64,000 nucleotides of DNA, taken from positions 1-64,000 of the forward strand of contig JANRLT010000017.1 of NCBI GenBank assembly GCA_033762255.1. Reading direction: 5' to 3'. Shown here one piece after another: positions 1-64,000 of the stretch. The translations under genes were made by a program, and so were the position numbers. The first letter of the stretch is position 1. Every line of letters begins with the position of its first letter. The notes under the pieces are model-generated. The model was not told where the DNA came from. It saw only the letters and a program-made list of their open reading frames with translations, and ran no database searches. The DNA is from Pirellulales bacterium. GTDB taxonomy: Bacteria > Planctomycetota > Planctomycetia > Pirellulales > JALHPA01.

Positions 1-43
1 TTATGAAGGCATGCAGTATTACTGGGTTATTTCCGCATGACGC

Positions 44-112
44 AACCGCGTTGCGGTAGAATCCCTCACCCCGGCCCTCTCCCAGTGGGAGAGGGGGTAC
101 CGCAACGCGGTT
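44..112. repeat. Nested palindrome, 69 bp
   Basis: A perfect 15-bp inverted repeat (AACCGCGTTGCGGTA at 44-58 and its complement at 98-112) encloses a second perfect hairpin, CCCTCTCCCA at 75-84 and TGGGAGAGGG at 86-95. The DNA or RNA could fold into a long two-tier cruciform. Such short palindromic intergenic elements resemble REP or MITE sequences. No second copy of the full element occurs in this window. Confidence 0.75.
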
Positions 113-123
113 CTTTAACAAAG

Positions 124-156
124 CCCAGTGGTTGGAACGCAGCGAACAACCCTGGG
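124..156. repeat. Hairpin, CCCAG..CTGGG arms
   Basis: CCCAGTGGTTG (124-134) pairs with CAACCCTGGG (147-156) apart from one bulged base, with a 12-nt loop. The arms resemble those of the hairpin at 51456-51509, but the loop differs, so kinship is only suggestive. Confidence 0.45.
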
Positions 157-402
157 AAAAAGAACAAAACCAAGGAACTCCTACTCCAACAGAGTTGAGC
201 AATACCTTGGTAAACTGGGTAAAAACCGCGCTATGATTACTTGCGATTAGTATAAATGCGGGGGTTACGCATCCGCATTGCGATTGAACTTTCTTGTTCA
301 AGTCCCCTGCTCAGCCGCGGGGCGCTCATGTACGGATCTTTTGCCGCTCCCACCGCGGGCCAGCGCATTACAGGTCTTTGAAAACTCACACTTGCCCCAG
401 CA

Positions 403-1845
403 CTACACTTCCCCCAATTGTCGGCGGGCCTCTTCAGCCCAGGGGCTTTCCGGGGCTAATTTTAAGAACTGCAGCCAGTGCGGTCGGGCGGCGGCAGGGC
501 GGTTTAGTTCCGTCAAGGCGCGGGCCAGGTGAAAATGGACATCCGGGTATTCCGGATGGTACCGCAGCGCCCCCTGGAACGCCGCCACGGCCAATTCCCG
601 GTCTCCTAGCTCTAGCAGCACACAGCCCAGGTTGGCCCGGGCCTCGACAAAGTCCTCTTGCAGTTCGACCGCCATGGCGTAACGTTCGCGGGCAGCGGTC
701 AGGTCGCTTTGACGGTACAACACCTCCGCCAGGGCAAAGTTGACATCCGCCGTTGGCCCCTGCGCGGCCAGGACAATGCGATACAGGTTTCCCGCGGCGG
801 ACAGGTCGTCCTCGTCCTCCATTTCCGCCGCCATCTCGAGGAGCACCTCTGGCGGAGCGGAAATTTCGGCCGGATCCCAGGATTGGGGGGTGCGGCGGGA
901 GTGATCGCTTTCCGTGTCAGGTTCTCCTTCATCGCCGGATAATGGCGCTTCGAACCGGCTTTGCCGCACATTGCCCGGAATTTCCCCGGCACCGGGGGTC
1001 GGTTGTTGCGTCGGGCGGGAAGGAATGGCCACGGATGCCATTTGCGAAGCGCCATCCGCCATACCCGTGGGTGGTTGGCCACCGCCGGCAAAGTCAAAAA
1101 ACATCTGCCCCGCGGGATCCACCAGTCCTTCCGCCTGACGGGCCAAAACATGGTTTCCCTGGGCGATTAGACTAAGCTGGGCGAGCGGACGCTCGCACTG
1201 GGGAAGATAACGCGACCACTGGGCCAGGCGTTTTTCCAGTGCGGCCAGGGAAATCCCCCCCGCGGCCAGCTCCGCTAGGCGGCGGGTGGCGGCCACCTCG
1301 GGAAAATCAAAGTAGGGGAGGCGTTTGACCTCGCGCGCGGGGCGGATCAACCCCCGGCGATGCCAACGGCGGATCGTTGCGACCGGGACCTTGAGCAAGT
1401 CGGCCAGCATGGCGGGGGTATACAGGCGGCGAATATCCTGTTCGGCCTCGACCAGGCCCAGGCGATCCCATAAATGCGTTTCGCCAGTGAGCCGTAATTC
1501 GCCCGCGTCGATGGCGGCTTTGGTCGGTTCATCGAGGATGGCGTCGAGCGTCGCTCCCAGCGGCGAACCTGGCAGGGGGAGCTCGTTCTCGCCCACGACA
1601 ATCCAGGTGGTGGAGGGTTCGACTTTATCGGTAGCCTGCCCACCATGTTGGCGAATGAGTTGCACCGCCTCGCGCTTGGACATCCCGGACAACCGACCCA
1701 CCAGCGCGATCTGCTCACCCGCGCAAGCCAGCGGCGCATCATCCCCGGGATCGGGGGTTTCCTCCAGCGGTTCCGGGGCATCCTCAATGGGGAGGTTGCC
1801 CGGAAAGAGCACCGCGGCGACAGTCGTGTCGAGTTGTTGCTCCAT
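403..1845 (-). CDS. BRCT-MerR-TPR regulatory protein
   Basis: 480 residues in an unusual three-part layout. Residues about 40-115 read as a BRCT-like domain (GEQIALVGRLSGMSKREA, then GG and a TxWIVVG strand). Residues about 139-215 form a MerR-type winged helix (LYTPAMLADLLKVPVATIRR, then WHRRGLI), expected to bind DNA. A Pro/Ser-rich linker leads to TPR repeats at about 335-475, a protein-docking surface. No ligand or metal motif is visible, so the signal it senses is unknown. ATG start; no Shine-Dalgarno. It appears monocistronic. A regulator or DNA-bound scaffold is an inference from domains; the fold assignments are by eye. Confidence 0.8.
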   Translation of the reverse strand: MEQQLDTTVAAVLFPGNLPIEDAPEPLEETPDPGDDAPLACAGEQIALVGRLSGMSKREAVQLIRQHGGQATDKVEPSTTWIVVGENELPLPGSPLGATLDAILDEPTKAAIDAGELRLTGETHLWDRLGLVEAEQDIRRLYTPAMLADLLKVPVATIRRWHRRGLIRPAREVKRLPYFDFPEVAATRRLAELAAGGISLAALEKRLAQWSRYLPQCERPLAQLSLIAQGNHVLARQAEGLVDPAGQMFFDFAGGGQPPTGMADGASQMASVAIPSRPTQQPTPGAGEIPGNVRQSRFEAPLSGDEGEPDTESDHSRRTPQSWDPAEISAPPEVLLEMAAEMEDEDDLSAAGNLYRIVLAAQGPTADVNFALAEVLYRQSDLTAARERYAMAVELQEDFVEARANLGCVLLELGDRELAVAAFQGALRYHPEYPDVHFHLARALTELNRPAAARPHWLQFLKLAPESPWAEEARRQLGEV

Positions 1846-2066
1846 GATGGGATATAATGACTAAAATTTGTTAACTAAGGTTAATACAGGATATTTAACA
1901 AGAGGTAACGCAGGATACAAAGTAAATAACATGGATACCAATCAAAATCCATTTGAACAGGAAGGTAGCGAAGAAAGCAGAGGGGGATGGGATTGCCGTC
2001 GCACAAGCGGCAAGTTGTTTTCCTCACTCCCCGTAGCCCCCGTTCCCTATCCCCTGTTCCCTCCCC

Positions 2067-4007
2067 TTACTTGCCACTGGCAAAGCGGTAAATTCCCTTG
2101 CCGTTGGGGGTCACGATTGACAGGTAGACCTCGCCCGCTTCGTCCTCGCCATAGGTGATCACCGGCAGACTGGGGCTGGGGATCTCATAATTTCCCAGAA
2201 CTTTTTGCGATTTTTGATCATAGTCCAACGCCCAAAGCTTGCCCGAGACATAATCGGCGTAGAGATATTTGCCAATCAGTTCGGGGACCAATTTTCCGCG
2301 ATAGACCACGCCGCCGGTGATTGACTTGCCGACTTGGTGGTCGTATTCCCAGATGGGGTCGATCAGTTCTTCGTCGTGGGTGGCTTTGGCATTGCCAAAG
2401 GGATGGGCCGCCTCGCGCAGGTTCCAGCCGTAGTTGCCCCCTTTTTTCACGATGTTGATTTCCTCCCACAAATTTTGCCCCACATCGGCCATCCACAACG
2501 CGCCCGTCTGTCGATCAAAGGCCATCCGCCACACGTTTCGCACGCCCAGGGCGTAGATTTCGGGCTTGGCGTCTTTGGTTTTGACAAAGGGGTTATCTGC
2601 GGGAATGGCGTAGTTTTGGCCGTCCCCTTTGTGATCGACATCGATGCGTAAAATTTTGCCGAGCACGGTTTTCAGGTTTTGTCCGTTCCCCTGGGGGTCA
2701 TTGCCAAAGCCCCCATCCCCCAGACCGATATACAAATACCCGTCCGGGCCAAAAGCCAGCGTCCCGCCGTTATGGTTCCAGGCGGGTTGGGGAATCGTGA
2801 GTAGGACTTCCTCAAAGTCGGGATCAGCCCGGTTGGCATCCTCCTCCGACACCCTAAACCGTGAAATCACCGACAAATGCGGCGTATGCTGGGCCGTATA
2901 ATACACAAAGAATTCGCCGTTTTTCTTAAACTGCGGATGAAAGGCCATCCCCAAGAAGCCTTCTTCGTTTTCCCTGTCAAAGTAACGCACTTTTTTACGC
3001 AGATCCAAGAATACCGTCGCCTCGGCGGTTTTGGATGGATCGTCCGCGACTTCGGCGGGGAGCACATAAATCACCCCCTGTTGGGTTGCCACAAACAGAC
3101 GGTTGCTGCCATCTCCGGCGTTGGTAATGACAATTGGGCGAAACGCCTCATTGGTGCCGTCGGCATTTTCGCCGGTCCAGCCCGCCCAGGTGACGTTTTG
3201 CAGTGCGGGTACAACCTTGACGGGTAGGGTGCCGGTGATCGGCGCCGGGCCCGAGCCGTCCGGCTTGAGCTGGCGGATTTTGATATTGCGGAATGAGACC
3301 TGATTGCCGTGATCTTGCAGGGAAATGTGACCTTTTTTGGCCTTGCCAAATAGCGGCATGGAGGCAAATTTGCTTTTGGCCACGCGGTCATTCCAGTCCT
3401 TGCTCCCTTTTTGAAAGGAACTATAGCGAATGCCGTTCATGTGGATGTCGGACTGTTGCTCAGAAATGCGGACCTGCAATTGGTTCCATTCATTGGCGGG
3501 ACGGGTGGCGTCGGGGACCTTGCCGGTCGCCCAATCGCGGTCGGCTCCGTACAGTTGATAAAGCCAGCCTGCTTTTTGCGGATCATGACCGTCCACATTG
3601 TCCTGAATTTGAATCTCGGGGCCGGTCATCCAGGGAGTATCCGCTTCCTCGGTGGAATGAAACATCAGGCCGCTATTGCCGCCGGGAGAGATTTTGTACT
3701 CTAGCGACAATTCAAAGTTATCGTATTGATCAACCGTGACGATATCGCCGCCGCCAGCCTTGGTCAGGGTCAGCTCGCCATCCGCGACCTGCCAGGCGTC
3801 GTTCAGTTTGTCACTTTTAAAGTTGCGCCATCCCGATGTGGTTTTACCATCGAACAGCAACTTCCAACCGGTTAGCTTTTCGGATTCGCTCAGGGTGTTG
3901 GCCGTGGCGGTCGCGGGGTGTTCCGCGCGGGCAAAACCCGTCCAGCCCAACCCGCAAAGCATTAACGCCAACAACAAGGCAGAACCGTGGCGGACAACGC
4001 GTGGCAT
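2067..4007 (-). CDS. Secreted DUF1080-glucose/sorbosone dehydrogenase fusion
   Basis: 646 residues. A signal peptide (residues 1-28, ending GFARA) targets it outside the cytoplasm. Residues about 45-245 are a DUF1080 (3-keto-disaccharide hydrolase, LamG-like) domain with LFDGKTTSGW, GGNSGLMFHS and EIQIQDN. Residues about 285-640 are a glucose/sorbosone dehydrogenase beta-propeller of the PQQ or soluble aldose dehydrogenase type (FLGMAFHPQF, WNHNGGTLAFGPDGYLYIGL, GVRNVWRMAFD, GGNYGW). The reading frame is open further upstream, but the ATG at 4007 directly begins the signal peptide, so I place the start there. The likely role is oxidation or binding of extracellular carbohydrate; the substrate cannot be told from sequence. 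Such fusions are typical of Planctomycetota. Confidence 0.88.
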   Translation of the reverse strand: MPRVVRHGSALLLALMLCGLGWTGFARAEHPATATANTLSESEKLTGWKLLFDGKTTSGWRNFKSDKLNDAWQVADGELTLTKAGGGDIVTVDQYDNFELSLEYKISPGGNSGLMFHSTEEADTPWMTGPEIQIQDNVDGHDPQKAGWLYQLYGADRDWATGKVPDATRPANEWNQLQVRISEQQSDIHMNGIRYSSFQKGSKDWNDRVAKSKFASMPLFGKAKKGHISLQDHGNQVSFRNIKIRQLKPDGSGPAPITGTLPVKVVPALQNVTWAGWTGENADGTNEAFRPIVITNAGDGSNRLFVATQQGVIYVLPAEVADDPSKTAEATVFLDLRKKVRYFDRENEEGFLGMAFHPQFKKNGEFFVYYTAQHTPHLSVISRFRVSEEDANRADPDFEEVLLTIPQPAWNHNGGTLAFGPDGYLYIGLGDGGFGNDPQGNGQNLKTVLGKILRIDVDHKGDGQNYAIPADNPFVKTKDAKPEIYALGVRNVWRMAFDRQTGALWMADVGQNLWEEINIVKKGGNYGWNLREAAHPFGNAKATHDEELIDPIWEYDHQVGKSITGGVVYRGKLVPELIGKYLYADYVSGKLWALDYDQKSQKVLGNYEIPSPSLPVITYGEDEAGEVYLSIVTPNGKGIYRFASGK

Positions 4008-4206
4008 GGATGCAGTCTCCCAAAAAAATGCGATTGGCGGGGGGTGTCCCCGGCGGAAGTTAAAATTAAGGCTAAAATTCTGACAATAATGTAACACAGT
4101 GAACCGGGCAGGGAAAGCAAGCGGGAAAGCTGGGGAGCAAGGAGGTGGCATTTGCCCCGCTATTTCCTCCAAATTATTTTTCACCGGTTTAACGCCACGG
4201 CATGAT

Positions 4207-6165
4207 TTACTCGCGTACCCAGAGATGCCGTAAGTTTAAGCGCGGGGAGAGTTTTTGTACTAATCGGGCCTGGTAACCCAGCAGGTTTTTGATTTGCGGT
4301 TCGGTGGCAAAGAATTGCGCGTGGAGATCGGCGGGCTCCCCCGCGGGAGTCAAAAATTCCGCCGTGGCGGCATGGAGCCGCAGACGGTTGCGCATGTCAA
4401 ACGTCCCTCCGATCCAAAGGGTGGTATTATCCTTTGTAAAGATCCGATAGACCCCCGCGGTCGTGGGAATGGCAGCGGTGATAGTCGGGGACGTCGCTAT
4501 CTCCGCCAGGGGAATCCCCCCCCGCAATAGACCCGGCGATAACACCAAGGCTTGCAGGCGGGCCAGCTTGGAAATTTTACGCAGTTTGATCGCCCCCCAC
4601 CGCAGCGCGAGCGCGGCCGCCCGGGGCGCATAGCGCTGCCCCAGCGCGTCAAATTCCGCCGCTAGCACGGGGTCGCACAAGATGTCCTCGATAGCCAGGC
4701 GGGGCTGGTTTTCGGTCAGCAATTGCCAGGCAATCTCGCTGGCGTGCCAGCTATTGTCGCATGTTTTCCAAGCGATGTCCGATCGCTCGCGCGCGGGATA
4801 ATCCACCAGTCGCTTAGCTTTGCGCAGCCGTAAAAGGGCTTTATTCCAGGAGCGGGCGTCACCAGCCAAACCTAACTTGTCACACGCCGCCAAAAATGCG
4901 GCGTTGAGCGCGGCATCGGCAATTAGCCGGTCAACCGAATGTCCCCCATAGCTTTGTGCAAATGCCTCCAGCAGCCCCCGCTCCCAGCTTTCCGTAAATT
5001 CCACTCCCTGCATCCGCTCGGCCACGTCCGCCGTGGGAAAGTACGCCTGGTCCCGGTACTTCTTTAGTCCCGGCTGTTTCTCCAAGGTCGCGGGGGCGCT
5101 CATCTTTGGCTCGGCATCGCCGTCCAGCGGCTCGCCCAATTTCGTCTGCAACAGACGCTGGAGGGCATGCTTGATGTAGTCGGACGAAATGTCGTAGCCT
5201 AAATAATGGCGGCGGAGTTTTTTTGCGGTAACCAGAGTGGTGCCGCTGCCGCTAAAGGGGTCCAGGACCAGATCCCCTATTTGGCTGCAAACGCGTATGA
5301 TGCGTCCCAGCAGTTGTTCGGGCATTTGGCAACCGTGAAATCCCTCGCGCTGTTTATGAGTCCCCGCGATGCGGGGAAAATACCAGCTATCCTCGTGTGG
5401 CTCAAAGCCATCCGTCAGATCCTGGGGGCGCAGAATCCAGGTGTCGTCGGGCAGGCGACCCTGGGGATTGCCACGGGCGTCGTTGTAAACCAGTTGCCGG
5501 GCCGAAGGGATGCGATTTTCCAGCTCTTCGGCTAAGAATGTGAAATTATCGGGATCTTTCACAAAATGAAAAAGGTGTGCGTGCGAGCGGGTGAATTTTC
5601 GCTTGCAATTGACGCCAAAGGTGTAGTACCACACCACCCAACTGCGGCAGGCGAAGCCGATTTCCTGGCTGATCAGCTTGAGTTCCGCCGCGTACTCGTC
5701 GCCGATCGCCAGCCAAAAAGTACCCGTCGGTTTAAGCGCGTGATGCACGGCGGCAATCCACCGCCGCGACCAGTCCAGATAGGCGGCGTGTTCCTGGCGA
5801 TCCTGATAAACGTCGTAATCATAGCCGATGTTGAACGGCGGATCCGCAAAGGCCAGGTCCACGCTTCCCGCGGGAAGCGCTTGCAGCCCGGCAATACAAT
5901 CTTGATTCAGCAAGCGATCCAGTGGAAAATTAGCTGGCCGGGATTTTTGCCCCGGGGCTAAATATTGGGATGGATTGTCGCTAGCCGAGGATTTTTTTAG
6001 TAAGGTCACGGAAGGATCGCTATCGTTGAGAGTAGGCATGGCATCCAAATTTCTCGCGCCCGGCAAGCTTTCATTGTTTCTTTGGTCAATTGGCTCTCGG
6101 CTGGGTGTCACATGGGAAATGGCGGTCCCCGCGGTCAGAGATAGATGCAGTTGACTCTTTGTCAT
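4207..6165 (-). CDS. Beta-class DNA methyltransferase with GIY-YIG-like C-terminus
   Basis: 652 residues. The catalytic motif DPPFN (about 108-112) comes before the SAM-binding motif DPFSGSGTT (about 302-310), the order of beta-class amino-methyltransferases. The Asp of DPPFN fits N6-adenine rather than N4-cytosine transfer. Residues about 375-560 are an unrecognised helical region. Residues about 571-652 look like a GIY-YIG fold: GVYRIF, LWIGGT, an Arg in DMRNRLRLH and a closing LSPRLN. The second Tyr is Trp and the usual catalytic Glu is Gln (YQARLVQKL), so nuclease activity is doubtful. I chose the ATG at 6165 because GAGG lies 5 nt upstream; a GTG at 6231 and an ATG at 6039 are alternatives. 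No restriction endonuclease gene is adjacent, so it may be a solitary methylase. Confidence 0.85.
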   Translation of the reverse strand: MTKSQLHLSLTAGTAISHVTPSREPIDQRNNESLPGARNLDAMPTLNDSDPSVTLLKKSSASDNPSQYLAPGQKSRPANFPLDRLLNQDCIAGLQALPAGSVDLAFADPPFNIGYDYDVYQDRQEHAAYLDWSRRWIAAVHHALKPTGTFWLAIGDEYAAELKLISQEIGFACRSWVVWYYTFGVNCKRKFTRSHAHLFHFVKDPDNFTFLAEELENRIPSARQLVYNDARGNPQGRLPDDTWILRPQDLTDGFEPHEDSWYFPRIAGTHKQREGFHGCQMPEQLLGRIIRVCSQIGDLVLDPFSGSGTTLVTAKKLRRHYLGYDISSDYIKHALQRLLQTKLGEPLDGDAEPKMSAPATLEKQPGLKKYRDQAYFPTADVAERMQGVEFTESWERGLLEAFAQSYGGHSVDRLIADAALNAAFLAACDKLGLAGDARSWNKALLRLRKAKRLVDYPARERSDIAWKTCDNSWHASEIAWQLLTENQPRLAIEDILCDPVLAAEFDALGQRYAPRAAALALRWGAIKLRKISKLARLQALVLSPGLLRGGIPLAEIATSPTITAAIPTTAGVYRIFTKDNTTLWIGGTFDMRNRLRLHAATAEFLTPAGEPADLHAQFFATEPQIKNLLGYQARLVQKLSPRLNLRHLWVRE

Positions 6166-6643
6166 GGCGGCCTCATCTCTACGAAGCCAGCGGCTCCCCA
6201 CGGAGACTACCTGCTTTGTAGGATCACACACTCAAACGGTCCGGGCCGGGACGTCTGTAACACGCGGGAAGTGTTTTGTGGCTTTTCAACAAAAACACTC
6301 CTAGGCAAATCCTAACATACTGGCTAAATTAAAAAATGTCCCAAGAGTTAAAAACTTGGTCTCGTGCAACGGGGCAAAGTTTTTTTATCACGATGGATTG
6401 TTGCAATAGACTGATCGCCGGTGGTTTCTATTGGCGATTTGTCGGCGTGGCATTAAAGCACTAGCAGCACTTCAGCACTAGCATGGGACACCTCCTTGAT
6501 TGGTCGAGCTCACAAGGAAGTGAACTCGACCATTTTATTTTAACGTCTATTCCTAGTTTAGTGGAAAGCTTGTTGATTACCGTTCTCATCCGGTAGGGAT
6601 TGCGGGGGAACAATCTGCCGGGACATTATCCCCTGGGCCGTTT
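6166..6643. other. Divergent intergenic region with orphan terminator
   Basis: This stretch separates the minus-strand methyltransferase from plus-strand rsmG. The only clear element is the hairpin and T-run at 6501-6540. An A/T-rich segment near 6300-6420 could hold promoters, but no convincing -35/-10 pair is claimed. Confidence 0.5.
6501..6540 (+). terminator. Intrinsic terminator without an upstream gene
   Basis: TGGTCGAGCTCAC (6501-6513) pairs with GTGAACTCGACCA (6520-6532) with one mismatch, a 6-nt loop and TTTTATTTT behind it. It points along the plus strand, but no plus-strand gene precedes it in this gap. It may end a short leader or small RNA, or attenuate rsmG, which starts 104 nt later. 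Confidence 0.7.
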
Positions 6644-7294
6644 ATGGAATCCGCTTCTTCCCTTTCGGCTACTTTAGAATTAGCCCTGGCCCGCCAACAG
6701 TTGGAATTACCAAGTGACCAGATCGCGCTGTTGGACCGGTATTGCCGCGTCCTGTGGAAAAAAAACGAGCAGCTCAACCTGACCCGCCACACCGACTACG
6801 ATAAATTTGTATCGCGGGATTTGGTGGATTCGCAATGGCTGGAGAGTTTTCTGGACGCTGGCGAGCGGGTACTGGATGTGGGGACTGGCGGCGGCGTGCC
6901 GGGAATTATTTTGGCCATTTTACGCCCCGATCTCGAGGTCACGCTGAGTGATTCCGTGGCCAAAAAGGCCCAGGCGGTGGGGGAAATTGTCGCCCAATTG
7001 GACCTGCCGGTGCGGGTGGTGCATGCCCCCGCCCAGGCGTTATTGCAACAGGAGACATTTGAGACGCTGGTCTGTCGGGCGGTGGCCCCGATTTCAAAGC
7101 TATTGACGTGGTTTGCGCCGGTGTGGGATTCGTTTGAAAAGCTGCTGCTGATCAAAGGGCCCAACTGGACCGCCGAGCGGGACGAAGCCCAGGAAAAGCG
7201 CCTGTTGCGGCATGTGCGCATCACCAAAATCGCCAGCTATCCACTGCCGGGGACCGAGTCGGAAAGCGTCGTGCTGCAAGTGCGGCGAACGTAA
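6644..7294 (+). CDS. rsmG: 16S rRNA (guanine527-N7)-methyltransferase RsmG
   Basis: 216 residues, the usual RsmG/GidB length. The enzyme methylates N7 of G527 in 16S rRNA with SAM in the cytoplasm. The SAM-binding glycine loop VLDVGTGGGVPGI lies at 76-88, preceded by the family signature NEQLNLTRHTD near 41-52; CRAVAPISKL and LLIKGPNW follow. It is not next to a gidA-like gene, its partner in many bacteria. ATG start with no evident Shine-Dalgarno site. It converges on the phosphohexomutase at 7356, leaving 61 nt between the stop codons. Confidence 0.95.
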   Translation: MESASSLSATLELALARQQLELPSDQIALLDRYCRVLWKKNEQLNLTRHTDYDKFVSRDLVDSQWLESFLDAGERVLDVGTGGGVPGIILAILRPDLEVTLSDSVAKKAQAVGEIVAQLDLPVRVVHAPAQALLQQETFETLVCRAVAPISKLLTWFAPVWDSFEKLLLIKGPNWTAERDEAQEKRLLRHVRITKIASYPLPGTESESVVLQVRRT

Positions 7295-7355
7295 CAAAGT
7301 GAAGCAGCGCCCAGGGAACAGCGGATGTTATCCGTGCCATGCGGAGAGGTTCACC

Positions 7356-8714
7356 TTAGACCACCGTGGCCAGCACTTTCCCCGCGGTGTCGCAAAGTTC
7401 CTCGGCTTCTTTGGCGGTCGGGGCTTCGGCGATTGCCCGCACGATAGGCTCGGTATTGCTGGCTCTGACCAAGAGCCACTTGTTCGGCCAGTCCAGCCGC
7501 AGGCCGTCTAGCTTGTTGACCGCGGCGGAGGCAAAGTTTTGCTCTAACGCTGTAAAACCGGCCCCCAGCGCCGACGTGGGAAAGCTGAATTTGGTCTTAT
7601 GAATCGCATAGTGCGGCAGTTCGTCCGCCAACTGGCTGACATCTTTATCGCGGCTGCACATCGCCTCCAAAATTAACGCCATTCCCACAAAGCTGTCACG
7701 CACATAACCGACGCGCGGATCAATCACGCCGCCGTTCCCCTCTCCGCCTAAAATCGCTCCTTGTTGCAGCATGACATCGACCACGTTGGCTTCTCCCACC
7801 GCGGAGCGAAAAAACGGCACGCCGTACTTATTTGCCAGATCCTCGGTCATCCGGCTGGTGGAGCAGTTTGTCACCACGGCCCCCTTGCGCCGCCGCAAGA
7901 TGTGATCCACGCACAGGGCCAGCGTGAATTCCTCTCCCAAATAGCGGCCTGTTTCGTCAATCACGGCCAGCCGGTCGGCATCCGGATCCTGGCAAAAACC
8001 GATATCCGCGCGACTGTCGCGCACTTCGTCCAGAATCGATTGCAGGTTGTCTTCCGTTGGCTCGGGAGGATGCTCGAATCGGCCGTTTGGCTCGCCACCT
8101 AAAATCTTAACCCGCACCCCCAACTCTTCCATCAACCGCCGGGCCAAAATGCTGCCGGAGCCGTGGTTGGAATCCAGCAGCACCGTCAGTTTTTTCTTTT
8201 TGATCAGTTGCACATCCACCAAACTGGTGATGGACCCCGCGTGGGTGGAAGTGGTGTCGCTGAGCCGCTGCACACCCCCCACGCTGGCATGGGTTACCCA
8301 GGGGTGGTGCCAAGAGCGGTATTGCTGGAGCACCCGCGCCCCCTCGGCGGCGGGAAGGACTCGTCCCTGCGAGGAAAACAGCTTCATACCGTTGTATTCG
8401 GGAGGATTGTGGCTGGCGGAAATCTGCACCCCCCCCGCGGCCTTGTGCTCGCGCACCAAAACCCCCGTCGTGGGCGTGGCGGCGATCCCCGCGTCGTAGA
8501 CCTTGCGTCCGGTCGCGGCCAGCGCCCCGCAGACCACGGCGGAAAGCATTGGCCCGGTCGCGCGGCCGTCATGCGTGACGACTATCGGCCCGGATGGGGT
8601 TTCGCCGGCATAGGCTGCGGCATAGCGGACCGCCACTTCGGGGGTGAGGGATACGCCCACGATACCGCGCAGGCCGGAGACGCTGATAATGGGTTCCTGG
8701 GGATTGGCGGACAT
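7356..8714 (-). CDS. glmM: Phosphoglucosamine mutase / phosphomannomutase (GlmM-like)
   Basis: 452 residues of the alpha-D-phosphohexomutase family, matching GlmM length. The phosphoserine loop QISASHNPPEYNG puts the active serine at about residue 101. The metal-binding loop DPDADRLAVID is near 241-247, the sugar-recognition GGEGNGG is present, and a C-terminal phosphate-binding RASNTEPIVR is intact. GlmM converts glucosamine-6-phosphate to glucosamine-1-phosphate for UDP-GlcNAc synthesis. Phosphomannomutase activity cannot be excluded by eye, so the symbol is provisional. The frame is open upstream, but the ATG at 8714 (MSANPQEP) directly precedes the conserved SGLRGIVG. It is divergent from a second phosphohexomutase at 8991. 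Confidence 0.88.
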   Translation of the reverse strand: MSANPQEPIISVSGLRGIVGVSLTPEVAVRYAAAYAGETPSGPIVVTHDGRATGPMLSAVVCGALAATGRKVYDAGIAATPTTGVLVREHKAAGGVQISASHNPPEYNGMKLFSSQGRVLPAAEGARVLQQYRSWHHPWVTHASVGGVQRLSDTTSTHAGSITSLVDVQLIKKKKLTVLLDSNHGSGSILARRLMEELGVRVKILGGEPNGRFEHPPEPTEDNLQSILDEVRDSRADIGFCQDPDADRLAVIDETGRYLGEEFTLALCVDHILRRRKGAVVTNCSTSRMTEDLANKYGVPFFRSAVGEANVVDVMLQQGAILGGEGNGGVIDPRVGYVRDSFVGMALILEAMCSRDKDVSQLADELPHYAIHKTKFSFPTSALGAGFTALEQNFASAAVNKLDGLRLDWPNKWLLVRASNTEPIVRAIAEAPTAKEAEELCDTAGKVLATVV

Positions 8715-8990
8715 GAAGGCAATCAAAGGGTAAAGGGAAATGCGGTATTCCCCGTGGTTGGGGGGGAATGGGAGAGGCGGGAGGTAAACGGGGGAGACGT
8801 GACTGAGCCTCCGCACAAGCCTAGGCCCGCCACCGCCAAAGAGGGGCATTGTATCGCAGAATGGGGACAAACTAAACGCCCCGCGGTGCCGGTTGTTACG
8901 GCTATCCCGAAAATGTTATAACGATACGCGAATTGGCGGGTCGCGGTGGATTGGAAGGGCGGATTCAACTTTTTTTCGCGAGTGAAAATT

Positions 8991-10829
8991 ATGGCTGCGG
9001 AATTTGACAAAGAGTCCGTGCTGGCGCAGGTGGATGCGGCCGTGGCCGCGCAAAAATTGACCGCGGGCGCGGCGGTGAATTTGCGTAAATGGCTCTTGGA
9101 CCAGCGCTACGCCGCGTACCTGCCCGAGGTGTTCGCGCATCTTCAAGCGGGCCAATGGCAACAGTTGGATGATGTCTTTTGGACGGTGATTCCCTTTGGC
9201 ACCGGGGGACGGCGGGGCCGCATGTACCCCATTGGCTCTAACGCCATCAACGACCGCACCATTGGCGAAAGCGCGCAGGGCGTGGCCGATTATGTGCTGG
9301 GCTTGTCGTTGCCCGGCCAGCCCAGTTGCGCGATCGCCTACGACACTCGGCACCGCTCGCGGCACTTTGCCGAGTTATGCGCTGAAATCTTTGCCGGCAA
9401 CGGTTTTCAGGTTTATTTTTTAGATGGGTACCGCAGTACGCCGGAATTGTCCTACGCCGTGCGACATACCGGCGCGACGGTCGGTGTGATGGTCACCGCC
9501 AGCCACAACCCCCCCAGCGATAACGCGGTCAAGGTCTATTGGTCGACTGGCGGGCAGGTCTTGCCTCCGCATGACAAAGGCATCATCGCCTGTGTCCTCA
9601 ACGCCGGAGAGCTAAAACGCGTCCCCTTTACCCAGGCGCTGTCCAGCGGCCAGGTCAAATATGTCGAGGCCGAGATCGATCCAGCGTTTATCAAGCAACT
9701 GGCGGCGCAAGGGTTGCCCGGTCCGCGGGAGTTAAAAATCCTGTACTCCCCCCTGCATGGCGTGGGAGCTTCCGCCGTCCTGCCGGCACTCGCCGCCGAC
9801 GGTTTTACCAATGTGGAACTCTTTGCCCCGCACGCGCAGCCGGACGGGGACTTTCCCAATGTCCCCGGACATGTGGCCAATCCCGAAAATCCCCGAGTCT
9901 TTGACGCGGCCATTGAGCAAGCCCAAGCCACCGGCGTCGATCTGGTCCTGGCTAGCGATCCCGACTGCGATCGCCTGGGGTGCGCCGCTCCATTGACTAA
10001 AAACACCGCCGGAGCCTGGGGGACGTTTACCGGCAATCAAATCGCCGCGCTCCTGTGCGAGTATCTGCTGTCGCAGCGCAAAGCGGCGGGAACGCTTTCG
10101 CCCCGGCATTATGTGGTAAAAACACTTGTCACCAGCGAAGTCATTCGTAAAATCGCCGACAGTCACGGCGTCCGCTGCGAGGGAAACCTGCAAGTCGGGT
10201 TCAAATACATCGGCCAGGCAATGGACCAGCATGGGCCAGAGCTGTTTGTCTTTGGCTGCGAGGAATCCCACGGGTACCTGGTGGGTCAGTACGCCCGCGA
10301 CAAGGACGCCGCCGTGGCGGCGATGCTGCTGGCCGAATACGCCGCGCGGCTCAAGGCCACCGGCAAAACGCTGCACGATGCCCTGGCGGCGATTTACTGG
10401 CAGTACGGCTACCACCTCGAAAAACAGGTTTCGCTGACCATGCCCGGCTCGCAGGGGATGAAGGACATGCAAACGATCATGGGCCGGTTTCGGACCAATC
10501 CCCCGCGCAAACTAGGAAACGAAAACGTCCGGGAAGTCCGTGATTATCAAAGCCTGACCAAGGTCACCGCCACGTCCAGCGGTTGGAGCCAGCCGGTCCC
10601 TTTTGACGGGCCTATGGGCGATATGGTGATTTTGGAACTAGCGGGAGCAGACGCCCCGGAAGGAAATTTTATCGCCGCCCGGCCCAGCGGGACCGAACCC
10701 AAGATCAAGTTTTACACGTTTGCCTATGAACCGGCGGAACTGCTGGGTGATTTGGCGGAAACAGCGCAAAAGCTGTCCGGTCGGATCGAAGGGTGGCAAC
10801 GCGACCTGGCGGAATTTGGGAAGGTGTGA
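8991..10829 (+). CDS. Phospho-sugar mutase (phosphoglucomutase/phosphomannomutase, Pgm2-like)
   Basis: 612 residues, longer than GlmM and close to Pgm2-type phosphoglucomutases. The phosphoserine is about Ser171 in VTASHNPPSDNAVKVYW; the metal loop is ASDPDCDRLG (323-328 for DPDCDR); the sugar loop is GCEESHGYLVG near 423; and the C-terminal phosphate site is ARPSGTEPKIKFY. It should interconvert hexose-1- and hexose-6-phosphates and so feed glycogen synthesis, with glgA at 25.5-27 kb. A GTG at 8946 would add 15 residues, but the ATG at 8991 fits better. A GTAG-led palindrome begins at the base right after its stop codon. Confidence 0.92.
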   Translation: MAAEFDKESVLAQVDAAVAAQKLTAGAAVNLRKWLLDQRYAAYLPEVFAHLQAGQWQQLDDVFWTVIPFGTGGRRGRMYPIGSNAINDRTIGESAQGVADYVLGLSLPGQPSCAIAYDTRHRSRHFAELCAEIFAGNGFQVYFLDGYRSTPELSYAVRHTGATVGVMVTASHNPPSDNAVKVYWSTGGQVLPPHDKGIIACVLNAGELKRVPFTQALSSGQVKYVEAEIDPAFIKQLAAQGLPGPRELKILYSPLHGVGASAVLPALAADGFTNVELFAPHAQPDGDFPNVPGHVANPENPRVFDAAIEQAQATGVDLVLASDPDCDRLGCAAPLTKNTAGAWGTFTGNQIAALLCEYLLSQRKAAGTLSPRHYVVKTLVTSEVIRKIADSHGVRCEGNLQVGFKYIGQAMDQHGPELFVFGCEESHGYLVGQYARDKDAAVAAMLLAEYAARLKATGKTLHDALAAIYWQYGYHLEKQVSLTMPGSQGMKDMQTIMGRFRTNPPRKLGNENVREVRDYQSLTKVTATSSGWSQPVPFDGPMGDMVILELAGADAPEGNFIAARPSGTEPKIKFYTFAYEPAELLGDLAETAQKLSGRIEGWQRDLAEFGKV

Positions 10830-10854
10830 GTAGGTCCCGCTCGCCGAGCGGGAC
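10830..10854 (+). repeat. GTAG-led palindrome, copy 1
   Basis: GTAG followed by GTCCCGCTCG, CC and CGAGCGGGAC-type arms makes a near-perfect hairpin immediately after the stop codon at 10829. A second copy with compensating arm changes is at 48491-48515. The layout matches REP elements used by RAYT transposases. Confidence 0.7.
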
Positions 10855-10930
10855 AGGTGCGGCGGGTCGCGGGTGGCGGGAGATGAGAGACGGGAGATGA
10901 GAGTGTGGAGTTTAGCCGCAACGTACACAA

Positions 10931-10952
10931 AGCCGCCGATGGCATCGGCGGT
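10931..10952. repeat. GCCGCCGAT palindrome, copy 1
   Basis: AGCCGCCGATGGCATCGGCGGT forms an 8-bp stem (CCGCCGAT with ATCGGCGG). Related copies are at 48544-48565 and 54305-54326, with a half copy at 19695-19710. Confidence 0.7.
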
Positions 10953-10964
10953 GGTGGCTAACCG

Positions 10965-11010
10965 CAAAAAATAACAGCCGGAGGTTCCCCCTCTGGGTAA
11001 CCTCCGGCTG
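10965..11010 (-). terminator. Intrinsic terminator of the dockerin remnant
   Basis: A perfect 12-bp stem (CAGCCGGAGGTT at 10975-10986 with its complement at 10999-11010) has a 12-nt loop. Read on the minus strand it is followed by TTATTTTTT. It lies 38 nt past the stop codon of the dockerin fragment, so a normal gene end has been kept there. Confidence 0.85.
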
Positions 11011-11047
11011 CGTTGGAAAAACTTCCCGTAAAATGGCTTGGCAGGTG

Positions 11048-11302
11048 TTACTCTGGATCGCCCACGCCGCTGCCAAAGTTCGTATCAATGGGTGCGTAGT
11101 CCGCGCTATCCACATCGCCATCAAAGTCACCGTCGCCGAGAGTCCAACCCGCAACCGTCAATGCACCGTAACCCGTAGATCCCGAATTAGAATCTACCAC
11201 TGTGTAATCGGCGCCGTCCACTTGGCCATCCAGGTTGTAATCGCCCGCGTAGCGATACCACCGGCTAAGGGCTGTCATCCCTACGGGATGGAGGTGGAAC
11301 AA
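11048..11302 (-). pseudogene. Dockerin-like C-terminal fragment of a lost secreted protein
   Basis: The open frame has 84 codons. Two EF-hand-like calcium loops are clear, GDYNLDGQVDGADYTVVDSN and GDFDGDVDSADYAPIDTNFG, as in the dockerin tails that end large secreted planctomycete proteins. A proper terminator follows. The sequence upstream of about 11290 is not coding: it turns into the AT-rich spacer found elsewhere in the window and there is no signal peptide or upstream domain. I read it as the 3-prime remnant of a truncated gene. A very short intact dockerin protein is less likely. Confidence 0.65.
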
Positions 11303-11486
11303 TTAAAAATGAGCAATTAAAGTTGAAAAGTTATCTGGCGACTGCATTTTTTATGCGATTCAAGCTTGCCCCCGCCATCCACACCGTCGGCAAAGACTTT
11401 TGATAAAATCATTCCTACTCACTGCTGGTGCCACCCTAAAAACTATCAAATTTACGATTCCAATCCGTTCGCCAGTATGCCTCACT

Positions 11487-12317
11487 ATGTTTTCGAAACA
11501 CTCTCGTAGCGCGTCAGTGAAGATCGCTTTTACAGTTTTTCTGCTGCAGTGGTTGGTGCTGGGCACTGTGACCGGTCTTGCTGACCAAGTCATCGAAAAG
11601 CCAGAATTTCGCCTCATACTACCTGAGGGTTGGAGGGAGTTGACTAGGATACAACTGGAGCATATCAACAAAAACGCGCAGCGTGTGCTGCCAAAAGGCA
11701 TCCAGCAGTCATATCAGTATGGGTTTGAACAAGCCGACAACAAAGCGGTCAATATTCCTAACTTGCTAGTTCAGGTCAAACCCAGCGGCAGGGCTAGCGA
11801 CGCACAAATTAAGGGACTTGTGAACTTAAACCCAAATGACAGAGTTCAGAAGTTCAACGCAATTGAGAATTATACTGTGGAGTCATACAGTTATGACGAA
11901 GAGCATGGAATGCTTTGGATGAAGGTGAATGTGGACGTTGCAAATGTCGGCAAAATAAGTGGCCTAACCGCAATGATTCCAACCGAGGAGGGTTTCTTGC
12001 AGTTAAATGCCTATTGCCCTGAGGCCGACGCGGAATCGCTCACGCCATTGTTTAAGAAGATAATCACCTCCGTGGAGCTCGCTCCGCATCTGGTCCGTAA
12101 GCCCGACATGAACGCCTGGAATCGCATCTTTGATGTTTCGCAGATAGCACGTGATGCGGCGATAGGTGGGTTCGTCGGCGTCATTGTGGGCTTAGTCATG
12201 TATTTATTGCGCAAGCGGATAAAAAGGACCGCGGGTGCGAATTCGCCCGCCTCAAATGCACCTGGTGGGCCACCGAATCAGCCAGCGCGTTCCAGCCCGC
12301 CGTCTGGTACCGAATAA
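11487..12317 (+). CDS. Membrane-anchored protein of unknown function
   Basis: 276 residues. A hydrophobic N-terminal segment (residues about 12-33, ending GLADQ) looks like a signal peptide, a single transmembrane helix lies near 226-244 (AAIGGFVGVIVGLVMYLLRK), and the tail is a basic, Pro/Ser-rich stretch. The roughly 190-residue domain between them would sit outside the cytoplasm; FRLILPEGWRELTR resembles the opening of small lipoprotein-like domains, but I do not recognise it. The ATG at 11487 is chosen over an upstream TTG at 11400 because it starts the signal peptide. The gene is visibly richer in A/T than its neighbours and lies beside a gene remnant, which suggests acquired DNA. Confidence 0.75.
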   Translation: MFSKHSRSASVKIAFTVFLLQWLVLGTVTGLADQVIEKPEFRLILPEGWRELTRIQLEHINKNAQRVLPKGIQQSYQYGFEQADNKAVNIPNLLVQVKPSGRASDAQIKGLVNLNPNDRVQKFNAIENYTVESYSYDEEHGMLWMKVNVDVANVGKISGLTAMIPTEEGFLQLNAYCPEADAESLTPLFKKIITSVELAPHLVRKPDMNAWNRIFDVSQIARDAAIGGFVGVIVGLVMYLLRKRIKRTAGANSPASNAPGGPPNQPARSSPPSGTE

Positions 12318-12544
12318 CGGCGTCTGTCGCGCGTGACAATTTTCGATGGAGCGTGACCGGGTTCTCCTGGCGGGGTGGCAATGTTAATCCATAACCTACA
12401 AACTTGCCGCTCCCTTGGCACAGCGAGTTCCACACTAAAAGATCGTCCCTTGCTAACGCTGCGGGCTGAAATTTGCTGCGGGCAGAAAACACGGCGGACT
12501 AAGAAATGCTCGCACTGCACGCTGAGCTACAACCCTAACAAACC

Positions 12545-12590
12545 AAAAAAAACACCGGTGTCGAATATATCGACACCGGCGTATTTTTAT
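12545..12590. terminator. Bidirectional intrinsic terminator
   Basis: CCGGTGTCGA (12555-12564) pairs perfectly with TCGACACCGG (12570-12579) around the loop ATATA. Seven A residues precede it and TATTTTTAT follows, so it can stop transcripts from both convergent genes, 11487-12317 and 12617-13189. Confidence 0.88.
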
Positions 12591-12616
12591 GTAACCAGCA
12601 AACCCAACCATCAGCC

Positions 12617-13189
12617 CTAGACCAGTTCCTTGCGGGAACCGACCAGCGTTTTTAGCCGTTCGGCCAAGAGCGCCGCGTCAAACGGCTTCTTAAAGGTTTC
12701 GTTGATGGTCGAGCGGTCAAAGCTGATCGAGCTGCCGTCGTCGGGCAATAGCGCGATCAGGATCGTCTCGGCGTATTCAGGATTGCGCCGCAAATTTTGG
12801 CAAATTTGCAGGGCTTCGATCCGACCGATCGAAAAGTCCACGATGATGCAATCGGGATGGAAACTTTCGGCCTGGATGCCGGCTTCAAAGCCACTGGCGG
12901 CCACGGCCACTTTGAACGATTTTTCGGGGGGCAGTTGCCGCTTTAGGTTTTCGATCAGCACTTGATCTTGACCCACGACCAGCACTTTGGCCATCGCTTC
13001 GTCTTCCAGATCGCCCAGGGGCATCCCGTGTTCCTTGAGGAACTTGATCAAATATTCGCGGGGGATGCGGCGATCCTGGGATCCGGGAATGCGATAACCG
13101 CGGAGCCGTCCGGAATCAAACCATTTACTGACCGTGCGGGGGGCCACTTTACAGATCTTGGCGACCTGACCAGTAGTAAAGACCTTCAT
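12617..13189 (-). CDS. HTH plus pseudo-receiver regulator
   Basis: 190 residues. The N-terminus is an excisionase/MerR-like helix-turn-helix (VFTTGQVAKICKVAPRTVSK, then WFDSGRLRGYRIPGSQDRRI). From about residue 65 it continues as a CheY-like receiver: VLVVGQDQVL, then IIVDFSIGRIEAL with the phospho-acceptor-position Asp, and FKKPF with the conserved Lys. The acidic pair normally found at the end of strand 1 (DD) is GQ here, so Mg-dependent phosphorylation is doubtful. The ATG at 13189 has GGAG about 8 nt upstream. No kinase is nearby. It probably regulates transcription; the target is unknown. Confidence 0.82.
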   Translation of the reverse strand: MKVFTTGQVAKICKVAPRTVSKWFDSGRLRGYRIPGSQDRRIPREYLIKFLKEHGMPLGDLEDEAMAKVLVVGQDQVLIENLKRQLPPEKSFKVAVAASGFEAGIQAESFHPDCIIVDFSIGRIEALQICQNLRRNPEYAETILIALLPDDGSSISFDRSTINETFKKPFDAALLAERLKTLVGSRKELV

Positions 13190-13840
13190 TGCAGGCTCTC
13201 CGTGACTCTTTCCAATTGTTTTTGCTCTGGGGGGCGGAATCCGCGAGGGGCAGCGCGCGGACATCGCGTCGTCGGTCCCAATTCGCGGCCGGAATGCCAT
13301 CCGGCGCACAACCAATCCGCTGCGGGCGGACCAATTGTCGCGAACTCTGGGGTAGGGACTTTCGAAAATTGCTTCTACCGGGCCGTGGTTCAGTTCCCTC
13401 TAACCCGCGCCACTACTAACGTCACATCGTCCCGTCCGGCGGACACGCATGAAGGAGAAATTCCGCGCGGTCCGCGAATTCGCTGTGACCGCTAACGCCT
13501 CTTCCCCTACAATCGTTACGACCGGCGAAACTGGAAGTTCAATGAGATAACCCGCCACTGGGATGGCTGGTTGCCGTTGGTGGCATCTCGCTGGCAGGAC
13601 CCCCCTGCAGCTTCTTTCGACCAGGGGTTTCGGATCGCTCCGAGTTTGGCCGAAATGAAGCCTTCCGAAAGTATGTTTCGATTATTAGCAGGGCAGGACT
13701 TTAGAGAGTTTCCCTATTTGTGCCGCCAAGTTGCATTCTGACGAGAATTTAGGAAAGTCCCCCCGCGCCGCTCACGACGATTGTCGACCCATTTCCTGGC
13801 ATCTCCCCACCCTCAACTTGTCATTCATCAAGCACGAAAT
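13190..13840. other. 650-bp gap without recognised features
   Basis: The longest featureless gap of the window. Open frames here are short, lack start signals and show no family resemblance. It should contain the promoter of the minus-strand regulator ending at 12617. I see no repeat, RNA gene or terminator. Confidence 0.5.
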
Positions 13841-15466
13841 TTATGCATTACCCGGGGAATAAGGACGTAAAAGGGGTTGCACCGCGGCTTCCCCTGGCAC
13901 CAGTGGAAACGTGCTAGCGGGGGCCGCCGTCATAACTTGCCGGACAACCACCCCCGCGACACCCTCTGCTAAAGAAAGCAATAATTGCTGCTCGTGTGCC
14001 AAATCACGCCCATGACGGGCCACCGCGCTATCGATTTGCAGGGCGTAGGGGGCAATTTCCCCGGCCAAATCCGCTTGCCGGGCCCGCTGGGCGGTGCTTC
14101 TGCGCCAGCGCCACAACGGCATCCAGGCGGAACGCAACCGCCACATCCGGAATGGGTTCCCAACTGGTAGTTTAGGTAATTTCGCGGCCCGCAGCGCGGC
14201 TTCCAGGGGTTCGTAAAATTCTCGCACATGCGGTTTTACCAGCGACTTGAAGAGTGCCAGCAACAGGATTTGGTTTTCTCCTTCGTAGATGCACGGGGCC
14301 AAATAGTCATGCAAATGGTCCCCCAGATGATGCCCGGCTAAGAACGCGCGTCCGCCATGGGTGCGCAGACAGATATCGATGGCCGCTTCGCGGAGGGCCT
14401 CGGCGGCAAAGGTTTTGATGATGATGGCCTCGGCTTCGGCCCGCACCCCCCCATCTAGCAAAGTTGCCCCCCACAGTGTGAGGGCGTCGCAGGTGCGGAT
14501 AAGTTCCTCGAGGCGCGCAACGCGTTGCCGAACAAGCTGATAGCTAGCCAGCGGTTTTCCCCCCGAATGACGAAACTCTGTCCAGGGGAGCAAGTTTGCC
14601 AGCATTAAACGTAGCGTGCCAGCGGCGTTGGCACACAGGGCCACGCGTCCCCGGTTCAGCCCATGATAGGCGGCTTGCAGCCCCCCACCGGTGGGGATCT
14701 CCAGGCGATTTTCGACGGGGACGGCCAATTCGCGCAAGACGCAGCCATGATTGTGCGTGTGTTGCAAGGAGTGCAGCCCATACCGGACAAGCTGAAATTC
14801 CGGAGTTTCGGTGGGTGGAAGATCGACAAGGAGGGCCGCGGGTGACCCATCGATCAAACAAATGAGCGCGAGCAGCCGCCCTGGCAGTAAATTTGTCAAG
14901 AACAGCTTTTCCCCCGTTACCAGATATTTTTCCCCCTCCCGCACGGCGGTCGTGCGCAAGGCAGTCAGGTCGGTGCCAGCGTTGGGCTCGGTTAGGCCAA
15001 AGACGCCAATCCGGTCCCCGCTGGCTAGCAAAGGCAAAAACTTTTGCCGCTGCTCCGGCGTCCCATAACGTAATAACATTTGGACGGGGCCGATGCAGGC
15101 ATGCACATTTTGCAGGCCAGCGACGGTGGGATCGTGGACAGCCATTTGGGTGAGAAACGGCAGGACCGTCGTCAGCGTTCCCCCCGCACCGCCATATTCG
15201 CGCGGAATTAGCAGTCCCCAGTAACCCACAGCAGCCAATTCGGCAAAGGTCTCGTCCGCGAGTTTGTTTTTTGCATTGTAGAGCGATCCGGCGGCCCGAC
15301 GACGGGCCACCACGGCAAGCGATTCCTGAAACACCCGCGCGACCAGGTCGCTGGGCTGCTCATAGTGCAAATTTTTTGCTCCGCAATCTCCCTCACCCCG
15401 CCACAGCCAGCGTTGGACCGGGCCAAGGGTTGGCAAATCGGCGGTGGTTTCGGCGGTTGACGGCAT
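13841..15466 (-). CDS. Acyl-CoA dehydrogenase
   Basis: 541 residues. It is an FAD-dependent acyl-CoA dehydrogenase, forming trans-2-enoyl-CoA and passing electrons to ETF. GLIIPREYGG-type N-terminal packing, the FAD/substrate strand IGVFGLTEPNAGTDLTALRT, FLTN and the C-terminal helix bundle with THGGRAFLAGHHLGDHL are all present. The likely catalytic base is Glu395 in IYEGENQILLL. About 120 extra C-terminal residues follow the core, as in very-long-chain or ACAD9-like members. The ATG at 15466 is preferred to a TTG at 15487. An acyl-CoA ligase is encoded about 530 nt upstream on the same strand, so the pair may activate and oxidise the same acids. Confidence 0.9.
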   Translation of the reverse strand: MPSTAETTADLPTLGPVQRWLWRGEGDCGAKNLHYEQPSDLVARVFQESLAVVARRRAAGSLYNAKNKLADETFAELAAVGYWGLLIPREYGGAGGTLTTVLPFLTQMAVHDPTVAGLQNVHACIGPVQMLLRYGTPEQRQKFLPLLASGDRIGVFGLTEPNAGTDLTALRTTAVREGEKYLVTGEKLFLTNLLPGRLLALICLIDGSPAALLVDLPPTETPEFQLVRYGLHSLQHTHNHGCVLRELAVPVENRLEIPTGGGLQAAYHGLNRGRVALCANAAGTLRLMLANLLPWTEFRHSGGKPLASYQLVRQRVARLEELIRTCDALTLWGATLLDGGVRAEAEAIIIKTFAAEALREAAIDICLRTHGGRAFLAGHHLGDHLHDYLAPCIYEGENQILLLALFKSLVKPHVREFYEPLEAALRAAKLPKLPVGNPFRMWRLRSAWMPLWRWRRSTAQRARQADLAGEIAPYALQIDSAVARHGRDLAHEQQLLLSLAEGVAGVVVRQVMTAAPASTFPLVPGEAAVQPLLRPYSPGNA

Positions 15467-15993
15467 CAGGGGTGCGAGTGGGTGCAATTAAAAGCAAGCA
15501 AATAGGAAATATCAGAATTTATCACACCCAGCCCCATTGTGGCAGCGAGCCCAGTGTGGCAGCGAGAAAAATTAATTCAGGGTTGGACACGAGGCAAAAG
15601 TGATCTGATTTTAGATTTCAAGTCAGGTCTAAGTGAATTTAAATCTACATTAACCAAAAGTGCTAGAGATTTGTTGAACATTGGATAAGACTGTTTATGA
15701 GCGAAAGGGAATTGATATTATGCGGGCCAAAGGCCCAAGCTATCCCAGCCTAGGGCAAGGGCAGCGTCGCCCTAGGTGAATAGAAAGTAATCGGTGGTAG
15801 GGCCAACGGCCCGATTCAACTTTGCTGGTCGATAATTCCTTCGGCCATCAATGAGCTTAATGGATACTAGGCACGGCACGAGCTGTTAATACCACAAACT
15901 CTAGTATTGAAGATCGCTGCTCCCTCAACACGGCGAGGAACCATCAACAATTTTTCGCGAATCCAATCCACCTGACAAAAACTCTCCGTTTAA
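15467..15993. other. Intergenic gap with a three-hairpin repeat
   Basis: No gene is supported. The gap contains copy A of the dispersed three-hairpin repeat at 15722-15817. The remaining sequence is AT-rich and unremarkable. Confidence 0.55.
15722..15817 (-). repeat. Three-hairpin dispersed repeat, copy A
   Basis: Read on the minus strand it contains GGGCCGTTGGCCC, then CCTAGGGC..GCCCTAGG, then GGGCCTTTGGCCC, in the same order and spacing as copies B (19489-19585) and D (62746-62840). Most positions agree between the three copies. Confidence 0.85.
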
Positions 15994-17874
15994 CTATCCC
16001 CCGGCATACATTTCTGTGATTAACCGCCGCTGATTTTGCAGAATGATCGTGCGCCTAGGCTTCAGGCTTGCCGTCAATTCTCCTGACTCGACGGTCCAGG
16101 CTCGATCCAGCAGGGCAACTTTGCGGATTTGCTCATGGGGAAGGCAATCTGATAATTTAGCGGCGATTTCATCCAGATACAGCTTCTTCACCGCCGGACT
16201 ACGGAGCGCGGCGGCGCGGGACCAGACCCAGATGCGGCGCTCGCGTATCGCTTGCCGTAGAGCCTCCGGTTCGGGGACGATTAACGCCCCTAGGCAGGGG
16301 TATCCTTCGCCAATCACCAGCACTTGCGCGATGAGGGGAATTTGTGATAAGCGTTGCTCCAGTCGCGCTGGCTGGATCTTGTGGCCGGAACTAAGGGCCA
16401 GGACTTCTTTTTTCCGCCCAGTGACATACAAGTAGCCTTCCGGGTCAATGTGGCCCAGATCGCCCGTTGCTAGCCAGCCATCCGTGACACGCGTTTGAAA
16501 GAGCTCTTCATGATCCAAGAAACCAGAAAGCAAGCTGGGCGTGCGGACCTGGATTTCGCCGCTGACTTGACCCGGAATAGGCAAGTTGCTGTTTCCCGCG
16601 ATTGGTGTGGGGGAAATAGAATCGGGTGCATCCGCCACGATCCGGACCTGCACATCTGGCAGCGGCTGGCCCACGCTTCCCGCGCGATATTGGGCCAGGG
16701 TGCCGGTGCTGACCACGGGGCCAGCCTCGGTCAGGCCATACCCGGCAACCAGCGGCAGACCCTGCTCCCAAAAGAAATTTTCTGTTGTCGGACTAAGCGG
16801 CGCACCCCCTGCGACCAACAGGCGAATTTTTCCTCCCAGCAGCTTTTGTAAGTTAGTGGGGATTTCGTGGGCGGGCCAATTTTGGGCTAGGGCGTATTTG
16901 CGCAGCCGATCATAAAAGAGCGGCACGCCGTTCATAAATTCCGGCTGCGTCAGCGGTGCCAGACGGAGTGCCTCGTGCGGGCCTGCGGCCAAGACCATCT
17001 GGGACCCACGCAGCAGCCAAACATACAAATCCGCCGTGCGGGCGTACAAGTGCGCTAACGGCAACCAGCATAACCGGCGACCGGTCGGTTCATTTTCAAA
17101 GGCCGCCACTGTGGCAAACGCATTTGTCAAGAGTGCCTGTTGCGACAGTTGCACACCGATCGGGGTCCCGATAGTGCCAGAGGTAAACACAATCGTCGCC
17201 AAGTCCCCGGGATGCACAGTGGGTGTCGCTGCGCCCGTCGTTGCTTTTACCATTGGCAATCGCTGGGCAAAATCCGCCGATAACCAGCGATCCAGTGAAT
17301 ACAGACGCCAGTGATCGCTATTGATCTGCGACGTGGCATTGCTGGGGGATTGTCCCCCTGCCAGAAGCGCGCTCCGTAGCGGCAAAAAGTCCTGCTCCGC
17401 CACATAGACCCGTTTTGCTCCAGCGGCCCCCAGGTGTTCCACGGCATGGCGCGCTGGACACCCACGCGGGATCGCGACATGCACATTACCCCGTATCAAA
17501 AGCGCCAAGTCCAAGACCACCCAAGCGCGGGAATTTTCCGCCCAACTGCCGATCGGCTCATGCGGGGGGATTTGCCGGTAATCCAGATACGCGGTCAAAC
17601 GCGCGATTTGCTCAGCCAGGTCCGCCCACGTCCAGGTGCGTAGCTGTCCAGCTTCCCAGGTCAAAAGGGCGGTTTGCCGGGTGGATTGCGCCGCGCGGAC
17701 GTTCCAAATTTGCGTAAAAGTTGGGGAAAATTCCATACCGGTCGTGATGATTTGCCAATGAACAGTGGATTTTTTCCCCTGCTGCCGACCATTGTCATTC
17801 GCTAGCCAAGTCTGTATTGTCTGCAACAGGGGTAAAATTTCAATTGGGCCAGTGACGGACGATTCGGCTGGCAT
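15994..17874 (-). CDS. Long-chain acyl-CoA ligase-like AMP-binding protein
   Basis: 626 residues of the ANL adenylating superfamily. Seen motifs are A3 FTSGTIGTPIGVQLS (near 230-243), A5 GYGLTEAGP, A7 WLATGDLGHIDPEGYLYVTG, A8 GRKKEVLAL, and a C-terminal SLKPRR like the A10 region of long-chain ligases. The layout (AENSRAW, LPLAHLYART, C-terminal Arg-rich end) resembles long-chain fatty-acyl-CoA synthetases that make acyl-AMP and then acyl-CoA. In motif A3 the usual PKG is PIG, so the P-loop lysine is missing; activity may be altered. The ATG at 17874 is divergent from the SDR gene, 41 nt apart. The downstream neighbour is an acyl-CoA dehydrogenase. Confidence 0.88.
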   Translation of the reverse strand: MPAESSVTGPIEILPLLQTIQTWLANDNGRQQGKKSTVHWQIITTGMEFSPTFTQIWNVRAAQSTRQTALLTWEAGQLRTWTWADLAEQIARLTAYLDYRQIPPHEPIGSWAENSRAWVVLDLALLIRGNVHVAIPRGCPARHAVEHLGAAGAKRVYVAEQDFLPLRSALLAGGQSPSNATSQINSDHWRLYSLDRWLSADFAQRLPMVKATTGAATPTVHPGDLATIVFTSGTIGTPIGVQLSQQALLTNAFATVAAFENEPTGRRLCWLPLAHLYARTADLYVWLLRGSQMVLAAGPHEALRLAPLTQPEFMNGVPLFYDRLRKYALAQNWPAHEIPTNLQKLLGGKIRLLVAGGAPLSPTTENFFWEQGLPLVAGYGLTEAGPVVSTGTLAQYRAGSVGQPLPDVQVRIVADAPDSISPTPIAGNSNLPIPGQVSGEIQVRTPSLLSGFLDHEELFQTRVTDGWLATGDLGHIDPEGYLYVTGRKKEVLALSSGHKIQPARLEQRLSQIPLIAQVLVIGEGYPCLGALIVPEPEALRQAIRERRIWVWSRAAALRSPAVKKLYLDEIAAKLSDCLPHEQIRKVALLDRAWTVESGELTASLKPRRTIILQNQRRLITEMYAGG

Positions 17875-17915
17875 TTATTTATCCACTCTGGAACTACAAA
17901 AATAAGGGTTTTTGC

Positions 17916-18650
17916 ATGGCACCATTAACTGGCAAAACAGTCTTAATCACGGGTGGTGGCAGCGGGATCGGCTTGGCCACGGCGCTCGCCTTTGCGGAGC
18001 AAGGCTGCCGCGTGGCTATTGGGGGGCGCGATGCCGAAAAACTACGACAGGCCGCCACCATTTGGACCGGTCAACCCGGCATTTTGCACCACATTGTGAA
18101 CGTGGCCGACCGGGCCAGCGTACAGACATTTGTGGACTGGGCGATGGCGCAACTGGGCCAGATCGACATTTTAGTAAATGGAGCGGGGACAAATATCAAG
18201 CTACGCACGATGCGCGAGATGCCCCCTGCACAGTGGGATGAGCTGTTGGCTATTAACGCCACCGGGGCCTACAACATGCTGTATGCGGTGCTGCCGGACA
18301 TGCGCGCCCGCCAGGACGGGCTGGTGATCAATATTTCGTCCGTCGCGGGACTGCGGGCGTTACGTCTGGGTGGGGTGGCGTATTGTGCGTCCAAATTTGC
18401 CATGACGGCCCTGGGGACGGCGGTGGGGAATGAGGAATGCGTCAATAATATTCGTGTGACAAATATCTATCCGGGCGAGGTGGACACGCCGATTTTGCAG
18501 AATCGCCCCACGCCCGTGACCCCCGAACACAAAGCCCGGATTTTGCAGGCCGCGGATGTGGCGGCGGCGGCGGTATTTGTAGCCAGTCTGCCCTCACGGG
18601 CGCATGTTCCCGATTTGGTCATCAAGCCGCTGAGCCAGGAATTTTGCTAG
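17916..18650 (+). CDS. Short-chain dehydrogenase/reductase
   Basis: 244 residues, classical SDR length. The Rossmann motif TGGGSGIG is at 12-19, VNGAGTN near 87-93, the serine in NISSVAG and the catalytic YCASK with Tyr156 and Lys160. It should oxidise or reduce an alcohol/ketone with NAD(P)H; the substrate is unknown. Arg follows Gly in strand 2 (GGRDAEKL), which is more often seen with NADP(H). ATG start with no strong Shine-Dalgarno. It is divergent from the acyl-CoA ligase, which may hint at a lipid substrate, but that is inference only. Confidence 0.93.
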   Translation: MAPLTGKTVLITGGGSGIGLATALAFAEQGCRVAIGGRDAEKLRQAATIWTGQPGILHHIVNVADRASVQTFVDWAMAQLGQIDILVNGAGTNIKLRTMREMPPAQWDELLAINATGAYNMLYAVLPDMRARQDGLVINISSVAGLRALRLGGVAYCASKFAMTALGTAVGNEECVNNIRVTNIYPGEVDTPILQNRPTPVTPEHKARILQAADVAAAAVFVASLPSRAHVPDLVIKPLSQEFC

Positions 18651-18747
18651 AACAAGGGACTTGGGGTTTGTTACACTAGAGTTTAACGTGTAGCCGTTTC
18701 GAGTTTTTTCAGCCACTGACAGCGATTCCATTGCTAGAGGTTCGCCT

Positions 18748-19044
18748 ATGACCACCGTCGAACAGATACTTGAACAAGCCCTGGCCTTGTCCGTGGCGGA
18801 CCGCCTGGCGCTGATTGAAAAACTGGATTTGAGCATACCCGCCGAGGGATCCCATCCCGAGGTGGAAAATACCGGCAGCGCGGAGTTTGCCACGCCGGAG
18901 TTGGCCGCCAAATGGAATGACGAAGTGGAACGCCGGCTCGGCGCGTACGACCGGGGGGAGGTGCAAGCAATTGACGCCGACGTGGTTCTGGCGGAATTGC
19001 GTGCACGATTAGCCACTAAAATGGCGGAGAAACGAGCCTCGTGA
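18748..19044 (+). CDS. Antitoxin, addiction-module component family
   Basis: 98 residues. The start, MTTVEQILEQALALSVADRL followed by ALIEKL, is the hallmark of the putative addiction-module component family (TIGR02574). The C-terminal half is charged and helical (KWNDEVERRLGAYDRGE), the part that usually wraps the toxin. AGAGG lies about 8 nt before the ATG. Its stop overlaps the toxin start in a GTGA, so the two are translated together. It should neutralise the toxin and may repress the operon. Confidence 0.88.
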   Translation: MTTVEQILEQALALSVADRLALIEKLDLSIPAEGSHPEVENTGSAEFATPELAAKWNDEVERRLGAYDRGEVQAIDADVVLAELRARLATKMAEKRAS

Positions 19045-19367
19045 AACTTCGTTTTTTGCCCGAGGCGAGATGGGAGCTGGACTCAGCGGCTGCCTGGTAT
19101 GAAAATCACTCCTTGTCCGCAAGTGCCCGCTTGCTTGATGAGTACGAACGAGTACAACAAAAGATCAAACGCAACCCCCAGGCCCACGTCCGTGCCGAAT
19201 TTTATACCGGTCCGCGAGAGGTTCGCCGCTGTCAATTGAAAAAGTTTCCTTACATTGTGATTTATGAATGCCGTGGAGTGAATCCCATATCGGAACTCAT
19301 CGTCGTCGCGGTCAGTCACACCAGCCGCGAGCCGCTGTATTGGGTGGAGCGGCTGAGTTCAATTTAG
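19041..19367 (+). CDS. RelE/ParE-type toxin
   Basis: 108 residues with the RelE/ParE layout: FLPEARWELDSAAAWYE, an amphipathic helix pair, RRCQLKKFPYIVIYE and a closing VVAVSHTSREPLYW. Members inhibit translation by ribosome-dependent mRNA cleavage or poison gyrase; which applies is unclear. The GTG start overlaps the antitoxin stop by 4 nt. The pair forms a complete type II toxin-antitoxin module. A three-hairpin repeat copy follows about 120 nt downstream. Confidence 0.9.
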   Translation: MKLRFLPEARWELDSAAAWYENHSLSASARLLDEYERVQQKIKRNPQAHVRAEFYTGPREVRRCQLKKFPYIVIYECRGVNPISELIVVAVSHTSREPLYWVERLSSI

Positions 19368-19805
19368 AATGCAGAATTGAATTTAAGCATACGGTATTTA
19401 CAAACTTGAATACACAACTGATGTCCCGTGGTGCGGGGTGTAGCCTGCAACCCAAGACTGTAAATTGCATTTGTTGGTCGAATTGGATGAATCGGGCCTT
19501 TGGCCCTTTCATTGATTACTTTCCATTGACCTAGGGCGACGCTGCGCTTGCCCTAGGCTGGGATAGGTCGGGCCGTTGGCCCGCAATACATCATACGCCT
19601 TTGGCCCGCAAAGAATTAAACATCCTTGGCCCACACATACTTGAGCAACGAATAATCGTCGCACGTTGCGAAGATTTGAAAAGTTAGTAGTACAGATACC
19701 ATCGGCGGCTTTATAACCGCGTCCGTTTACCGACGGACTAACATCCACCGCTTGCCTGTTCCCCACGTCCCGCGACCCTCGCCCCTGTCCCTCGCCCCTC
19801 CCCTC
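19368..19805. other. Intergenic gap with repeats
   Basis: No gene is supported. It holds copy B of the three-hairpin repeat (19489-19585), a half copy of the GCCGCCGAT palindrome near 19695-19710, and a C-rich degenerate tract at about 19757-19805 ending at the next start codon. Confidence 0.6.
19489..19585 (+). repeat. Three-hairpin dispersed repeat, copy B
   Basis: GGGCCTTTGGCCC, then CCTAGGGC (19530-19537) with GCCCTAGG (19550-19557), then GGGCCGTTGGCCC. The text between the arms, including GACGCTGCGCTT and CTGGGATAGG, is shared with copies A and D. Confidence 0.87.
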
Positions 19806-21776
19806 ATGGCATTTCTCCGCCGTATTTTACCGCTCCTGTTCCTGCTGGGCCTGATTGGCAGCCTGGCCTGGACGTTGCCCCTGGGCCAGATACCCCCCGC
19901 CGATTACACCATTGCCAACGGCACCGACCCAAAGTCCCTCGATCCCGCTCTGGCAAGCGGCACTCCAGAAGGCCGCGTCCTCTGGGCATTATTTGAAGGT
20001 CTCACCAGCCTCAACCCACAAACCTTGCACCCCGAACCCGGCATGGCGGAACGCTGGGAAATCTCGCCCGATCAAAAGACATACACCTTTTTTCTGCGGG
20101 AAAACGCCGTCTGGTCGGATGGTACGCCGATTACCGCGACGGACTTTGCCTGGTCGATGCTACGGATGCTGCACCCCGCCACGGCGGCCGAGTATTCCTA
20201 CGAACTATGGTATATCGTGAATGCCAAGGCGTTCACCACACAGTCGGTCAAGCCCGGCGACACCGTGGAAATTGAAATCGCTGCCGACGAGCTTACCGCG
20301 CCGGAACGCCAGCGCTACCCCGTCGCGCCGTTAAATCCGCAGGCTCACATTATGACGGGCAAACTGTTGGCCACCGAAGTCCCAGCCACAAAGCCCCAGA
20401 CCACACAGTCCGCCACTTCCACATCGAGCACTGACACTTCGTCAACTACGAAAACAGATCAAGAAACTCCCGTGGAAAGTCCGGATTTGGTTTACATTGT
20501 GGAGATCAACGGAATTCCCCGTCGCTTTCAAAAAGAGGGACTGGACGGTGGCAAAAAATATCTCTGGCTGCTCCCCTCGTTTCAAGAGGTGGGCATCCAG
20601 GTCCTCGACCCCCGCACACTGCGGATCACGCTGGAACATCCCGTTCCGTATTTTTTAGATTTGATGGCCTTTTATCCCTTTGCCCCGGTGCAGCGGGCTT
20701 GCGTGGAACGGCACGGAAGCGACTGGACCAAGCCGGGAAAAATGGTCAGCAATGGGCCATATGTGCTCCAGCGGCGTGGTTTTCGCGAGCGGATTCGCGT
20801 GGTCAAAAATCCGCTCTACTGGGACCGGGAAAAGGTAAAGCTGAACGTTGTCGATTTTTTATGTGTGCAGTCGATAGTGACGGGGGTGAATTTGTACCTG
20901 ACGGGACAAGTGGACTGGATCGAGGTCGTTCCTACGCCCATGATCCCCGCGCTCTTGGCGCGTCAACACCCCGACTTTCAGCCGCAGCCTTATATCACGA
21001 CCACGTTTTATCGGTTAAACGTCACCCAGCCGCCGTTATCGAACAAAAAGTTTCGCCAAGCGCTGAACGCGGCGATCGACAAACAAGCCCTGGTCGATAA
21101 AATCGTGCAAGCGGGGGATCCGGCGCGGAATGTCGTATCCCCCGTGATCACCAGCCACCGACCCGCGTACTGCGGACCATACGATCCCCGCCAGGCCAAG
21201 GAACTACTGGCCGAGGCACTGGCCGAACTTTCTGGCGAGCTAAAAAAACCCCAAACCGCCGCCGACTGTTCCTTGATGCTGCAATTCAACACCAACGAAA
21301 AGCACCAGGCCGTCGCCGAGTTTTTGCAGGATCAATGGCAGCGGCACCTGGGCATTCGCGTCCAAGTGCAGGGGCTGGAATGGGGTTCCTTTCAAAGCAA
21401 TATGAAACAACTCAATTATCAGGTCTCCCGCTACGGTTGGGTGGCCGACTACCCCGACCCTTCCACATTTTTGGGGATGTTTATTACCGGGGGGGGTAAC
21501 AACCAAACCGGCTGGTCGAACGCCAAATTTGACGAACTGGTCAGCCAGGCCCAGGAACAAACCGATCCCGCGCGGAGGGCCGAATTGTGGCATCAGGCGG
21601 AGGAAATCTTGATGGATGAACTTCCCGCACTCCCCCTATTTTTTGACCGCAGCACTAGCCTGACCCCCAGTTACGTCAAAGGTTACAGCCACAACTATCA
21701 CAATGTCCACCCACTAAAGGGAATGTGGATCGATCAGGCCGAAAAAGCTAAAGTCCTGGGAGCACGCCGCCCATGA
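19806..21776 (+). CDS. Peptide ABC transporter substrate-binding protein
   Basis: 656 residues. It is a cluster C (DppA/OppA/NikA) extracytoplasmic binding protein that delivers peptides to the permeases encoded next. An uncleaved or weakly cleaved N-terminal hydrophobic segment (7-25) anchors or exports it. Family signs are KSLDPALASG, GTPITATDFAWSMLRML, NGPYVLQRRG and a C-terminal GWVADYPDPSTFLGMF. A low-complexity Ser/Thr insert near residues 200-225 separates two lobes and is unusual. The ATG at 19806 is chosen over a TTG at 19752. It overlaps the next gene by 4 nt. Confidence 0.92.
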   Translation: MAFLRRILPLLFLLGLIGSLAWTLPLGQIPPADYTIANGTDPKSLDPALASGTPEGRVLWALFEGLTSLNPQTLHPEPGMAERWEISPDQKTYTFFLRENAVWSDGTPITATDFAWSMLRMLHPATAAEYSYELWYIVNAKAFTTQSVKPGDTVEIEIAADELTAPERQRYPVAPLNPQAHIMTGKLLATEVPATKPQTTQSATSTSSTDTSSTTKTDQETPVESPDLVYIVEINGIPRRFQKEGLDGGKKYLWLLPSFQEVGIQVLDPRTLRITLEHPVPYFLDLMAFYPFAPVQRACVERHGSDWTKPGKMVSNGPYVLQRRGFRERIRVVKNPLYWDREKVKLNVVDFLCVQSIVTGVNLYLTGQVDWIEVVPTPMIPALLARQHPDFQPQPYITTTFYRLNVTQPPLSNKKFRQALNAAIDKQALVDKIVQAGDPARNVVSPVITSHRPAYCGPYDPRQAKELLAEALAELSGELKKPQTAADCSLMLQFNTNEKHQAVAEFLQDQWQRHLGIRVQVQGLEWGSFQSNMKQLNYQVSRYGWVADYPDPSTFLGMFITGGGNNQTGWSNAKFDELVSQAQEQTDPARRAELWHQAEEILMDELPALPLFFDRSTSLTPSYVKGYSHNYHNVHPLKGMWIDQAEKAKVLGARRP

Positions 21777-22690
21777 TCGGATTTTTGCTCAAACGCCTGC
21801 TGTGGCTCTTACTCACGCTGTGGGTGGTGTTTACCGTCTGCTTTTTTCTGATGCGGGGGGCGGCGGGCGGTCCCTTTGATGAGCTAAAAACATCCGATCC
21901 CGCGATTAAGAAAAACTTAGAAGCGCGCTACAAGCTGGACCGCCCGATCGGGGAACAATACGTCTATGAACTGCAAAATTACCTGCGGGGGAACCTGGGC
22001 GTGAGCATCAAACTTTCGGACTACCGCGTGATCGAGGTAATCGCCGAAGGGTGGCCCATTTCCCTGGCGCTGGGCCAGTTGGCATTAACACTGGCGGTGG
22101 TAGTGGGCGTGTCGGCGGGGATAATCGCGGCGCTTTCACGGGGAAAAATATTGGACACGCTGAGTATGCTGGTGGCGACGGCGGGAATAGCGCTGCCGAC
22201 ATTTGTCACGGCCAGTCTGGCGGTGCTGATATTTGTGTTTATCCTGCCGATCTTTCCCGCCGGAGGTTGGGGAAATTTGCAAAATCTGATTTTACCCGCC
22301 TGCTGCCTGGCAGCCCCCTACGCGGCATATATTGCCCGGCTGACGCGCACGGGAATGCTCGAGGTGCTGGGCCAGGACTACATTCGCACGGCGATTGCCA
22401 AGGGGCTGCCGATGTCGCGGGTGGTGCTGCGGCACGCGCTATCGGGCGCGCTGTTGCCGGTGGTGACGTTTCTTGGTCCGGCGACGGCGGGGATCTTGAC
22501 CGGCTCGCTGGTGATTGAACAAATCTTTGCCATTCCGGGGTTGGGGACGCACTTTGTCCAGGCGGCCCTGACCAAGGATTTTACTCTGTGCATGGGCTTG
22601 GTGCTGTTGTATACGACTTTGGTTTATCTCATGAATCTGGTGGTGGATGTGGCGTACACGGTGCTCGATCCGAGGGTGAAATTAAATTAA
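21773..22690 (+). CDS. Peptide ABC transporter permease, DppB/OppB type
   Basis: 305 residues with an N-terminal transmembrane segment and about five more. The cytoplasmic coupling (EAA) loop reads LGQDYIRTAIAKGLPMSRVV, followed by RHALSGALLPVVTF. It forms half of the membrane channel with the following permease. It starts inside the stop codon of the binding-protein gene (ATGA). The C-terminal KLN and stop run directly into an AT-rich spacer repeat. Confidence 0.94.
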   Translation: MIGFLLKRLLWLLLTLWVVFTVCFFLMRGAAGGPFDELKTSDPAIKKNLEARYKLDRPIGEQYVYELQNYLRGNLGVSIKLSDYRVIEVIAEGWPISLALGQLALTLAVVVGVSAGIIAALSRGKILDTLSMLVATAGIALPTFVTASLAVLIFVFILPIFPAGGWGNLQNLILPACCLAAPYAAYIARLTRTGMLEVLGQDYIRTAIAKGLPMSRVVLRHALSGALLPVVTFLGPATAGILTGSLVIEQIFAIPGLGTHFVQAALTKDFTLCMGLVLLYTTLVYLMNLVVDVAYTVLDPRVKLN

Positions 22691-22772
22691 GAATTGAGAA
22701 TGAAGAATGAAGAATTATTAATCACTGGGCACTTTCCACTGCCCACTTTCCACTACACACTACCCGCTAGCC

Positions 22773-23948
22773 ATGCCAGCCCCTTCGATATCCTCAAACG
22801 ACGATCTTGCGCGTTACCAGGAGCTGTTGCGTGAAAGCGCGCAACTGCGCGGTACGTCGCTAGCGCGGCGGGCCTGGCAAAAACTGCGGCGGCAGTGGCC
22901 CGCGATGACGGCCTTGGGAATTCTTGCGGTGGTTGTGCTTTTGGCATTATTGACGCCGTTGTTGCCGCTCCAACCCCCCCGCGCTGTGCGGCTTTCCTCT
23001 CAGTACCTTCCCCCGCAATTCGGGTGGGGCCATCCGTTATTCGTGGAAAGTACCGGCGTTCCCGTTTCCTTGGATCATACTGACGCCGCGGAACTGATGG
23101 CGGTCGGGTTTGGCCTGCCCCGCGCGGGGGCTGCGGCCACTTCCGAAGAGCTCGGCCCCTTGGCCGCGTGGTTGTTGCGCACGCGCGTGCGGCTGTGGGG
23201 GGCGTGGTCGCTCAACTCGCTGTGCGGCACCGACAGCCTGGGACGCGATTTGCTCTCGCGCATTTGCTGGGGAACACGGGTATCGCTGTTGGCCGCCACG
23301 GTGGCAACCGGCGTTTCGCTCCTTATCGGCGTCTTGTACGGCGCGGTGGCCGGGCTGGCGGGGGGGTGGCTGGACAACCTGCTTATGCGGATTGTCGATG
23401 TCCTCTATTCCATCCCCATTATTTTTGTCGCGATCTTTTTGATCTCCATCCTGGAGGCCCCCAACTATCGCGCCGATCTGGCCAAGTGGGGCATCAGCCG
23501 GATGACTATCTTTTACCTGGTGATTGGAGCGCTCTATTGGCTAACAATGGCCCGCGTGGTGCGCGGGCAAGTGCTTTCGCTCAAACAGCAGCAATTTGTC
23601 GAAGCCGCCCACGCCTTGGGCGCTGGTCCGTGGTGGATCATTCGCAAGCATCTGCTGCCCAACTGCCTGAGCGTGGTGATCGTGTATTTGACGCTAACCA
23701 TCCCCAATGTCCTCTTGACCGAGGCGTTTTTGTCATTCCTGGGCCTGGGGGTCCAGCCGCCGGATGTGTCGTGGGGCCTGCTGGCGAATGAAGGGGTCAA
23801 GACGATCAATCCCATTCAAATCTACTGGTGGCTGGTGCTGTTTCCGGCGGTGGCCATTGGCCTGACGTTGTACAGTTTGAACTTTTTGGGGGACGGCCTG
23901 CGCGACGCGCTCGACCCGCGGCTGAGGAAATTAACAATTAAAAATTAA
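22773..23948 (+). CDS. Peptide ABC transporter permease, DppC/OppC type
   Basis: 391 residues, longer than the usual 290-310. TM1 is at about 48-72; then about 100 residues with GTDSLGRDLLSRICWGTRVS lead into the remaining helices. The coupling loop is FVEAAHALGAGPWWIIRKHL. The extra length comes from the N-terminal cytoplasmic region and an insert between TM1 and the GTD motif, presumably outside. The last residues (LTIKN) are encoded by the AT-rich spacer repeat itself. Confidence 0.93.
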   Translation: MPAPSISSNDDLARYQELLRESAQLRGTSLARRAWQKLRRQWPAMTALGILAVVVLLALLTPLLPLQPPRAVRLSSQYLPPQFGWGHPLFVESTGVPVSLDHTDAAELMAVGFGLPRAGAAATSEELGPLAAWLLRTRVRLWGAWSLNSLCGTDSLGRDLLSRICWGTRVSLLAATVATGVSLLIGVLYGAVAGLAGGWLDNLLMRIVDVLYSIPIIFVAIFLISILEAPNYRADLAKWGISRMTIFYLVIGALYWLTMARVVRGQVLSLKQQQFVEAAHALGAGPWWIIRKHLLPNCLSVVIVYLTLTIPNVLLTEAFLSFLGLGVQPPDVSWGLLANEGVKTINPIQIYWWLVLFPAVAIGLTLYSLNFLGDGLRDALDPRLRKLTIKN

Positions 23949-24027
23949 GAATTAAAATTGCTATGCAACCCAGCCTGTATAATAATTTTTCATTCTGAAT
24001 TCTGCATTCATCATTCTGAATTTACGC

Positions 24028-25008
24028 ATGTCCCTGCTTTCCGTCCGAGATTTGGCCGTTGAGTTTCACACCTCGGAAGGGGTTGTCCGGGCCGTCGCGG
24101 GTATCTCCTACGATTTGGAAAAAGGTCAAACTCTAGGGATCGTCGGCGAAAGCGGCTCCGGCAAAAGCGTGGGCGTGCTGGCGCTCTTGGGCCTGATCCC
24201 GCAACCTTCGGGAAAAATAGTTTCGGGAAGCGCGATCTATGCGGAAAAAGATCTGTTGCGGCTGACCCAGCGGGAATTGCAGCTGATTCGGGGTCGGCGG
24301 ATCGCCATGATTTTTCAAGATCCCCTTACCGCGCTCAATCCGTATTTGCCCGTGGCAGAGCAACTGACCGAAGTCACCCGCCACCACCTGCGGCACACCG
24401 CCGGCCAGGCGCATCGCCATGCGGTGGAACTACTCAATAGGGTGGGAATTCCCGGCGCCAGCCGCCGTATTTACGATTATCCGCATCAATTCAGCGGGGG
24501 GATGCGACAGCGGGTGATGATCGCCATGGCGCTTGCCTGCCAGCCGGATATCCTCATCGCCGACGAACCCACCACGGCACTGGATGTCACCATCCAGGCC
24601 CAAATCATGGAGCTCCTCGCCAATTTACAGTCCGAGACCGGCATGGCGCTCGTGTTGATTACGCACGACCTGGGCCTGGTGGCGGGGCATTGCGATCAGG
24701 TCAAGGTCATGTACGCGGGCAAGTTTGTGGAAGAAGCGGCGGTGGCGGAGTTATTCTCCCAACCGCGGCATCCTTATACGCGGGGGTTGTTGGATTCGCT
24801 TCCCAGCGTGGCGGGGCGCACCCAGCGGTTGGTCCCCATTCCTGGGCAGCCGCCGGATCTGACGGCGTTGCCGCCGGGATGTCCGTTTGGCCCGCGCTGC
24901 GCATTCCGGGCCAGCGACTGCGAGACGGCTTTTCCACCGGTGACAGAATTAGCGGCGGAACATCGCTATGCCTGCTGGCATCCCTGCGCGGCGAACGGGC
25001 AGGTCTGA
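24028..25008 (+). CDS. Peptide ABC transporter ATPase, DppD/OppD type
   Basis: 326 residues. Walker A is GESGSGKS (40-47), the Q-loop is [11 protein letters not shown], the signature FSGGMRQRV lies near 156 and Walker B is [12 protein letters not shown] near 175-186. The C-terminal oligopeptide ABC extension ends in [18 protein letters not shown], a Cys-rich motif that can hold an Fe-S cluster. It drives the two permeases. No second ATPase (DppF/OppF) follows in this window, so it may act as a homodimer or pair with a distant subunit. Confidence 0.94.
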
Positions 25009-25087
25009 ATGGACAAGAAGCAGATTATTAGGGGCCATCCGCACGCGGGATCGACCCAATAGCGGTTGATGTGCATCGCACGATAGG

Positions 25088-25174
25088 CTAATCGCCCAGC
25101 ATCATTTTGCCGGTGATCATGATTAATACAAACAGCAAGGCGCAGATGCCCAGGATACCCAGCACGGCCGACAT
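25088..25174 (-). CDS. 28-residue single-membrane-span peptide
   Basis: MSAVLGILGICALLFVLIMI, then TGKMMLGD. It is nearly all one hydrophobic helix. The codons (mostly G/C in third position) match the local genes, and there is an AAAGAGA-like purine run about 6 nt before the ATG. It lies on the same strand as, and downstream of, glgA. I do not recognise a family. A chance open frame cannot be excluded. Confidence 0.45.
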   Translation of the reverse strand: MSAVLGILGICALLFVLIMITGKMMLGD

Positions 25175-25462
25175 GGAAAGTCTCTTTGAGTGGGGAAAGT
25201 GTGGAATTCGAGAATCGGTAAAATTAAATTTATCACTCCGGAATGGAAGTGCAAAGGGGGCGCAAGCGAGTGCTTTGGCAACACTTTGTTGAAGATTTGC
25301 CAAAGGCGCAATAACCGTGAGCTAGCGCCTAGCGGCTGATACCACCCAACTCGAATCAACCGCTGGACAATATGCCAGGTTGTTTTTTCTGGCAAAAATC
25401 GTGCGGATTACTGTGTAAACGCCGCCGCGCGATAGTTTTTTGAGGCAACCAATTTGACGCGT

Positions 25463-27001
25463 TTACTGCAATTGCAGACGGCTTTGGGCCCGACTGCATA
25501 AGCGGCGGTATAACTGCTGATATTCCCGCGCGCTGCGTCCCCAGGACCAATCTTGCCGCATGCCGGTGGTCACGATCTGCCGCCAGATTTCTGGTTGAGC
25601 ATAATGCCCCAGCGCGCGATCGAGCGCGCTTGCCAGGGCGAGGCTGTGATAATCGCCAAATTGATAGCCGGTGGCTGTCTGATCCAACAGTGTGGCGGCC
25701 GTGGTGTCGGTAATCGTGTCCAGTAACCCCCCGGTGGAGCGCACCACCGGCACGGTGCCATACTTCAGGCTGTACAGCTGGCTTAGTCCGCACGGCTCAA
25801 ATCGGCTGGGCATCAAAAAAATATCCGCCGCGGCTTCGATTCGATGCGCTAGGGGATCGGAAAATTCCAGCCGCACCGCCAGCTTGTGGGGATACTCCCC
25901 GGCCAGTTGTCGCAATTGCTCTTGCGCGCGCGCGTCTCCTGTTCCCAGGAACACCCATTGCATCTCGCGGTGGGGAAGCCACAGCCGCAGCAGCTCCAGC
26001 AGCAAATCCACCCCTTTTTGGTCGGCCAGTCTCCCCACAAACGCGGCCAGCGGCACGCGCGGCTCCGTGGGCAATCCCAACTCGCGCTGCAGAGCCGCTT
26101 TGTTCGCGGCTTTGCCCGCCTCAAAATTTGTTACAGTGTACCGCGTGGTCAAATGCCGGTCCGTCGCCGGATTCCAGACGCTTTCGTCGATGCCATTTAA
26201 GATGCCAAATAAGTTTTCGCGACGATTTTGCAGCACTCCCTCTAGCCCGCAACCTTGGGCCGAGGTCTGAATTTCGCGGGCATACGTGGGGCTGACGGTG
26301 CTGATGGCGTCGGCAAAGACCAGTCCGGTTTTGAGGAGGTTGAGGTTGCCATAAAACTCCATTTGCTGCCAATTAAAATATTTCCAGTCCAGGCCAGTCA
26401 GCACCATGTCCCAATGCCAAAACGCCCCCTGATATGCCAGATTATGCACCGTCATCAGGGAGACCGCCCGTTCCAGTCCCGGCACGCCCCGATATTCAAT
26501 TTGCAGCAGGGCCGGGATCAGGCCGGTTTGCCAGTCATTGCAATGCAGCACATCCACGGGAATGCGCAATTTACGCAAGGCCTCCAAGACCGCCCTGCTA
26601 AAAAACACAAACCGTTCACAATTGTCCCGGTAATCTTCTCCCGCTTCCTGATATAGTCCCTTACGCCCAAAATAGTCCGCCTGCTCTATAAAATAGACCG
26701 GCACATCGCCGGGGGGTTCATCCGAGCCATTGAAAGATGCTTGATCGGCAAGGGGCGGGATGGGGAGATGGCCTAAGAGCAGTTTCCCCGTAACCAGCTT
26801 ATTACCGATAGGGATTTCCAGGGTAATGCCGGTTTGTTCGATCGGAATCCCGGACTGATAAACCTGCGGATAGCAGGGCATGATCAGATAAGGAGTAATT
26901 TCCAGTCGAGCCAGCTCCAATGGCAACGCTCCGCAAACATCGGCTAGACCGCCGGTTTTGGCAAAGGGGACCGCTTCGCTGCTTGCTATCACCACCTGCA
27001 T
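25463..27001 (-). CDS. glgA: Glycogen synthase (GT5, GlgA)
   Basis: 512 residues. It transfers glucose from ADP- or UDP-glucose to the non-reducing end of glycogen. The N-terminal nucleotide-sugar site KTGGLADVCGALP begins at Lys15; the GT-B second domain shows FVGRLADQKGVDLLLELL and the active-site stretch SRFEPCGLSQLYSLKYGT. The ATG at 27001 has GGAG about 9 nt upstream and puts KTGG at the usual distance from the start; an ATG at 27037 is possible. The two phosphohexomutases at 7.4-10.8 kb could supply glucose-1-phosphate. Confidence 0.94.
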   Translation of the reverse strand: MQVVIASSEAVPFAKTGGLADVCGALPLELARLEITPYLIMPCYPQVYQSGIPIEQTGITLEIPIGNKLVTGKLLLGHLPIPPLADQASFNGSDEPPGDVPVYFIEQADYFGRKGLYQEAGEDYRDNCERFVFFSRAVLEALRKLRIPVDVLHCNDWQTGLIPALLQIEYRGVPGLERAVSLMTVHNLAYQGAFWHWDMVLTGLDWKYFNWQQMEFYGNLNLLKTGLVFADAISTVSPTYAREIQTSAQGCGLEGVLQNRRENLFGILNGIDESVWNPATDRHLTTRYTVTNFEAGKAANKAALQRELGLPTEPRVPLAAFVGRLADQKGVDLLLELLRLWLPHREMQWVFLGTGDARAQEQLRQLAGEYPHKLAVRLEFSDPLAHRIEAAADIFLMPSRFEPCGLSQLYSLKYGTVPVVRSTGGLLDTITDTTAATLLDQTATGYQFGDYHSLALASALDRALGHYAQPEIWRQIVTTGMRQDWSWGRSAREYQQLYRRLCSRAQSRLQLQ

Positions 27002-27561
27002 ACGGATGTGCTCCAAAATGCTGTAAGCTATTGCCATAAAATACTTTACTGCATTTTTAAGCTGCCTTTATGGGCATTGATAACATAAATTACCTTTACC
27101 TTAGTTTTATTTTACTACCCACAATTTGCCTAGGGAGCACAATTTTTCTACCTTACCCAGCCCTCCTGATCGCAGAATTCGTCAATTTTCCCAGAGGGGA
27201 TTGAACGAATCTGCCTCGATTTGGCACCTATTTCTGACTTTTGCGGCACATGGGGCAATTGTGCCATTCCTAGGGGCAACTTTCAGGGGCAAATCCTCCC
27301 GCAGCCCTCAGGGTAGGGAGGCTTGCGTTCAGGCGGTGGTATTTACTAGGGGGGAGTGATTTTTCGGTGTGGAGCGTGGATGGGAGGTTGGTCAAAGTTG
27401 TTACAATAAAACTCGGAGCCATCATAACTTTGATACAATAAAGCTTGCCCAGGGTGAATGTGACGCAATAAACAAGCTGCTTGTTTTTCGTCCGTCACCT
27501 ATTTAACCCGGGCCAAAACCGCCATACGCCAGCTCCTTTTTTCCCATACGTAGTTCGTCAT
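27002..27561. other. Divergent regulatory gap before the ECF sigma operon
   Basis: The gap separates minus-strand glgA from the plus-strand sigma gene. It contains three evenly spaced CAATAAA boxes (27397-27472). No gene is supported. Confidence 0.55.
27397..27472 (+). promoter_or_regulatory. Three CAATAAA boxes at 30-32 bp spacing
   Basis: GTTGTTACAATAAA (27397-27410), TTTGATACAATAAA (27429-27442) and ATGTGACGCAATAAA (ending 27472) repeat every 32 and 30 bp, about three helical turns. They end about 90 nt before the sigma-factor start. The spacing suggests protein binding on one DNA face, perhaps autoregulation. This is inference. Confidence 0.5.
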
Positions 27562-28137
27562 TTGAAAGTTGACATCGACCAAGCGATTGAGCAGCATTTT
27601 GCCCGGATTCACCGTACGGCGATTGTCCTGACGGGTAATCCCTGGGATGCGGATGACTTGGCTCAAGAAACCTTTTTGGTCCTGGCCAGACAAGCGGTTG
27701 CGCAGGACAGCCCGGCGGATTTTGCCGGACGCAGCCAGTTATCCACCTGGTTGTATGGCATTTTGCTGAACTTGGAACGCCGTTTGCGCCGCCGCTGGGG
27801 AACTCAACGGGAAAAACTACGGGTGATTTGGAATGAACAAGAGACACCCCGGACCGAGCCAGCCGCCGAAAGCGCGCTTGAGGTTTCCGAATGGAAACGG
27901 AGTTTATGGTCGTTTGTATCACGCCTGCCCGAACAACAGCGCCAGGCGGTGGTGCTACGTTATAGCGAGCACCTTTCCTACGAGCAAATCGCAACCGTGT
28001 TAAATTGTCCCCTTGGGACGGTGAAATCCCGCTTGTTTCATGGACTAGAAAACCTGCGCAAGCTGTTAGAGGCGGAAGGAGCCGACACCCGCGCGATACC
28101 CCGGCATCCTACCCAGGATCAAGCCCATGTCAGCTAA
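27562..28137 (+). CDS. ECF RNA polymerase sigma factor
   Basis: About 191 residues. Region 2 reads ARIHRTAIVLTGNPWDADDL, then AQETFLVLARQ; region 4 has LPEQQRQAVVLRYSEHLSYE and a helix-turn-helix ending CPLGTVKSRLFHGLENLRKLL. It directs RNA polymerase to a stress-type regulon. No ATG lies between the upstream stop and region 2; a TTG at 27562 gives the most natural length, and a TTG at 27481 is the alternative. The 3-prime end overlaps the next gene by 11 nt, so the two are probably translationally coupled. Confidence 0.87.
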   Translation: MKVDIDQAIEQHFARIHRTAIVLTGNPWDADDLAQETFLVLARQAVAQDSPADFAGRSQLSTWLYGILLNLERRLRRRWGTQREKLRVIWNEQETPRTEPAAESALEVSEWKRSLWSFVSRLPEQQRQAVVLRYSEHLSYEQIATVLNCPLGTVKSRLFHGLENLRKLLEAEGADTRAIPRHPTQDQAHVS

Positions 28138-28897
28138 TCAACACCCTCCGGAACAATCCCTGACGGGGTCCTGCCCCGACTGTCAACAGACGACCGATCC
28201 GACCTTTGCGGAAACGGCCGTATGGCCCCCGCTTTTGGGTGTTTTGGCGGATCAATTGACCGCCGATTCCCGGCGTTTGGCGTTAATCTATCCAGCGCCC
28301 CCGTGCAACCTGGCAACTGCCACCGCCGCTGCTCCCGCTAAAACAGATTTGGCCGGCGGGTCGGAAGTAAATCATCCCCTTCAGCCTGCCATGCATGCTG
28401 AGCCGTCTTTTCCGCCCGTGCCCGCGGTTATGGTCCATCCGCGCGAACATCATTCAGCTTCGTTAGGGTCGCGGCGTTGGCCGTGGTTTGCTGCCGCCAG
28501 TGTGGCGCTAATCCCCGCCGCCGGAATGCTGTGGGTTGGTTGGCAGACGGGCGGGATGGAGAATATTGCCAATTTTGGTGGGCATTGGTCGGCCCCGGTG
28601 GAAATTAGCCACTCTTTTCCGCCTCCCGCCCCCTCAGAAATCGCCAATCCCCAACCCCAAACTGCCACAATCATGGCCACTTCCTCGGCCAGCCTCCCCC
28701 CGATCAATGAAAACCTTCCCCTCCCCTCCGGAGCCGAGCCCGTCTCATTTCATCCCCCTGGCAGAACGGGACATGATCACATTCCCACACATACCCCTCC
28801 CACGCGGGTCTTTCAATCGCTAAGCGCCCCGCAACGCGAAGCGTTTTTAGACCTCTTAGAGGCACAAGCGTTGCAGCTCGATAGTTTGTCGATTTAG
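28127..28897 (+). CDS. Single-span membrane protein, candidate sigma partner
   Basis: 256 residues. A single transmembrane helix lies at about 118-140 (WFAAASVALIPAAGMLWVGW), with a Cys-containing cytoplasmic N-terminus (SCPDCQQT) and a Pro-rich region beyond the membrane. This layout and the 11-nt overlap with the ECF sigma gene fit an anti-sigma factor, but the standard zinc-binding His-x3-Cys-x2-Cys pattern is not seen. The function is inferred from position only. Confidence 0.68.
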   Translation: MSANQHPPEQSLTGSCPDCQQTTDPTFAETAVWPPLLGVLADQLTADSRRLALIYPAPPCNLATATAAAPAKTDLAGGSEVNHPLQPAMHAEPSFPPVPAVMVHPREHHSASLGSRRWPWFAAASVALIPAAGMLWVGWQTGGMENIANFGGHWSAPVEISHSFPPPAPSEIANPQPQTATIMATSSASLPPINENLPLPSGAEPVSFHPPGRTGHDHIPTHTPPTRVFQSLSAPQREAFLDLLEAQALQLDSLSI

Positions 28898-28961
28898 CTC
28901 AAATCATTATTTTTTAATTTAATGCCGACCACCTCCTAAAAATAGATCGTCCGGTTCGACC

Positions 28962-30335
28962 ATGATTGCACGAATATTTAATTCGCTTTCTCCTCGGGCG
29001 CGCCTGGGCTGGATAATACTGGCGTTGAGTTGCGCTTACCCCGCCGCGGGCATTTTACACGCGGAGGAATCCACCGAATCTGCCGCGGAACAACTGGTGG
29101 CCGCCACGGTTACGGTACGCCTGGGTGTGGTCAAGGAAGCCCCCGCCGAGCAAATTGGCACTCCCGCCGCCGCATCGCCAACAGAAAATTCCACCACAAC
29201 GCCGGAAAGCGCCGCATCCAAGCCCCAGAACCCCCGCCCGGCCGAGGAAATCACCGTTTGCAGCGGAGTCTCTTTGGGCCGGGGGTTGATTGTGACTTAT
29301 TTTGAACCGCCCGCGGATTTGCTGGCCCAGGCTCCCCGTGTACGGGTGACGTTGACGGGCGGGGAACAGGCCACGGCGCATATTCGCGTGGTCGATCGTT
29401 ACAGCAATTTGATGTTGCTGGAAATCGCGAATCAACAACTACCGGGACTAAAACTGGCGGACAAACTACCCAAAGTGGGCAGTCCGGTGCTGACGGCGGC
29501 TGGCGCGGGGACAGAGCAACCTGCCGTGTCGCTAGGCATTTTATCCGCCACGGACCGGTCGCTGGTGGGGACGGACCTGCCGCCGGTGGTGCAGTGCGAT
29601 CTGCGCACGACCGAGACTTCTTGCGGCGCGGGGGTGGTAAATCGTTCTGGCGAACTACTGGGAATCTTGGTGGCAACATCCCAACCGGGACAACATACCA
29701 CTGGTTGGAGCTACGCCCTGGACATGCCGCATTTAGCGCGTTTGCTCCGTTCGCATGTGCCAAATAAAACGCTGGAACTTAAACGGATGCGGCCGATGGT
29801 GGGCTTTACCCTGGGTGCGGGAGAAGAAGAAGGCGTCGTTGTCGTGGAGCGGGTGCAGGCGGAAGGTCCCGCCGCCGCCGCGGGGATTTTGGTGGGGGAC
29901 AAGCTGGTTGAAACCGAAGGCATCAAGATTCGCAGCGCGTATCAGGCGATTGATTTGATTTTGCACAAGCAGCCGGGAGATACCATTCGTCTGCGGATTG
30001 CCCGGGGCGGCGACCACCGCGATCTGACCGTGCGGTTGGCCGGGGACGCCGTGACCCTGGTGGGACGCCCCAATCCCGCGACGCCCCAGGGTGTGCAGGT
30101 AGGCTCCGCGGTCAAGGCCACCGTGCGCGAAGGAAAAATTGCGGTACAAAACGGCAACCATACGGCGGAAGTCGCGGTCGACGGCCAGGGCGCTCCGCGG
30201 CGCAGTCCCGGCGACGAGGTGGAAATGCTGCGGTTGCAATTGCAAGCATTTGAACGGGTGTTACTAGAACTGCAAAAAGAAAATGCCACTCTCCGGGCGG
30301 AAAACCAAAAACTGCGGACAACCCCCGCAAAGTAA
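28962..30335 (+). CDS. Secreted trypsin-fold/PDZ pseudo-protease with coiled coil
   Basis: 457 residues. A signal peptide (1-34) leads to a Pro/Ala-rich linker and an HtrA-like beta-barrel: CSGVSLGRGLIVTY, VVDRYSNLMLLEIAN and TTETSCGAGVVNRSGELLGI. At the positions of the HtrA His, Asp and Ser these read as Phe/Tyr, Asn and Cys, so protease activity is unlikely. A PDZ domain follows at about 280-365 (GVVVVERVQAEGPAAAAGIL, then VGDKLVE). The end is a leucine-zipper-like coiled coil (about 420-450). Third in the sigma operon, it may sense or scaffold envelope proteins. Confidence 0.82.
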   Translation: MIARIFNSLSPRARLGWIILALSCAYPAAGILHAEESTESAAEQLVAATVTVRLGVVKEAPAEQIGTPAAASPTENSTTTPESAASKPQNPRPAEEITVCSGVSLGRGLIVTYFEPPADLLAQAPRVRVTLTGGEQATAHIRVVDRYSNLMLLEIANQQLPGLKLADKLPKVGSPVLTAAGAGTEQPAVSLGILSATDRSLVGTDLPPVVQCDLRTTETSCGAGVVNRSGELLGILVATSQPGQHTTGWSYALDMPHLARLLRSHVPNKTLELKRMRPMVGFTLGAGEEEGVVVVERVQAEGPAAAAGILVGDKLVETEGIKIRSAYQAIDLILHKQPGDTIRLRIARGGDHRDLTVRLAGDAVTLVGRPNPATPQGVQVGSAVKATVREGKIAVQNGNHTAEVAVDGQGAPRRSPGDEVEMLRLQLQAFERVLLELQKENATLRAENQKLRTTPAK

Positions 30336-30756
30336 TTTATACGTGGCTGAATTTTACAGCCTGCAGATCCGCGTGATTGATTGAAAATTCGTGACGCTCT
30401 CTTTTCTGATCGCACACTTAGCTGTCGTTCATCCTGGAAGCGCGGTGGGTACAGATTTTTAACAGGAGGCAGCGGAGTTAGCCGAATACCGAAACGTTGT
30501 TATTTTTAAAAAGCTTTACGCAGTTCTGTCCGCATTCGTGGTAACGGGCGACGATTTGTGTTAATTGGTTCTTAGACAATTATACTGCTCAAATTGCTAT
30601 CTACGAATTTTATAGTCGTGCCCCGGCGCTGTGCGGCGGGTAAATTTGCGGTCTTGCCAATCCGTTTTTTTGCTTGCATACCTTCCCGCGCCTCCAGGAT
30701 AATACGGCACTGGGCGTTTCACTGTCAGCAACCAACTCTTTACCAAGGAAGAATTC
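30336..30756. other. Intergenic gap, nothing recognised
   Basis: No credible gene, repeat or terminator. The only signal is the AAGGAAG ribosome-binding site just before the start at 30757. Confidence 0.5.
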
Positions 30757-31902
30757 ATGTTATCAAAATTTTTACGCCACGGCGCTGGTTGGGCCTTGTG
30801 CCTGTTGGGGGCTATTAATGCCTCCGCCGAACATCAATGGACACTGAAACCAGGCACGCCCGAACTTCAATCGGCGGGGCAACTGGCCTTTGCGCCGGAT
30901 GGCATTTTGCTGGTGGGGGACAATCGCGCCGCCGCCATTTGGGCCTTGGACACGGGTGAAGTGGATAACACCGCGGGAAAAGCGGCGGCCGCTCCTCGGG
31001 CCGCGCAAAGCGCGCTTCCCCCCACGCTAAAAATTGAAGACCTGACAGCGGTTCTGGCGCGGGAGTTAAAGCTGGAGCAGCCCTTGGCGATTAATGATCT
31101 GGCGGTCAGTCCGGTAACCGGCCAAGTTTACCTGTCAGTGGCGAGTGGTGAAAAAGCCCTGCCCGCTATTGTGCGGATCGGCGCCGCCGGACTGCCCGAA
31201 CTCGTGGAACTGCAAAATATCCCCCATTTGCGGGCCAGCTTGCCCAATCCTCCCGAAGATAAAATCGTGGGGGAGGGCCGACGCGCAAAGAATCGCCGCA
31301 ACGAGGCAATCACCGATCTGGCGTACGTGGATGGCAAAGTCCTGGTCGCGGGGATGACCAGCAATCCCGCTCCCTCGCAAGTCTTGGAATTTCCATTTCC
31401 CTTTGCTCCGACCGAAGGAGGCACCACCATCGAGATTTATCATGCCGCCCACGGCAAAGTGGAGGACCACGCGGCGATTCGCACGTTTGTGCCGCTGACG
31501 ATCGATGGAGAGCCGACGATTTTGGCCGGATTTACCTGCACACCCTTGGTGCGGCTGCCGATCAAGGGGTTGGAAGAAGGAAAAAAATTGCGCGGAACCA
31601 CCGTGGCGGAACTGGGAAATTGGAACGTGCCGCTAGATCTAATTTCATATGAAAAGGACCAGCGGCCTTGTTTGCTGCTGGCCAATAGCGCCCGGGGGGT
31701 GATGAAAATCAGCCTGGAGGATATTGGCCGCGCCGAGGGTCTGAGCGAACATGTGCGCGATGGTGGCACGGCTGGCCAAAGCTTTGAAAAAATCCCCGCG
31801 CTCGAGGGGACCGTGCAGTTGGACAAAATCAACAACACGCATGGAGTGGTCATTCGCAAAGCGGGCGAGCAATTGAACCTGGAAGTGGTGCCGCTCCCCT
31901 AA
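30757..31902 (+). CDS. Secreted beta-propeller-like protein of unknown function
   Basis: 381 residues. A signal peptide (1-25, ending NASA) and repeated strand motifs such as GQLAFAPDGILLVGDNRAAA and INDLAVSPVTGQVYLSVASG suggest a propeller fold. No catalytic residues or metal site are recognised. The start is well set by AAGGAAG 6-7 nt before the ATG. It is followed by a strong terminator at 31956-32023, so it is probably monocistronic. No function is proposed. Confidence 0.85.
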   Translation: MLSKFLRHGAGWALCLLGAINASAEHQWTLKPGTPELQSAGQLAFAPDGILLVGDNRAAAIWALDTGEVDNTAGKAAAAPRAAQSALPPTLKIEDLTAVLARELKLEQPLAINDLAVSPVTGQVYLSVASGEKALPAIVRIGAAGLPELVELQNIPHLRASLPNPPEDKIVGEGRRAKNRRNEAITDLAYVDGKVLVAGMTSNPAPSQVLEFPFPFAPTEGGTTIEIYHAAHGKVEDHAAIRTFVPLTIDGEPTILAGFTCTPLVRLPIKGLEEGKKLRGTTVAELGNWNVPLDLISYEKDQRPCLLLANSARGVMKISLEDIGRAEGLSEHVRDGGTAGQSFEKIPALEGTVQLDKINNTHGVVIRKAGEQLNLEVVPLP

Positions 31903-32267
31903 GTATCACTGACCCAGGTTGTCTGGCGGTTTTATCGGTTGCATAAACCTGATCGCCCGCGGCGTGAGCATGGGGTCCGGCATTTTTTACCGGCCCCTGG
32001 CTAACGCCGCGGGTTATTTTTATTGGCAGGGTTGGTTGTCGATAGATGCCTTCCCAGTGGAAAGCCGGGGATCATGCTAAAACGGAATGCCTCCTTGAGC
32101 GGGCCACTGTGCAGAGAACGAGGGAAGAGGAACACAAAAAACGTGTGTCCTGTCTACTAAATTTTGTGTTCCAAAACGTATTTTAGCTAGTCGATAGGAG
32201 ACGGCGTTCAGTAGGAGAGACCCTGGACTTGGCAAATGTTGCTCTGCTTTGTAGCATTTCCCCACCT
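31903..32267. other. Intergenic gap with terminator
   Basis: Apart from the terminator at 31956-32023 nothing is recognised. The next gene probably starts at the ATG at 32268. Confidence 0.5.
31956..32023 (+). terminator. Long intrinsic terminator
   Basis: CCCGCGGCGT (31956-31965) pairs with ACGCCGCGGG (32004-32013). Inside it a second stem, GGTCCGG-type with CCGGCCCC, extends the helix, and TTATTTTTATT follows. It ends the gene at 30757-31902. Confidence 0.8.
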
Positions 32268-33311
32268 ATGAGGACAAACCACCGTATCCGCCTGTTTGCC
32301 GGCCAGGTTCATTGCCTGTTCCATCCTTGCGCCCTTCTGACGCGTGGAGGGATGGCATTGTTGGTGCTAGCATTTGCGCTGGGAAAGACCACGCCTTTGG
32401 AGGCGGACGAACGTCCCCCGGAACCATTAAGTCCCCCGGCACTGCTAAGTACCGCGTCACTAGATGGCAATCCGCCCCCCAATGGCAATTCCGCCGCGAG
32501 CGCTCATCCCCCGCCGATTTGGGTGCTATTAAAAAACGGGTCCGTCATCAGCGGCCAACTGCAAAGCGTGGGGGAGCGTTGGCGGCTGCGCGTGCCAGCC
32601 GGGGAGCTGGAGTTGCCGCTGCGGGATCTGGAATTCGCGGCGCATTCACCGGACGAAGTTGCGCAATTTCAGTATCAGCGGGTGGATGTGTCGAACCTCA
32701 ATGCCCGCCTGGACTATGTGCAGTGGTGTCTGGCGGCGGAATTTTGGACCGCGGCCCGGACAGAACTAGAAACTATCGCCCAGTCCCAACCGGCCAGCCC
32801 CCGTTATCATCGGTTGCGGCAAACAGCCCAAGAACTTCACGCGGCGGCGACGGCGCGGCAAATGCCCGCGGCACAACGCGCCCTGCCCCCCAACCCAACC
32901 CCGCGCGCCATGGCTGAAGCACGGGGCTGGCAAGCACCGCTGGAGCATCGGAAAAACATCCCCACCCGCGAGCGGTCCGCTGGCGGTGCGGCATCCCGAA
33001 AATCCCCCTCGAAAATAGAGCCTCATTCTCCGGCGATCAACCAAGGGGACCCTTTTGATCCCGCGATTTATCATGCGCGCCATGGCTTGCAAGCGGGCAA
33101 GACCACGTCCCCGGGGCAACTTTCCCCACCTGCGGCGCAACTTACGCCAGGCTCGCCGGAGAAAAATCTCCCTGCGACATTTGTCGTGGACCAGTCTCCT
33201 CCGCTTGAGCAACCACCCCGGCCAATCGTCAGCGAGGATTATGTCCTCCCCATGGGCAGCCCATCCGATGAGTGGCGGGACGATATTCCCCAACAGACAT
33301 CCGGACGATAA
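32268..33311 (+). CDS. Secreted low-complexity protein of unknown function
   Basis: 347 residues. An N-terminal hydrophobic segment (about 20-42, LLTRGGMALLVLAFALG) precedes a Pro-rich linker and a small beta domain, WVLLKNGSVISGQLQSVGER with RLRVPAGELELPL, which resembles planctomycete domains built around NGSVISG. A helical segment follows (LDYVQWCLAAEFWTAARTEL); the last 140 residues are Pro/Ser-rich and probably disordered. The ATG at 32268 is preferred to a TTG at 32229. No function is proposed. Confidence 0.72.
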   Translation: MRTNHRIRLFAGQVHCLFHPCALLTRGGMALLVLAFALGKTTPLEADERPPEPLSPPALLSTASLDGNPPPNGNSAASAHPPPIWVLLKNGSVISGQLQSVGERWRLRVPAGELELPLRDLEFAAHSPDEVAQFQYQRVDVSNLNARLDYVQWCLAAEFWTAARTELETIAQSQPASPRYHRLRQTAQELHAAATARQMPAAQRALPPNPTPRAMAEARGWQAPLEHRKNIPTRERSAGGAASRKSPSKIEPHSPAINQGDPFDPAIYHARHGLQAGKTTSPGQLSPPAAQLTPGSPEKNLPATFVVDQSPPLEQPPRPIVSEDYVLPMGSPSDEWRDDIPQQTSGR

Positions 33312-33351
33312 ATTCGCGCGTCGGAAATTTTATGGAAAGAGAGTGGCGGCA

Positions 33352-33783
33352 CTAGCGGATAGAAATTTCTCCCCGTTCGGCCAATTCTAAAAACTCGCGG
33401 TTACTGTCCAGCATCGGTCGCAAGCGGCGCATTTCCGCGGGGGTGACCCAATGGATCGAGGCGACTTCATCGGGGTTGGGGGCCAACTCGTCGGGATTTT
33501 CCAGGGTCGAGAGCCACCAGGCCAGTTCCACGCCCCAACGGGTGACATTTTTCCAGACGCAACGCTGCGGCAGGACGATGGCGTTTAGTTCCTCGCGCAA
33601 TTCACGGATCACGGCCATGGGTTCGCTTTCGCCCGGTTCGATCCCTCCGCCGGGAAAGCAATATTTTCCCGGGGCCGCCACCAAGTGGGAACGACGTATC
33701 ACCAGTAATTGGCTGTCCCGCCAAATCACCGCGACCGCGCCGCGGCGAACGATCGGGGGTGGGGGTGCGGGGGAAAGGTCCAT
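33352..33783 (-). CDS. Nudix hydrolase
   Basis: 143 residues. The Nudix box runs from about residue 46 (GGIEPGESEPMAVIRELREE), fitting G-x5-E-x7-R-E-x2-E-E with all catalytic Glu residues present. Nudix enzymes split nucleoside diphosphates linked to another group; the substrate here is unknown. The extra C-terminal HWVTPAEMRRLRP is common in this family. It lies on the same strand as the molybdoprotein gene upstream, 92 nt away, and could be cotranscribed. Confidence 0.92.
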   Translation of the reverse strand: MDLSPAPPPPIVRRGAVAVIWRDSQLLVIRRSHLVAAPGKYCFPGGGIEPGESEPMAVIRELREELNAIVLPQRCVWKNVTRWGVELAWWLSTLENPDELAPNPDEVASIHWVTPAEMRRLRPMLDSNREFLELAERGEISIR

Positions 33784-33875
33784 GCGAAAGAGCGAAAGAA
33801 CGTTGATTGGCCGGAGAAATCCACTGCCTCACCATCGCCAGCGGTCCCTTATTAGAAAGTCTTTGCCCGGGCCAA

Positions 33876-34499
33876 TCAATACCAAGCCCCGTAGCGTTCT
33901 TCCCGCCAGGGGTCCCCGCGCAAGTGATATCCCGCGCGTTCCCAGTATCCCGGCTGGTCCTTTTCGATAAATTCCACGCCGCGAACCCATTTGGCGCTCT
34001 TCCATGCGTACAGTTTGGGTATCACCAAACGCAAGGGCCAGCCATGATCGGGGGTAAGCTCTTCCCCGTCGGCTTCCCAGGCAAAGAGCGCGTCCTCGTC
34101 CAAAAAATCCGCTAGCGGCAAATTGGTGGTGAAATTTTGTTCGCAGTGAATCAACACAAATTGCGCCGCGGGGAGCAACTCCACGTGCTTGACCAGTTCC
34201 CGGGTCGCCACCCCCCGCCATGTCATATCCAACCGGCTCCAACGGGTGACACAGTGCATATCCGCCCGCACGCTGACTTGGGGCAATGCCCGCAATTCCG
34301 CCCAGGACCACTGGCGCGGTTGCGCTAGTAATCCCCACCACCGCAAATCCCACTGATCCAGGTTGACGGCGGGGACGCTCCCCACGTGCAGCACCGGCCA
34401 TTTACGCGTTAGAACTTGACGCGGTGGCAAACGCTCGACGCGCTGCGTGTCCGGGCTGATTATCTGTGTCAAAGAAGGTGATTTTTCGCTATGGGACAT
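33876..34499 (-). CDS. Sulfite-oxidase-fold molybdopterin oxidoreductase
   Basis: 207 residues, an oxidoreductase molybdopterin-binding domain of the sulfite oxidase/MsrP type. Cys83 in DMHCVTRWSRLDMTW should coordinate molybdenum. WRGVATRELV, PLRLVIPKLYAWKSAKWVRG and EFIEKDQPGYWERAGYH are family hallmarks. The protein has no signal peptide and no dimerisation domain, so it is a minimal cytoplasmic form. The substrate is unknown. moaA at 48.7 kb can supply the cofactor pathway. Confidence 0.92.
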   Translation of the reverse strand: MSHSEKSPSLTQIISPDTQRVERLPPRQVLTRKWPVLHVGSVPAVNLDQWDLRWWGLLAQPRQWSWAELRALPQVSVRADMHCVTRWSRLDMTWRGVATRELVKHVELLPAAQFVLIHCEQNFTTNLPLADFLDEDALFAWEADGEELTPDHGWPLRLVIPKLYAWKSAKWVRGVEFIEKDQPGYWERAGYHLRGDPWREERYGAWY

Positions 34500-34865
34500 G
34501 GGCGTTAACCAGTGGCCAATATGCCGGGCGGGGGGGTGCTAGCACCCATTTACGGCAAACGGGAAAAAGAGCAGTAAACCAAATATCGTCCGCATCATCC
34601 CCGCGGCTATCATCTGATAGCATATCTTACACCAACAAAACCGCCAGGGCGAACATTTGCCTATGGCGGGGGGGATAGGATTGCCTTACTCTCGTGGGTT
34701 GATTGGCATAGTGGCAAATGGGCCGCGATAGTAAACTTTGCGGCACTTATCTGAATGACGCAAATCCGCGGCGACGGAAAGGCTAATAATTTTACTCCCT
34801 GGGGGAAAAATTAGGGCGGCCTGTTTGCGGCATTGATTGATTCAAACTTTTACCGGCTGCCAAGC
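34500..34865. other. Intergenic gap with a 14-bp palindrome
   Basis: No gene is supported. GGGTGCTAGCACCC at 34534-34547 is a perfect palindrome 34 nt upstream of the molybdoprotein start and could be an operator, but nothing else supports that. Confidence 0.45.
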
Positions 34866-36026
34866 ATGGTTGCTGACACCCACAGAGCACTGTCGACTCG
34901 CGCTTGGACCCGCGTTTGTTGTTGGATGGGGTGCGCGTGGATTTGGGCATCGTTGAATCTATCCGGCGCGTTTGCCCAACACTTTCGCTGGGCCCATGAT
35001 CATGGTCATTTTGGCGCGTCGTCACCCACCGCCGTGGTTCATGCGCAAGAAGGCGTGGTACAGATCGTGGAAACACCCGTCGTGGTGGGGGGAGAAGAAT
35101 CATACGGCGTGTTGGGACCGCCCGTGGGTTGGAACCAAGATGCGCAAGTCTTGCCTCCGTACTCGGTGATGGCTCCCGCCAGTGGCGCCGCCGTGGCGGC
35201 GGCACCGGTCGCGTCGGCCAGCGAGCCGTGGGAATTGCACTATTTGCCGCTGGGGACGATCTATCGCGCGTATTTGGCGGATGTCAAGGAATCGCGGCTC
35301 AGCGCGCGGTACTTTGCCGATCAAAATCGCGACTGGTTTTTTGACTTTACCCTGGGGGGCAGATTCGGCTTGTTGCGATATGGCACGCGCGACGCGCTGC
35401 TGCCCCAGGGGTTTCAGATCGACGTGGAGGCGGCGGCCATGGTCCGCACCAATCCCCAGGAATCGCTCGATTTAGAGTCCAGCGACTATCGCGCCGGCAT
35501 CCCCCTCAGTTGGAGCAACGGCAACTGGCGCACCAAGCTGGCCTACTATCACGTTAGCTCGCATGTGGGGGATGAGTTTCAATTGCGCAATCCCGGCTTT
35601 ATGCGGTTGAATTACCTGCGCGACTCCGTGGTTTTAGGGCAGGCTTGGCAGGCCACAACCGATTGGCGCCTTTATGCCGAGGCAGAGTATGCCTTTAATA
35701 CCGACGGCGGGGCCGAACCGTGGCTCTTTCAGTTTGGCGTGGAGTACAGTCCCTTTGTCCCAGGAGCAAACTCTCCCCGCTGGCAAGCTTTTAACGGTAC
35801 CGAGGAAGTCTTTGGAGCCCCCTTCTTGGCCGTCCACGGCAACATTCGCGAAGAATTTGATTACAGTGGTACCATCATCGCCCAGGCGGGCTGGCAATGG
35901 CGAAATCTGCGGGACGGCCGCTTGCTGCGCATCGGCGGCCAATACCTCAACGGCAAAAGTGCACAGTACCAGTTCTTTAATCAGCTTGAAGAGCAGTTGG
36001 GCGTAGAAATCTGGTACGATTTTTAA
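34866..36026 (+). CDS. DUF1207 outer-envelope protein
   Basis: 386 residues. A signal peptide (about 1-38, ending SGAFAQ) is followed by a His-rich stretch and the DUF1207 domain from about 125 (WELHYLPLGTIYRAYLADVK, FFDFTLGGRFGLLRYGTRDA, WYDF at the C-terminus). Alternating hydrophobic strands with a terminal aromatic residue suggest an outer-membrane beta-barrel, which is inference. The family is widespread in planctomycetes and uncharacterised. The ATG at 34866 is chosen over a TTG at 34833. A possible terminator follows. Confidence 0.85.
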   Translation: MVADTHRALSTRAWTRVCCWMGCAWIWASLNLSGAFAQHFRWAHDHGHFGASSPTAVVHAQEGVVQIVETPVVVGGEESYGVLGPPVGWNQDAQVLPPYSVMAPASGAAVAAAPVASASEPWELHYLPLGTIYRAYLADVKESRLSARYFADQNRDWFFDFTLGGRFGLLRYGTRDALLPQGFQIDVEAAAMVRTNPQESLDLESSDYRAGIPLSWSNGNWRTKLAYYHVSSHVGDEFQLRNPGFMRLNYLRDSVVLGQAWQATTDWRLYAEAEYAFNTDGGAEPWLFQFGVEYSPFVPGANSPRWQAFNGTEEVFGAPFLAVHGNIREEFDYSGTIIAQAGWQWRNLRDGRLLRIGGQYLNGKSAQYQFFNQLEEQLGVEIWYDF

Positions 36027-36377
36027 CTGTACTGGCATTTGCGAAATCCCCGTAAACATCGTAAGGAAAAGGGTTTACGCCATTTATTCTTTTTTCTGCG
36101 GCAATTCCGCCGACGTTCCCGCCCACGGACAATAGGATTTCTTGCCTACATTTTGCGGTTTTTGGTTATCCGGCGGATGGGAGTCAGTTAAAATAAGTAA
36201 GTGCTGGCAAACTGGCAGGGATCGGGGCAAAGGATCATGCCGGAAACGTTGTTCGAGGACGCGGCAAACCGCTTATCTGCCCGCCTCCTGGCGGAACACT
36301 CCTGTCGGCGCCTGGCGGTAACCTGTGCCGAATCTTCAGCATAATTTTTCTCTGTCAGGAAAAATGATTGCTGGGGA
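36027..36377. other. Intergenic gap before the giant-protein operon
   Basis: It holds a possible terminator (36051-36096) and should contain the promoter of the 11-kb operon. No gene is supported. Confidence 0.5.
36051..36096 (+). terminator. Possible terminator after the DUF1207 gene
   Basis: CGTAAAC (36051-36057) pairs with GTTTACG (36073-36079), followed by TTTATTCTTTTTT. The stem is only 7 bp and the T-run begins 4 nt later, so this is tentative. Confidence 0.45.
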
Positions 36378-39300
36378 ATGAGGGCTGTCCTTTTTTTATC
36401 GCATGCGACTGTGATTTGGCGTCATCCTTTGCTGTTGCGGATCGGGCCGTGGCTCCGGGGGGCATGTTTTGTCCTGATCGGCCTGGTGGCATTATGGACG
36501 ACCAGTCTTTTGGCCCAACCAGCGGGTGATCGACCGTCGTCGGCGGTGTCGTCCCCCGCACCAGCGGCGGACCAAACTCAGACAAACTCCGACAGCGCTC
36601 GGGGGCCATCCGCCGCGGATGCGGCGCTCAGCGAAAAGATGCCGACCCCCGGGGTGACCATGCCGCTTCCCCCGGTGCCCAAGAGTGAATCAGAGGGGGA
36701 CTCCCCCCTGCGTGACTCCGTCGATCAAGATGCGGGATCCGCACCCGGTCAGGAACATGCCAAATCACGTTTGGACGCGGGCGCAGCGGCCGCAAACGAG
36801 AATTCCCCGGGAAGCGGCGCGTCACGACAGGCCCCCACCAATCCAAAAGAATTAGAAATGGCCCCGCTTGCGGTTCCAGCGGCATCGACAGCGCCGGGAA
36901 CAGTTGAGCCCGGGGCGATGTCCCCCGTGCCAAATTTAACCCAGGCCGAATTTCAAGCCTGGAAAGGAAACCAGGGAGCGGGAGGTCTAGGGGGCCAGCC
37001 TTTGGCCACATTGCAACAAGTCACCCTGATTGGTCAAACCCTGCGGCAAGCGGTGGAACTAGAAGCAACGCTGGAAATCCACGTGCATGAATCTAACAAC
37101 GGCTGGGTGAGCATTCCCCTGGGTTTGCGCGAGGCGGCCTGGCAAGCCCCGCCAAAATATAGCGGGAACGGCGAACACATCGTGCATTTTGATCCCGAAG
37201 CGGATGAATATCGTTGTTGGATCAAAGCCGCTCCCAACACGCAACATCGGTTGACAGCGCGGCTATTGCTGCCATTAACTGGGAGTGGACCGGAACGGCG
37301 GTTAGAGTTTAACTTGCCGCTGGCGGGGGCCACTTCCCTCAAGCTGCTCGTACCAGCCCCCGTGGTCACGGTCTTGGAATCCTCCGGTACGCCCGATCCC
37401 GAAATTACCCAAACCGCCGAAAATCAGTCTCAAATCGAAGTTCTGGGCCTAAAGGGGGAATATGTTTTGGCTTGGCGGGAATTGGCCGCCAACGCCAATC
37501 AAATGCTCCCGCAAATCGAAGCCACCGGCGCGCAGCTCATTCGAATCGACGGAAGAACTATTTCCACGGCGGCGCGATTGATCTTACGCGGGTACGGCGC
37601 CGAATTTGAACGGGTGCGGGTCAAGCTGCCCCCCAAATCGATTTTGACCAGTGGATCGGGCAAGGGTTATGCCGTTTCCACGGTGGCGGGAACAAATGGC
37701 GAAATCGTGGAAGTTCTTTTTGATGTCAAAACCTTGGGACCGATCGAGGTGCGCCTGCAGACCGAGAGGATTTTGGACGTCAACAATCCCAACGAAAACC
37801 TGGACGTGGCAGGATTTCAGGTGCAAGAAGCCCTGCCGCATCGCCAGGGAGGGCAAATTGCCGTTAGTGTTGTCGGGGATTGGCGATTAACTTGGGACAA
37901 GCAAAGCCGGGTTCGTCCGATTGCCGCTTTTGGCGAATTGACCAACTCGCGGGATTTTAGCGCCATTTGGGAGTATGTCGGCCAACCTTATGAGTTGGAA
38001 CTGCGGGTCGCTCCCCGACGGACGGTGCTGGCGGTCGATGCCGCCCACCAGCTGCGGCTAAGGGAACGGGAGGCCCTGCTCGAGACCACATTAAAGTACA
38101 ACATTCGCGGGGCCCGCGCGGGAGCGGTCAGCGTTGATCTGCGGGGATGGAATTTGGAAGAAGTCAGCCCCATCGATCTGGTGAACTCCGCCGCGATCGA
38201 GACCGAGGGGTCGGGGCTGGTGCAGATTCCCCTCGCGGCGCCCGCCTTGGGAAATTTTGAATTAAAACTCAAGGCCCGCCGCAACGACATTCGCCCCGAG
38301 CGGCAAAACGCCATCCCCCTGCCGGTCGTGGTGGCGGACATTCCCGGTAATTTAACCCTGGAAGTGACCGCCGCCGAAAATCTCGAGTTAGAACCCGTGC
38401 CGGGACAGCATCAGCAATTATCCCAATTACTCAACACCGAGTTGCCCGTGAATCCGGGGGCGATATCGTGGAATTATCGGCTGGAAGGGCAACCCGCCCT
38501 ATTCTCCGCTCGTCTGCTTAACCGTCCTAAAATTGTGCAAGGGGTCAACCTGGCCGAATGCCGGCTTTCTCCCACGGAGTTATTCGTCCGTCAAGACTTG
38601 GAATTTCATGTGCCCGAGGCCCCCATCGCGCAACTGCAAGTCGCCGCGCCGGAAAGCCTTTTGCGGCAAACAACCCTCGCCTGGGAATTAGACGGCCTCC
38701 CCGTCAAGCCCAGCGGCCCCCCCGCCTGGGATGCGCCCGGCAAACGTTGGGTCTGGACATTTTCGCTCCCCCAGCCGCGCGGAGGCGTCATACCCCTGAC
38801 CGTTAGCTACCGCGCTTTGCAAAATTTCACTCGCCAGGCTACCGCCAAGCTGCAATTCGCCTTGTTTGTCCCCATCGCCGATCAGCATTCGCGGCAAGAG
38901 GTTTCCCTGCAGGCCGCGCCGGGGTTGCGTTTGGGCACCGAAACCCTAAATGCCGATTGGAAAGTCTTGCCCTTGGGGGAAAGGGCGGATGGAACGGCTA
39001 TCCGCCTGGTGGCCGACCAACCTCGCACCGATCTTTCCGTAACCGTGCAAACCACCAGCGCCCCACGGGCGGGGTGGTCGATTGAACGTGGTTGGGTCCA
39101 AACCTGGATCAGCGAAAATGAACGCCAAGAGCGGGCCGTGTATCAACTGCGTGGTTGGGCTTTGCCAGAGAAAATTCTTTTGCCCTCAGGCGCTAGCGGG
39201 TCCGACGCCCAAGTCCTGTGGAACGGGGCGGCCCTGGCCGTGGAACTATCCGGCGACAGTGAATTGCGTCTCCCCACAACTTTGCCTTTTTCCCTTGGGA

Positions 39301-40034
39301 CAGAGTCTGGTCTGGCGGCGCCTTTGCAACAATTGGAAATTCGCTATCGCTACACGACGCCCCCCGGATTATGGAGTCTAGAGTTTCAGGCCCCGCGGCT
39401 GGTGCCCGGCGCATGGCATCAACAGTTATATTGGCAAATCCTCGTCCCGCCCCGATGGCATCTGATTAACGATCCGGCCAATTGGCAGCCCGAGGCACAT
39501 TGGAATTGGCAAGGGGGATATTGGGGACGCAGTCCCACATTGACCCAAACCGAATTGGAAAATTGGAGCGGCGCCGTCACTGAAAATCCACTCCCCGCCA
39601 GCGTGAATTCGTATCTGTTCAGCGGTATTGGCGAATTGGACCATGCCCGGGCATGGTTCGCCCCCCGCTGGTTATTGACTTGGGTGGGAGGACTGGTGGG
39701 TTTTGGCCTGGGTGTGGCTCTTTGGCGGTTTGCCATTTTGCGACATCCCCTTAGTTTGATCGTGGGTGGCCTGGTGTTGGTCAGTTTGGGAATGGCGTGG
39801 CCCGAGCCATTGATCTTGGGGGGACAAACCTTGCTTGTGGGCTTGCCGCTATTATTGATTGCGGGCCTGTTGCGCAGAATTTTAGGCGCGCCGCCGACAC
39901 CGCAAACCACCGCTACCCCGGAACGCGGTTCCAGCCTCAATTCCCAACTATTAAAGCCCCTGGGAGGGGCTCTTCCCCATTCCGGCTCGACAGCCACGGT
40001 TAACCTGCCGGTTACCATGGAGCCGCAAGCATGA
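36378..40034 (+). CDS. Giant secreted, membrane-anchored protein A (unknown)
   Basis: 1218 residues. A signal peptide (about 20-46, ending LLAQPA) leads to a low-complexity Pro/Ala/Ser linker (to about 190), about 900 residues rich in beta strands, and two or three transmembrane helices at about 1095-1171 (WLLTWVGGLVGFGLGVALWR and others). The bulk would lie in the periplasm, anchored by its end. I recognise no catalytic domain. The strand pattern (YRCWIKAAPNTQHRLTARLL, then FNLPLAGATSLKLLVPAP) recurs in the next gene. It overlaps that gene by 4 nt (ATGA), so the two proteins are made together and probably form one complex. Confidence 0.85.
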   Translation: MRAVLFLSHATVIWRHPLLLRIGPWLRGACFVLIGLVALWTTSLLAQPAGDRPSSAVSSPAPAADQTQTNSDSARGPSAADAALSEKMPTPGVTMPLPPVPKSESEGDSPLRDSVDQDAGSAPGQEHAKSRLDAGAAAANENSPGSGASRQAPTNPKELEMAPLAVPAASTAPGTVEPGAMSPVPNLTQAEFQAWKGNQGAGGLGGQPLATLQQVTLIGQTLRQAVELEATLEIHVHESNNGWVSIPLGLREAAWQAPPKYSGNGEHIVHFDPEADEYRCWIKAAPNTQHRLTARLLLPLTGSGPERRLEFNLPLAGATSLKLLVPAPVVTVLESSGTPDPEITQTAENQSQIEVLGLKGEYVLAWRELAANANQMLPQIEATGAQLIRIDGRTISTAARLILRGYGAEFERVRVKLPPKSILTSGSGKGYAVSTVAGTNGEIVEVLFDVKTLGPIEVRLQTERILDVNNPNENLDVAGFQVQEALPHRQGGQIAVSVVGDWRLTWDKQSRVRPIAAFGELTNSRDFSAIWEYVGQPYELELRVAPRRTVLAVDAAHQLRLREREALLETTLKYNIRGARAGAVSVDLRGWNLEEVSPIDLVNSAAIETEGSGLVQIPLAAPALGNFELKLKARRNDIRPERQNAIPLPVVVADIPGNLTLEVTAAENLELEPVPGQHQQLSQLLNTELPVNPGAISWNYRLEGQPALFSARLLNRPKIVQGVNLAECRLSPTELFVRQDLEFHVPEAPIAQLQVAAPESLLRQTTLAWELDGLPVKPSGPPAWDAPGKRWVWTFSLPQPRGGVIPLTVSYRALQNFTRQATAKLQFALFVPIADQHSRQEVSLQAAPGLRLGTETLNADWKVLPLGERADGTAIRLVADQPRTDLSVTVQTTSAPRAGWSIERGWVQTWISENERQERAVYQLRGWALPEKILLPSGASGSDAQVLWNGAALAVELSGDSELRLPTTLPFSLGTESGLAAPLQQLEIRYRYTTPPGLWSLEFQAPRLVPGAWHQQLYWQILVPPRWHLINDPANWQPEAHWNWQGGYWGRSPTLTQTELENWSGAVTENPLPASVNSYLFSGIGELDHARAWFAPRWLLTWVGGLVGFGLGVALWRFAILRHPLSLIVGGLVLVSLGMAWPEPLILGGQTLLVGLPLLLIAGLLRRILGAPPTPQTTATPERGSSLNSQLLKPLGGALPHSGSTATVNLPVTMEPQA

Positions 40035-43000
40035 TCACGCGCGTGGTGGGGACGGGCTGGTGGAAATTGACCAAAGGGTGGCCGGGATTGCTGGCGCTGC
40101 TCGTCTGGTTTGCCGGCGCATGTCTCTTGGCCAATGCCCAGACGTCCGATTTTAGCAAGGAGCTTTTTCCCCCGGCTCCTCCGTTGTTCAGCACCGAAAA
40201 GACCCCCCGTCCCCGGCCGATCACTCCGCCAGCTTCGTCTCGTACTCCCAGTAGTGCCACAACGACTAACGGTGCCACGACGACATCCAGCCTGAACACG
40301 TTGGGGATGGCCGCGCTGCCACCGGCTCCCGCCAGTTGGGGTGGGGACTTGCCTGCACAATTGCGGCGGATCGATGTGCCGGGGGAAAGCCACTCCCCCG
40401 CGGATTTTACTCAACGGGGCTACGTGGCGGTGGATCGCGAGCAATTTGACAAGGCATGGAAGCAGTGGCTATCCCGCGCGTCAGCCCAACCTCGCGGCTC
40501 GCGACGGCAGCTTGACGATCATCCCCCCGAGGCCCGCCAAGGAGTCATCCTCGAATCGCTGGCTTGTGACTGGGACTTGCGGGAAGAAGAACTGGTCGGA
40601 ACGATTGAAGGCCAGGTCCGGTTGCTTCAGGACACCCCTTGTCTGTTGACATTGACGCCTTGGCCTTGGATCACCTCCGCCGGTAGCTGGCGGGATTCCC
40701 CCGGGGAATTGATTGCCGGCATGAACGCCCGGGGAGAATATCAAATTTGGGTCCCCGCTAGCGGGACTTTTCGCTTATCGGTCAAATGGCCCGCCCAGGT
40801 GGTGGACAAGGACCTGGTATTTGCCGGTCGCTTGCCCGCGGCGTTGTCGCGGACGCTTAGTCTGTCGATGCCCGCGATGACCCAGGCGCAGACCACGGCT
40901 TTGGTTCCGGTAAAGCGCGAGGAACTACCCGAGAACCGCGTGCGCGAGACCTGGCAACTGGCCGGCGAAGAAGATTTTCAATTGCGGATCGGGCGGCAAG
41001 CCCAGGTGGAGGGGGATCAGCCCCAGGCATTCGCGATCCGGCCGACAATTATCTATGAAGCGGGCCCTCAGGGGCTGCAACTGCTGTGGGAAGGCAAATT
41101 AGTGGGGCCAAATTTGCCCAATAACCGGTTATTAGTAAAGTGCGACGCTGATTTGAAAATATTGGAAGTAAAGTCGGGAACGCAAAAGTTGGGATTTGAA
41201 TTGCTGGCGGCGGACGCGGCGGGGGGAAGCACCTACGCGCTGGACATGCCGCGCCAGGAATTGGGCAAGATGTTGCAAATCCTGGCGGCGGCTCCGCTGC
41301 ACACCGGCGACTTGTGGCAGCTACCGCAATTGCATTTGGAAGAAGTCCTCTTGCAAGAAGAAAACTGGCAACTGTTAACCCTGGCTCCCTTTGCATTGGA
41401 TCAGTTGGAGCTGCGCGACTGTCGCCAAACACTGGCCGAAACACTGCGCGGCAAACTCCCCGGCGAAGCCATTCATTTACAGACCATCGGCAAAGAGCCG
41501 CAAATTCTTGCCTTGTATCGTTGGCAGCAGGCGCGCGGCGCTTGGTCCAGCGGCTTGGAGTTGACCAGCGCTGACAATGACGCCATTCGCGCCACTTGGA
41601 CCGCCGAAGTTGAATTAGAACAGGGCGAACTGGCCCGGTTAGAGATCGAAGTGGCCGATTTTTGGAATGTCGAATCCCTCGAAAGCAGCCCCGCGGATTC
41701 CACGGGCAGTTGGACGCGGACCCATCAGGACCACGGGGTTGACCTGTATAGCCTGCAATTTGCCCAACCCTTGCGCGAACGGCGCTTGCTGCGGTTTGTC
41801 CTGCGCGCCACGGCTCCCCGGGCCAGCGGCGCGGCACAGATTTCCGCCGCGCAGTTGGATCTGGCGCGGGTGGTGGGTCTGCCCCGGCAGGCGGGCTATT
41901 TATCGCTCAACTTAGGGGGGACCTGGCAACCGCGGTTTTTACCCGCCCCCCCCAAAAAACTCGATCCCCGGCAATTGACCACCGCCGAATTAGCCCTATT
42001 TGGCGAAGAGACGCCGGAGCAGTTGTACGCCTGGCCCGGCGCGGCGGAGGGATTTGCCTTGCGCCTGGAACGGACGACACCCGCCACCTTGGCCGAACTC
42101 GAAACTCGCATACGCGTGGGGCAATCGGAAATCCACGAGGAATTTCATGTCCGTTTTCCGGCGGGGACACCCCATCCGCGCCGTTTGACCCTCTTACTGA
42201 CCGAATTGCACGAAACGCCGATTACCTGGCGCTTGCACGGCTCGCGCGCCCCCTTGAACGCATGTCGCCGTTTATCCATTCCCGAACAACTACAGCTTGA
42301 CTGGCCCATGACGGGAGAAGCCTGGGAATTGACGCTGCCGACCTCGCGCGGGGAGACATGGGGATTAATTGGCGAACGTCGCCTGCCGTTGGCGGGCGAA
42401 GCCCGGCCCACGTTGTTGGCGTTGCCGGCGGCCTTTGCGCAGCGGGGAGTATTAACGGTCTCTTCGCCGCGCAATCCGGCCCCCGTGGTGCGGGCCGAAC
42501 AAGCGGTCATTTTGCCCTTGGAGGCCGCTTCGGCGGGGGAAGAACCCCTGCTGGGCCGCTGGGAATACTTATCACCGACCCGCTCTCTTCATTTGCGCGA
42601 TTCCCCTATTCGCATTGTGTGCGAGGGAGAATTATCCCGCCAGGCCGAGCCTCGGCAACCCGTGATCTGGCTGGCGGAACTGGAAACGTTTTGTTCGGAA
42701 CAACCGGCCTGGCTACAGCGGATGACCTTGTCGGTGGAGCAATTTGGCCCTTCGGAAATTCCCGTTCAAATGCCCGCGGGCCGCACGCTTCAAGCCGCGC
42801 TATGGAATGGCCAACCCCTGGCATGGAGCGGCGATCCCCAAGAGCCGCGCCTGGTCAAACTTTCGCTCCCCGCATCCGACCGTTATGGAAGCTTGCAGTT
42901 ACGCTGGACCACTCCCCGCGCTCGCCACTGGTTGGGACTAAAGGCGCAGCCGGAATGGCCCGAACTGCGGATAACTCCCCTCGCGCGACGATGGAAAATT

Positions 43001-46000
43001 TGGTCTCCCCCCGAGTTGACTCCCTTGTGGGGTAGGGACTGGCCTAGCCGGGATGGGCGAGGCGCCGACACGCGCTGGAGCCAAATTTTCAGCCATTGGA
43101 GGCAACAACCGGGGACGCCGCTCTGGGGGCTGGGGAATATTTTTAGCGAATTTGCCCCGGAACAAACAGCTCTCTCGATCCAGCCAGAGGTTTTTTGGCA
43201 AAAGTTGTCACAGCAATTATCCCGGCAGCGTAATGCTCAGGCGGGGGGAGTCACTCCGGATACCCTGGCCACTCCCGTACCGAACCGGCAGCCGCCGTCC
43301 GCCAGTCCGGGACCGCGCTCCACTTGGGGCCAATTACTCCCCGCTGCTTGGCGGGACGCGGCGCTATCCCAGGACGACTTGCCGGAATTATGGATCGATC
43401 AAGACGCGTTTTCGACACTGGGCGTGTTTCCCGATTTACCCCCGCTGCCCCCGTTAAAAGCAGCCAGTTCACTGACCAAAGCCCCCAATCAGGCGACCAC
43501 TTCCCCGTTTGTCCAAAGCCCGGGGGAATTGCCAGCTAAATTCATTTTAATTCAATTTCCCACGGGCTGGTTGTTAACCACGCGGGGACAATTGGTCCAG
43601 TGGCCCACGGCGGTCCCACTGGCCCGGGGGGAACGTTGCTACGGATTTCCCGTGGGCCAGGAGCTTTCCGCCCTGGCCGAATTTCAACGCATCCAGTCAC
43701 TCGCTTGGCCGACGATTGTTCCGCTGACAAATTGGCAAGCCGCTCCCACCACCACGACCGATTCGTGGCAAGCGGGACCGGCCTCGACAACATTTCCCGC
43801 GGATGCCACACACGGCGCGGTTTCGGCTTGGCTGCCGAGAATTGTCCCCGAAACCTCCTCCGGAATTTTACTGGTTCATCAACCGCTAGTGTTGGCCATC
43901 GCCTGGGCGGGCTTTTTTTTATTGCTAGGGACCTCGGTGTGGTGGCTTCCCTGGCGTGCTCCCTTTAAGGTGCTGTTGTTAACGGCGGGACTAGTCAGCC
44001 TGTGGTTGTTGCCCTGGGGTTTGATCAGTTGGGGCCAGGCGTGGCTGGCATCGATTATCGTCGCGCAACTTTTACGCTGGCTCCAATTTTGGCCTTGGTG
44101 GGGTTGGACCGCCCAGCCAAATAATTCTGCCGCACGCGCGGTGCCTGGCATGGTCGCGGCCAGTTGGGCCATCGCCCTGGGATTGGGGTGCGAAGTGTGG
44201 GTTCTTTTCGCTGCTCCCGCCATGGCCCAGCCGGAACCGGTAAACATAACAACGGAAGTGGTGCTGGATGCGCCGGCGATCAGTTTGCGTCCGTCAGCAA
44301 TTCTGGTTTATGCGCGGGTCAATGCCCAACAACAGGCGGTGGATAATGTCCTGTGGGTACCGGCGGAATTGTGGAAACAACTGCACTCCCCCCCCCAGCC
44401 GCCTTCCACGGCCCGCACGGATTACTTATTACAAAGCGCGGAGTACGAGGGATCATTGCGGCGCATGCAGTCCTCTGATCGTCCGCGCCCCGGTCGATGG
44501 CAGGCCGATTGGCGAATCCACACTTTTCTTGCGGAGCAATGGGTGGGGTTGCCCTTTCCAGCGCGGGGGGCGGTGTTGATTCCGGATGCGATTCTCCTGG
44601 ATGATCAGCCCGCCAGTTGGCGCTGGTCCGCGGATGGAGGGGAATTACAGTTTTTTGTGCGCGCGCCGGGGGGGCATCGCCTGCGAGTGGGATTTTTGCC
44701 CCGGATGCGCGAATCAGGAATGCAACCCGGGTTAGAGCTAAGCCTGCCCCGCGCGCCGCGTAATTCCCTGCGCATCACGGCCCCCGAGGATTTACGTTGG
44801 AGTTCCAACCTGAAAGATGAAAAAACCTTTGCCGCCCAACAATCAACCGCCCCGTTGGAGTTCAGCGCGCGGGAAACGTTGCGGGTGGATTGGCCCAACC
44901 AGGAGGCGGCCAACGCCTTGGTCGTGCAGGCGGAGTTGGAATTATTACAATGGTTGCGGGTGCGTCCTGGGGCAGCGCAGCTAGAGGTGCGCATCCCTAT
45001 TCGGGTGGTGGCGGGGCAATTGCGCGGGATCGAGCTGGTGGTGGACGAACGTTTGCAACTCCTTACCCAAGTCGGCTCCGCGGACCTTCCCTGGCGGGCG
45101 ATGCGGCGGGGACGGACGTTGCAACTGGAATTTCCCCAGCCCATCCAAGATCGAGCCACCGTGCAACTGTCATTTTTAATCCGGGACTTTGCCGGCTTGG
45201 GAATACTGACTCCCCCCCAATGCGAAGTCATCGGCCAAACCATCAAATCCGCGTGGTTGTTTGGCTCGGTGGATAGCTCCCTCAACCATCGCGAATTGTC
45301 CCAGACGCCGCAGGTGGAAATCCCCCCCCGCGAAATTCAACGTCTTTGGCCGGAGGAATCCACCGCCCCGCAGTTTGTCTACAACTGGCAAAAACCACCA
45401 TCTGATTGGCGGTTAGAAATCTCTCCGCGCGATCCCCAAATTTCCCTCGCTCGGGAATCCACCCACATCGCCCTGGCCCGTCCTTTGGCCAACTGGTCCA
45501 GCACCTTGTCACTGACGATTGCCGACGGCGCTGTCTGGCGATTGGCGGGCACACTCCCCACCAACTTTGAGCTGGAACACGTCGTGGTCCGGCAAGACCG
45601 ACAGACGGTCCCTTGTCGTTGGGCACGGGGCGCGCCGGGACATTTTAGCCTGTTTTTTGAATCTCCCGTGGGGGGTGAACTGATTGTCGCCCTGCATGGA
45701 CGTCAAAGCCTGGCTGAGACGAGGGGCACTTATTGGTCATGGATAGGTGTTCAGGAACAAACGGCCCAGGTCCGCGAACTACTGGTCGAACATGCGGCAA
45801 ATTTGCATGCCCAGGTGCAAATACCCGCTGGCTTTACTAAACTTACCGCGGCGGAGACGACCGCGGCGCGTCAAGCCGCGCAGCAGGCTACAGACGAATC
45901 TTGGCCTAGTGCCCTCTCGGCGTTGATACCCTTACCTGGCCTGCGCGCCATCAATGCCGGTTCCCCGGTCAGGCTAGAATGGCGGGCTAATTCTCCCACC

Positions 46001-47713
46001 GGCCAGATCCAGGTCATTACCCAGCTCGACCGCCGGGGCGATGGGTGGTGGGTGGTGTGGGATTTGCTAGGGCAGTTACCCCAGGGAGAGCTTGCCCAAC
46101 TGGAATGCCAGCTCCCCGCTATCTGCCGCGAATTGGGCGAATTATCCCCAAACACGCCCATCGAGTTGTCTCCCGCGGTGCCAGGGGGAGAGCGATATTT
46201 AACGCTACGCCCAGCAACAGCTTGGCAGGGAACCTGGCGGCAGCGTCTGACCTGCCGACTTAGCAAGAGTCCGGAGCAGTTATTACAAGTTCCCCGGTTG
46301 CAAATATTTGGCGGCTTATCCACGCCCGAATTGTTGGTCCTTCCCCGCCGCTGCCTGGGCAAGCCGGTGGATTGGCAATTGCCCAACTTAACGCCCGCCA
46401 AACTACCGTCGGATTATTTGCCCGCCTTGTCGGATACGAGCCAGCCCTTGGTGTTTCAATTAAATCGGGACGGGGGGGCGGTCAGCCTGCGGGCCACGGA
46501 GCAAAGCGCCGACCAACCGCGGGTCAGCTTGGCGGATCACGCGGTTTTTTGGGATGGTAACACGGGATACAGCGGGAAAGTGATATTTTATTTAGAACCG
46601 GCGGGCCAGGGGACCTGCATCCTGGAATTACCCCCCGGAGCGGAATTGCGCCAGGGGATCACCGATGGGACGTGGCTACCCTGGAAGAGATTGGGGGATC
46701 GGCGTTGGGAAGTGCGCCTGGCCAGCGCGCTTGTGCCGCAACAACTTAGCGTGGTTTATACACTGCCCGCATTAAACATTGACGAACACAACTTGCTCCG
46801 TTTTGCGGCTCCTTACATTCAGGATTGGCCGGTGCAACGCGCGCTTTGGACTGTCGGCCTGCCAGGGACCGCCGGGCGATTGCGGTTGACCACGGGAGAA
46901 ATGCGCACGCCGGAACAATTGCAAATCGAACGGTTGGCCGCGACGATAGCCATTTGTGAAAAACATCTACCCGCCCTGCGCGAGCTGGCCCCCGCGGAAA
47001 AACGCCTGTGGAGCGATCCCTGGCGGGAACGTCTGCGGCAAGCCCGGGGTATGCTGGAAATGGCCGTGCGCGGGCGGCAGGACGATCCCCGTTACGAAGT
47101 CACCACCGAGGAACTGGCCCGCTTGGCCGAACGCATGAGCCGATTACAAACCGCCGTTCCCGAGCTAACAAGCGAACCCGCCGCGCTCCCCGGCATGGCC
47201 CCCCTGTCCCCGGCGAATGCCGTAGGCTGGCCGTTATGGTCCGCGGTCGATTTGCAAATCAGCCAGGCCGTGGTGGCAGCTTCCCCGGATTCACCCGCAA
47301 CCAGCGCGTTGGCACGGTTGATGGCCCGGCCCATCAGCACCGCGCGACAACCGGAAGCTGACGGCAATTATCCCCCCACCATGACTGCCCGCCTGGAACC
47401 GCCGACGGTATCCAATCTTGCCGCCAGTTTTGGGGGATTGGCGGCGATGTTGCTGGCCACCACCGCTTTATCGCTGACGCTGGCCCGCTGGCCTGAATGG
47501 AACCTTGCCAGCCGGCATCCCTGGTTGGTGTTTTTGCTAGCGGGCTGCGCCTGGTGGCTGTGGCTGCGCCCGCGGGAGATTGCCGTGGGCCTGCTGGTTT
47601 TGGGAGTGTTGGCTTATTTGGCCGAAAATCAACGTTTGCGGCGCTGGTGGCAAAGCCTGCCACTGTTTCCGCCGCGTCCGGGTTGGAGGATGACGGGGCG
47701 CGGCGAAAAATAA
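40031..47713 (+). CDS. Giant secreted, membrane-anchored protein B (2560 residues, unknown)
   Basis: One continuous frame of 2560 codons. It appears to be a fusion of two units, each built like protein A: signal-like segment (about 18-36), beta-rich region, membrane helices at about 1284-1357, then a second signal-like helix at about 1375-1396 (WVLFAAPAMAQPEP), another beta-rich region and C-terminal helices at about 2467-2525. Strand motifs such as YQIWVPASGTFRLSVKWPAQ and LQFFVRAPGGHRLRVGFLP recur between units. Trp and Arg are frequent; no enzymatic motif is seen. A long helical stretch near 2300-2380 precedes the last anchor. Function unknown; an envelope scaffold is a guess. Confidence 0.87.
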   Translation: MITRVVGTGWWKLTKGWPGLLALLVWFAGACLLANAQTSDFSKELFPPAPPLFSTEKTPRPRPITPPASSRTPSSATTTNGATTTSSLNTLGMAALPPAPASWGGDLPAQLRRIDVPGESHSPADFTQRGYVAVDREQFDKAWKQWLSRASAQPRGSRRQLDDHPPEARQGVILESLACDWDLREEELVGTIEGQVRLLQDTPCLLTLTPWPWITSAGSWRDSPGELIAGMNARGEYQIWVPASGTFRLSVKWPAQVVDKDLVFAGRLPAALSRTLSLSMPAMTQAQTTALVPVKREELPENRVRETWQLAGEEDFQLRIGRQAQVEGDQPQAFAIRPTIIYEAGPQGLQLLWEGKLVGPNLPNNRLLVKCDADLKILEVKSGTQKLGFELLAADAAGGSTYALDMPRQELGKMLQILAAAPLHTGDLWQLPQLHLEEVLLQEENWQLLTLAPFALDQLELRDCRQTLAETLRGKLPGEAIHLQTIGKEPQILALYRWQQARGAWSSGLELTSADNDAIRATWTAEVELEQGELARLEIEVADFWNVESLESSPADSTGSWTRTHQDHGVDLYSLQFAQPLRERRLLRFVLRATAPRASGAAQISAAQLDLARVVGLPRQAGYLSLNLGGTWQPRFLPAPPKKLDPRQLTTAELALFGEETPEQLYAWPGAAEGFALRLERTTPATLAELETRIRVGQSEIHEEFHVRFPAGTPHPRRLTLLLTELHETPITWRLHGSRAPLNACRRLSIPEQLQLDWPMTGEAWELTLPTSRGETWGLIGERRLPLAGEARPTLLALPAAFAQRGVLTVSSPRNPAPVVRAEQAVILPLEAASAGEEPLLGRWEYLSPTRSLHLRDSPIRIVCEGELSRQAEPRQPVIWLAELETFCSEQPAWLQRMTLSVEQFGPSEIPVQMPAGRTLQAALWNGQPLAWSGDPQEPRLVKLSLPASDRYGSLQLRWTTPRARHWLGLKAQPEWPELRITPLARRWKIWSPPELTPLWGRDWPSRDGRGADTRWSQIFSHWRQQPGTPLWGLGNIFSEFAPEQTALSIQPEVFWQKLSQQLSRQRNAQAGGVTPDTLATPVPNRQPPSASPGPRSTWGQLLPAAWRDAALSQDDLPELWIDQDAFSTLGVFPDLPPLPPLKAASSLTKAPNQATTSPFVQSPGELPAKFILIQFPTGWLLTTRGQLVQWPTAVPLARGERCYGFPVGQELSALAEFQRIQSLAWPTIVPLTNWQAAPTTTTDSWQAGPASTTFPADATHGAVSAWLPRIVPETSSGILLVHQPLVLAIAWAGFFLLLGTSVWWLPWRAPFKVLLLTAGLVSLWLLPWGLISWGQAWLASIIVAQLLRWLQFWPWWGWTAQPNNSAARAVPGMVAASWAIALGLGCEVWVLFAAPAMAQPEPVNITTEVVLDAPAISLRPSAILVYARVNAQQQAVDNVLWVPAELWKQLHSPPQPPSTARTDYLLQSAEYEGSLRRMQSSDRPRPGRWQADWRIHTFLAEQWVGLPFPARGAVLIPDAILLDDQPASWRWSADGGELQFFVRAPGGHRLRVGFLPRMRESGMQPGLELSLPRAPRNSLRITAPEDLRWSSNLKDEKTFAAQQSTAPLEFSARETLRVDWPNQEAANALVVQAELELLQWLRVRPGAAQLEVRIPIRVVAGQLRGIELVVDERLQLLTQVGSADLPWRAMRRGRTLQLEFPQPIQDRATVQLSFLIRDFAGLGILTPPQCEVIGQTIKSAWLFGSVDSSLNHRELSQTPQVEIPPREIQRLWPEESTAPQFVYNWQKPPSDWRLEISPRDPQISLARESTHIALARPLANWSSTLSLTIADGAVWRLAGTLPTNFELEHVVVRQDRQTVPCRWARGAPGHFSLFFESPVGGELIVALHGRQSLAETRGTYWSWIGVQEQTAQVRELLVEHAANLHAQVQIPAGFTKLTAAETTAARQAAQQATDESWPSALSALIPLPGLRAINAGSPVRLEWRANSPTGQIQVITQLDRRGDGWWVVWDLLGQLPQGELAQLECQLPAICRELGELSPNTPIELSPAVPGGERYLTLRPATAWQGTWRQRLTCRLSKSPEQLLQVPRLQIFGGLSTPELLVLPRRCLGKPVDWQLPNLTPAKLPSDYLPALSDTSQPLVFQLNRDGGAVSLRATEQSADQPRVSLADHAVFWDGNTGYSGKVIFYLEPAGQGTCILELPPGAELRQGITDGTWLPWKRLGDRRWEVRLASALVPQQLSVVYTLPALNIDEHNLLRFAAPYIQDWPVQRALWTVGLPGTAGRLRLTTGEMRTPEQLQIERLAATIAICEKHLPALRELAPAEKRLWSDPWRERLRQARGMLEMAVRGRQDDPRYEVTTEELARLAERMSRLQTAVPELTSEPAALPGMAPLSPANAVGWPLWSAVDLQISQAVVAASPDSPATSALARLMARPISTARQPEADGNYPPTMTARLEPPTVSNLAASFGGLAAMLLATTALSLTLARWPEWNLASRHPWLVFLLAGCAWWLWLRPREIAVGLLVLGVLAYLAENQRLRRWWQSLPLFPPRPGWRMTGRGEK

Positions 47714-47960
47714 CTCCCGCCATCTTGGAAAATGGGCAACAGGTTTCTCTTGCCCCTTTGCCGTGATTGTGTTAGTAATAAGCCCCGGTTGCGACGCGCG
47801 GGGCGCGATGCCAGTCATGCCCGCCCGGCGTGGCGCGTGGACCGCGACAACGGCACGATCTGTTGTTTGACGCAAACGAGCGACGGTGACCTTTAGTCCA
47901 GTGCGTGCGCTTTGCATGGCCGCAAAGCGTGGATTTGCCCCCAAAGGAAGGAGTCCTGGG

Positions 47961-48479
47961 ATGAACGCTCAGTTAAAACCCGGCATCTTAGTGCATATTC
48001 GTTGGATGATTCGGCGCGACCTGGACGAAGTGCGCCAAATCGAAGCCGAGGGATTTGAGTTTCCCTGGAGCGTCGAGGACTTTTTACGCTGTCTGCGGCA
48101 AAGAAATTGCATCGGCATGGTCGCCGAACACGAGGATCAAATCGTCGGTTTTATGATTTATGAACTCCATAAGTCCCGGCTGCACTTGCTCAATTTTGCC
48201 GTCAAGTCGCAATTTCGCCGTTGGGGCGTGGGCCGGCAGATGATCGAAAAACTGGTGAACAAGCTCAGCCATCAGCGCCGCAGCCGAATCATCCTGGAAG
48301 TCCGCGAAACTAACCTTCCCGCGCAACTCTTTTTCAAAAGCTGCGGCTTTCGCGCGGTCAATGTCCTGCGGGACTATTATGAGGACACCACCGAGGACGC
48401 CTACCTGATGCAATACAGGCAACGTCCCGCGACGGGCGAGATCTTGCCAATGCAGCCCGGCCTGCGCTGGGCTGGATAA
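47961..48479 (+). CDS. GNAT acetyltransferase, RimI-like
   Basis: 172 residues. The GNAT core shows FEFPWSVEDFLRCL, LLNFAVKSQFRRWGVGRQMI (the acetyl-CoA pyrophosphate loop RRWGVG) and RIILEVRETNLPAQLFFKSC, then GF. The sequence around EVRETN..AQ.FF..CGF is typical of RimI, which acetylates the N-terminus of ribosomal protein S18 and other proteins. The symbol is not given because the substrate is not certain. The start at 47961 is set by AAGGAAGGAG about 7 nt upstream. Two repeat elements follow the stop codon. Confidence 0.88.
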   Translation: MNAQLKPGILVHIRWMIRRDLDEVRQIEAEGFEFPWSVEDFLRCLRQRNCIGMVAEHEDQIVGFMIYELHKSRLHLLNFAVKSQFRRWGVGRQMIEKLVNKLSHQRRSRIILEVRETNLPAQLFFKSCGFRAVNVLRDYYEDTTEDAYLMQYRQRPATGEILPMQPGLRWAG

Positions 48480-48490
48480 GAGCGGCAGGA

Positions 48491-48515
48491 GTAGGTCCCG
48501 TCCGCCGGACGGGAC
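48491..48515 (+). repeat. GTAG-led palindrome, copy 2
   Basis: GTAG then GTCCCGTCCG and CCGGACGGGAC-type arms. Compared with copy 1 (10830-10854) both arms have changed together (CTCG/CGAG to TCCG/CGGA), so the fold is kept. It lies 11 nt after a stop codon. Confidence 0.72.
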
Positions 48516-48543
48516 TGCGCGGGTCGCGGGGAACAGGGAGCAA

Positions 48544-48565
48544 AGCCGCCGATGGTATCGGCGGT
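48544..48565. repeat. GCCGCCGAT palindrome, copy 2
   Basis: AGCCGCCGATGGTATCGGCGGT differs from copy 1 at one loop base. As at 10830-10952, it follows a GTAG-led palindrome on the same side of a plus-strand gene. Confidence 0.75.
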
Positions 48566-48601
48566 AAGTGGCGTGCCGGGGAGCAGGGGAAAGATACAAG
48601 G

Positions 48602-48665
48602 CTGACCCACTAATCACTACTCACTCCCCACTACTCACCATCCACTTCCCACTATCCACTCCCCC
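48602..48665. repeat. Degenerate C-rich tract
   Basis: A run of short variants of CCACT/CCCACTA directly beside the moaA stop codon. Similar C-rich tracts touch the gene ends at 2030-2066, 19757-19805, 22730-22772 and 59125-59225. Confidence 0.5.
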
Positions 48666-49655
48666 CTACCCCCCAATCTGGTACATCGCCCGCGCTGGCT
48701 GGACAAAATCGGGCGTATCAATGCCATGTCCCGGCTTTTTATGCAGGACGCATTCTTGGATAAGTTCGGCCAGTTCGTCATCGCTGGCGCCGCCGCGTAG
48801 GAGCGCCTTGGCGTCCCATTCCGTCGTGGAAAACAGGCAATTGCGCAGTTGCCCCTCGGCCGTCACCCGCAGGCGATTGCAATCCTGGCAAAAGGCCTGG
48901 GTCACCGGATTGATAAAGCCGACCCTGCCCCCGCCATCCGCGTAGACGTAATCGACCGCGGGCTGGCTGGGATCGGAGCGCTCCGCCGGCCAGAGGGGCG
49001 CGACGGCGCATTCGATCATGGCCCGCACATCCGCGCCGCACAGCACCTGCCCGCGATCCCAGTTTCCCTCGGCATCCAGGGGCATGTATTCGATAAATCG
49101 CAATTCCAATCCCCGCGCGCGGGCATACCGGGCCAGGGGCACGACTTCGCTTTCGGTTAAACCCCGAATTGACACGGCGTTGAGGCGGATTTTCTTAAAA
49201 CCAGCCGAGATCGCGGCCTCGATTCCCGCCAGCACCTGATCCAGGCCGCGGCGGCGGGCAATTTGTTCAAAGACCGCCGGATCGAGCGCGTCCAGGCTGA
49301 TATTCAGCCGATGCAAGCCCGCCGAGTGTAATTCCGCCGCATGTTCGGCCAGTAAGATGCCATTGGTCGTCAACGCCAGATCCCTCACGCCGGGAATATT
49401 CACCAACAGCCGCACCAGGCTGGGGAGTTCCACCCGCACCAGCGGTTCTCCCCCGGTGAGGCGGATTTGATCAATGCCCAGCCGCGCAAAAACCGTCGCC
49501 AGGCGGGTGATTTCCTCAAAAGTCAAAATTTGTCGCTGGGGCAAAAAGCGAATCGCCTCATCCGGCATGCAATAAAAGCAGCGGATGTTGCAGCGATCCG
49601 TCACGCTGATGCGCAGGTTGGTGTGGATCCGTTGGTAACGATCTACAAGCGGCAT
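48666..49655 (-). CDS. moaA: GTP 3',8-cyclase MoaA
   Basis: 329 residues, standard MoaA length. It is a radical SAM enzyme that starts molybdenum cofactor synthesis by rearranging GTP. Cys22, Cys26 and Cys29 (CNIRCFYC) bind the SAM cluster; a second set, CQDCNRLR with a later Cys in GQLRNC (about 253, 256 and 270), binds the C-terminal cluster that holds GTP. The protein ends in the essential Gly-Gly. RLTGGEPL and LTTNG are intact. No other moa or mog gene lies in the window; the sulfite-oxidase-fold protein at 33.9 kb is a likely user of the cofactor. Confidence 0.96.
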   Translation of the reverse strand: MPLVDRYQRIHTNLRISVTDRCNIRCFYCMPDEAIRFLPQRQILTFEEITRLATVFARLGIDQIRLTGGEPLVRVELPSLVRLLVNIPGVRDLALTTNGILLAEHAAELHSAGLHRLNISLDALDPAVFEQIARRRGLDQVLAGIEAAISAGFKKIRLNAVSIRGLTESEVVPLARYARARGLELRFIEYMPLDAEGNWDRGQVLCGADVRAMIECAVAPLWPAERSDPSQPAVDYVYADGGGRVGFINPVTQAFCQDCNRLRVTAEGQLRNCLFSTTEWDAKALLRGGASDDELAELIQECVLHKKPGHGIDTPDFVQPARAMYQIGG

Positions 49656-49711
49656 GACCGGCGGGTAAAAAAAGAGGATGAATGTTTGCGGGCCAAAGGG
49701 GTTTAATTATT

Positions 49712-49747
49712 TGCGGGCCAAATGCTCGACCTATCCCAGCCGTGCCA
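49712..49747 (-). repeat. Three-hairpin repeat, fragment C
   Basis: On the minus strand GGCTGGGATAGGTCGAGC, then TTTGGCCCGCAA, match the right-hand end of the three-hairpin repeat; the left two-thirds are absent. It is a truncated copy next to another repeat cluster. Confidence 0.6.
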
Positions 49748-49803
49748 TTGTTGAATTTTCGCGCAAGCACAGTGTCCCCTTAGGGCCCGGGGGGAATTGA
49801 CGC

Positions 49804-49921
49804 CTAGCGGAATTCGCCAGAATTCCGTTTTCTGTGCTCTCTTTACTCTCGACGGAACTTTTGCAAGTTCCGCTACGGGACGATCATTTTCCCCCGGGAA
49901 CTTTTTTGCAAGTTCCGCTAC
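49804..49921. repeat. Three GTAG/CTAG-led hairpins
   Basis: CTAGCGGAATTCGCCAGAAT, then TCCG (49804-49827, plus strand), and two minus-strand copies beginning GTAGCGGAACTTGCAAAA (49853-49876 and 49897-49921). All have arms GGAAYTY..RARTTCC. They lie between moaA and the metzincin gene and resemble REP elements. Confidence 0.7.
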
Positions 49922-49924
49922 GAA

Positions 49925-51166
49925 TTATTTTCGCGTGGAATTCACCGGCATGGCGATCGACCGCAGGTATTCCCGCGCGGCGGGATCTTCCGGGTTGATC
50001 CGGTCGATTTCCGCGTAAATTGGCACCAGCCGCTCCCGCGCGGCGTGCGAGAGTTGCGACCAGTGCCGGACCCCCCCCGCGCGAAATTCCGCCGCCACCA
50101 AATTCATCGCTAAGGTATTGAGCGGATCAAATAAAACCTGAAACCGCTTGGCACGCGCCTGCCGATCCGCCAGAATCGGCCGCATGACGGCCGATGCTTC
50201 CACACTATGGGCCGCCCCCAAAAAATGCCCCAGTTCGTGGACCAGCAGTTCCAGCTTTTCGACCTCGGACATTTTTTTGGAATATTCCCGCAGCAAAATA
50301 TGGCTGGCCAATGCCCCGCGCGTCCCCCCCAAGTGAATGCGTCCCGTCGTAATCTCATACTGGCTGGTAAAACCGATCAGCACATCGGCGGCGGGCGTGG
50401 CGGGCACCTTGCTTTCAAATTCCGCCAGCGTCCGCTCAAAATCCAGCACGGCATTGCTGGAATTCCAGCGTCCCATCCCGACTAATTCCAGCTTGAGACC
50501 GCAATGATATTCTAAAATCAAGGAAGCCGCGGCCAGCCGTTGACGCAGTTTTTTTTCCCAGACGGGCTGCGCGGCGCGCTCATCGTCATCCACATACATG
50601 AACACCCGGATCGCGGACGTGGGCCGGGGCTTGGCGGCGGGGGTGTCATCCCGCGCCAAGAGCGGCGCGGCCACGCGCGGGACCCGCCACTGCGGTGCCG
50701 CGGGCAATTGCACCTGCTGCAACTGGGTTTGGCCATCGGCCGTTCCCACCCAGGCATAAATGCCGTAGAGTTCCACCGCAAAAGGGGTGGTCACCGGGCG
50801 TAAGCCATGCAGGGTGGCTCCCTCCCTCCAGGGGACCACGCACAGCTTTCCCGGTTCTAGCGAAACGCTTACCACGCTGGGAAGAGGGGAGCGTAGTTCG
50901 CAGCGAATAGGTTCGGCTGTCCGATTGGTAATCACAATCACGCCCGGCGCCGGGGGAACCGCCGCTGGCTCTGGCGCGGAGATGTCTTGCCGCGCGGCGG
51001 TAGGTTGCCGCGGGTTGTCTGTTAGCTGTGCGGAAAGAGGTTTCTCCGCAAAAAGCCAGATACAACCCGCGAAAAGCAACATTACCTCTAGCAGCCCTCG
51101 TGCTTGCCACGGCACGGGAATGTGCTCACCACGACCAGCGTAAAAATGGCGATACGATGCGGTCAT
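49925..51166 (-). CDS. Secreted metzincin-like metalloprotease
   Basis: 413 residues. A hydrophobic N-terminal segment (about 25-47, ending LSAQ) suggests export. The zinc site is HELGHFLGAAH with His310, Glu311, His314 and His320, the full HExxHxxGxxH pattern. The Met-turn is probably SAVMRPI about 5 residues further on. It is therefore a metzincin, with about 280 residues before the site that I cannot assign. The ATG at 51166 is preferred to a GTG at 51175. The target is unknown; degradation of surface or prey protein is speculation. Confidence 0.85.
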   Translation of the reverse strand: MTASYRHFYAGRGEHIPVPWQARGLLEVMLLFAGCIWLFAEKPLSAQLTDNPRQPTAARQDISAPEPAAVPPAPGVIVITNRTAEPIRCELRSPLPSVVSVSLEPGKLCVVPWREGATLHGLRPVTTPFAVELYGIYAWVGTADGQTQLQQVQLPAAPQWRVPRVAAPLLARDDTPAAKPRPTSAIRVFMYVDDDERAAQPVWEKKLRQRLAAASLILEYHCGLKLELVGMGRWNSSNAVLDFERTLAEFESKVPATPAADVLIGFTSQYEITTGRIHLGGTRGALASHILLREYSKKMSEVEKLELLVHELGHFLGAAHSVEASAVMRPILADRQARAKRFQVLFDPLNTLAMNLVAAEFRAGGVRHWSQLSHAARERLVPIYAEIDRINPEDPAAREYLRSIAMPVNSTRK

Positions 51167-51280
51167 GGGTGGCACGGGGTAAATAGGACAACAAGGTGCT
51201 AGCGGACGGAGGATCTTGAAAAAGGGAAGCGCGAATCACGCTTACCATTCTTTGCTCCCCTTCTGCATCTATTTTAAACT

Positions 51281-51319
51281 AACAAACCCCGTCTCGCACG
51301 GGGCGGGACGGGGTTTGTT
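51281..51319 (-). terminator. 13-bp stem, possible terminator of the BON gene
   Basis: AACAAACCCCGTC (51281-51293) pairs perfectly with GACGGGGTTTGTT (51307-51319). Read on the minus strand, AGTTTAAAAT follows; the T-run is poor, so termination is plausible but not certain. Confidence 0.5.
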
Positions 51320-51326
51320 AAAATTA

Positions 51327-51388
51327 GGCCCAGGGTCACCCTCGGGGGAGTGAGGGAGGAGCGTTCAGATGATGAGTGACCTTGGGTC
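51327..51388 (+). repeat. Tandem hairpin family, copy 1
   Basis: GGCCCAGGGTCAC (51327-51339) pairs with GTGACCTTGGGTC (51376-51388) in 13 positions, two of them G-U if read as plus-strand RNA. The loop contains the conserved purine-rich TCGGGGGAGTGAGGGAGGAG at 51342. Confidence 0.72.
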
Positions 51389-51455
51389 TAAAAATCCTTC
51401 TATTTTTGGCGATTCGGCCTGGTAAAAGTACCGGTGGCTCATCGCATTAAGTGCA

Positions 51456-51509
51456 GCCCAGGGTTGTCGGGGGAGTGAGGGAGGAGCATGAGAAATGGCA
51501 ACCCTGGGC
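51456..51509 (+). repeat. Tandem hairpin family, copy 2
   Basis: GCCCAGGGTTG (51456-51466) pairs perfectly with CAACCCTGGGC (51499-51509). The loop has the same 21-nt purine-rich block (from 51467), while the stem end and the rest of the loop differ from copy 1. Confidence 0.74.
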
Positions 51510-51544
51510 AAGTCTCTGCAAGCATCGGTCTCCTATCTAGGGAA

Positions 51545-51829
51545 CTAACGGATAAAAACAGACACAAATTCGGTGGGGGAGGAAGGAGGCTGTTCATCCG
51601 TGGTAACATCAACCTGGTTAATCAGTTGACGCACACCAGCCACCCGGCGAAAACATTGGTTGCACAGTTGTTTTTCATAAAAGGTCAGGACTTTTCCGCT
51701 AAGCGTTACCACGCCGTTATGAACCTGGACTTGTAACGTCCGCAAACCCGGGACATGGCGACTAAACAAAAAAGCCACAATCCGTTCGGCTAATTCTCGA
51801 TCCGTCACCGGCATATCAGGAGCATTCAT
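51545..51829 (-). CDS. BON-domain protein
   Basis: 94 residues from the chosen ATG (101 from an ATG at 51850). The whole protein is one BON domain: VTDRELAERIVAFLFSR, then GLRTLQVQVHNGVVTLSGKV and CFRRVAGVRQLINQVDV. BON domains bind membranes or phospholipids. No signal peptide is visible, so it probably acts in the cytoplasm or at the inner membrane. The start choice rests on a weak GGGA about 9 nt upstream and is uncertain. Confidence 0.8.
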   Translation of the reverse strand: MNAPDMPVTDRELAERIVAFLFSRHVPGLRTLQVQVHNGVVTLSGKVLTFYEKQLCNQCFRRVAGVRQLINQVDVTTDEQPPSSPTEFVSVFIR

Positions 51830-52179
51830 GGCATTCAATCCCTTTCCCATTCACCATGAATTTTCCTGACAGTCTGACCATTTTAGTTGCAAACCAAGAG
51901 TTGCAACTGATATACCAGAGGCATGGGAGCCGCCCCCAATTTTTAGAAAAATATTCCGATCTTGTTAAATGATAAGCAGTTATAAAAAATTACTTTTTCC
52001 TCAGCTAGGAACGGGAACGCAATCCTGGCAAGCCATACCCAACCTCCCCTGCAATTTAAATTCGCATTCCTGCATTAATTGGTGGCAGGGAAACGCCAAA
52101 TTGCCCTATGTTAAATAAATACCAAGGTTATTTTCTTTCCCAGCACGGACGATCGCGCCTAAATTGCCCATTTTGACCG
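51830..52179. other. Intergenic gap, nothing recognised
   Basis: AT-rich, with no credible gene, hairpin or repeat. It should carry the BON gene promoter. Confidence 0.45.
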
Positions 52180-52815
52180 CTATTCCACCAGACCCTTGCG
52201 TATCGCCCACACGGCGGCCTGGGTGCGGTCGGCAACGCCAATTTTACGCAAGAGATTCTGCACGTGCTCTTTGACCGTTTCGTAGCTGATGTTGAGGGCC
52301 CGGCCGATTTCTTTATTTGTCAGGCCAAAAGCGATTTGTTTGAGGACTTCGATCTCGCGTGAGGTAAGGGGAATATCCGCCACGGATTGAATCTGCAGGG
52401 GTGCGAGCCCGGTCCCCACTCGGCGGTAATCCTCCGCGCTCCACAGGCTATCACCAGCCGCAGCAGCCAAAATAGCCGCGATAAGGCGGGTTTTGTCCTC
52501 GGTTTTGTGGATAAAACCGCTGGCCCCCAGCGCAATCGCTCGTGCTATATAGGTGGGATTATCAAACCCCGAGTACATAAGCACAGGCAAATTGGGGTAG
52601 TCCAATTTGAGACGCGTCAGCGTGGATAGTCCATCCCCATCGGGCATGAGAATATCCATGAGCACCAAATCCGGCGTTATCGTCGCTAATTGCGCTAGGG
52701 CTGATGATCCGCTGGCGGCTTCGGCGATAATTTGAATCTCGGTGTTGGTTAACAGAGACTGCAATCCAAGGCGGACGACTTCGTGGTCATCTACGACCAT
52801 AATTCGGGCAGGCAT
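52180..52815 (-). CDS. NarL/FixJ-type response regulator
   Basis: 211 residues. The receiver has the acidic pair Asp9-Asp10 and phospho-acceptor Asp54 (LVLMDILMPDGDG), with Lys104 in FIHKTED. A LuxR-type helix-turn-helix follows at about 147-205 (LTSREIEVLKQIAFGLTNKE, then IGRALNISYETVKEHVQNLL). It is a complete, probably phosphorylatable transcription regulator. No histidine kinase gene is adjacent, so the partner is elsewhere. Confidence 0.94.
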   Translation of the reverse strand: MPARIMVVDDHEVVRLGLQSLLTNTEIQIIAEAASGSSALAQLATITPDLVLMDILMPDGDGLSTLTRLKLDYPNLPVLMYSGFDNPTYIARAIALGASGFIHKTEDKTRLIAAILAAAAGDSLWSAEDYRRVGTGLAPLQIQSVADIPLTSREIEVLKQIAFGLTNKEIGRALNISYETVKEHVQNLLRKIGVADRTQAAVWAIRKGLVE

Positions 52816-53303
52816 ATATAAATTGGCATCCCGGCTTGGGATGAATGCTATTGGAAATTATTGACTTTTTGCCCCCAGTCAATTAACGCTCATTTCAACG
52901 TTTTTTGCACGAAATACTCGCACGCTACTTACAATGTGACAGGTTGGGGGAATTGTGGATATACTACAAATGTGGGTTGAAAAAGGCACTATTATGGGGG
53001 GTTACTTGTCGTAAATTTGATGATTTCAGCATGTTAAATTTTATTTTATGATCTTCATTAACAACATACCAAATGCACATGCTAGACATTTGCGGCAAGC
53101 CGAAGACAGTGCATAAACGGTGTCTATCTCCCCTGGTTGCTAAATTCCACACCCGCTAAAAAGCCCCCTGGATTGGGGCTAATTACGCCTCTCTGAGTCC
53201 ATAATGCGCTTTTGCGGTGTCAAAATGGCAAAATCCAGGCAATGAATAAGATTTCAGGCCAGCGAAAGCGACCAAGGGTATGATTGACGGAGTCTTGGTT
53301 GAT
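52816..53303. other. Intergenic gap with one terminator
   Basis: AT-rich. Except for the minus-strand terminator at 53158-53180 nothing is recognised; a 62-codon frame at 52964-53152 is rejected. Confidence 0.45.
53158..53180 (-). terminator. Terminator downstream of the small gene at 53304
   Basis: AGCCCC (53162-53167) pairs with GGGGCT (53175-53180); on the minus strand a run of five T follows. It lies about 125 nt past the stop codon at 53304. Confidence 0.6.
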
Positions 53304-53570
53304 TTACGATGTCTTGGTCGGTGCCTGCATTTGTTCCAATCCCTTGCCCAGTCGCTTGCGGGCCCCCGGGGCGGTTGCTCCGGCAAGAACCGCTTGCCGC
53401 TCACCGATGTCCAATGTTAAGGATTGTTGCAAATGGCTTGCCAATTGGGGGGAAAGGTCCTCGTTTTCGTGGCGATTGCCGACTTCGGCAATTGCGTCCG
53501 AAAAACCAAGCAGTACCGCGCGGCGGACACCTTCGCGCAACCAAGCAAAAAAGCCGAGGGGAGTATTCAT
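53304..53570 (-). CDS. Small conserved-looking protein of unknown function
   Basis: 88 residues: MNTPLGFFAWLREGVRRAVL, LGFSDAIAEVGN, then a charged C-terminus rich in Lys and Arg. It has no signal peptide or membrane helix; the first 30 residues could form an amphipathic helix. The ATG at 53570 has GGGG about 7 nt upstream. Codon use fits the genome and a terminator follows, which supports a real gene. I do not recognise the family. Confidence 0.62.
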   Translation of the reverse strand: MNTPLGFFAWLREGVRRAVLLGFSDAIAEVGNRHENEDLSPQLASHLQQSLTLDIGERQAVLAGATAPGARKRLGKGLEQMQAPTKTS

Positions 53571-53850
53571 GATGGCACCAATCGTATTGCTAGAGTAGCA
53601 GAACGGACACAAACGGGCCAAATCTTAGTAAGTTGATTCCCGCTGGAAAAGTCCAGTTTGCGGCTGGCTATGCGGTTGCTAGCAAGCGGGCACGATGGAA
53701 TATTTACCTCCCCCGCCACCACGAAAAAAATATTCGTCATTATCCCGCGTCCGTGTAACAAACGATTGCCAGTCACGCTCTGCCTATCTGAAGAGACGGT
53801 CAAAGTGACCGACTCAAACCATAAAAACTTCTTGGCTTTGGAGTTCTGCC

Positions 53851-54162
53851 ATGAAACGTTTCGCTCAGATTTTGACAGTGTGCGTGGTCTTGACTGTATC
53901 GGCTTTGTCGTTTGCCTCTACCGCCGAAGCGGGCGGGTGGGGTGGTTACGGCGGGGGGTCTCACCAAGGTGGCGGGTGGGGCGGGGGTTATGGTGGAGGG
54001 TATGGCGGTGGGCACGGTGGCGGGTGGGGTGGAGGTTACGGTGGCGGGTGGGGTGGACATCATCCCCGTCCGTATCCGTACCCCCGGCCTTATCCCATGC
54101 CCTATCCCCAGCCCTATCCCCGGCCATTTCCGCAACCTTGCCCTAGCCCGTTTCCCTACTAG
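53851..54162 (+). CDS. Gly-rich and Pro-Tyr-rich small secreted protein
   Basis: 103 residues. A signal peptide (1-27, ending STAEA) is followed by 42 residues of GGGWGGGYGG-type repeats with His, and then a tail of PYP/PRPYP repeats ending CPSPFPY. The mature protein contains almost only Gly, Trp, Tyr, His, Pro, Arg and Phe. Such sequences form flexible or adhesive extracellular material; this is inference. A bidirectional terminator follows 60 nt after the stop. Confidence 0.8.
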   Translation: MKRFAQILTVCVVLTVSALSFASTAEAGGWGGYGGGSHQGGGWGGGYGGGYGGGHGGGWGGGYGGGWGGHHPRPYPYPRPYPMPYPQPYPRPFPQPCPSPFPY

Positions 54163-54213
54163 GTGACTGGCGGTACTAGGTGTCAGGCGGTTATCACGCC
54201 TTGCTTGATCGAT

Positions 54214-54260
54214 AAAAAAAGCGGTTGCCGGGAAACTTTCCTGGCAACCGCTTTACTGTT
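54214..54260. terminator. Bidirectional terminator
   Basis: GCGGTTGCC (54221-54229) pairs with GGCAACCGC (54243-54251), extended by AAA/TTT. Seven A residues precede it and TTACTGTTTTT follows, serving the convergent peptide gene and gnd. Confidence 0.85.
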
Positions 54261-54304
54261 TTTAGATTGAAAGACTGGTTGGCCGCAATGGGACTGGCCT
54301 ACTG

Positions 54305-54326
54305 ACCGCCGATACCATCGGCGGCT
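54305..54326. repeat. GCCGCCGAT palindrome, copy 3
   Basis: ACCGCCGATACCATCGGCGGCT is the reverse complement of copy 2 without change. It lies just after the bidirectional terminator and before the gnd stop. Confidence 0.75.
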
Positions 54327-54372
54327 TTGGAGTTACATCGGGGGCTTTGCCTTTATATCGGCGACTTGGACA

Positions 54373-55812
54373 TTATGCGGGCGGTTTACGCAATTTGATC
54401 CATTCGGTGTGAAACACCCCTTCCTTGTCCACACGATTGTAGGTGTGCGCACCAAAGTAGTCTCGCTGGGCCTGCAGCAAATTCGCCGGCAACCGCGCTT
54501 GGCGGATGCCGTCATAATAGGCCAACGCCGTAAAAAATGCCGGCATCGGTACGCCCAAGCGCGTGGCGGTGATGATCACATTGCGCCAAGCGTCCTGAGC
54601 GGCGGCGGTCGCTTGCTGAAAATACGGCGCCAGTAACAAATTCTCGAGATTGGGCTGCGCGTCAAAGGCTTCCTTGATCCGCTCTAAAAAGCGCGCCCGA
54701 ATGATGCACCCTCCGCGCCACAACAGCGCGATATTACCATAATTCAGCGGCCAATCGTGTTCCTTGGCCGCCGCCTGCAACTGCACATATCCCTGGGCGT
54801 AGCTGCAAATTTTGCTGGCATAGAGCGCCTGGCGGACTTGCTCAATAAATTCCCGCCGGTCGCCAGCGTACTTTTGGCCGATCGGGCCAGAAAGCACTTT
54901 GCTGGCGTTCACCCGCGCGGCCTTTAATGCCGACAGGCAGCGGGCGTAGACGGCCTCGGTCACGAGCGTACTAGGCACGCCCAGGTCGAGAGCCAGTTGG
55001 CTCATCCATTTGCCGGTCCCCTTGGCCCCGGCGGTGTCCAGGATCAGATCGACCATGTATTCGCCGGTTTCGGGGTCCTTGACACTGAGGATATCCCGTG
55101 TGATTTCGATGAGGTAGCTATCGAGCTCCCCTTTGTTCCACTCGGCAAAGACGTCGTACAACTCGGCGTTCGATAGGCCCAGCGCGTGCTTGAGCAGGAA
55201 ATACGCCTCGCAGATGAGCTGCATATCGCCGTATTCGATGCCGTTGTGGACCATTTTGACATATTGGCCCGCTCCGCGGGGACCGACCCATTCGCAGCAG
55301 GGGATGTCGTTGTTTGGCCCGACCTTGGCGGCGATGGCCTGAAAGATGGGTTTGACCAGGGGCCAGGCTGCGGGGGAACCGCCGGGCATCAGGCTGGGGC
55401 CTTTGAGCGCGCCTTCCTCGCCGCCGGATACGCCGGTGCCGATAAACAGCAGCCCCTTACCCTCGATATATTGGGTGCGGCGTTCAGTATTGGTGTAGTG
55501 CTCATTGCCGCCATCGATGATCACATCCCCCGGCTCCAAGAGGGGAATAAGCTGGTCGATGAGGTCGTCCACGGGTTTGCCAGCCTTGACCATCATCATG
55601 ATCTTGCGCGGGCGGGCGACATTTTTTACCAGTTCCTCCAGTGAGTGGCAGCCGATGAACTTTTTTCCGGCGGCGCGGCCGGCGATTAGTTCATCCACGA
55701 CCGAGGTGGTGCGGTTGAACACGGCGATCGTGTAGCCGCGGCTTTCGATATTGAGGGCGAGATTCTCGCCCATGACTGCCAGACCAATGAGACCAAAATC
55801 AGCGAGGGGCAT
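54373..55812 (-). CDS. gnd: 6-phosphogluconate dehydrogenase, decarboxylating
   Basis: 479 residues, the long homodimeric form. It oxidises 6-phosphogluconate to ribulose-5-phosphate, CO2 and NADPH in the pentose phosphate pathway. The Rossmann start GLIGLAVMGENLALNIESRG, VIIDGGNEHYTNTERR, GTGVSGGEEGALKGPSLMPG and the catalytic KMVHNGIEYGDMQLICEAY with Lys-His-Asn are intact. An Asn-Arg-Thr after strand 2 (FNRTTS) indicates NADP. A REP element (55825-55846) begins only 13 nt upstream of the ATG, in what should be the 5-prime leader. Confidence 0.96.
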   Translation of the reverse strand: MPLADFGLIGLAVMGENLALNIESRGYTIAVFNRTTSVVDELIAGRAAGKKFIGCHSLEELVKNVARPRKIMMMVKAGKPVDDLIDQLIPLLEPGDVIIDGGNEHYTNTERRTQYIEGKGLLFIGTGVSGGEEGALKGPSLMPGGSPAAWPLVKPIFQAIAAKVGPNNDIPCCEWVGPRGAGQYVKMVHNGIEYGDMQLICEAYFLLKHALGLSNAELYDVFAEWNKGELDSYLIEITRDILSVKDPETGEYMVDLILDTAGAKGTGKWMSQLALDLGVPSTLVTEAVYARCLSALKAARVNASKVLSGPIGQKYAGDRREFIEQVRQALYASKICSYAQGYVQLQAAAKEHDWPLNYGNIALLWRGGCIIRARFLERIKEAFDAQPNLENLLLAPYFQQATAAAQDAWRNVIITATRLGVPMPAFFTALAYYDGIRQARLPANLLQAQRDYFGAHTYNRVDKEGVFHTEWIKLRKPPA

Positions 55813-55824
55813 GGGGGGTACCTT

Positions 55825-55892
55825 GTAGGAGGCGACTCTGTCGCCGGGAAAACGCGGTCATTTGCAAATTGTAGGAGGCGACTCCGTTGCCG
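55825..55892 (+). repeat. REP pair upstream of gnd (GTAG orientation plus)
   Basis: Two elements, GTAGGAGGCGACTCTGTCG, then CCG (55825-55846), and GTAGGAGGCGACTCCGTTG, then CCG (55871-55892). Each is GTAG plus an imperfect hairpin (GGCGAC with GTCGCC). They face the two REPs on the far side of the RAYT gene. Confidence 0.85.
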
Positions 55893-55974
55893 AACCAAAA
55901 CCGTCGCCAAATCAAAACACAGTCAATTCCAAATGTAGCCGAAACGAAAACTGTCCCCGAATCATAACGCTAAA

Positions 55975-56568
55975 TCACCCAAAAAACCAACTTCGATCCA
56001 ACATTTCCTTGCGGCTGAAATGTGCCGATGAATATCGCCAATCGGACGCTTGTTTGACCAATTCAGCACGAACAGGATTGCGTTCAATATATTCCGCCCG
56101 CTCGAAGATATCTTCCGCATCTCGGCAACGATGGTCAAAAAAACCATCTTGCCAGAATGAGCCAGACCGCTTGAGACATTTGTTTATGGTTAGGGTGGTA
56201 TAACGAAACATCCGCTGAAGTAACTCCGACAGCGGCTCATGCGTTGTCAAGCAAAATAGCAGATGCAAATGATCCGGCATAATGCAAAAGGCGAGCAATC
56301 GCAATTCATTCTTACCACGAAGAAAGTTTATACTATCGAGAATTATCTGTGGCAATGGTTCTTGGTTAAGCACTCGTCTGCGATTTTCAACACACTTGGT
56401 AATTGAATAGGTTGCATATTTTTCCGAAATCCGGCCCTTGCGAAGATTCTTTTGATGCCAAACGGGTTCGGCGATATTAACGCAGGATTCGGCGACGGAG
56501 TCGCCTCCTACAAATGCAGATTTGGCTAATTCAATATTAATCAAATCAAGATTCATCAGCTTGTTCAT
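55975..56568 (-). CDS. REP-associated tyrosine transposase (RAYT)
   Basis: 197 residues from the ATG at 56568; ATG 56556 or TTG 56619 are alternatives. It is a Y1 HUH single-strand transposase. The HUH pair is in FCIMPDHLHLLF (His100 and His102), the likely nucleophile is Tyr123 in RMFRYTTLTIN, and the family ending is YIERNPVRAELVKQASDWRY, then SS. No frameshift is seen. The N-terminus is odd: codons about 20-27 are the REP element at 56490-56511 translated (FVGGDSVAE), so either the REP was inserted into the gene or translation really begins later at a non-standard start. A/T content is higher than in neighbouring genes. RAYTs act on REP palindromes, which flank it here. Confidence 0.88.
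   Translation of the reverse strand: MNKLMNLDLINIELAKSAFVGGDSVAESCVNIAEPVWHQKNLRKGRISEKYATYSITKCVENRRRVLNQEPLPQIILDSINFLRGKNELRLLAFCIMPDHLHLLFCLTTHEPLSELLQRMFRYTTLTINKCLKRSGSFWQDGFFDHRCRDAEDIFERAEYIERNPVRAELVKQASDWRYSSAHFSRKEMLDRSWFFG
56490..56511 (-). repeat. REP inside the RAYT N-terminal region
   Basis: GTAGGAGGCGACTCCGTCG, then CCG, read on the minus strand. It lies within the open frame of the transposase. Confidence 0.83.
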
Positions 56569-56631
56569 GCTATCTAGGGTATTAGGTAATTCTGGAAGGG
56601 CATTCGGAGACACCTGCAATGCGATGCTGTT

Positions 56632-56653
56632 CGGCGACAGAGTCGCCTCCTAC
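56632..56653 (-). repeat. REP overlapping the HAD gene stop codon
   Basis: GTAGGAGGCGACTCTGTCG, then CCG, on the minus strand. TAG of its GTAG (56650-56652) is the stop codon of the phosphatase gene. Confidence 0.85.
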
Positions 56654-57519
56654 ATCCCCACTCCCTTCCAGCTCGGCTTTTCCGGCAGATACTTATCAAA
56701 CTCCGCCAATAGTCCCGTTTGATAATCACCCGCGAATGTTCCCGCAAAGAACCGGTCGATCCCTTCCTGATAAAACCGCTCCCAACTCGCTTCCTCCGCT
56801 CCCGGATTGATCGGATAAAACAGACAATTGTTCGCCTTCGCCGCGCTGTAGTCCCCCGGCGCGTCCCCGATCATCAACGTATGTTGGGCCGGGTACTTGG
56901 CCGCGTTCGCCAAGATCTCCTTTTTGCTCCCCGCCTCTTGACCGCAAATTTCCACCACATACTTGTCAATCCCGTGCTCCGACCACTCCTTCTTTAACGC
57001 CGGCGTGGGCGTGGCGGAACAAACTAGCAAATCCGCGTTTTCGGCCAGCTTGGCTAGTGATTCCCGCACGTAGGGGAACGGCGGGACATGCCGGACCATG
57101 TCATCGACGGCCTTGTTCACCGCCTCCGACCAGGCCAAGCAGGCCGTCAGGGCGGGATCGTGTGTTTCGGCGACTTTGGCCTTGAGCGCGGGGTTGCCCA
57201 GCTTGGTCTCGGTCTTGATCCAGTCACGCAGCGATTGCGGAATGTCGATCTTGGCGCCGCGGGCCAATACCTCCGGGCGTTTTTGCAGCCATTCGAGCGC
57301 TTCGACAAGCGCGGGAAAGCGGTTGATGCCGCGGCTTTTGGAGTAGAGGTTCACAAACTCCGCCGCCTCGCGGGCGTACTTGCTCACCGCCTGCAAATTG
57401 TAATGGTTGATAATGTTGGGGATGAAGCATTCCTTATGCTTCAACTCCATCGTGTCAAACGCGCAACCATCGGAGTCGATGCCAACCAGGAATGTGTGCT
57501 TGGGAGTGATGTCGTACAT
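56650..57519 (-). CDS. HAD-family phosphatase
   Basis: 289 residues. Motif I is GIDSDGCAFD with nucleophile Asp15 and Asp17; motif II is LLVCSATPTP near 163-172; a Lys lies in EAGSKKE; motif IV is MIGDAPGDY. The helical cap between motifs I and II is large, as in subfamily I phosphoglycolate-phosphatase-like enzymes. The substrate is unknown; the position between gnd and PPi-PFK suggests a sugar phosphate. The last codon before the stop is ATG and the stop itself belongs to a REP, so the original C-terminus may have been different. Confidence 0.85.
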   Translation of the reverse strand: MYDITPKHTFLVGIDSDGCAFDTMELKHKECFIPNIINHYNLQAVSKYAREAAEFVNLYSKSRGINRFPALVEALEWLQKRPEVLARGAKIDIPQSLRDWIKTETKLGNPALKAKVAETHDPALTACLAWSEAVNKAVDDMVRHVPPFPYVRESLAKLAENADLLVCSATPTPALKKEWSEHGIDKYVVEICGQEAGSKKEILANAAKYPAQHTLMIGDAPGDYSAAKANNCLFYPINPGAEEASWERFYQEGIDRFFAGTFAGDYQTGLLAEFDKYLPEKPSWKGVGM

Positions 57520-57524
57520 GGGAT

Positions 57525-57595
57525 ATCAATTAAGAATTAGGAATGAATAATTAAGAATCAATTTTTATATTATTAATTCTTAATTTGTAATTGAA
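57525..57595. repeat. Degenerate AT-rich spacer repeat
   Basis: Tandem variants of AATTAAGAATTA and GAATGAATAATT between the HAD and PPi-PFK genes. Similar tracts lie at 11303-11330, 22688-22722 and 23930-24026. Confidence 0.5.
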
Positions 57596-58885
57596 CTACT
57601 TCCGATCTGCCTGGGGAATGTATTTACCTAGCTTCATGCTGGCAAACTCCGGCTTCAGTCGCGTCAGCCGTTGCCGACCGCTGATCATCGGTAGCGTCAG
57701 CATGTCCTCGCCCACGAGGGGCGTGGCATATTGGACAAAATCGTCCGTCACATCGTAGCCATTCGCCGCGATCCACTGGCTGGGGAACGACCGGTCCGCC
57801 GCCGCCACCTTTTCCAGCGGCACTTTGTCGTATTTTGCGCTATAAATGTGGCCCGGCTGGCGCAGGATCGTCGCCATGTACCCCCCCGTGCCAGCCGCCG
57901 CCAAGAGGCACGCCATTTGGCCGCTCTTATAGGCTTCTTCCAAATCCACTGTGCTGGCGTAAGCCATCGAATGCCGCTGATCGGTCCCGCTGACATTCCC
58001 CCGCGCCGCCCCTTTGGCCGCCAGGCCCACCTTGTTCAGGTAGTTCACCACAATTTGCGCCACTGTCGTCTGGCTGGCGCTAAAGGACGTATGCCCAAAT
58101 GAATCTTTCATCTCTCCCAGGCTGCCGACGTTGAACCCTTCGCTGATTACCACGATGCAGCGGCCATCTTTTTTTAGCTGCGAATTCACATTCTCGGCCA
58201 GTTGCTCCAGACTGCAGGGGCTTTCGGCCAGATAAATCTGTAATGGCAGTTCCCGCCCCGGATCGGCCAGTCGCGCCGCCGCCGGGATAAAGCCGATCTT
58301 GCGCCCCATCGCCTGCATGACCAACACTGGATCGGCGGGGCTGCTGCCGTTGTTTTCTTCATTGGCGTATTGCACCATGTGCAGCCAGTACTTCGCCGTG
58401 CTGCCATAACCGGGCGTATGATCGACAAGCTGGAATTCGCTATCACCCACGTCATTATCAATCGTCTTCGGAACGCCCACCGCGATCATATCCAGCCCGC
58501 GCTGCTGGGCCAGTTGGGCGATTTTGTGCGCGGTGTCCATACTGTCATTGCCACCGATGTACAGGAAATACCCGATGTCGTGCGCCTGGCAGACCTCGAT
58601 TACCCGGTCAAAATCCTCGGTCTGGTTGGGCTTGAGCTTGTACCGGCACGTGCCGATGGAACCCGCGGCGGGCGTATATCGCAACAGCGCGATCTCTTCG
58701 TGGCATTGGCACGACAGATCGAGCAGTTCCTCCTTGAGCACCCCCTCGATACCATGATAACCGCCGTACACTGTCCCAATTTCCGACATCTGGCGGGCGG
58801 TTTCGATAATCCCCCGCAAGGAATTGTTAATTACCGGACTGGGGCCGCCGCTCTGGGCGACAATCATATTGCGTGGGCGTGGCAT
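57596..58885 (-). CDS. pfp: PPi-dependent 6-phosphofructokinase
   Basis: 429 residues. It converts fructose-6-phosphate and pyrophosphate to fructose-1,6-bisphosphate and can run backwards. IVAQSGGPSPVINNSLRGII starts the fold; the active site has YIGGNDSMDTAHKIAQ (GGND where ATP enzymes have GGDG, so ATP use is unlikely) and PKTIDNDVGDSEF with the catalytic Asp. VMQAMGRKIGFI and a C-terminal GGQRLTRL-like sugar site follow. The ATG at 58885 is preferred over a start at 58978 since conserved sequence begins two residues later. With HAD and gnd it forms a carbohydrate cluster. Confidence 0.94.
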   Translation of the reverse strand: MPRPRNMIVAQSGGPSPVINNSLRGIIETARQMSEIGTVYGGYHGIEGVLKEELLDLSCQCHEEIALLRYTPAAGSIGTCRYKLKPNQTEDFDRVIEVCQAHDIGYFLYIGGNDSMDTAHKIAQLAQQRGLDMIAVGVPKTIDNDVGDSEFQLVDHTPGYGSTAKYWLHMVQYANEENNGSSPADPVLVMQAMGRKIGFIPAAARLADPGRELPLQIYLAESPCSLEQLAENVNSQLKKDGRCIVVISEGFNVGSLGEMKDSFGHTSFSASQTTVAQIVVNYLNKVGLAAKGAARGNVSGTDQRHSMAYASTVDLEEAYKSGQMACLLAAAGTGGYMATILRQPGHIYSAKYDKVPLEKVAAADRSFPSQWIAANGYDVTDDFVQYATPLVGEDMLTLPMISGRQRLTRLKPEFASMKLGKYIPQADRK

Positions 58886-59124
58886 GGAAAGAAAATTCTG
58901 CTGAAATAGTGAAAGTGGGTAAGTACCGTTGCGAAATTTTCCGGGGTAAGGGCCTCTGCCCGGCCCCTGGTCATGCACCCTGGAAAAGCCCCTATCTTAC
59001 AAATCGTGGGCGTGCGGGACAATTGGGGGGGAGTTGGGGGATTTTAGCGGCCAGCGTGCAATTCCGTAGGGCGGAACATGTTCCGCCGCACCTTATGGAG
59101 CACAAATGGCGGAACCACTCCGTC

Positions 59125-59225
59125 TTATCCCTCTCTCCCCTCTCGTCTCCTCCAAGGTGTCCTCGCCCAGGCTCGTCCCCCGCCACCCGTCCCCCGCGAC
59201 CCGCGTCCCGCGTCCCGCATTCCTC
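59125..59225. repeat. C-rich degenerate tract
   Basis: Repeats of CCCGCGACCCGCGTCCC type immediately downstream of queE (G-rich on its coding strand). A similar G-rich text follows the pgm-like gene at 10855-10910. Confidence 0.5.
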
Positions 59226-59927
59226 CTACGTCCCCCGGGTGTGGCCGTACCATTCGATATGCATCCGGGGACAATAGTTCCACCCTCGCTGGGCACAAAG
59301 CGGTTGCAACCAGGCGGCGCGCTCGGCTAGTTCCACGGGGTTGGTCCCCTGGGGCATCAGCCACAGCTGGTCCCCGCGCACCCCTTCGGGTACTAACGCG
59401 GCCAGTTCCGCCAGTTGCGCGTCGATCTCCGCCAGGTCCTCCGGCTGGTCCACCACGTATTTCAGCTGGCACGCATATTCACGCAAAAACCGCGCCACGA
59501 CCGTTGGCACCCAGCGCTCTTGTTCATGCCGCGCGTGCCAACGGCCAGCCAGGTCCGCGCTGGGGGTGGAATTTGCCAACTTGGGGCTGATGGACATCAG
59601 GTCGCACGCCACCGGCTGATACAGCGTCCCCGCCGTTTCGATCGTAAGATGCCTGCCGGCGACCCGCAGCGCAACGGTCAACGGGACCAGCTCCGCAAAT
59701 AACAGCGGCTCTCCCCCGGTTAGCACCACATGCCGTTCGCCGTGGGCCAGGACCCGTTCGGTGATCTCCGGCACGCTGTGGTCGTCCCCCGTCGGTTGCC
59801 AACTGGTGAATGGCGTATCACAAAACCAGCAGCGCAAATTGCAGCCACTGGCGCGGACAAACACGCTGGGCGTGCCGGTAAGCGCCCCTTCGCCTTGTTT
59901 CGAAACATAAATCTCGGCAATGCGCAT
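59226..59927 (-). CDS. queE: 7-carboxy-7-deazaguanine synthase QueE
   Basis: 233 residues. It is a radical SAM enzyme turning 6-carboxytetrahydropterin into CDG in the queuosine pathway. The cluster motif is CNLRCWFC with Cys29, Cys33 and Cys36, the CxxxCxxC form; YVSKQGEGALTGTPSVFVR before it and VVLTGGEPL are typical. The frame continues upstream, but the ATG at 59927 sits just before MRIAEIY, the normal start. It is divergent from queF, 87 nt apart; queC and queD are absent from the window. Confidence 0.94.
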   Translation of the reverse strand: MRIAEIYVSKQGEGALTGTPSVFVRASGCNLRCWFCDTPFTSWQPTGDDHSVPEITERVLAHGERHVVLTGGEPLLFAELVPLTVALRVAGRHLTIETAGTLYQPVACDLMSISPKLANSTPSADLAGRWHARHEQERWVPTVVARFLREYACQLKYVVDQPEDLAEIDAQLAELAALVPEGVRGDQLWLMPQGTNPVELAERAAWLQPLCAQRGWNYCPRMHIEWYGHTRGT

Positions 59928-60001
59928 GTCTGGTCCATCCCCACCCGCTATCAACCCGGCCCCCACATAGATTATGATGATAAAAATCCAGATTTAACGA
60001 T

Positions 60002-60006
60002 AGGAG
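60002..60006 (+). promoter_or_regulatory. Ribosome-binding site of queF
   Basis: AGGAG ends 8 nt before a GTG. There is no in-frame ATG near the conserved start, so this site decides the start codon. Confidence 0.75.
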
Positions 60007-60014
60007 TCAAGATT

Positions 60015-60377
60015 GTGACCGCTTTTCGCCAAAAACTCGAAACATTTGCCAATCAATTTCCCCAGCGGGAATACGAGATTCAAATTGTCGCGCCCGAGTT
60101 CACCAGCGTTTGCCCCCTGACCGGCCAGCCGGACTTTGGCACACTGACCATTCGCTATATTCCCGCGGCCCTGTGTGTCGAGTTAAAAAGCCTGAAAATG
60201 TATTTGCAGGCCTTTCGCAACGAGGGGATTTTTTATGAAAATGTCACCAACTCTATTTTTGACGACCTGGTCGACTGCCTGCGGCCCCGCCAACTGACCC
60301 TGATCGCCCAATTCACGCCCCGGGGGGGAATTTCCAGCACGATCACCTGCACGCACGTTGCCGCTACTCCGGCTTAA
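60015..60377 (+). CDS. queF: NADPH-dependent preQ0 reductase QueF
   Basis: 120 residues, the short (type I) form. It reduces the nitrile preQ0 to preQ1. The catalytic Cys33 and Asp40 lie in TSVCPLTGQPDF; the family signature is CVELKSLKMYLQAFRNEG, with FYENVTNSIFDDL after it. The open frame continues about 95 codons upstream through queE antisense sequence, but that part is not coding; GTG at 60015 with AGGAG is the start. The methyltransferase gene begins 17 nt after the stop, probably in the same operon. Confidence 0.95.
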   Translation: MTAFRQKLETFANQFPQREYEIQIVAPEFTSVCPLTGQPDFGTLTIRYIPAALCVELKSLKMYLQAFRNEGIFYENVTNSIFDDLVDCLRPRQLTLIAQFTPRGGISSTITCTHVAATPA

Positions 60378-60394
60378 CCCTGGGATCAGTTGCC

Positions 60395-61672
60395 ATGAGT
60401 CAGCAAAATCCACGCGACGCAAATTTTGACCACGAATCGCCGTATTCGGCAGCGCCAACTTCCGCCACGGCAGCGATGGCGGGAGGGCTTCCCACGGTCC
60501 GGCTCAAACCCCGCAAATCGCGCCCCTTTTATGGGCGGCACCCCTGGGTGTTGGATTCAGCGGTGGAAAGCATCACCGGCCTGCCTGGCGACGGAGATGC
60601 CGTACAATTGCTCAACGAAAAGGGCAAGTTTATCGCGACCGGCTATTACAACAGCCAAAGCCGGATCCGGGTGCGGCTGTATTCTTGGAATCCAACGGAA
60701 GCACTGGACGAAGCGTGGTTGGCGGGAAAGATTGTCGCCGCGATAGAGTTGCGCCGCCAGTTGGGTCTGCTGGAGCCTAGTTCCGCCGCGCGGATGATCT
60801 TTAGCGAATCCGACGGCCTGAGCGGACTGATCGTGGATCGGTTGGGTGATTATTTGGCGATCCAGGTCAATGCCCTGGCCATGGCGCGGCGCTTACCGCA
60901 AATTATTCCTATTTTACAACGGGAATTGCGTCCCCATGGGATTGTGATCAAGCAAGAGCGGGGCATTGGACCATTGGAAGGAGTGCATTTGCCGCCGGAA
61001 ACCCACTGGGGAGAGTTACCCGCGGCCCCCCTGACCATCACCGAACATCACATCAAATACGCGGTTGATTTGCGCACGGGACAAAAGACCGGCTTTTATA
61101 TCGACCAGCGCGATAATCGCCGCGCCGCGGCCAAGTATGCCTCTGGGCGGCGGGTGTTGGATATGTTTTGTTATAGCGGCGGGTTTGGGTTGAATTGCCT
61201 GGTGCATGGAGACGCGCAATCCGTGCTGGCCGTGGACAGCAGCGCCGCCGCGCTGCACTTGGCTGGCGAAAATGCCCGGCTCAACCATACCTCCGACTGG
61301 CACAGCCAGCAGGCCGACGCATTTGACCACCTGGCCGGGTTGGCGACCGGACCAGAACGCTTTGGATTGGTGGTTTTGGACCCGCCCAAGTTCGCCAATA
61401 AACGATCCGCCGTGGACGAGGCGTTAATGGCCTATCACCGGCTGAACCGGCTAGCGGTGGAACTACTGGAGCCCCAGGGAATCCTGGTGACGTGCTGCTG
61501 CTCTGGCCATGTTCTGCGGGAAGACTTTTTACACATGCTGGGGGGAGTGGCGCAGCGGAGTGGGCGGGATTTGCAAATCCTGGAACAACGGGGGGCGGCG
61601 GCGGATCATCCGGTCAGCGCCACCTGCCTGGAAACGGAATATTTAAAGTGTGTGATCTGCCGCGTGGGATGA
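60395..61672 (+). CDS. RlmI-like rRNA (cytosine-C5)-methyltransferase
   Basis: 425 residues. A PUA domain (about 27-100, LKPRKSRPFYGRHPWVL) precedes an RlmI-type central domain (GLSGLIVDRLGDYLAIQV) and a SAM-binding domain with VLDMFCYSGGFGLNCLVHG, VVLDPPKFAN near 327-334 and CCCSGHV, which holds the catalytic Cys. RlmI methylates C1962 of 23S rRNA; the exact target here is inferred. The first 25 residues are probably a flexible extension. Downstream of queF, likely cotranscribed. Confidence 0.9.
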   Translation: MSQQNPRDANFDHESPYSAAPTSATAAMAGGLPTVRLKPRKSRPFYGRHPWVLDSAVESITGLPGDGDAVQLLNEKGKFIATGYYNSQSRIRVRLYSWNPTEALDEAWLAGKIVAAIELRRQLGLLEPSSAARMIFSESDGLSGLIVDRLGDYLAIQVNALAMARRLPQIIPILQRELRPHGIVIKQERGIGPLEGVHLPPETHWGELPAAPLTITEHHIKYAVDLRTGQKTGFYIDQRDNRRAAAKYASGRRVLDMFCYSGGFGLNCLVHGDAQSVLAVDSSAAALHLAGENARLNHTSDWHSQQADAFDHLAGLATGPERFGLVVLDPPKFANKRSAVDEALMAYHRLNRLAVELLEPQGILVTCCCSGHVLREDFLHMLGGVAQRSGRDLQILEQRGAAADHPVSATCLETEYLKCVICRVG

Positions 61673-61749
61673 TGCGGGAAAGTATCGTTTGCAGACCGCG
61701 ACAAAACCTCCACTCCTCCAACCTCCATTTGTCCAAACTTCACACCCGC

Positions 61750-62430
61750 TTACTTCAAATACTTCCGCTCGTCGGGAAATTGTGTTTTCCATTGGCGCAA
61801 GGTCGCGCTTTTGATGGGCGTCTCGCGCAGATCCAGTTCGATGATCTCGGTCAGCGGAAGCAAATGCGTCCGAAAGCCCTCATCGGTGATTTTGGTCCCG
61901 CGCAGCCGCACAATTCGCAGCTTGGGCAGCTTGGCCAGAATAGCCAGTCCCGCGTCGGTGATCTGCGTGTCATTCAGGTCAATTTCGGTAAGTTCCGTCA
62001 GGTCCGCCACGTGGGCCAGGGTTTCATCCGTAACGTCGGGATTGGCCATTTGCAGAACGGTCAATTGCGGATAGTTGGCGATGTCGGCATAGGAAAAATT
62101 TTTGGCATCGGTCAGGGTCAGGTGGGTCTCGCCACGGCCGTTACGCTCATCAATGGTGACGATTGGTTGGTAATTGATGTACTGCGACAACAGATGCGCG
62201 CCGCCGTATGTTACGCCAATCAGCGTTATTGCTGTTACCAGCGTCCAGACCGGCCCCCGTACGCGCGGGTAATGGGTGGCGGCAAAAAACACCCCACACG
62301 GGGGAACCAGCGTTGACAACAAACCCCATCCGACTGATTGCCGCCACGCCCGGATGAGCAACCAAATCCAGCCCAGCACCAACAGCGTGATTCCCGTGAC
62401 AATAAACCAAAAGGCAATTTGCTCGAGCAT
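61750..62430 (-). CDS. Membrane protein with leucine-rich repeats
   Basis: 226 residues. Three hydrophobic segments at about 5-27, 33-50 and 62-82 anchor the N-terminus; the C-terminal half holds leucine-rich repeats (LTVLQMANPDVTDETLAHVA, then LTEIDLNDTQITDAGLAILA, then LRIVRLRGTKITDEGF). Planctomycete genomes contain many such LRR proteins; they bind proteins. The ATG has an AGAGGT about 6 nt upstream. No function is proposed. Confidence 0.85.
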   Translation of the reverse strand: MLEQIAFWFIVTGITLLVLGWIWLLIRAWRQSVGWGLLSTLVPPCGVFFAATHYPRVRGPVWTLVTAITLIGVTYGGAHLLSQYINYQPIVTIDERNGRGETHLTLTDAKNFSYADIANYPQLTVLQMANPDVTDETLAHVADLTELTEIDLNDTQITDAGLAILAKLPKLRIVRLRGTKITDEGFRTHLLPLTEIIELDLRETPIKSATLRQWKTQFPDERKYLK

Positions 62431-62962
62431 GTCGCACCTCTGGGCAAAGTGAATAAATTAGCAGTCTTTTTTGTAGCAAAATTCGTGGCTGGAGAGTAGT
62501 TAGCGGCAATACCCAAGCGGGGGTAAATATTTGTAGTGGGGATTTTCATATCAAATATGGCCTGCGGTTGCCACAAACGGGCTGCCAACGCGTCGCTAGT
62601 AAATCTCACCTTTAATAGATATGCTACAGACATGTGGTGGCTCGTTGGTAAAAGATATTTAGCCTATCATGGACTTTAGTCCGCGAATCAAGCTCCGATA
62701 ACTAACTGCGAGTTTACATTTAGATGAATGCTTTACATCTTTGGTGAACCGGGCCGTTGGCCCTTCCTGTCTAACTAGACATTAAACCTAGGGCGACGCT
62801 GCGCTTGCCCTAGGCTGGGATAGGCAGGGCCTTTGGCCCAAAAGGAATCAGTGTATTTGGCTCACAAAGGAATCCCTCTTAGAAGTCCATACTAAAAATA
62901 TACCTATACGTCGGCGGAATCATTTCTATAAGTAACCCAATCCTTTCGGCGATTTATCACCC
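62431..62962. other. Intergenic gap with repeat copy D
   Basis: No gene is supported. It contains copy D of the three-hairpin repeat (62746-62840) and should contain the promoters of the divergent genes on both sides. Confidence 0.5.
62746..62840 (+). repeat. Three-hairpin dispersed repeat, copy D
   Basis: GGGCCGTTGGCCC, then CCTAGGGC..GCCCTAGG, CTGGGATAGG and GGGCCTTTGGCCC in the same order as copies A and B. It lies between the LRR and rsmD genes. Confidence 0.86.
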
Positions 62963-63649
62963 ATGCCCCGTCCCCCCAAAAAATTCGCCGGCAAGTCAAA
63001 AGGCGCCCGGCAGGCCCATGCCCACGCCGCTCGGCAAGCGGCCGACGCGGCGGAGGCTGCCAGTCCGCCGCGGATCATCGGCGGTGATTTACGGGGGCGA
63101 AAGTTGCTCTTTACCCCCGATCCCCGCACCCGGCCCATGAAAGAACGCGTCCGCGAGGCCCTGTTTAATCTGCTGGGTCCGGGGGTGGCGGGGAAACACG
63201 CGCTGGATTTGTTTGCGGGAACGGGGGCGTTGGCGTTTGAAGCCCTGAGCCGCCGCGCGGCCAGCGCCACGCTGGTGGAACGGCACTTTCCCACGGCGGA
63301 CCTGCTGAAAAAGACCGCCGCTAGCCTGGAATTAACCGACCGCGTGACAGTATTGCCCGCCAATGCGCTCCTCTTTGCAAAAAAGCTTCCCTCCTTGCCA
63401 ACTATACCCTGGGTGGTGTTTTGCTCGCCTCCCTATGATTGCTATATTCGCCAAGAGGGGGAATTGCTGGAATTGCTGCAATCCCTGCTAGCCGCCGCGC
63501 CCACCGGATCGCTCTTTGCCGTCGAGGCGGACGAACGTTTTGACATGACCAAGCTGCCCCGCGCGGCGGAATGGCTGGTCCGCGAATATGAACCGGCGAT
63601 TGTGGCGGTATGGCGGGAGCCGCCACCCGAACCGTCGCTCGCGTCATAA
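62963..63649 (+). CDS. rsmD: 16S rRNA (guanine966-N2)-methyltransferase RsmD
   Basis: 228 residues, with an extra basic N-terminus of about 30 residues. It methylates N2 of G966 in 16S rRNA. Family motifs are PRIIGGDLRGRKL, RTRPMKERVREALFNLL and the SAM loop ALDLFAGTGALAFEAL (about 81-96). The catalytic motif, usually (D/N)PP(F/Y), is CSPPYDCY near 154-161, so the acidic residue is Ser. It is otherwise complete. ATG start. Confidence 0.93.
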   Translation: MPRPPKKFAGKSKGARQAHAHAARQAADAAEAASPPRIIGGDLRGRKLLFTPDPRTRPMKERVREALFNLLGPGVAGKHALDLFAGTGALAFEALSRRAASATLVERHFPTADLLKKTAASLELTDRVTVLPANALLFAKKLPSLPTIPWVVFCSPPYDCYIRQEGELLELLQSLLAAAPTGSLFAVEADERFDMTKLPRAAEWLVREYEPAIVAVWREPPPEPSLAS

Positions 63650-63655
63650 GCTTTG

Positions 63656-64000
63656 CTACGCCGTTTTTTGCTCGCATAGCCCTAGCTCGGCGCACATTTG
63701 CTCGCGGATTTTAAATTTTTGAATTTTGCCCGTGACGGTTTGGGGAAAAGCCTGCACGAATCGCACATACCGGGGGACTTTATAATGGGCTAGCTTCCCC
63801 CGGCAAAAGTCCCGCACTTGCTCTTCCGTCAGGTCCGCGCCCGCCGCGTATCCCGACTTTAGCTTGATCCAGGCGCACAATTCCTCGCCATATTTGGGGT
63901 CGGGCACGCCCACCACGCTGGCTTGCTCGATCGCGGGATGGGTAAAAAAGTACTCTTCGATTTCGCGGGGGTAGATGTTTTCGCCTCCGCGAATAACCAT
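63656..64000 (-). CDS. Acyl-CoA ligase, C-terminal part (runs off the window)
   Basis: 114 codons, open at the right edge. The sequence [34 protein letters not shown] and [15 protein letters not shown] is the C-terminal domain of an AMP-binding acyl-CoA ligase; the Lys of GKIQKF is the catalytic A10 lysine. The N-terminal adenylation domain lies beyond position 64000. It resembles medium/short-chain rather than the long-chain ligase at 16-17.9 kb. Its stop lies 7 nt from the rsmD stop. Confidence 0.9.

Follow-up and report, generated by a model that had tools for sequence, protein, structure and literature searches.

What do two adjacent genes specify that together take up 11 kb of a planctomycete genome and encode proteins in which no domain could be recognised? 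We addressed this question for a gene pair in a 64,000-nt stretch of DNA from a Pirellulales bacterium (the window), which is part of a 123-kb contig of a 5.47-Mb genome. In the Planctomycetota the periplasm is enlarged, cell division proceeds without FtsZ, and numerous genes of unknown function, some of them essential, are restricted to the phylum (PMC10632474, PMC11958385); for Planctopirus limnophila, transposon essentiality data are presented in PMC10632474. The initial annotation, made from the letters of the DNA, had described two genes overlapping by 4 nt whose products, of 1218 and 2560 residues, are giant, secreted and membrane-anchored, and the coordinates of the reading frames bear out the number of genes, their overlap and both lengths:

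36378..40034, + strand: gene A (subunit A), 1218 aa; begins with a signal peptide and a low-complexity linker, continues in beta-sandwich repeats and closes with three membrane helices and a Ser/Thr-rich tail
40031..47713, + strand: gene B (subunits B1 and B2 in one reading frame), 2560 aa; its start overlaps the stop of A in the shared sequence ATGA

Since the long frames of A and B stay open across dozens of genomes at 20–30% identity, chance ORFs can be excluded. At each of the 60 loci that we examined, gene B comes directly after gene A in the same orientation, often with the identical 4-nt overlap, and conservation of the pair, a point raised by the initial annotation, extends across the class. 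Because of the overlap and this conserved adjacency, we infer that A and B may be co-transcribed as an operon; promoter and terminator scans of the locus gave signals at or below the shuffled level.

We detected A in 27 of 30 near relatives (one of the 30 being the window's own genome), in 132/148 genomes and 77/83 genera of the order, and in 100/119 genomes of the class, and across the phylum 22 of 49 genomes were matched, 19 of them convincingly. The 16 order members without a match, together with the incomplete family member G001, were re-searched with a deep profile. Even so, no credible A match was obtained in complete single-contig genomes, among them G024, G071, G075 and G142, and the system can thus be lost. 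The complete genomes without any A include several of one family, and the system is therefore not a universally required part of the envelope. Blastopirellula marina was the only named relative among the matches of our genome-collection scans, and in a genome of the same order the A protein shares 76% identity with its counterpart in B. marina DSM 3645. At three loci (L035, L100 and L119) the A frame is present but was hidden by a longer overlapping ORF in automatic gene picking; an apparent 3471-aa A+B ORF in L119 was dismissed as a frame artefact, A keeping its own frame of ~1200 aa. Variant forms of B were also seen: a class member (L122:7089-10598) has a B of only 1169 aa, seemingly a B1/B2 hybrid missing most of one unit, and at L099:9399-16635 B lies in two overlapping frames (413 and 2021 aa), reflecting a frameshift or a sequencing error. 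One family carries a second, paralogous pair (A'B'). The A'B' system was found in L106, L108, L117, L142 and L143, of which L106, L108, L142 and L143 group in a tree with systems of other classes, and B' has additional membrane helices with ~220 residues between them.

Neither protein could be assigned to a described family. Searches of Pfam, NCBIfam, PADLOC and PDB sequences returned no credible match for A or B, the NCBIfam and PADLOC searches (the latter including the anti-phage defence models, to which nothing matched) covering the two window proteins. Pfam scans of 19 B homologues were equally without a credible match, and profiles built from homologues had no match among PDB sequences. 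More specifically, Big and the other Ig-like families of Pfam matched neither A or B nor the B homologues; we likewise obtained no match to Pfam peptidase or macroglobulin families, and none to ribophorin in Pfam at E <= 1 (A and B) or E <= 0.1 (the 19 B homologues); a Foldseek comparison with viral proteins yielded nothing specific. The earlier impression that a recognised domain is lacking therefore survives, no known family accounting for any part of the length, and the protein family and its gene system are undescribed in every database tested. In line with the initial annotation, which had seen nothing catalytic, the units contain no conserved catalytic motif: HExxH does not occur in A and occurs once in B, at residue 702, where it is not conserved among relatives; the GxMEN motif is absent from A and B, and the CGEQ thioester motif was not found.

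The anatomy of the two proteins was delineated from hydrophobicity, profile alignments and structural models, and comprises the following segments:

36378..36515, + strand: A signal peptide (residues 1-46), with a hydrophobic segment at 22-40 and a predicted cut ...SLLA↓Q (family consensus ...AQ)
36516..36941, + strand: A disordered Pro/Ser/Ala-rich linker (~47-188), of low conservation; AlphaFold pLDDT < 50 over model residues 1-135
36999..39665, + strand: A exported beta domain (~208-1096) of tandem ~175-aa repeats, from self-hhalign offsets and the repeating DSSP strand pattern
39666..39887, + strand: A membrane helices (~1097-1170), from hydrophobicity (1098-1163) and model helices 1050-1122; among the most conserved windows of A
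39888..40031, + strand: A predicted cytosolic tail (~1171-1218), Ser/Thr-rich, from composition and motifs
40031..40138, + strand: B N-terminal signal peptide (residues 1-36), with a hydrophobic segment at 16-34 and a predicted cut LLANA↓Q
40430..43810, + strand: B1 exported beta domain (~134-1260), from alignment with A 187-1167 (hhalign E 1.3e-36)
43865..44080, + strand: B1 membrane helices (~1279-1350), from hydrophobicity and sequence
44261..46900, + strand: B2 exported beta domain (~1411-2290), from alignment with A 133-1158 (hhalign E 2.5e-33); AlphaFold pLDDT 79.9
46910..47155, + strand: B2 juxtamembrane helical hairpin (~2294-2375), from model helices 924-1005
47414..47632, + strand: B2 membrane helices (~2462-2534), from model helices 1092-1162 and sequence

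The signal-like segments noted earlier are thus found at A 22-40, B 16-34 and, a second one in B, at 1375-1393, and the C-terminal membrane helices at A 1098-1163, B 1279-1350 and the C-terminus of B. Of the description "secreted membrane-anchored", export and anchoring stand, but "secreted" does not; exported and inner-membrane-anchored is the better term. An AlphaFold model of A (residues 48-1218, from 58 sequences) has a mean pLDDT of 80.2 (638 residues reach at least 90) and consists of an N-terminal disordered linker, repeating beta-sandwiches and C-terminal membrane helices; the model of B 1371-2560 (mean pLDDT 79.9) resembles it and adds a helical hairpin before the membrane. Both models agree with the "beta-rich" character first read from the sequence, and their pTM of 0.48–0.49 does not fix how the domains are arranged, and hence neither the length nor the shape of the chain. 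Self-alignment with hhalign gave repeat offsets of ~171–178 and ~347–357 residues, and the DSSP strand pattern of the A model recurs (e.g., model strands 519-540/567-588 and 687-710/743-767). When the two models were searched independently with Foldseek, Ost1/ribophorin I was among the best matches of each (E 5e-9 for A and 2e-11 for B2, prob 1.00), followed by M1-aminopeptidase N-terminal domains, integrin alpha legs and, for A, the inter-alpha-inhibitor heavy chain; TM-scores to known structures were low when the chain is taken as a whole (0.08–0.17 by query length), so that the similarity applies at the domain level only. From the models we predict that in each unit an M1-N/ribophorin-I-like beta-sandwich of ~175 residues is repeated about five times.

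The initial annotation had guessed that B is two fused units, and profile comparisons among A, B1 (B 1-1370) and B2 (B 1371-2560) uphold that guess. All three pairs aligned collinearly by hhalign, i.e., A with B1 at E 1.3e-36 over 937 columns, A with B2 at E 2.5e-33 over 969 columns, and B1 with B2 at E 5e-35 over 874 columns, whereas reversed and column-shuffled profiles, used as negative controls, gave E > 0.03. Consistently, the A profile matches both halves of several B proteins of the second system and from outside the class, at ~100–230 bits each. Two genomes from other classes of the phylum (G249 and G250) carry three separate single-unit genes in tandem and in the same order. In a tree of 60 units, the first of these genes groups with A, the second with B1 and the third with B2 (SH-aLRT 98, 98 and 99); this tree has long deep branches and groups split by the two systems, and we rely on its clade placements and not on its root. 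We are highly confident of the three-unit architecture of A, B1 and B2, and the simplest reading is an ancient set of three subunits whose order is fixed and of which the last two became fused in the window's class.

If B is such a fusion, the segment that joins its halves becomes of interest:

44123..44227, + strand: B internal signal peptide (~1365-1399), with a predicted cut APAMA↓Q behind A1399, as judged from an alignment of 57 B proteins across the junction

Along the junction, three membrane helices, which should leave the chain on the inner side, are followed by a short polar stretch, a hydrophobic segment and the APAMA↓Q site, and in the 57 aligned B proteins it retains the make-up of a signal peptide with little other sequence conservation. 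Using the C-terminal membrane helices of A (n=58) as a control set, we found the hydrophobic core to be followed by [AS]xA in 42/57 B junctions versus 15/58 A helices (Fisher p 3e-7), and the -3/-1 rule satisfied in 54/57 versus 32/58 (Fisher p 8e-7), both p-values being too small because related sequences are not independent. Since the halves of B are joined by a conserved, signal-peptide-like segment bearing an AxA site, it is quite likely that signal peptidase I cuts B into B1 and B2. Rather less probable is that B stays uncut, either as a double-unit protein that re-enters the membrane at 1375-1396 or with B2 arising from an internal start such as M1374. Cleavage is, after all, a prediction; a Met, residue 1374, stands where the hydrophobic segment begins, and fusion alone would secure a 1:1 stoichiometry without any cut. 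However, AxA is far commoner at the junction than at other membrane helices, B2 has a gene of its own in some relatives, which indicates that the halves function apart, and relatives show no visibly conserved Met at the position of B 1374.

Genes beside A–B provide few constant companions, the recurrent ones being limited to an inositol-monophosphatase (IMPase)-family gene, a GNAT gene and one family of unknown function, with no kinase or FHA protein among them. In about 26/60 loci the IMPase-family gene immediately precedes A in the same orientation, and a ~250-aa planctomycete family (cluster c1) lies divergent to it in 18/60 (e.g., L024:3898-4848 and L028:15710-16459); two c1 members scanned against Pfam had no match. 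In relatives the IMPase and the divergent ~250-aa gene flank A–B, whereas in the window's genome (G000) they sit together at contig C30:63688-65687 (loci L144, L146 and L151), away from A–B, so either A–B or the flank has moved. Because of this separation the IMPase linkage is loose, and the IMPase is probably not a required partner. The GNAT gene is found downstream in the window and at 12 other loci and is not constant, and PMT, OEP, VWA, HEAT and PQQ neighbours were rejected as partners, none being conserved beside A–B. At one locus, A is almost touched by the gene directly upstream (L135:14196-19889), whose 1897-aa product carries a YfbK/VWA domain at its C-terminus. Within the window, a DUF1207 protein (34833-36026) is encoded directly upstream of A on the same strand, about 350 nt away, and is not conserved there in relatives. 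Farther upstream, a Sigma-70-family (probably ECF) factor, a small unknown gene and an HtrA-like trypsin-PDZ protease stand in a row (27481-30335), possibly an envelope-stress cassette; this trio is likewise not conserved beside A–B in relatives.

As to what the three units do, the lack of a conserved active site, their size, their repeat architecture and their wide conservation lead us to favour a structural role. Our leading, still tentative, reading is that A, B1 and B2 are inner-membrane-anchored, non-catalytic envelope proteins serving as a scaffold or tether. Each unit would be exported via its N-terminal signal peptide, hold about five beta-sandwiches (~900 residues) outside the inner membrane, and finish with three membrane helices and a short tail on the inner side of the membrane. 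B1 and B2 would be translated as a single chain, which signal peptidase I probably cuts at the internal signal peptide, and the A–B overlap could couple translation of all three units. Gene order and homology make it likely that A, B1 and B2 form one periplasmic complex; translational coupling and a cut precursor would fix the proportion of the subunits, probably as a 1:1:1 complex, and the most likely role of such a complex of long beta-domain stalks would be to tether, space or organise the planctomycete envelope.

It is doubtful that the complex is instead a helper of export or maturation, whose beta-sandwiches keep newly exported proteins close to the inner membrane so that they can be folded, glycosylated or transported onward, in the way that ribophorin I acts beside the Sec translocon. 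For A as for B2, the best structural match is Ost1/ribophorin I, and a PMT-type glycosyltransferase, a HEAT-repeat protein or an outer-membrane efflux protein is found nearby at a few other loci. These neighbours are missing at most loci, however, and the fold is common to many unrelated proteins and comes with no sequence relation to OST subunits.

A further alternative concerns the tails. Since three membrane helices precede it, the A tail would lie inside the cell, and its S+T content is 24.4% over the A tails versus 12.5% in the whole protein. The pattern ST-x-T occurs in 17/58 A tails (shuffle mean 2.8), in the window's order, and [DEG][SPI]T-x-[LIVYF]-R in 10/58 (shuffle mean 0.2), the latter in orders of the class other than the window's, both patterns having been chosen after the tails had been read. 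The Thr motif was seen in the window (39888-40031) and in L103, L105, L107, L111-L115 and L118, and similar GST-x-x-[FY]-R stretches occur in some B1 tails. Judged by sequence, the A tail motifs may mark phosphorylation or docking. A transmembrane sensor, whose outer domains read an envelope or external cue and signal it to the Thr motif of the inside tails as a target of FHA proteins or of the Ser/Thr kinases, which are numerous in planctomycetes, would be in keeping with the doubled Ser/Thr level, with motif counts above those of shuffles and with the B1 stretches. We nevertheless regard it as improbable, given that the motif is not alike between orders and that neither a kinase nor an FHA protein recurs in the neighbourhood. 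Similarly unlikely, taken as a whole, is the most far-reaching version of the scaffold reading, i.e., a heterotrimer of giant M1-N/ribophorin-like stalks, produced partly as a polyprotein that signal peptidase cuts and controlled via phosphorylated tails, that organises the planctomycete envelope.

That the units are degenerate M1 peptidases, alpha-2-macroglobulin-like inhibitors or adhesins is very improbable: M1 peptidases, alpha-2-macroglobulins, integrins and clumping factor A do figure among the Foldseek matches, but a conserved HExxH, GxMEN, CGEQ and Pfam peptidase or macroglobulin matches are all lacking, the macroglobulin matches are of low Foldseek probability (0.28–0.35), and three C-terminal membrane helices fit the inner membrane rather than the outer surface.

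Each genome with the system devotes 11 kb to three large envelope proteins that most members of the class retain and that no Pfam or NCBIfam family covers. The predicted fold, topology and processing site turn two anonymous genes into a testable complex, and B may be one of few bacterial fused precursors that carry an internal signal peptide, predicted to be cut, and that have unfused counterparts in nature. What appears new, against the databases tested, is the family and the gene system; we do not claim a new biochemical activity. Neither the repeat fold nor the principle of an internal signal peptide is new in itself, and we know of no instance of their combination in a giant three-subunit family.

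Among known proteins, Ost1 (ribophorin I) carries two beta-sandwich repeats on the export side and one C-terminal membrane helix. The A/B units, two of which have it as best Foldseek match, share with it tandem M1-N-like beta-sandwiches, placement on the export side and C-terminal membrane anchoring, as predicted; they have no sequence similarity to it, however, and possess about five repeats and three membrane helices. Ost1 is a subunit of the eukaryotic oligosaccharyltransferase, and A–B has no conserved glycosyltransferase neighbour. The N-terminal domain of M1 aminopeptidases has the same fold as the repeat unit (Foldseek prob 1.00 to LTA4H, IRAP and ERAP2), at the domain level only: the A model superposes on LTA4H with an rmsd of 5.1 over 217 columns and the B2 model matches IRAP, APA and ERAP2, but A and B have neither a peptidase domain nor a conserved zinc site. 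Alpha-2-macroglobulin and bacterial Ig repeat proteins are likewise long beta-sandwich arrays, from which A and B differ in having no Pfam match, no thioester motif and weak Foldseek probability. The closest parallel to the design of B is the fbcH cytochrome b-c1 precursor of Bradyrhizobium, a bacterial fusion with an internal cleavable signal peptide that yields two subunits; the fused-precursor design is alike, whereas the proteins are unrelated and the cleavage of B is predicted.

Follow-up and report, generated by a model that had tools for sequence, protein, structure and literature searches.

A RAYT gene bounded by facing REPs and a genome-wide population of singlet and direct-repeat REPs in a Pirellulales bacterium

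REPtrons, REPINs, REPs lying 3' of genes and supplying TAG stop codons, singlet-dominated REP families and GTAG repeats in Planctomycetes have all been described, according to excerpts of PMC2817692, PMC3686654, PMC3116915, PMC8049555, PMC6006769, PMC3733652 and PMC8266576. In some pseudomonads, these excerpts add, RAYTs occupy a novel site. In the relevant passages, RAYTs are regarded as domesticated and REPtrons apparently do not transpose as a unit (PMC6006769), and REP singlets are taken as remnants of REPINs (PMC8049555). A phrase search of a limited literature collection found no paper on a REP-associated tyrosine transposase in Planctomycetota.

An HUH-Y1 transposase, a GTAG foot and a short perfect stem are shared by the locus reported here and the group 3 (subclass 2.5) TnpA-REP systems of Stenotrophomonas maltophilia and Marinomonas Mb, as excerpted from PMC8266576. 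According to the same excerpts, the Marinomonas Mb REP has two bases between GTAG and the stem, like the REP studied here, and loop positions are critical in group 3; loop identity is conserved in our REPs. Being short, perfect and near GTAG, the palindromes appear to be of the group 3 kind, a likeness judged from the REP sequence. Unlike group 3 as presented there, the present system has a Planctomycetota host, a TCC/TCT loop, and sense singlets with direct repeats. With the GTAG REP families and REPtrons of an excerpted survey that includes Planctomycetes (PMC3733652) it shares the phylum, the GTAG foot, the presence of REPtrons, REPs giving TAG stops, REPs 3' of genes and singlet-dominated families, compared by description; the excerpt states no REP strand with respect to the upstream gene. 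A RAYT-linked REP population is held in common with the Pseudomonas REPINs (excerpts of PMC3116915 and PMC8049555), and inverted pairs are found in one relative, genome G009. The E. coli TnpA-REP (PDB 4er8) has the same catalytic residues; our REP lacks the bulge that E. coli REPs are described as having.

The locus lies in a window of 64,000 nucleotides (contig JANRLT010000017.1, positions 1 to 64,000) of a Pirellulales bacterium. The named relatives belong to Planctomycetota, two of them to Pirellulales, in agreement with an earlier sequence-only reading that had called the genome planctomycete-like. We consider it highly probable that the locus is part of a REP/RAYT system (REPtron) which copies probably single REPs and whose unit was inserted as a block between a HAD-family hydrolase gene and a 6-phosphogluconate dehydrogenase (6PGD) gene.

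The RAYT gene and its four palindromes

The following features were located in the window:

54373..55812, minus strand: flanking 6PGD gene (Pfam 6PGD, NAD_binding_2)
55825..56653, no strand assigned: REP-bounded RAYT unit between the HAD and 6PGD genes, in a gap of 837 bp
55825..55845, plus strand: outer left REP, GC subfamily, perfect stem, 12 nt ahead of the 6PGD start codon
55871..55891, plus strand: inner left REP, one G-T mismatch in the stem, between the GC and AT subfamilies
55975..56568, minus strand: intact RAYT (REP-associated tyrosine transposase) ORF with H100, H102, Y160 and N164; start codon uncertain
56491..56511, minus strand: inner right REP, GC subfamily, in the 5'-terminal part of the RAYT ORF
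56633..56653, minus strand: outer right REP, GC subfamily; its TAG is the HAD gene stop codon
56650..57519, minus strand: flanking HAD-family hydrolase gene (Pfam HAD_2/Hydrolase)

The gene at 55975-56568 is a RAYT. Its product scores 114.6 bits against NCBIfam NF047646 (REP_Tyr_transpos, cut-off 80) and 51.5 bits against Pfam Y1_Tnp; with 26.3 bits it stays under the cut-off of 55 of the curated IS200 model NF033573, and is not assigned to IS200/IS605. Both by sequence and by fold, the best PDB match was 4er8 (TnpA-REP; fold E 2.2e-10), the fold search having been made with a predicted model of pLDDT 82.8 in which residues 1-45 are below 50. The HxH residues H100 and H102, the catalytic Y160 and N164, four residues past it, are invariant in all ten aligned sequences. 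The gene is present in a single copy in the genome, where the next best RAYT is 29% identical.

Facing each other around the gene are four 21-nt palindromes, GTAGGAGGCGACTCYGTYGCC in form, with two per strand; they are the only exact GTAGGAGGCGACTC copies in the window. Two further window matches to GTAGGAGGCGACTC have three mismatches, with about 3.6 chance matches expected at up to three mismatches. The sequence-only reading had the transposase gene bracketed by two plus-strand and two minus-strand GTAG-led palindromes, all of which were located. It had also put the minus-strand pair at the 5' side of the gene, which is correct for the outer right REP; the inner right one lies inside the ORF. 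Its view of the arrangement as that of a REPtron was borne out, the flanking palindromes facing each other as in published REPtrons around a gene that is a RAYT.

In each of these REPs a 6-bp GGCGAC/GTCGCC stem with a TCY loop starts two bases past GTAG. An alternative GGAG/CTCC stem, spotted by eye, was dropped, as DNA folding of the copies yields the GGCGAC stem. The 55871 copy folds poorly (-3.2 kcal/mol, z -0.7) and the other three reach -6.5 kcal/mol (z -2.8 to -3.1; DNA fold).

The inner right REP codes for part of ..FVGGDSVAES.. in the ORF, and on reading the ORF no ATG, GTG or TTG was found between this REP and the conserved domain. In two related loci (L084 and L057) the REP ends just ahead of a start codon, which suggests that the RAYT start in the window has shifted upstream or that a rare start codon is in use.

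Sites of the unit in related genomes

The HAD locus was fetched for 29 of the 42 matches outside the window. In 27 of these relatives the HAD and 6PGD genes adjoin without a RAYT; the other two have no 6PGD gene in the fetched flank. Empty sites, for which the sequence-only reading had proposed a test, are present in this way at the level of gene order, which does not place the joints of the insert. The HAD-6PGD gap of 837 bp compares with -4 to 439 bp in the 27 relatives and with 30 bp in the sole same-family genome of the comparison, itself 73% complete. The outer right REP provides the HAD stop codon where the HAD proteins of the relatives end. At gene-order level the unit is shown to have entered this junction as a block, by a mechanism that we infer.

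Among 396 genomes of the order, eight contain a RAYT match at E 1e-25 or better, one each. The RAYT loci of the relatives examined are bordered by a REP of their own, with GTRGGAGG, a stem that varies between lineages but remains paired, a loop starting TCC, and then GA. Outside the window, gene names are readings of translations. In locus L085 the RAYT lies between transglutaminase-like and GTPase genes, which adjoin each other in 18 of the 30 relatives fetched. Here a 101-bp direct repeat (L085:2842-2942 and 3565-3665, 93% identical), made up of a host gene 3' end and a REP, lies on either side of the RAYT. The RAYTs of five genomes of family f7 are all situated between leuS and glgC, and these two genes adjoin without a RAYT in 10 of 30 fetched loci, including G024 and G047 of f7. 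A fourth place holds the RAYT of L084. The RAYT is codirectional with both neighbouring genes at every one of the four sites. The f7 genomes have inherited the REP-RAYT-REP unit in one place; in other families it is found elsewhere.

The same inverted-repeat arms border the unit in G080 (occupied) and a short gap in G024 (empty); since these arms are a repeat type, the match is supportive and not decisive. The leuS-glgC gap of L251 and L282 contains a long GCCAAGGACGCCAAGAGCGCC-type inverted repeat, its arms close together when the site is empty and split by the RAYT unit when it is occupied.

A stepwise arrival, in which the gap between HAD and 6PGD first received REPs and the RAYT came later by homologous recombination between them, without any block insertion, is a possible course of events to which we give some weight. 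Two REPs stand on each side of the RAYT, REPs occur near the 3' ends of many genes, and the 101-bp repeat around the L085 RAYT resembles what recombination leaves. The f7 unit argues against it, having one REP per side and hardly varying in length (about 565 bp).

The REP population of the genome

The genome (5.47 Mb in 72 contigs, 96.6% complete) contains 45 exact 14-mers, with none for the reversed control, and 112 places matching the 21-mer with up to three mismatches, with one for the control. The repeat is far above chance level. A genome-wide count had been proposed by the sequence-only reading, with an element occurring only at this locus as the refuting outcome; with about 100 genomic copies this did not arise. 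Within one mismatch there are 94 copies in this genome, and among 56 other genomes two to four in three and none in 53.

Copy analyses cover 100 listed places of the 112, the 12 divergent ones being left out. One of two subfamily consensuses is matched exactly by 71 copies, of which 40 have G-C at stem pair 9-17 and 31 have A-T there. Over all 100 copies this pair is GC in 58, AT in 38, TC in three and GT in one, the last being the 55871 copy beside the RAYT. The stem is perfectly paired in 80 copies and, as seen at the pair 9-17, is maintained by paired change. The GTAG foot is at least 95% conserved at every position; a T stands just before 92 copies and GA just after 99, the 3' consensus being GAA/GAT without a T-run. 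The many consensus-identical copies, together with the intact catalytic residues, fit the suggestion of the sequence-only reading that the system is active or recently active.

A second RAYT serving the AT subfamily was considered and rejected: of seven RAYT-like places, the four others scanned have different flanking hairpins (the flanks on C6 and C60 lay outside the scan). Further RAYT genes of the genome are on contigs C35, C65, C30 and C47 (L032 to L035, respectively), with other GTAG-led hairpin families nearby. On C65, hairpins of two types adjoin back to back, one type per strand, as in classical mosaics. Hairpins resembling the C65 RAYT family follow within 40 nt downstream of 13 of the 100 REPs (L125, L151-L153, L162, L163, L165, L172, L177, L178 and L181), which indicates that REP families stack on each other. 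By eye, the 5' flank CACGGAGAARACAWTCT common to about a dozen REPs (L121-L189) is another dispersed intergenic repeat.

The copies of this genome are mainly singlets and direct repeats. Of 24 cases of neighbouring REPs up to 600 bp apart, 23 share one orientation, and 36 of the 100 REPs have a same-strand partner within 200 bp and with up to five mismatches. An inverted partner within 200 bp and with up to five mismatches was found for only two REPs, forming one pair, against one in 100 with shuffled flanks; degenerate inverted partners in this range are not above background, and close inverted pairs of the REPIN type do not characterise this genome, unlike the Pseudomonas genomes of the REPIN excerpts cited above (PMC3116915, PMC8049555). 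In G009, the RAYT of which is 50% identical to ours, all 16 neighbour pairs are inverted (70 exact places listed of 156), as are all nine in G026 (all 41 places). These pairs are 41-59 bp apart, in G009 about 47 bp. Several direct repeats in the window's genome have one flank in common, by eye, as expected of tandem duplication. When joined flanks were compared by BLAST with the stretches fetched, no clean empty REP site was seen within the genome, the matches being mostly occupied sites and a few repeat-rich loci. The leuS-glgC gap had suggested that REPs sit in loops of larger inverted repeats; this idea was discarded, flank complementarity of 75 clusters not being above that of shuffled pairings.

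The REP of G009 is present in 156 copies in that genome, 41 in its congener G026, 15 in G019 and none in 54 others. Against the REPtron reading stands G026, in which, with its 41 REPs, a RAYT match at E 1e-10 is absent. The REP of G007 has four copies in G007 and one in G047; as G007 has an intact RAYT relative, this argues against the simple expectation that many REPs go with every RAYT.

Gene positions around the REPs were taken from a crude codon-usage ORF caller. Outside called ORFs lie 96 of the 100 REPs; the four intragenic calls are antisense to their ORFs and may be false. In 81 of 93 callable cases the REP shares its strand with the gene on its 5' side (60 of 71 with clusters collapsed), and between codirectional genes 37 of 45 REPs are in sense. 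The left REPs of the RAYT unit (55825 and 55871) are two of the exceptions. Both orientations occur within single contigs, so the bias tracks genes and not contigs. The 5' flanks are rich in G (2079 G, 1126 C); a general intergenic property was ruled out as the reason, the sense intergenic skew of the window being -0.02. The sense bias could arise either if REPs insert behind genes into displaced single strands or if other positions are selected against.

Taken with the position behind genes and the sense orientation, the single-copy RAYT, its fixed locus in five f7 genomes and the REPINs of G009 and G026 would suit a domesticated RAYT with a host function, the REPs being fossil REPIN remnants that now act as 3' UTR RNA hairpins. 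We regard this as unlikely, given RAYTs at four different loci in the clade, no excess of degenerate inverted partners and the high share of copies identical to their subfamily consensus, with isolated ones (43 of 59 exact) no more decayed than clustered ones (28 of 41). A reading of the palindromes as ordinary transcription terminators or 3' UTR hairpins unconnected with the transposase, for which the sense orientation behind genes speaks, is highly improbable in view of the missing T-run, the conserved GTAG foot, the distinct REP versions at the borders of RAYT relatives and a high copy number limited to few genomes.

Proposed working of the system

For the favoured REPtron reading, with single REPs copied and the unit inserted as a block, the following course is proposed. 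The RAYT would bind single-stranded REP DNA in its folded form, by way of the GTAG foot, the short, perfectly paired stem and the conserved TCC/TCT loop. Y160, aided by H100, H102 and N164, would cut next to the REP, and a copy would be strand-transferred elsewhere. Such activity, the cutting of the REP as single-stranded DNA included, is predicted by analogy to characterised TnpA-REP proteins. From the organisation of the copies, what is copied is most likely one REP of about 24 nt (T, the 21-mer and GA) and not an inverted REPIN pair. Copies would settle mostly 3' of genes and in sense, and some loci would later expand by tandem duplication of the REP with its flank. The REP-RAYT-REP block itself may have reached the HAD-6PGD junction by transfer or relocation.

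A tentative extension, which we judge somewhat unlikely, is that the block is a slow mobile cassette ended by REPs, and that its transposase would spread REPs singly behind genes, into the displaced non-template strand; REPIN formation would then be optional and lineage-specific, and not the replicative unit of every system.

The REP/RAYT system is of an already known kind, here in Pirellulales, and its singlet mode and multiple unit sites are worth following. A natural contrast is offered within one order, by related RAYTs (50% identical) of which one belongs to a genome with inverted pairs of about 47 bp and one to a genome with sense singlets. Four loci hold units, and for three of these both occupied and empty junctions are seen. 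Two open questions become testable in this way: what sets the replicative unit, and whether a transposase gene can travel between its own REPs.
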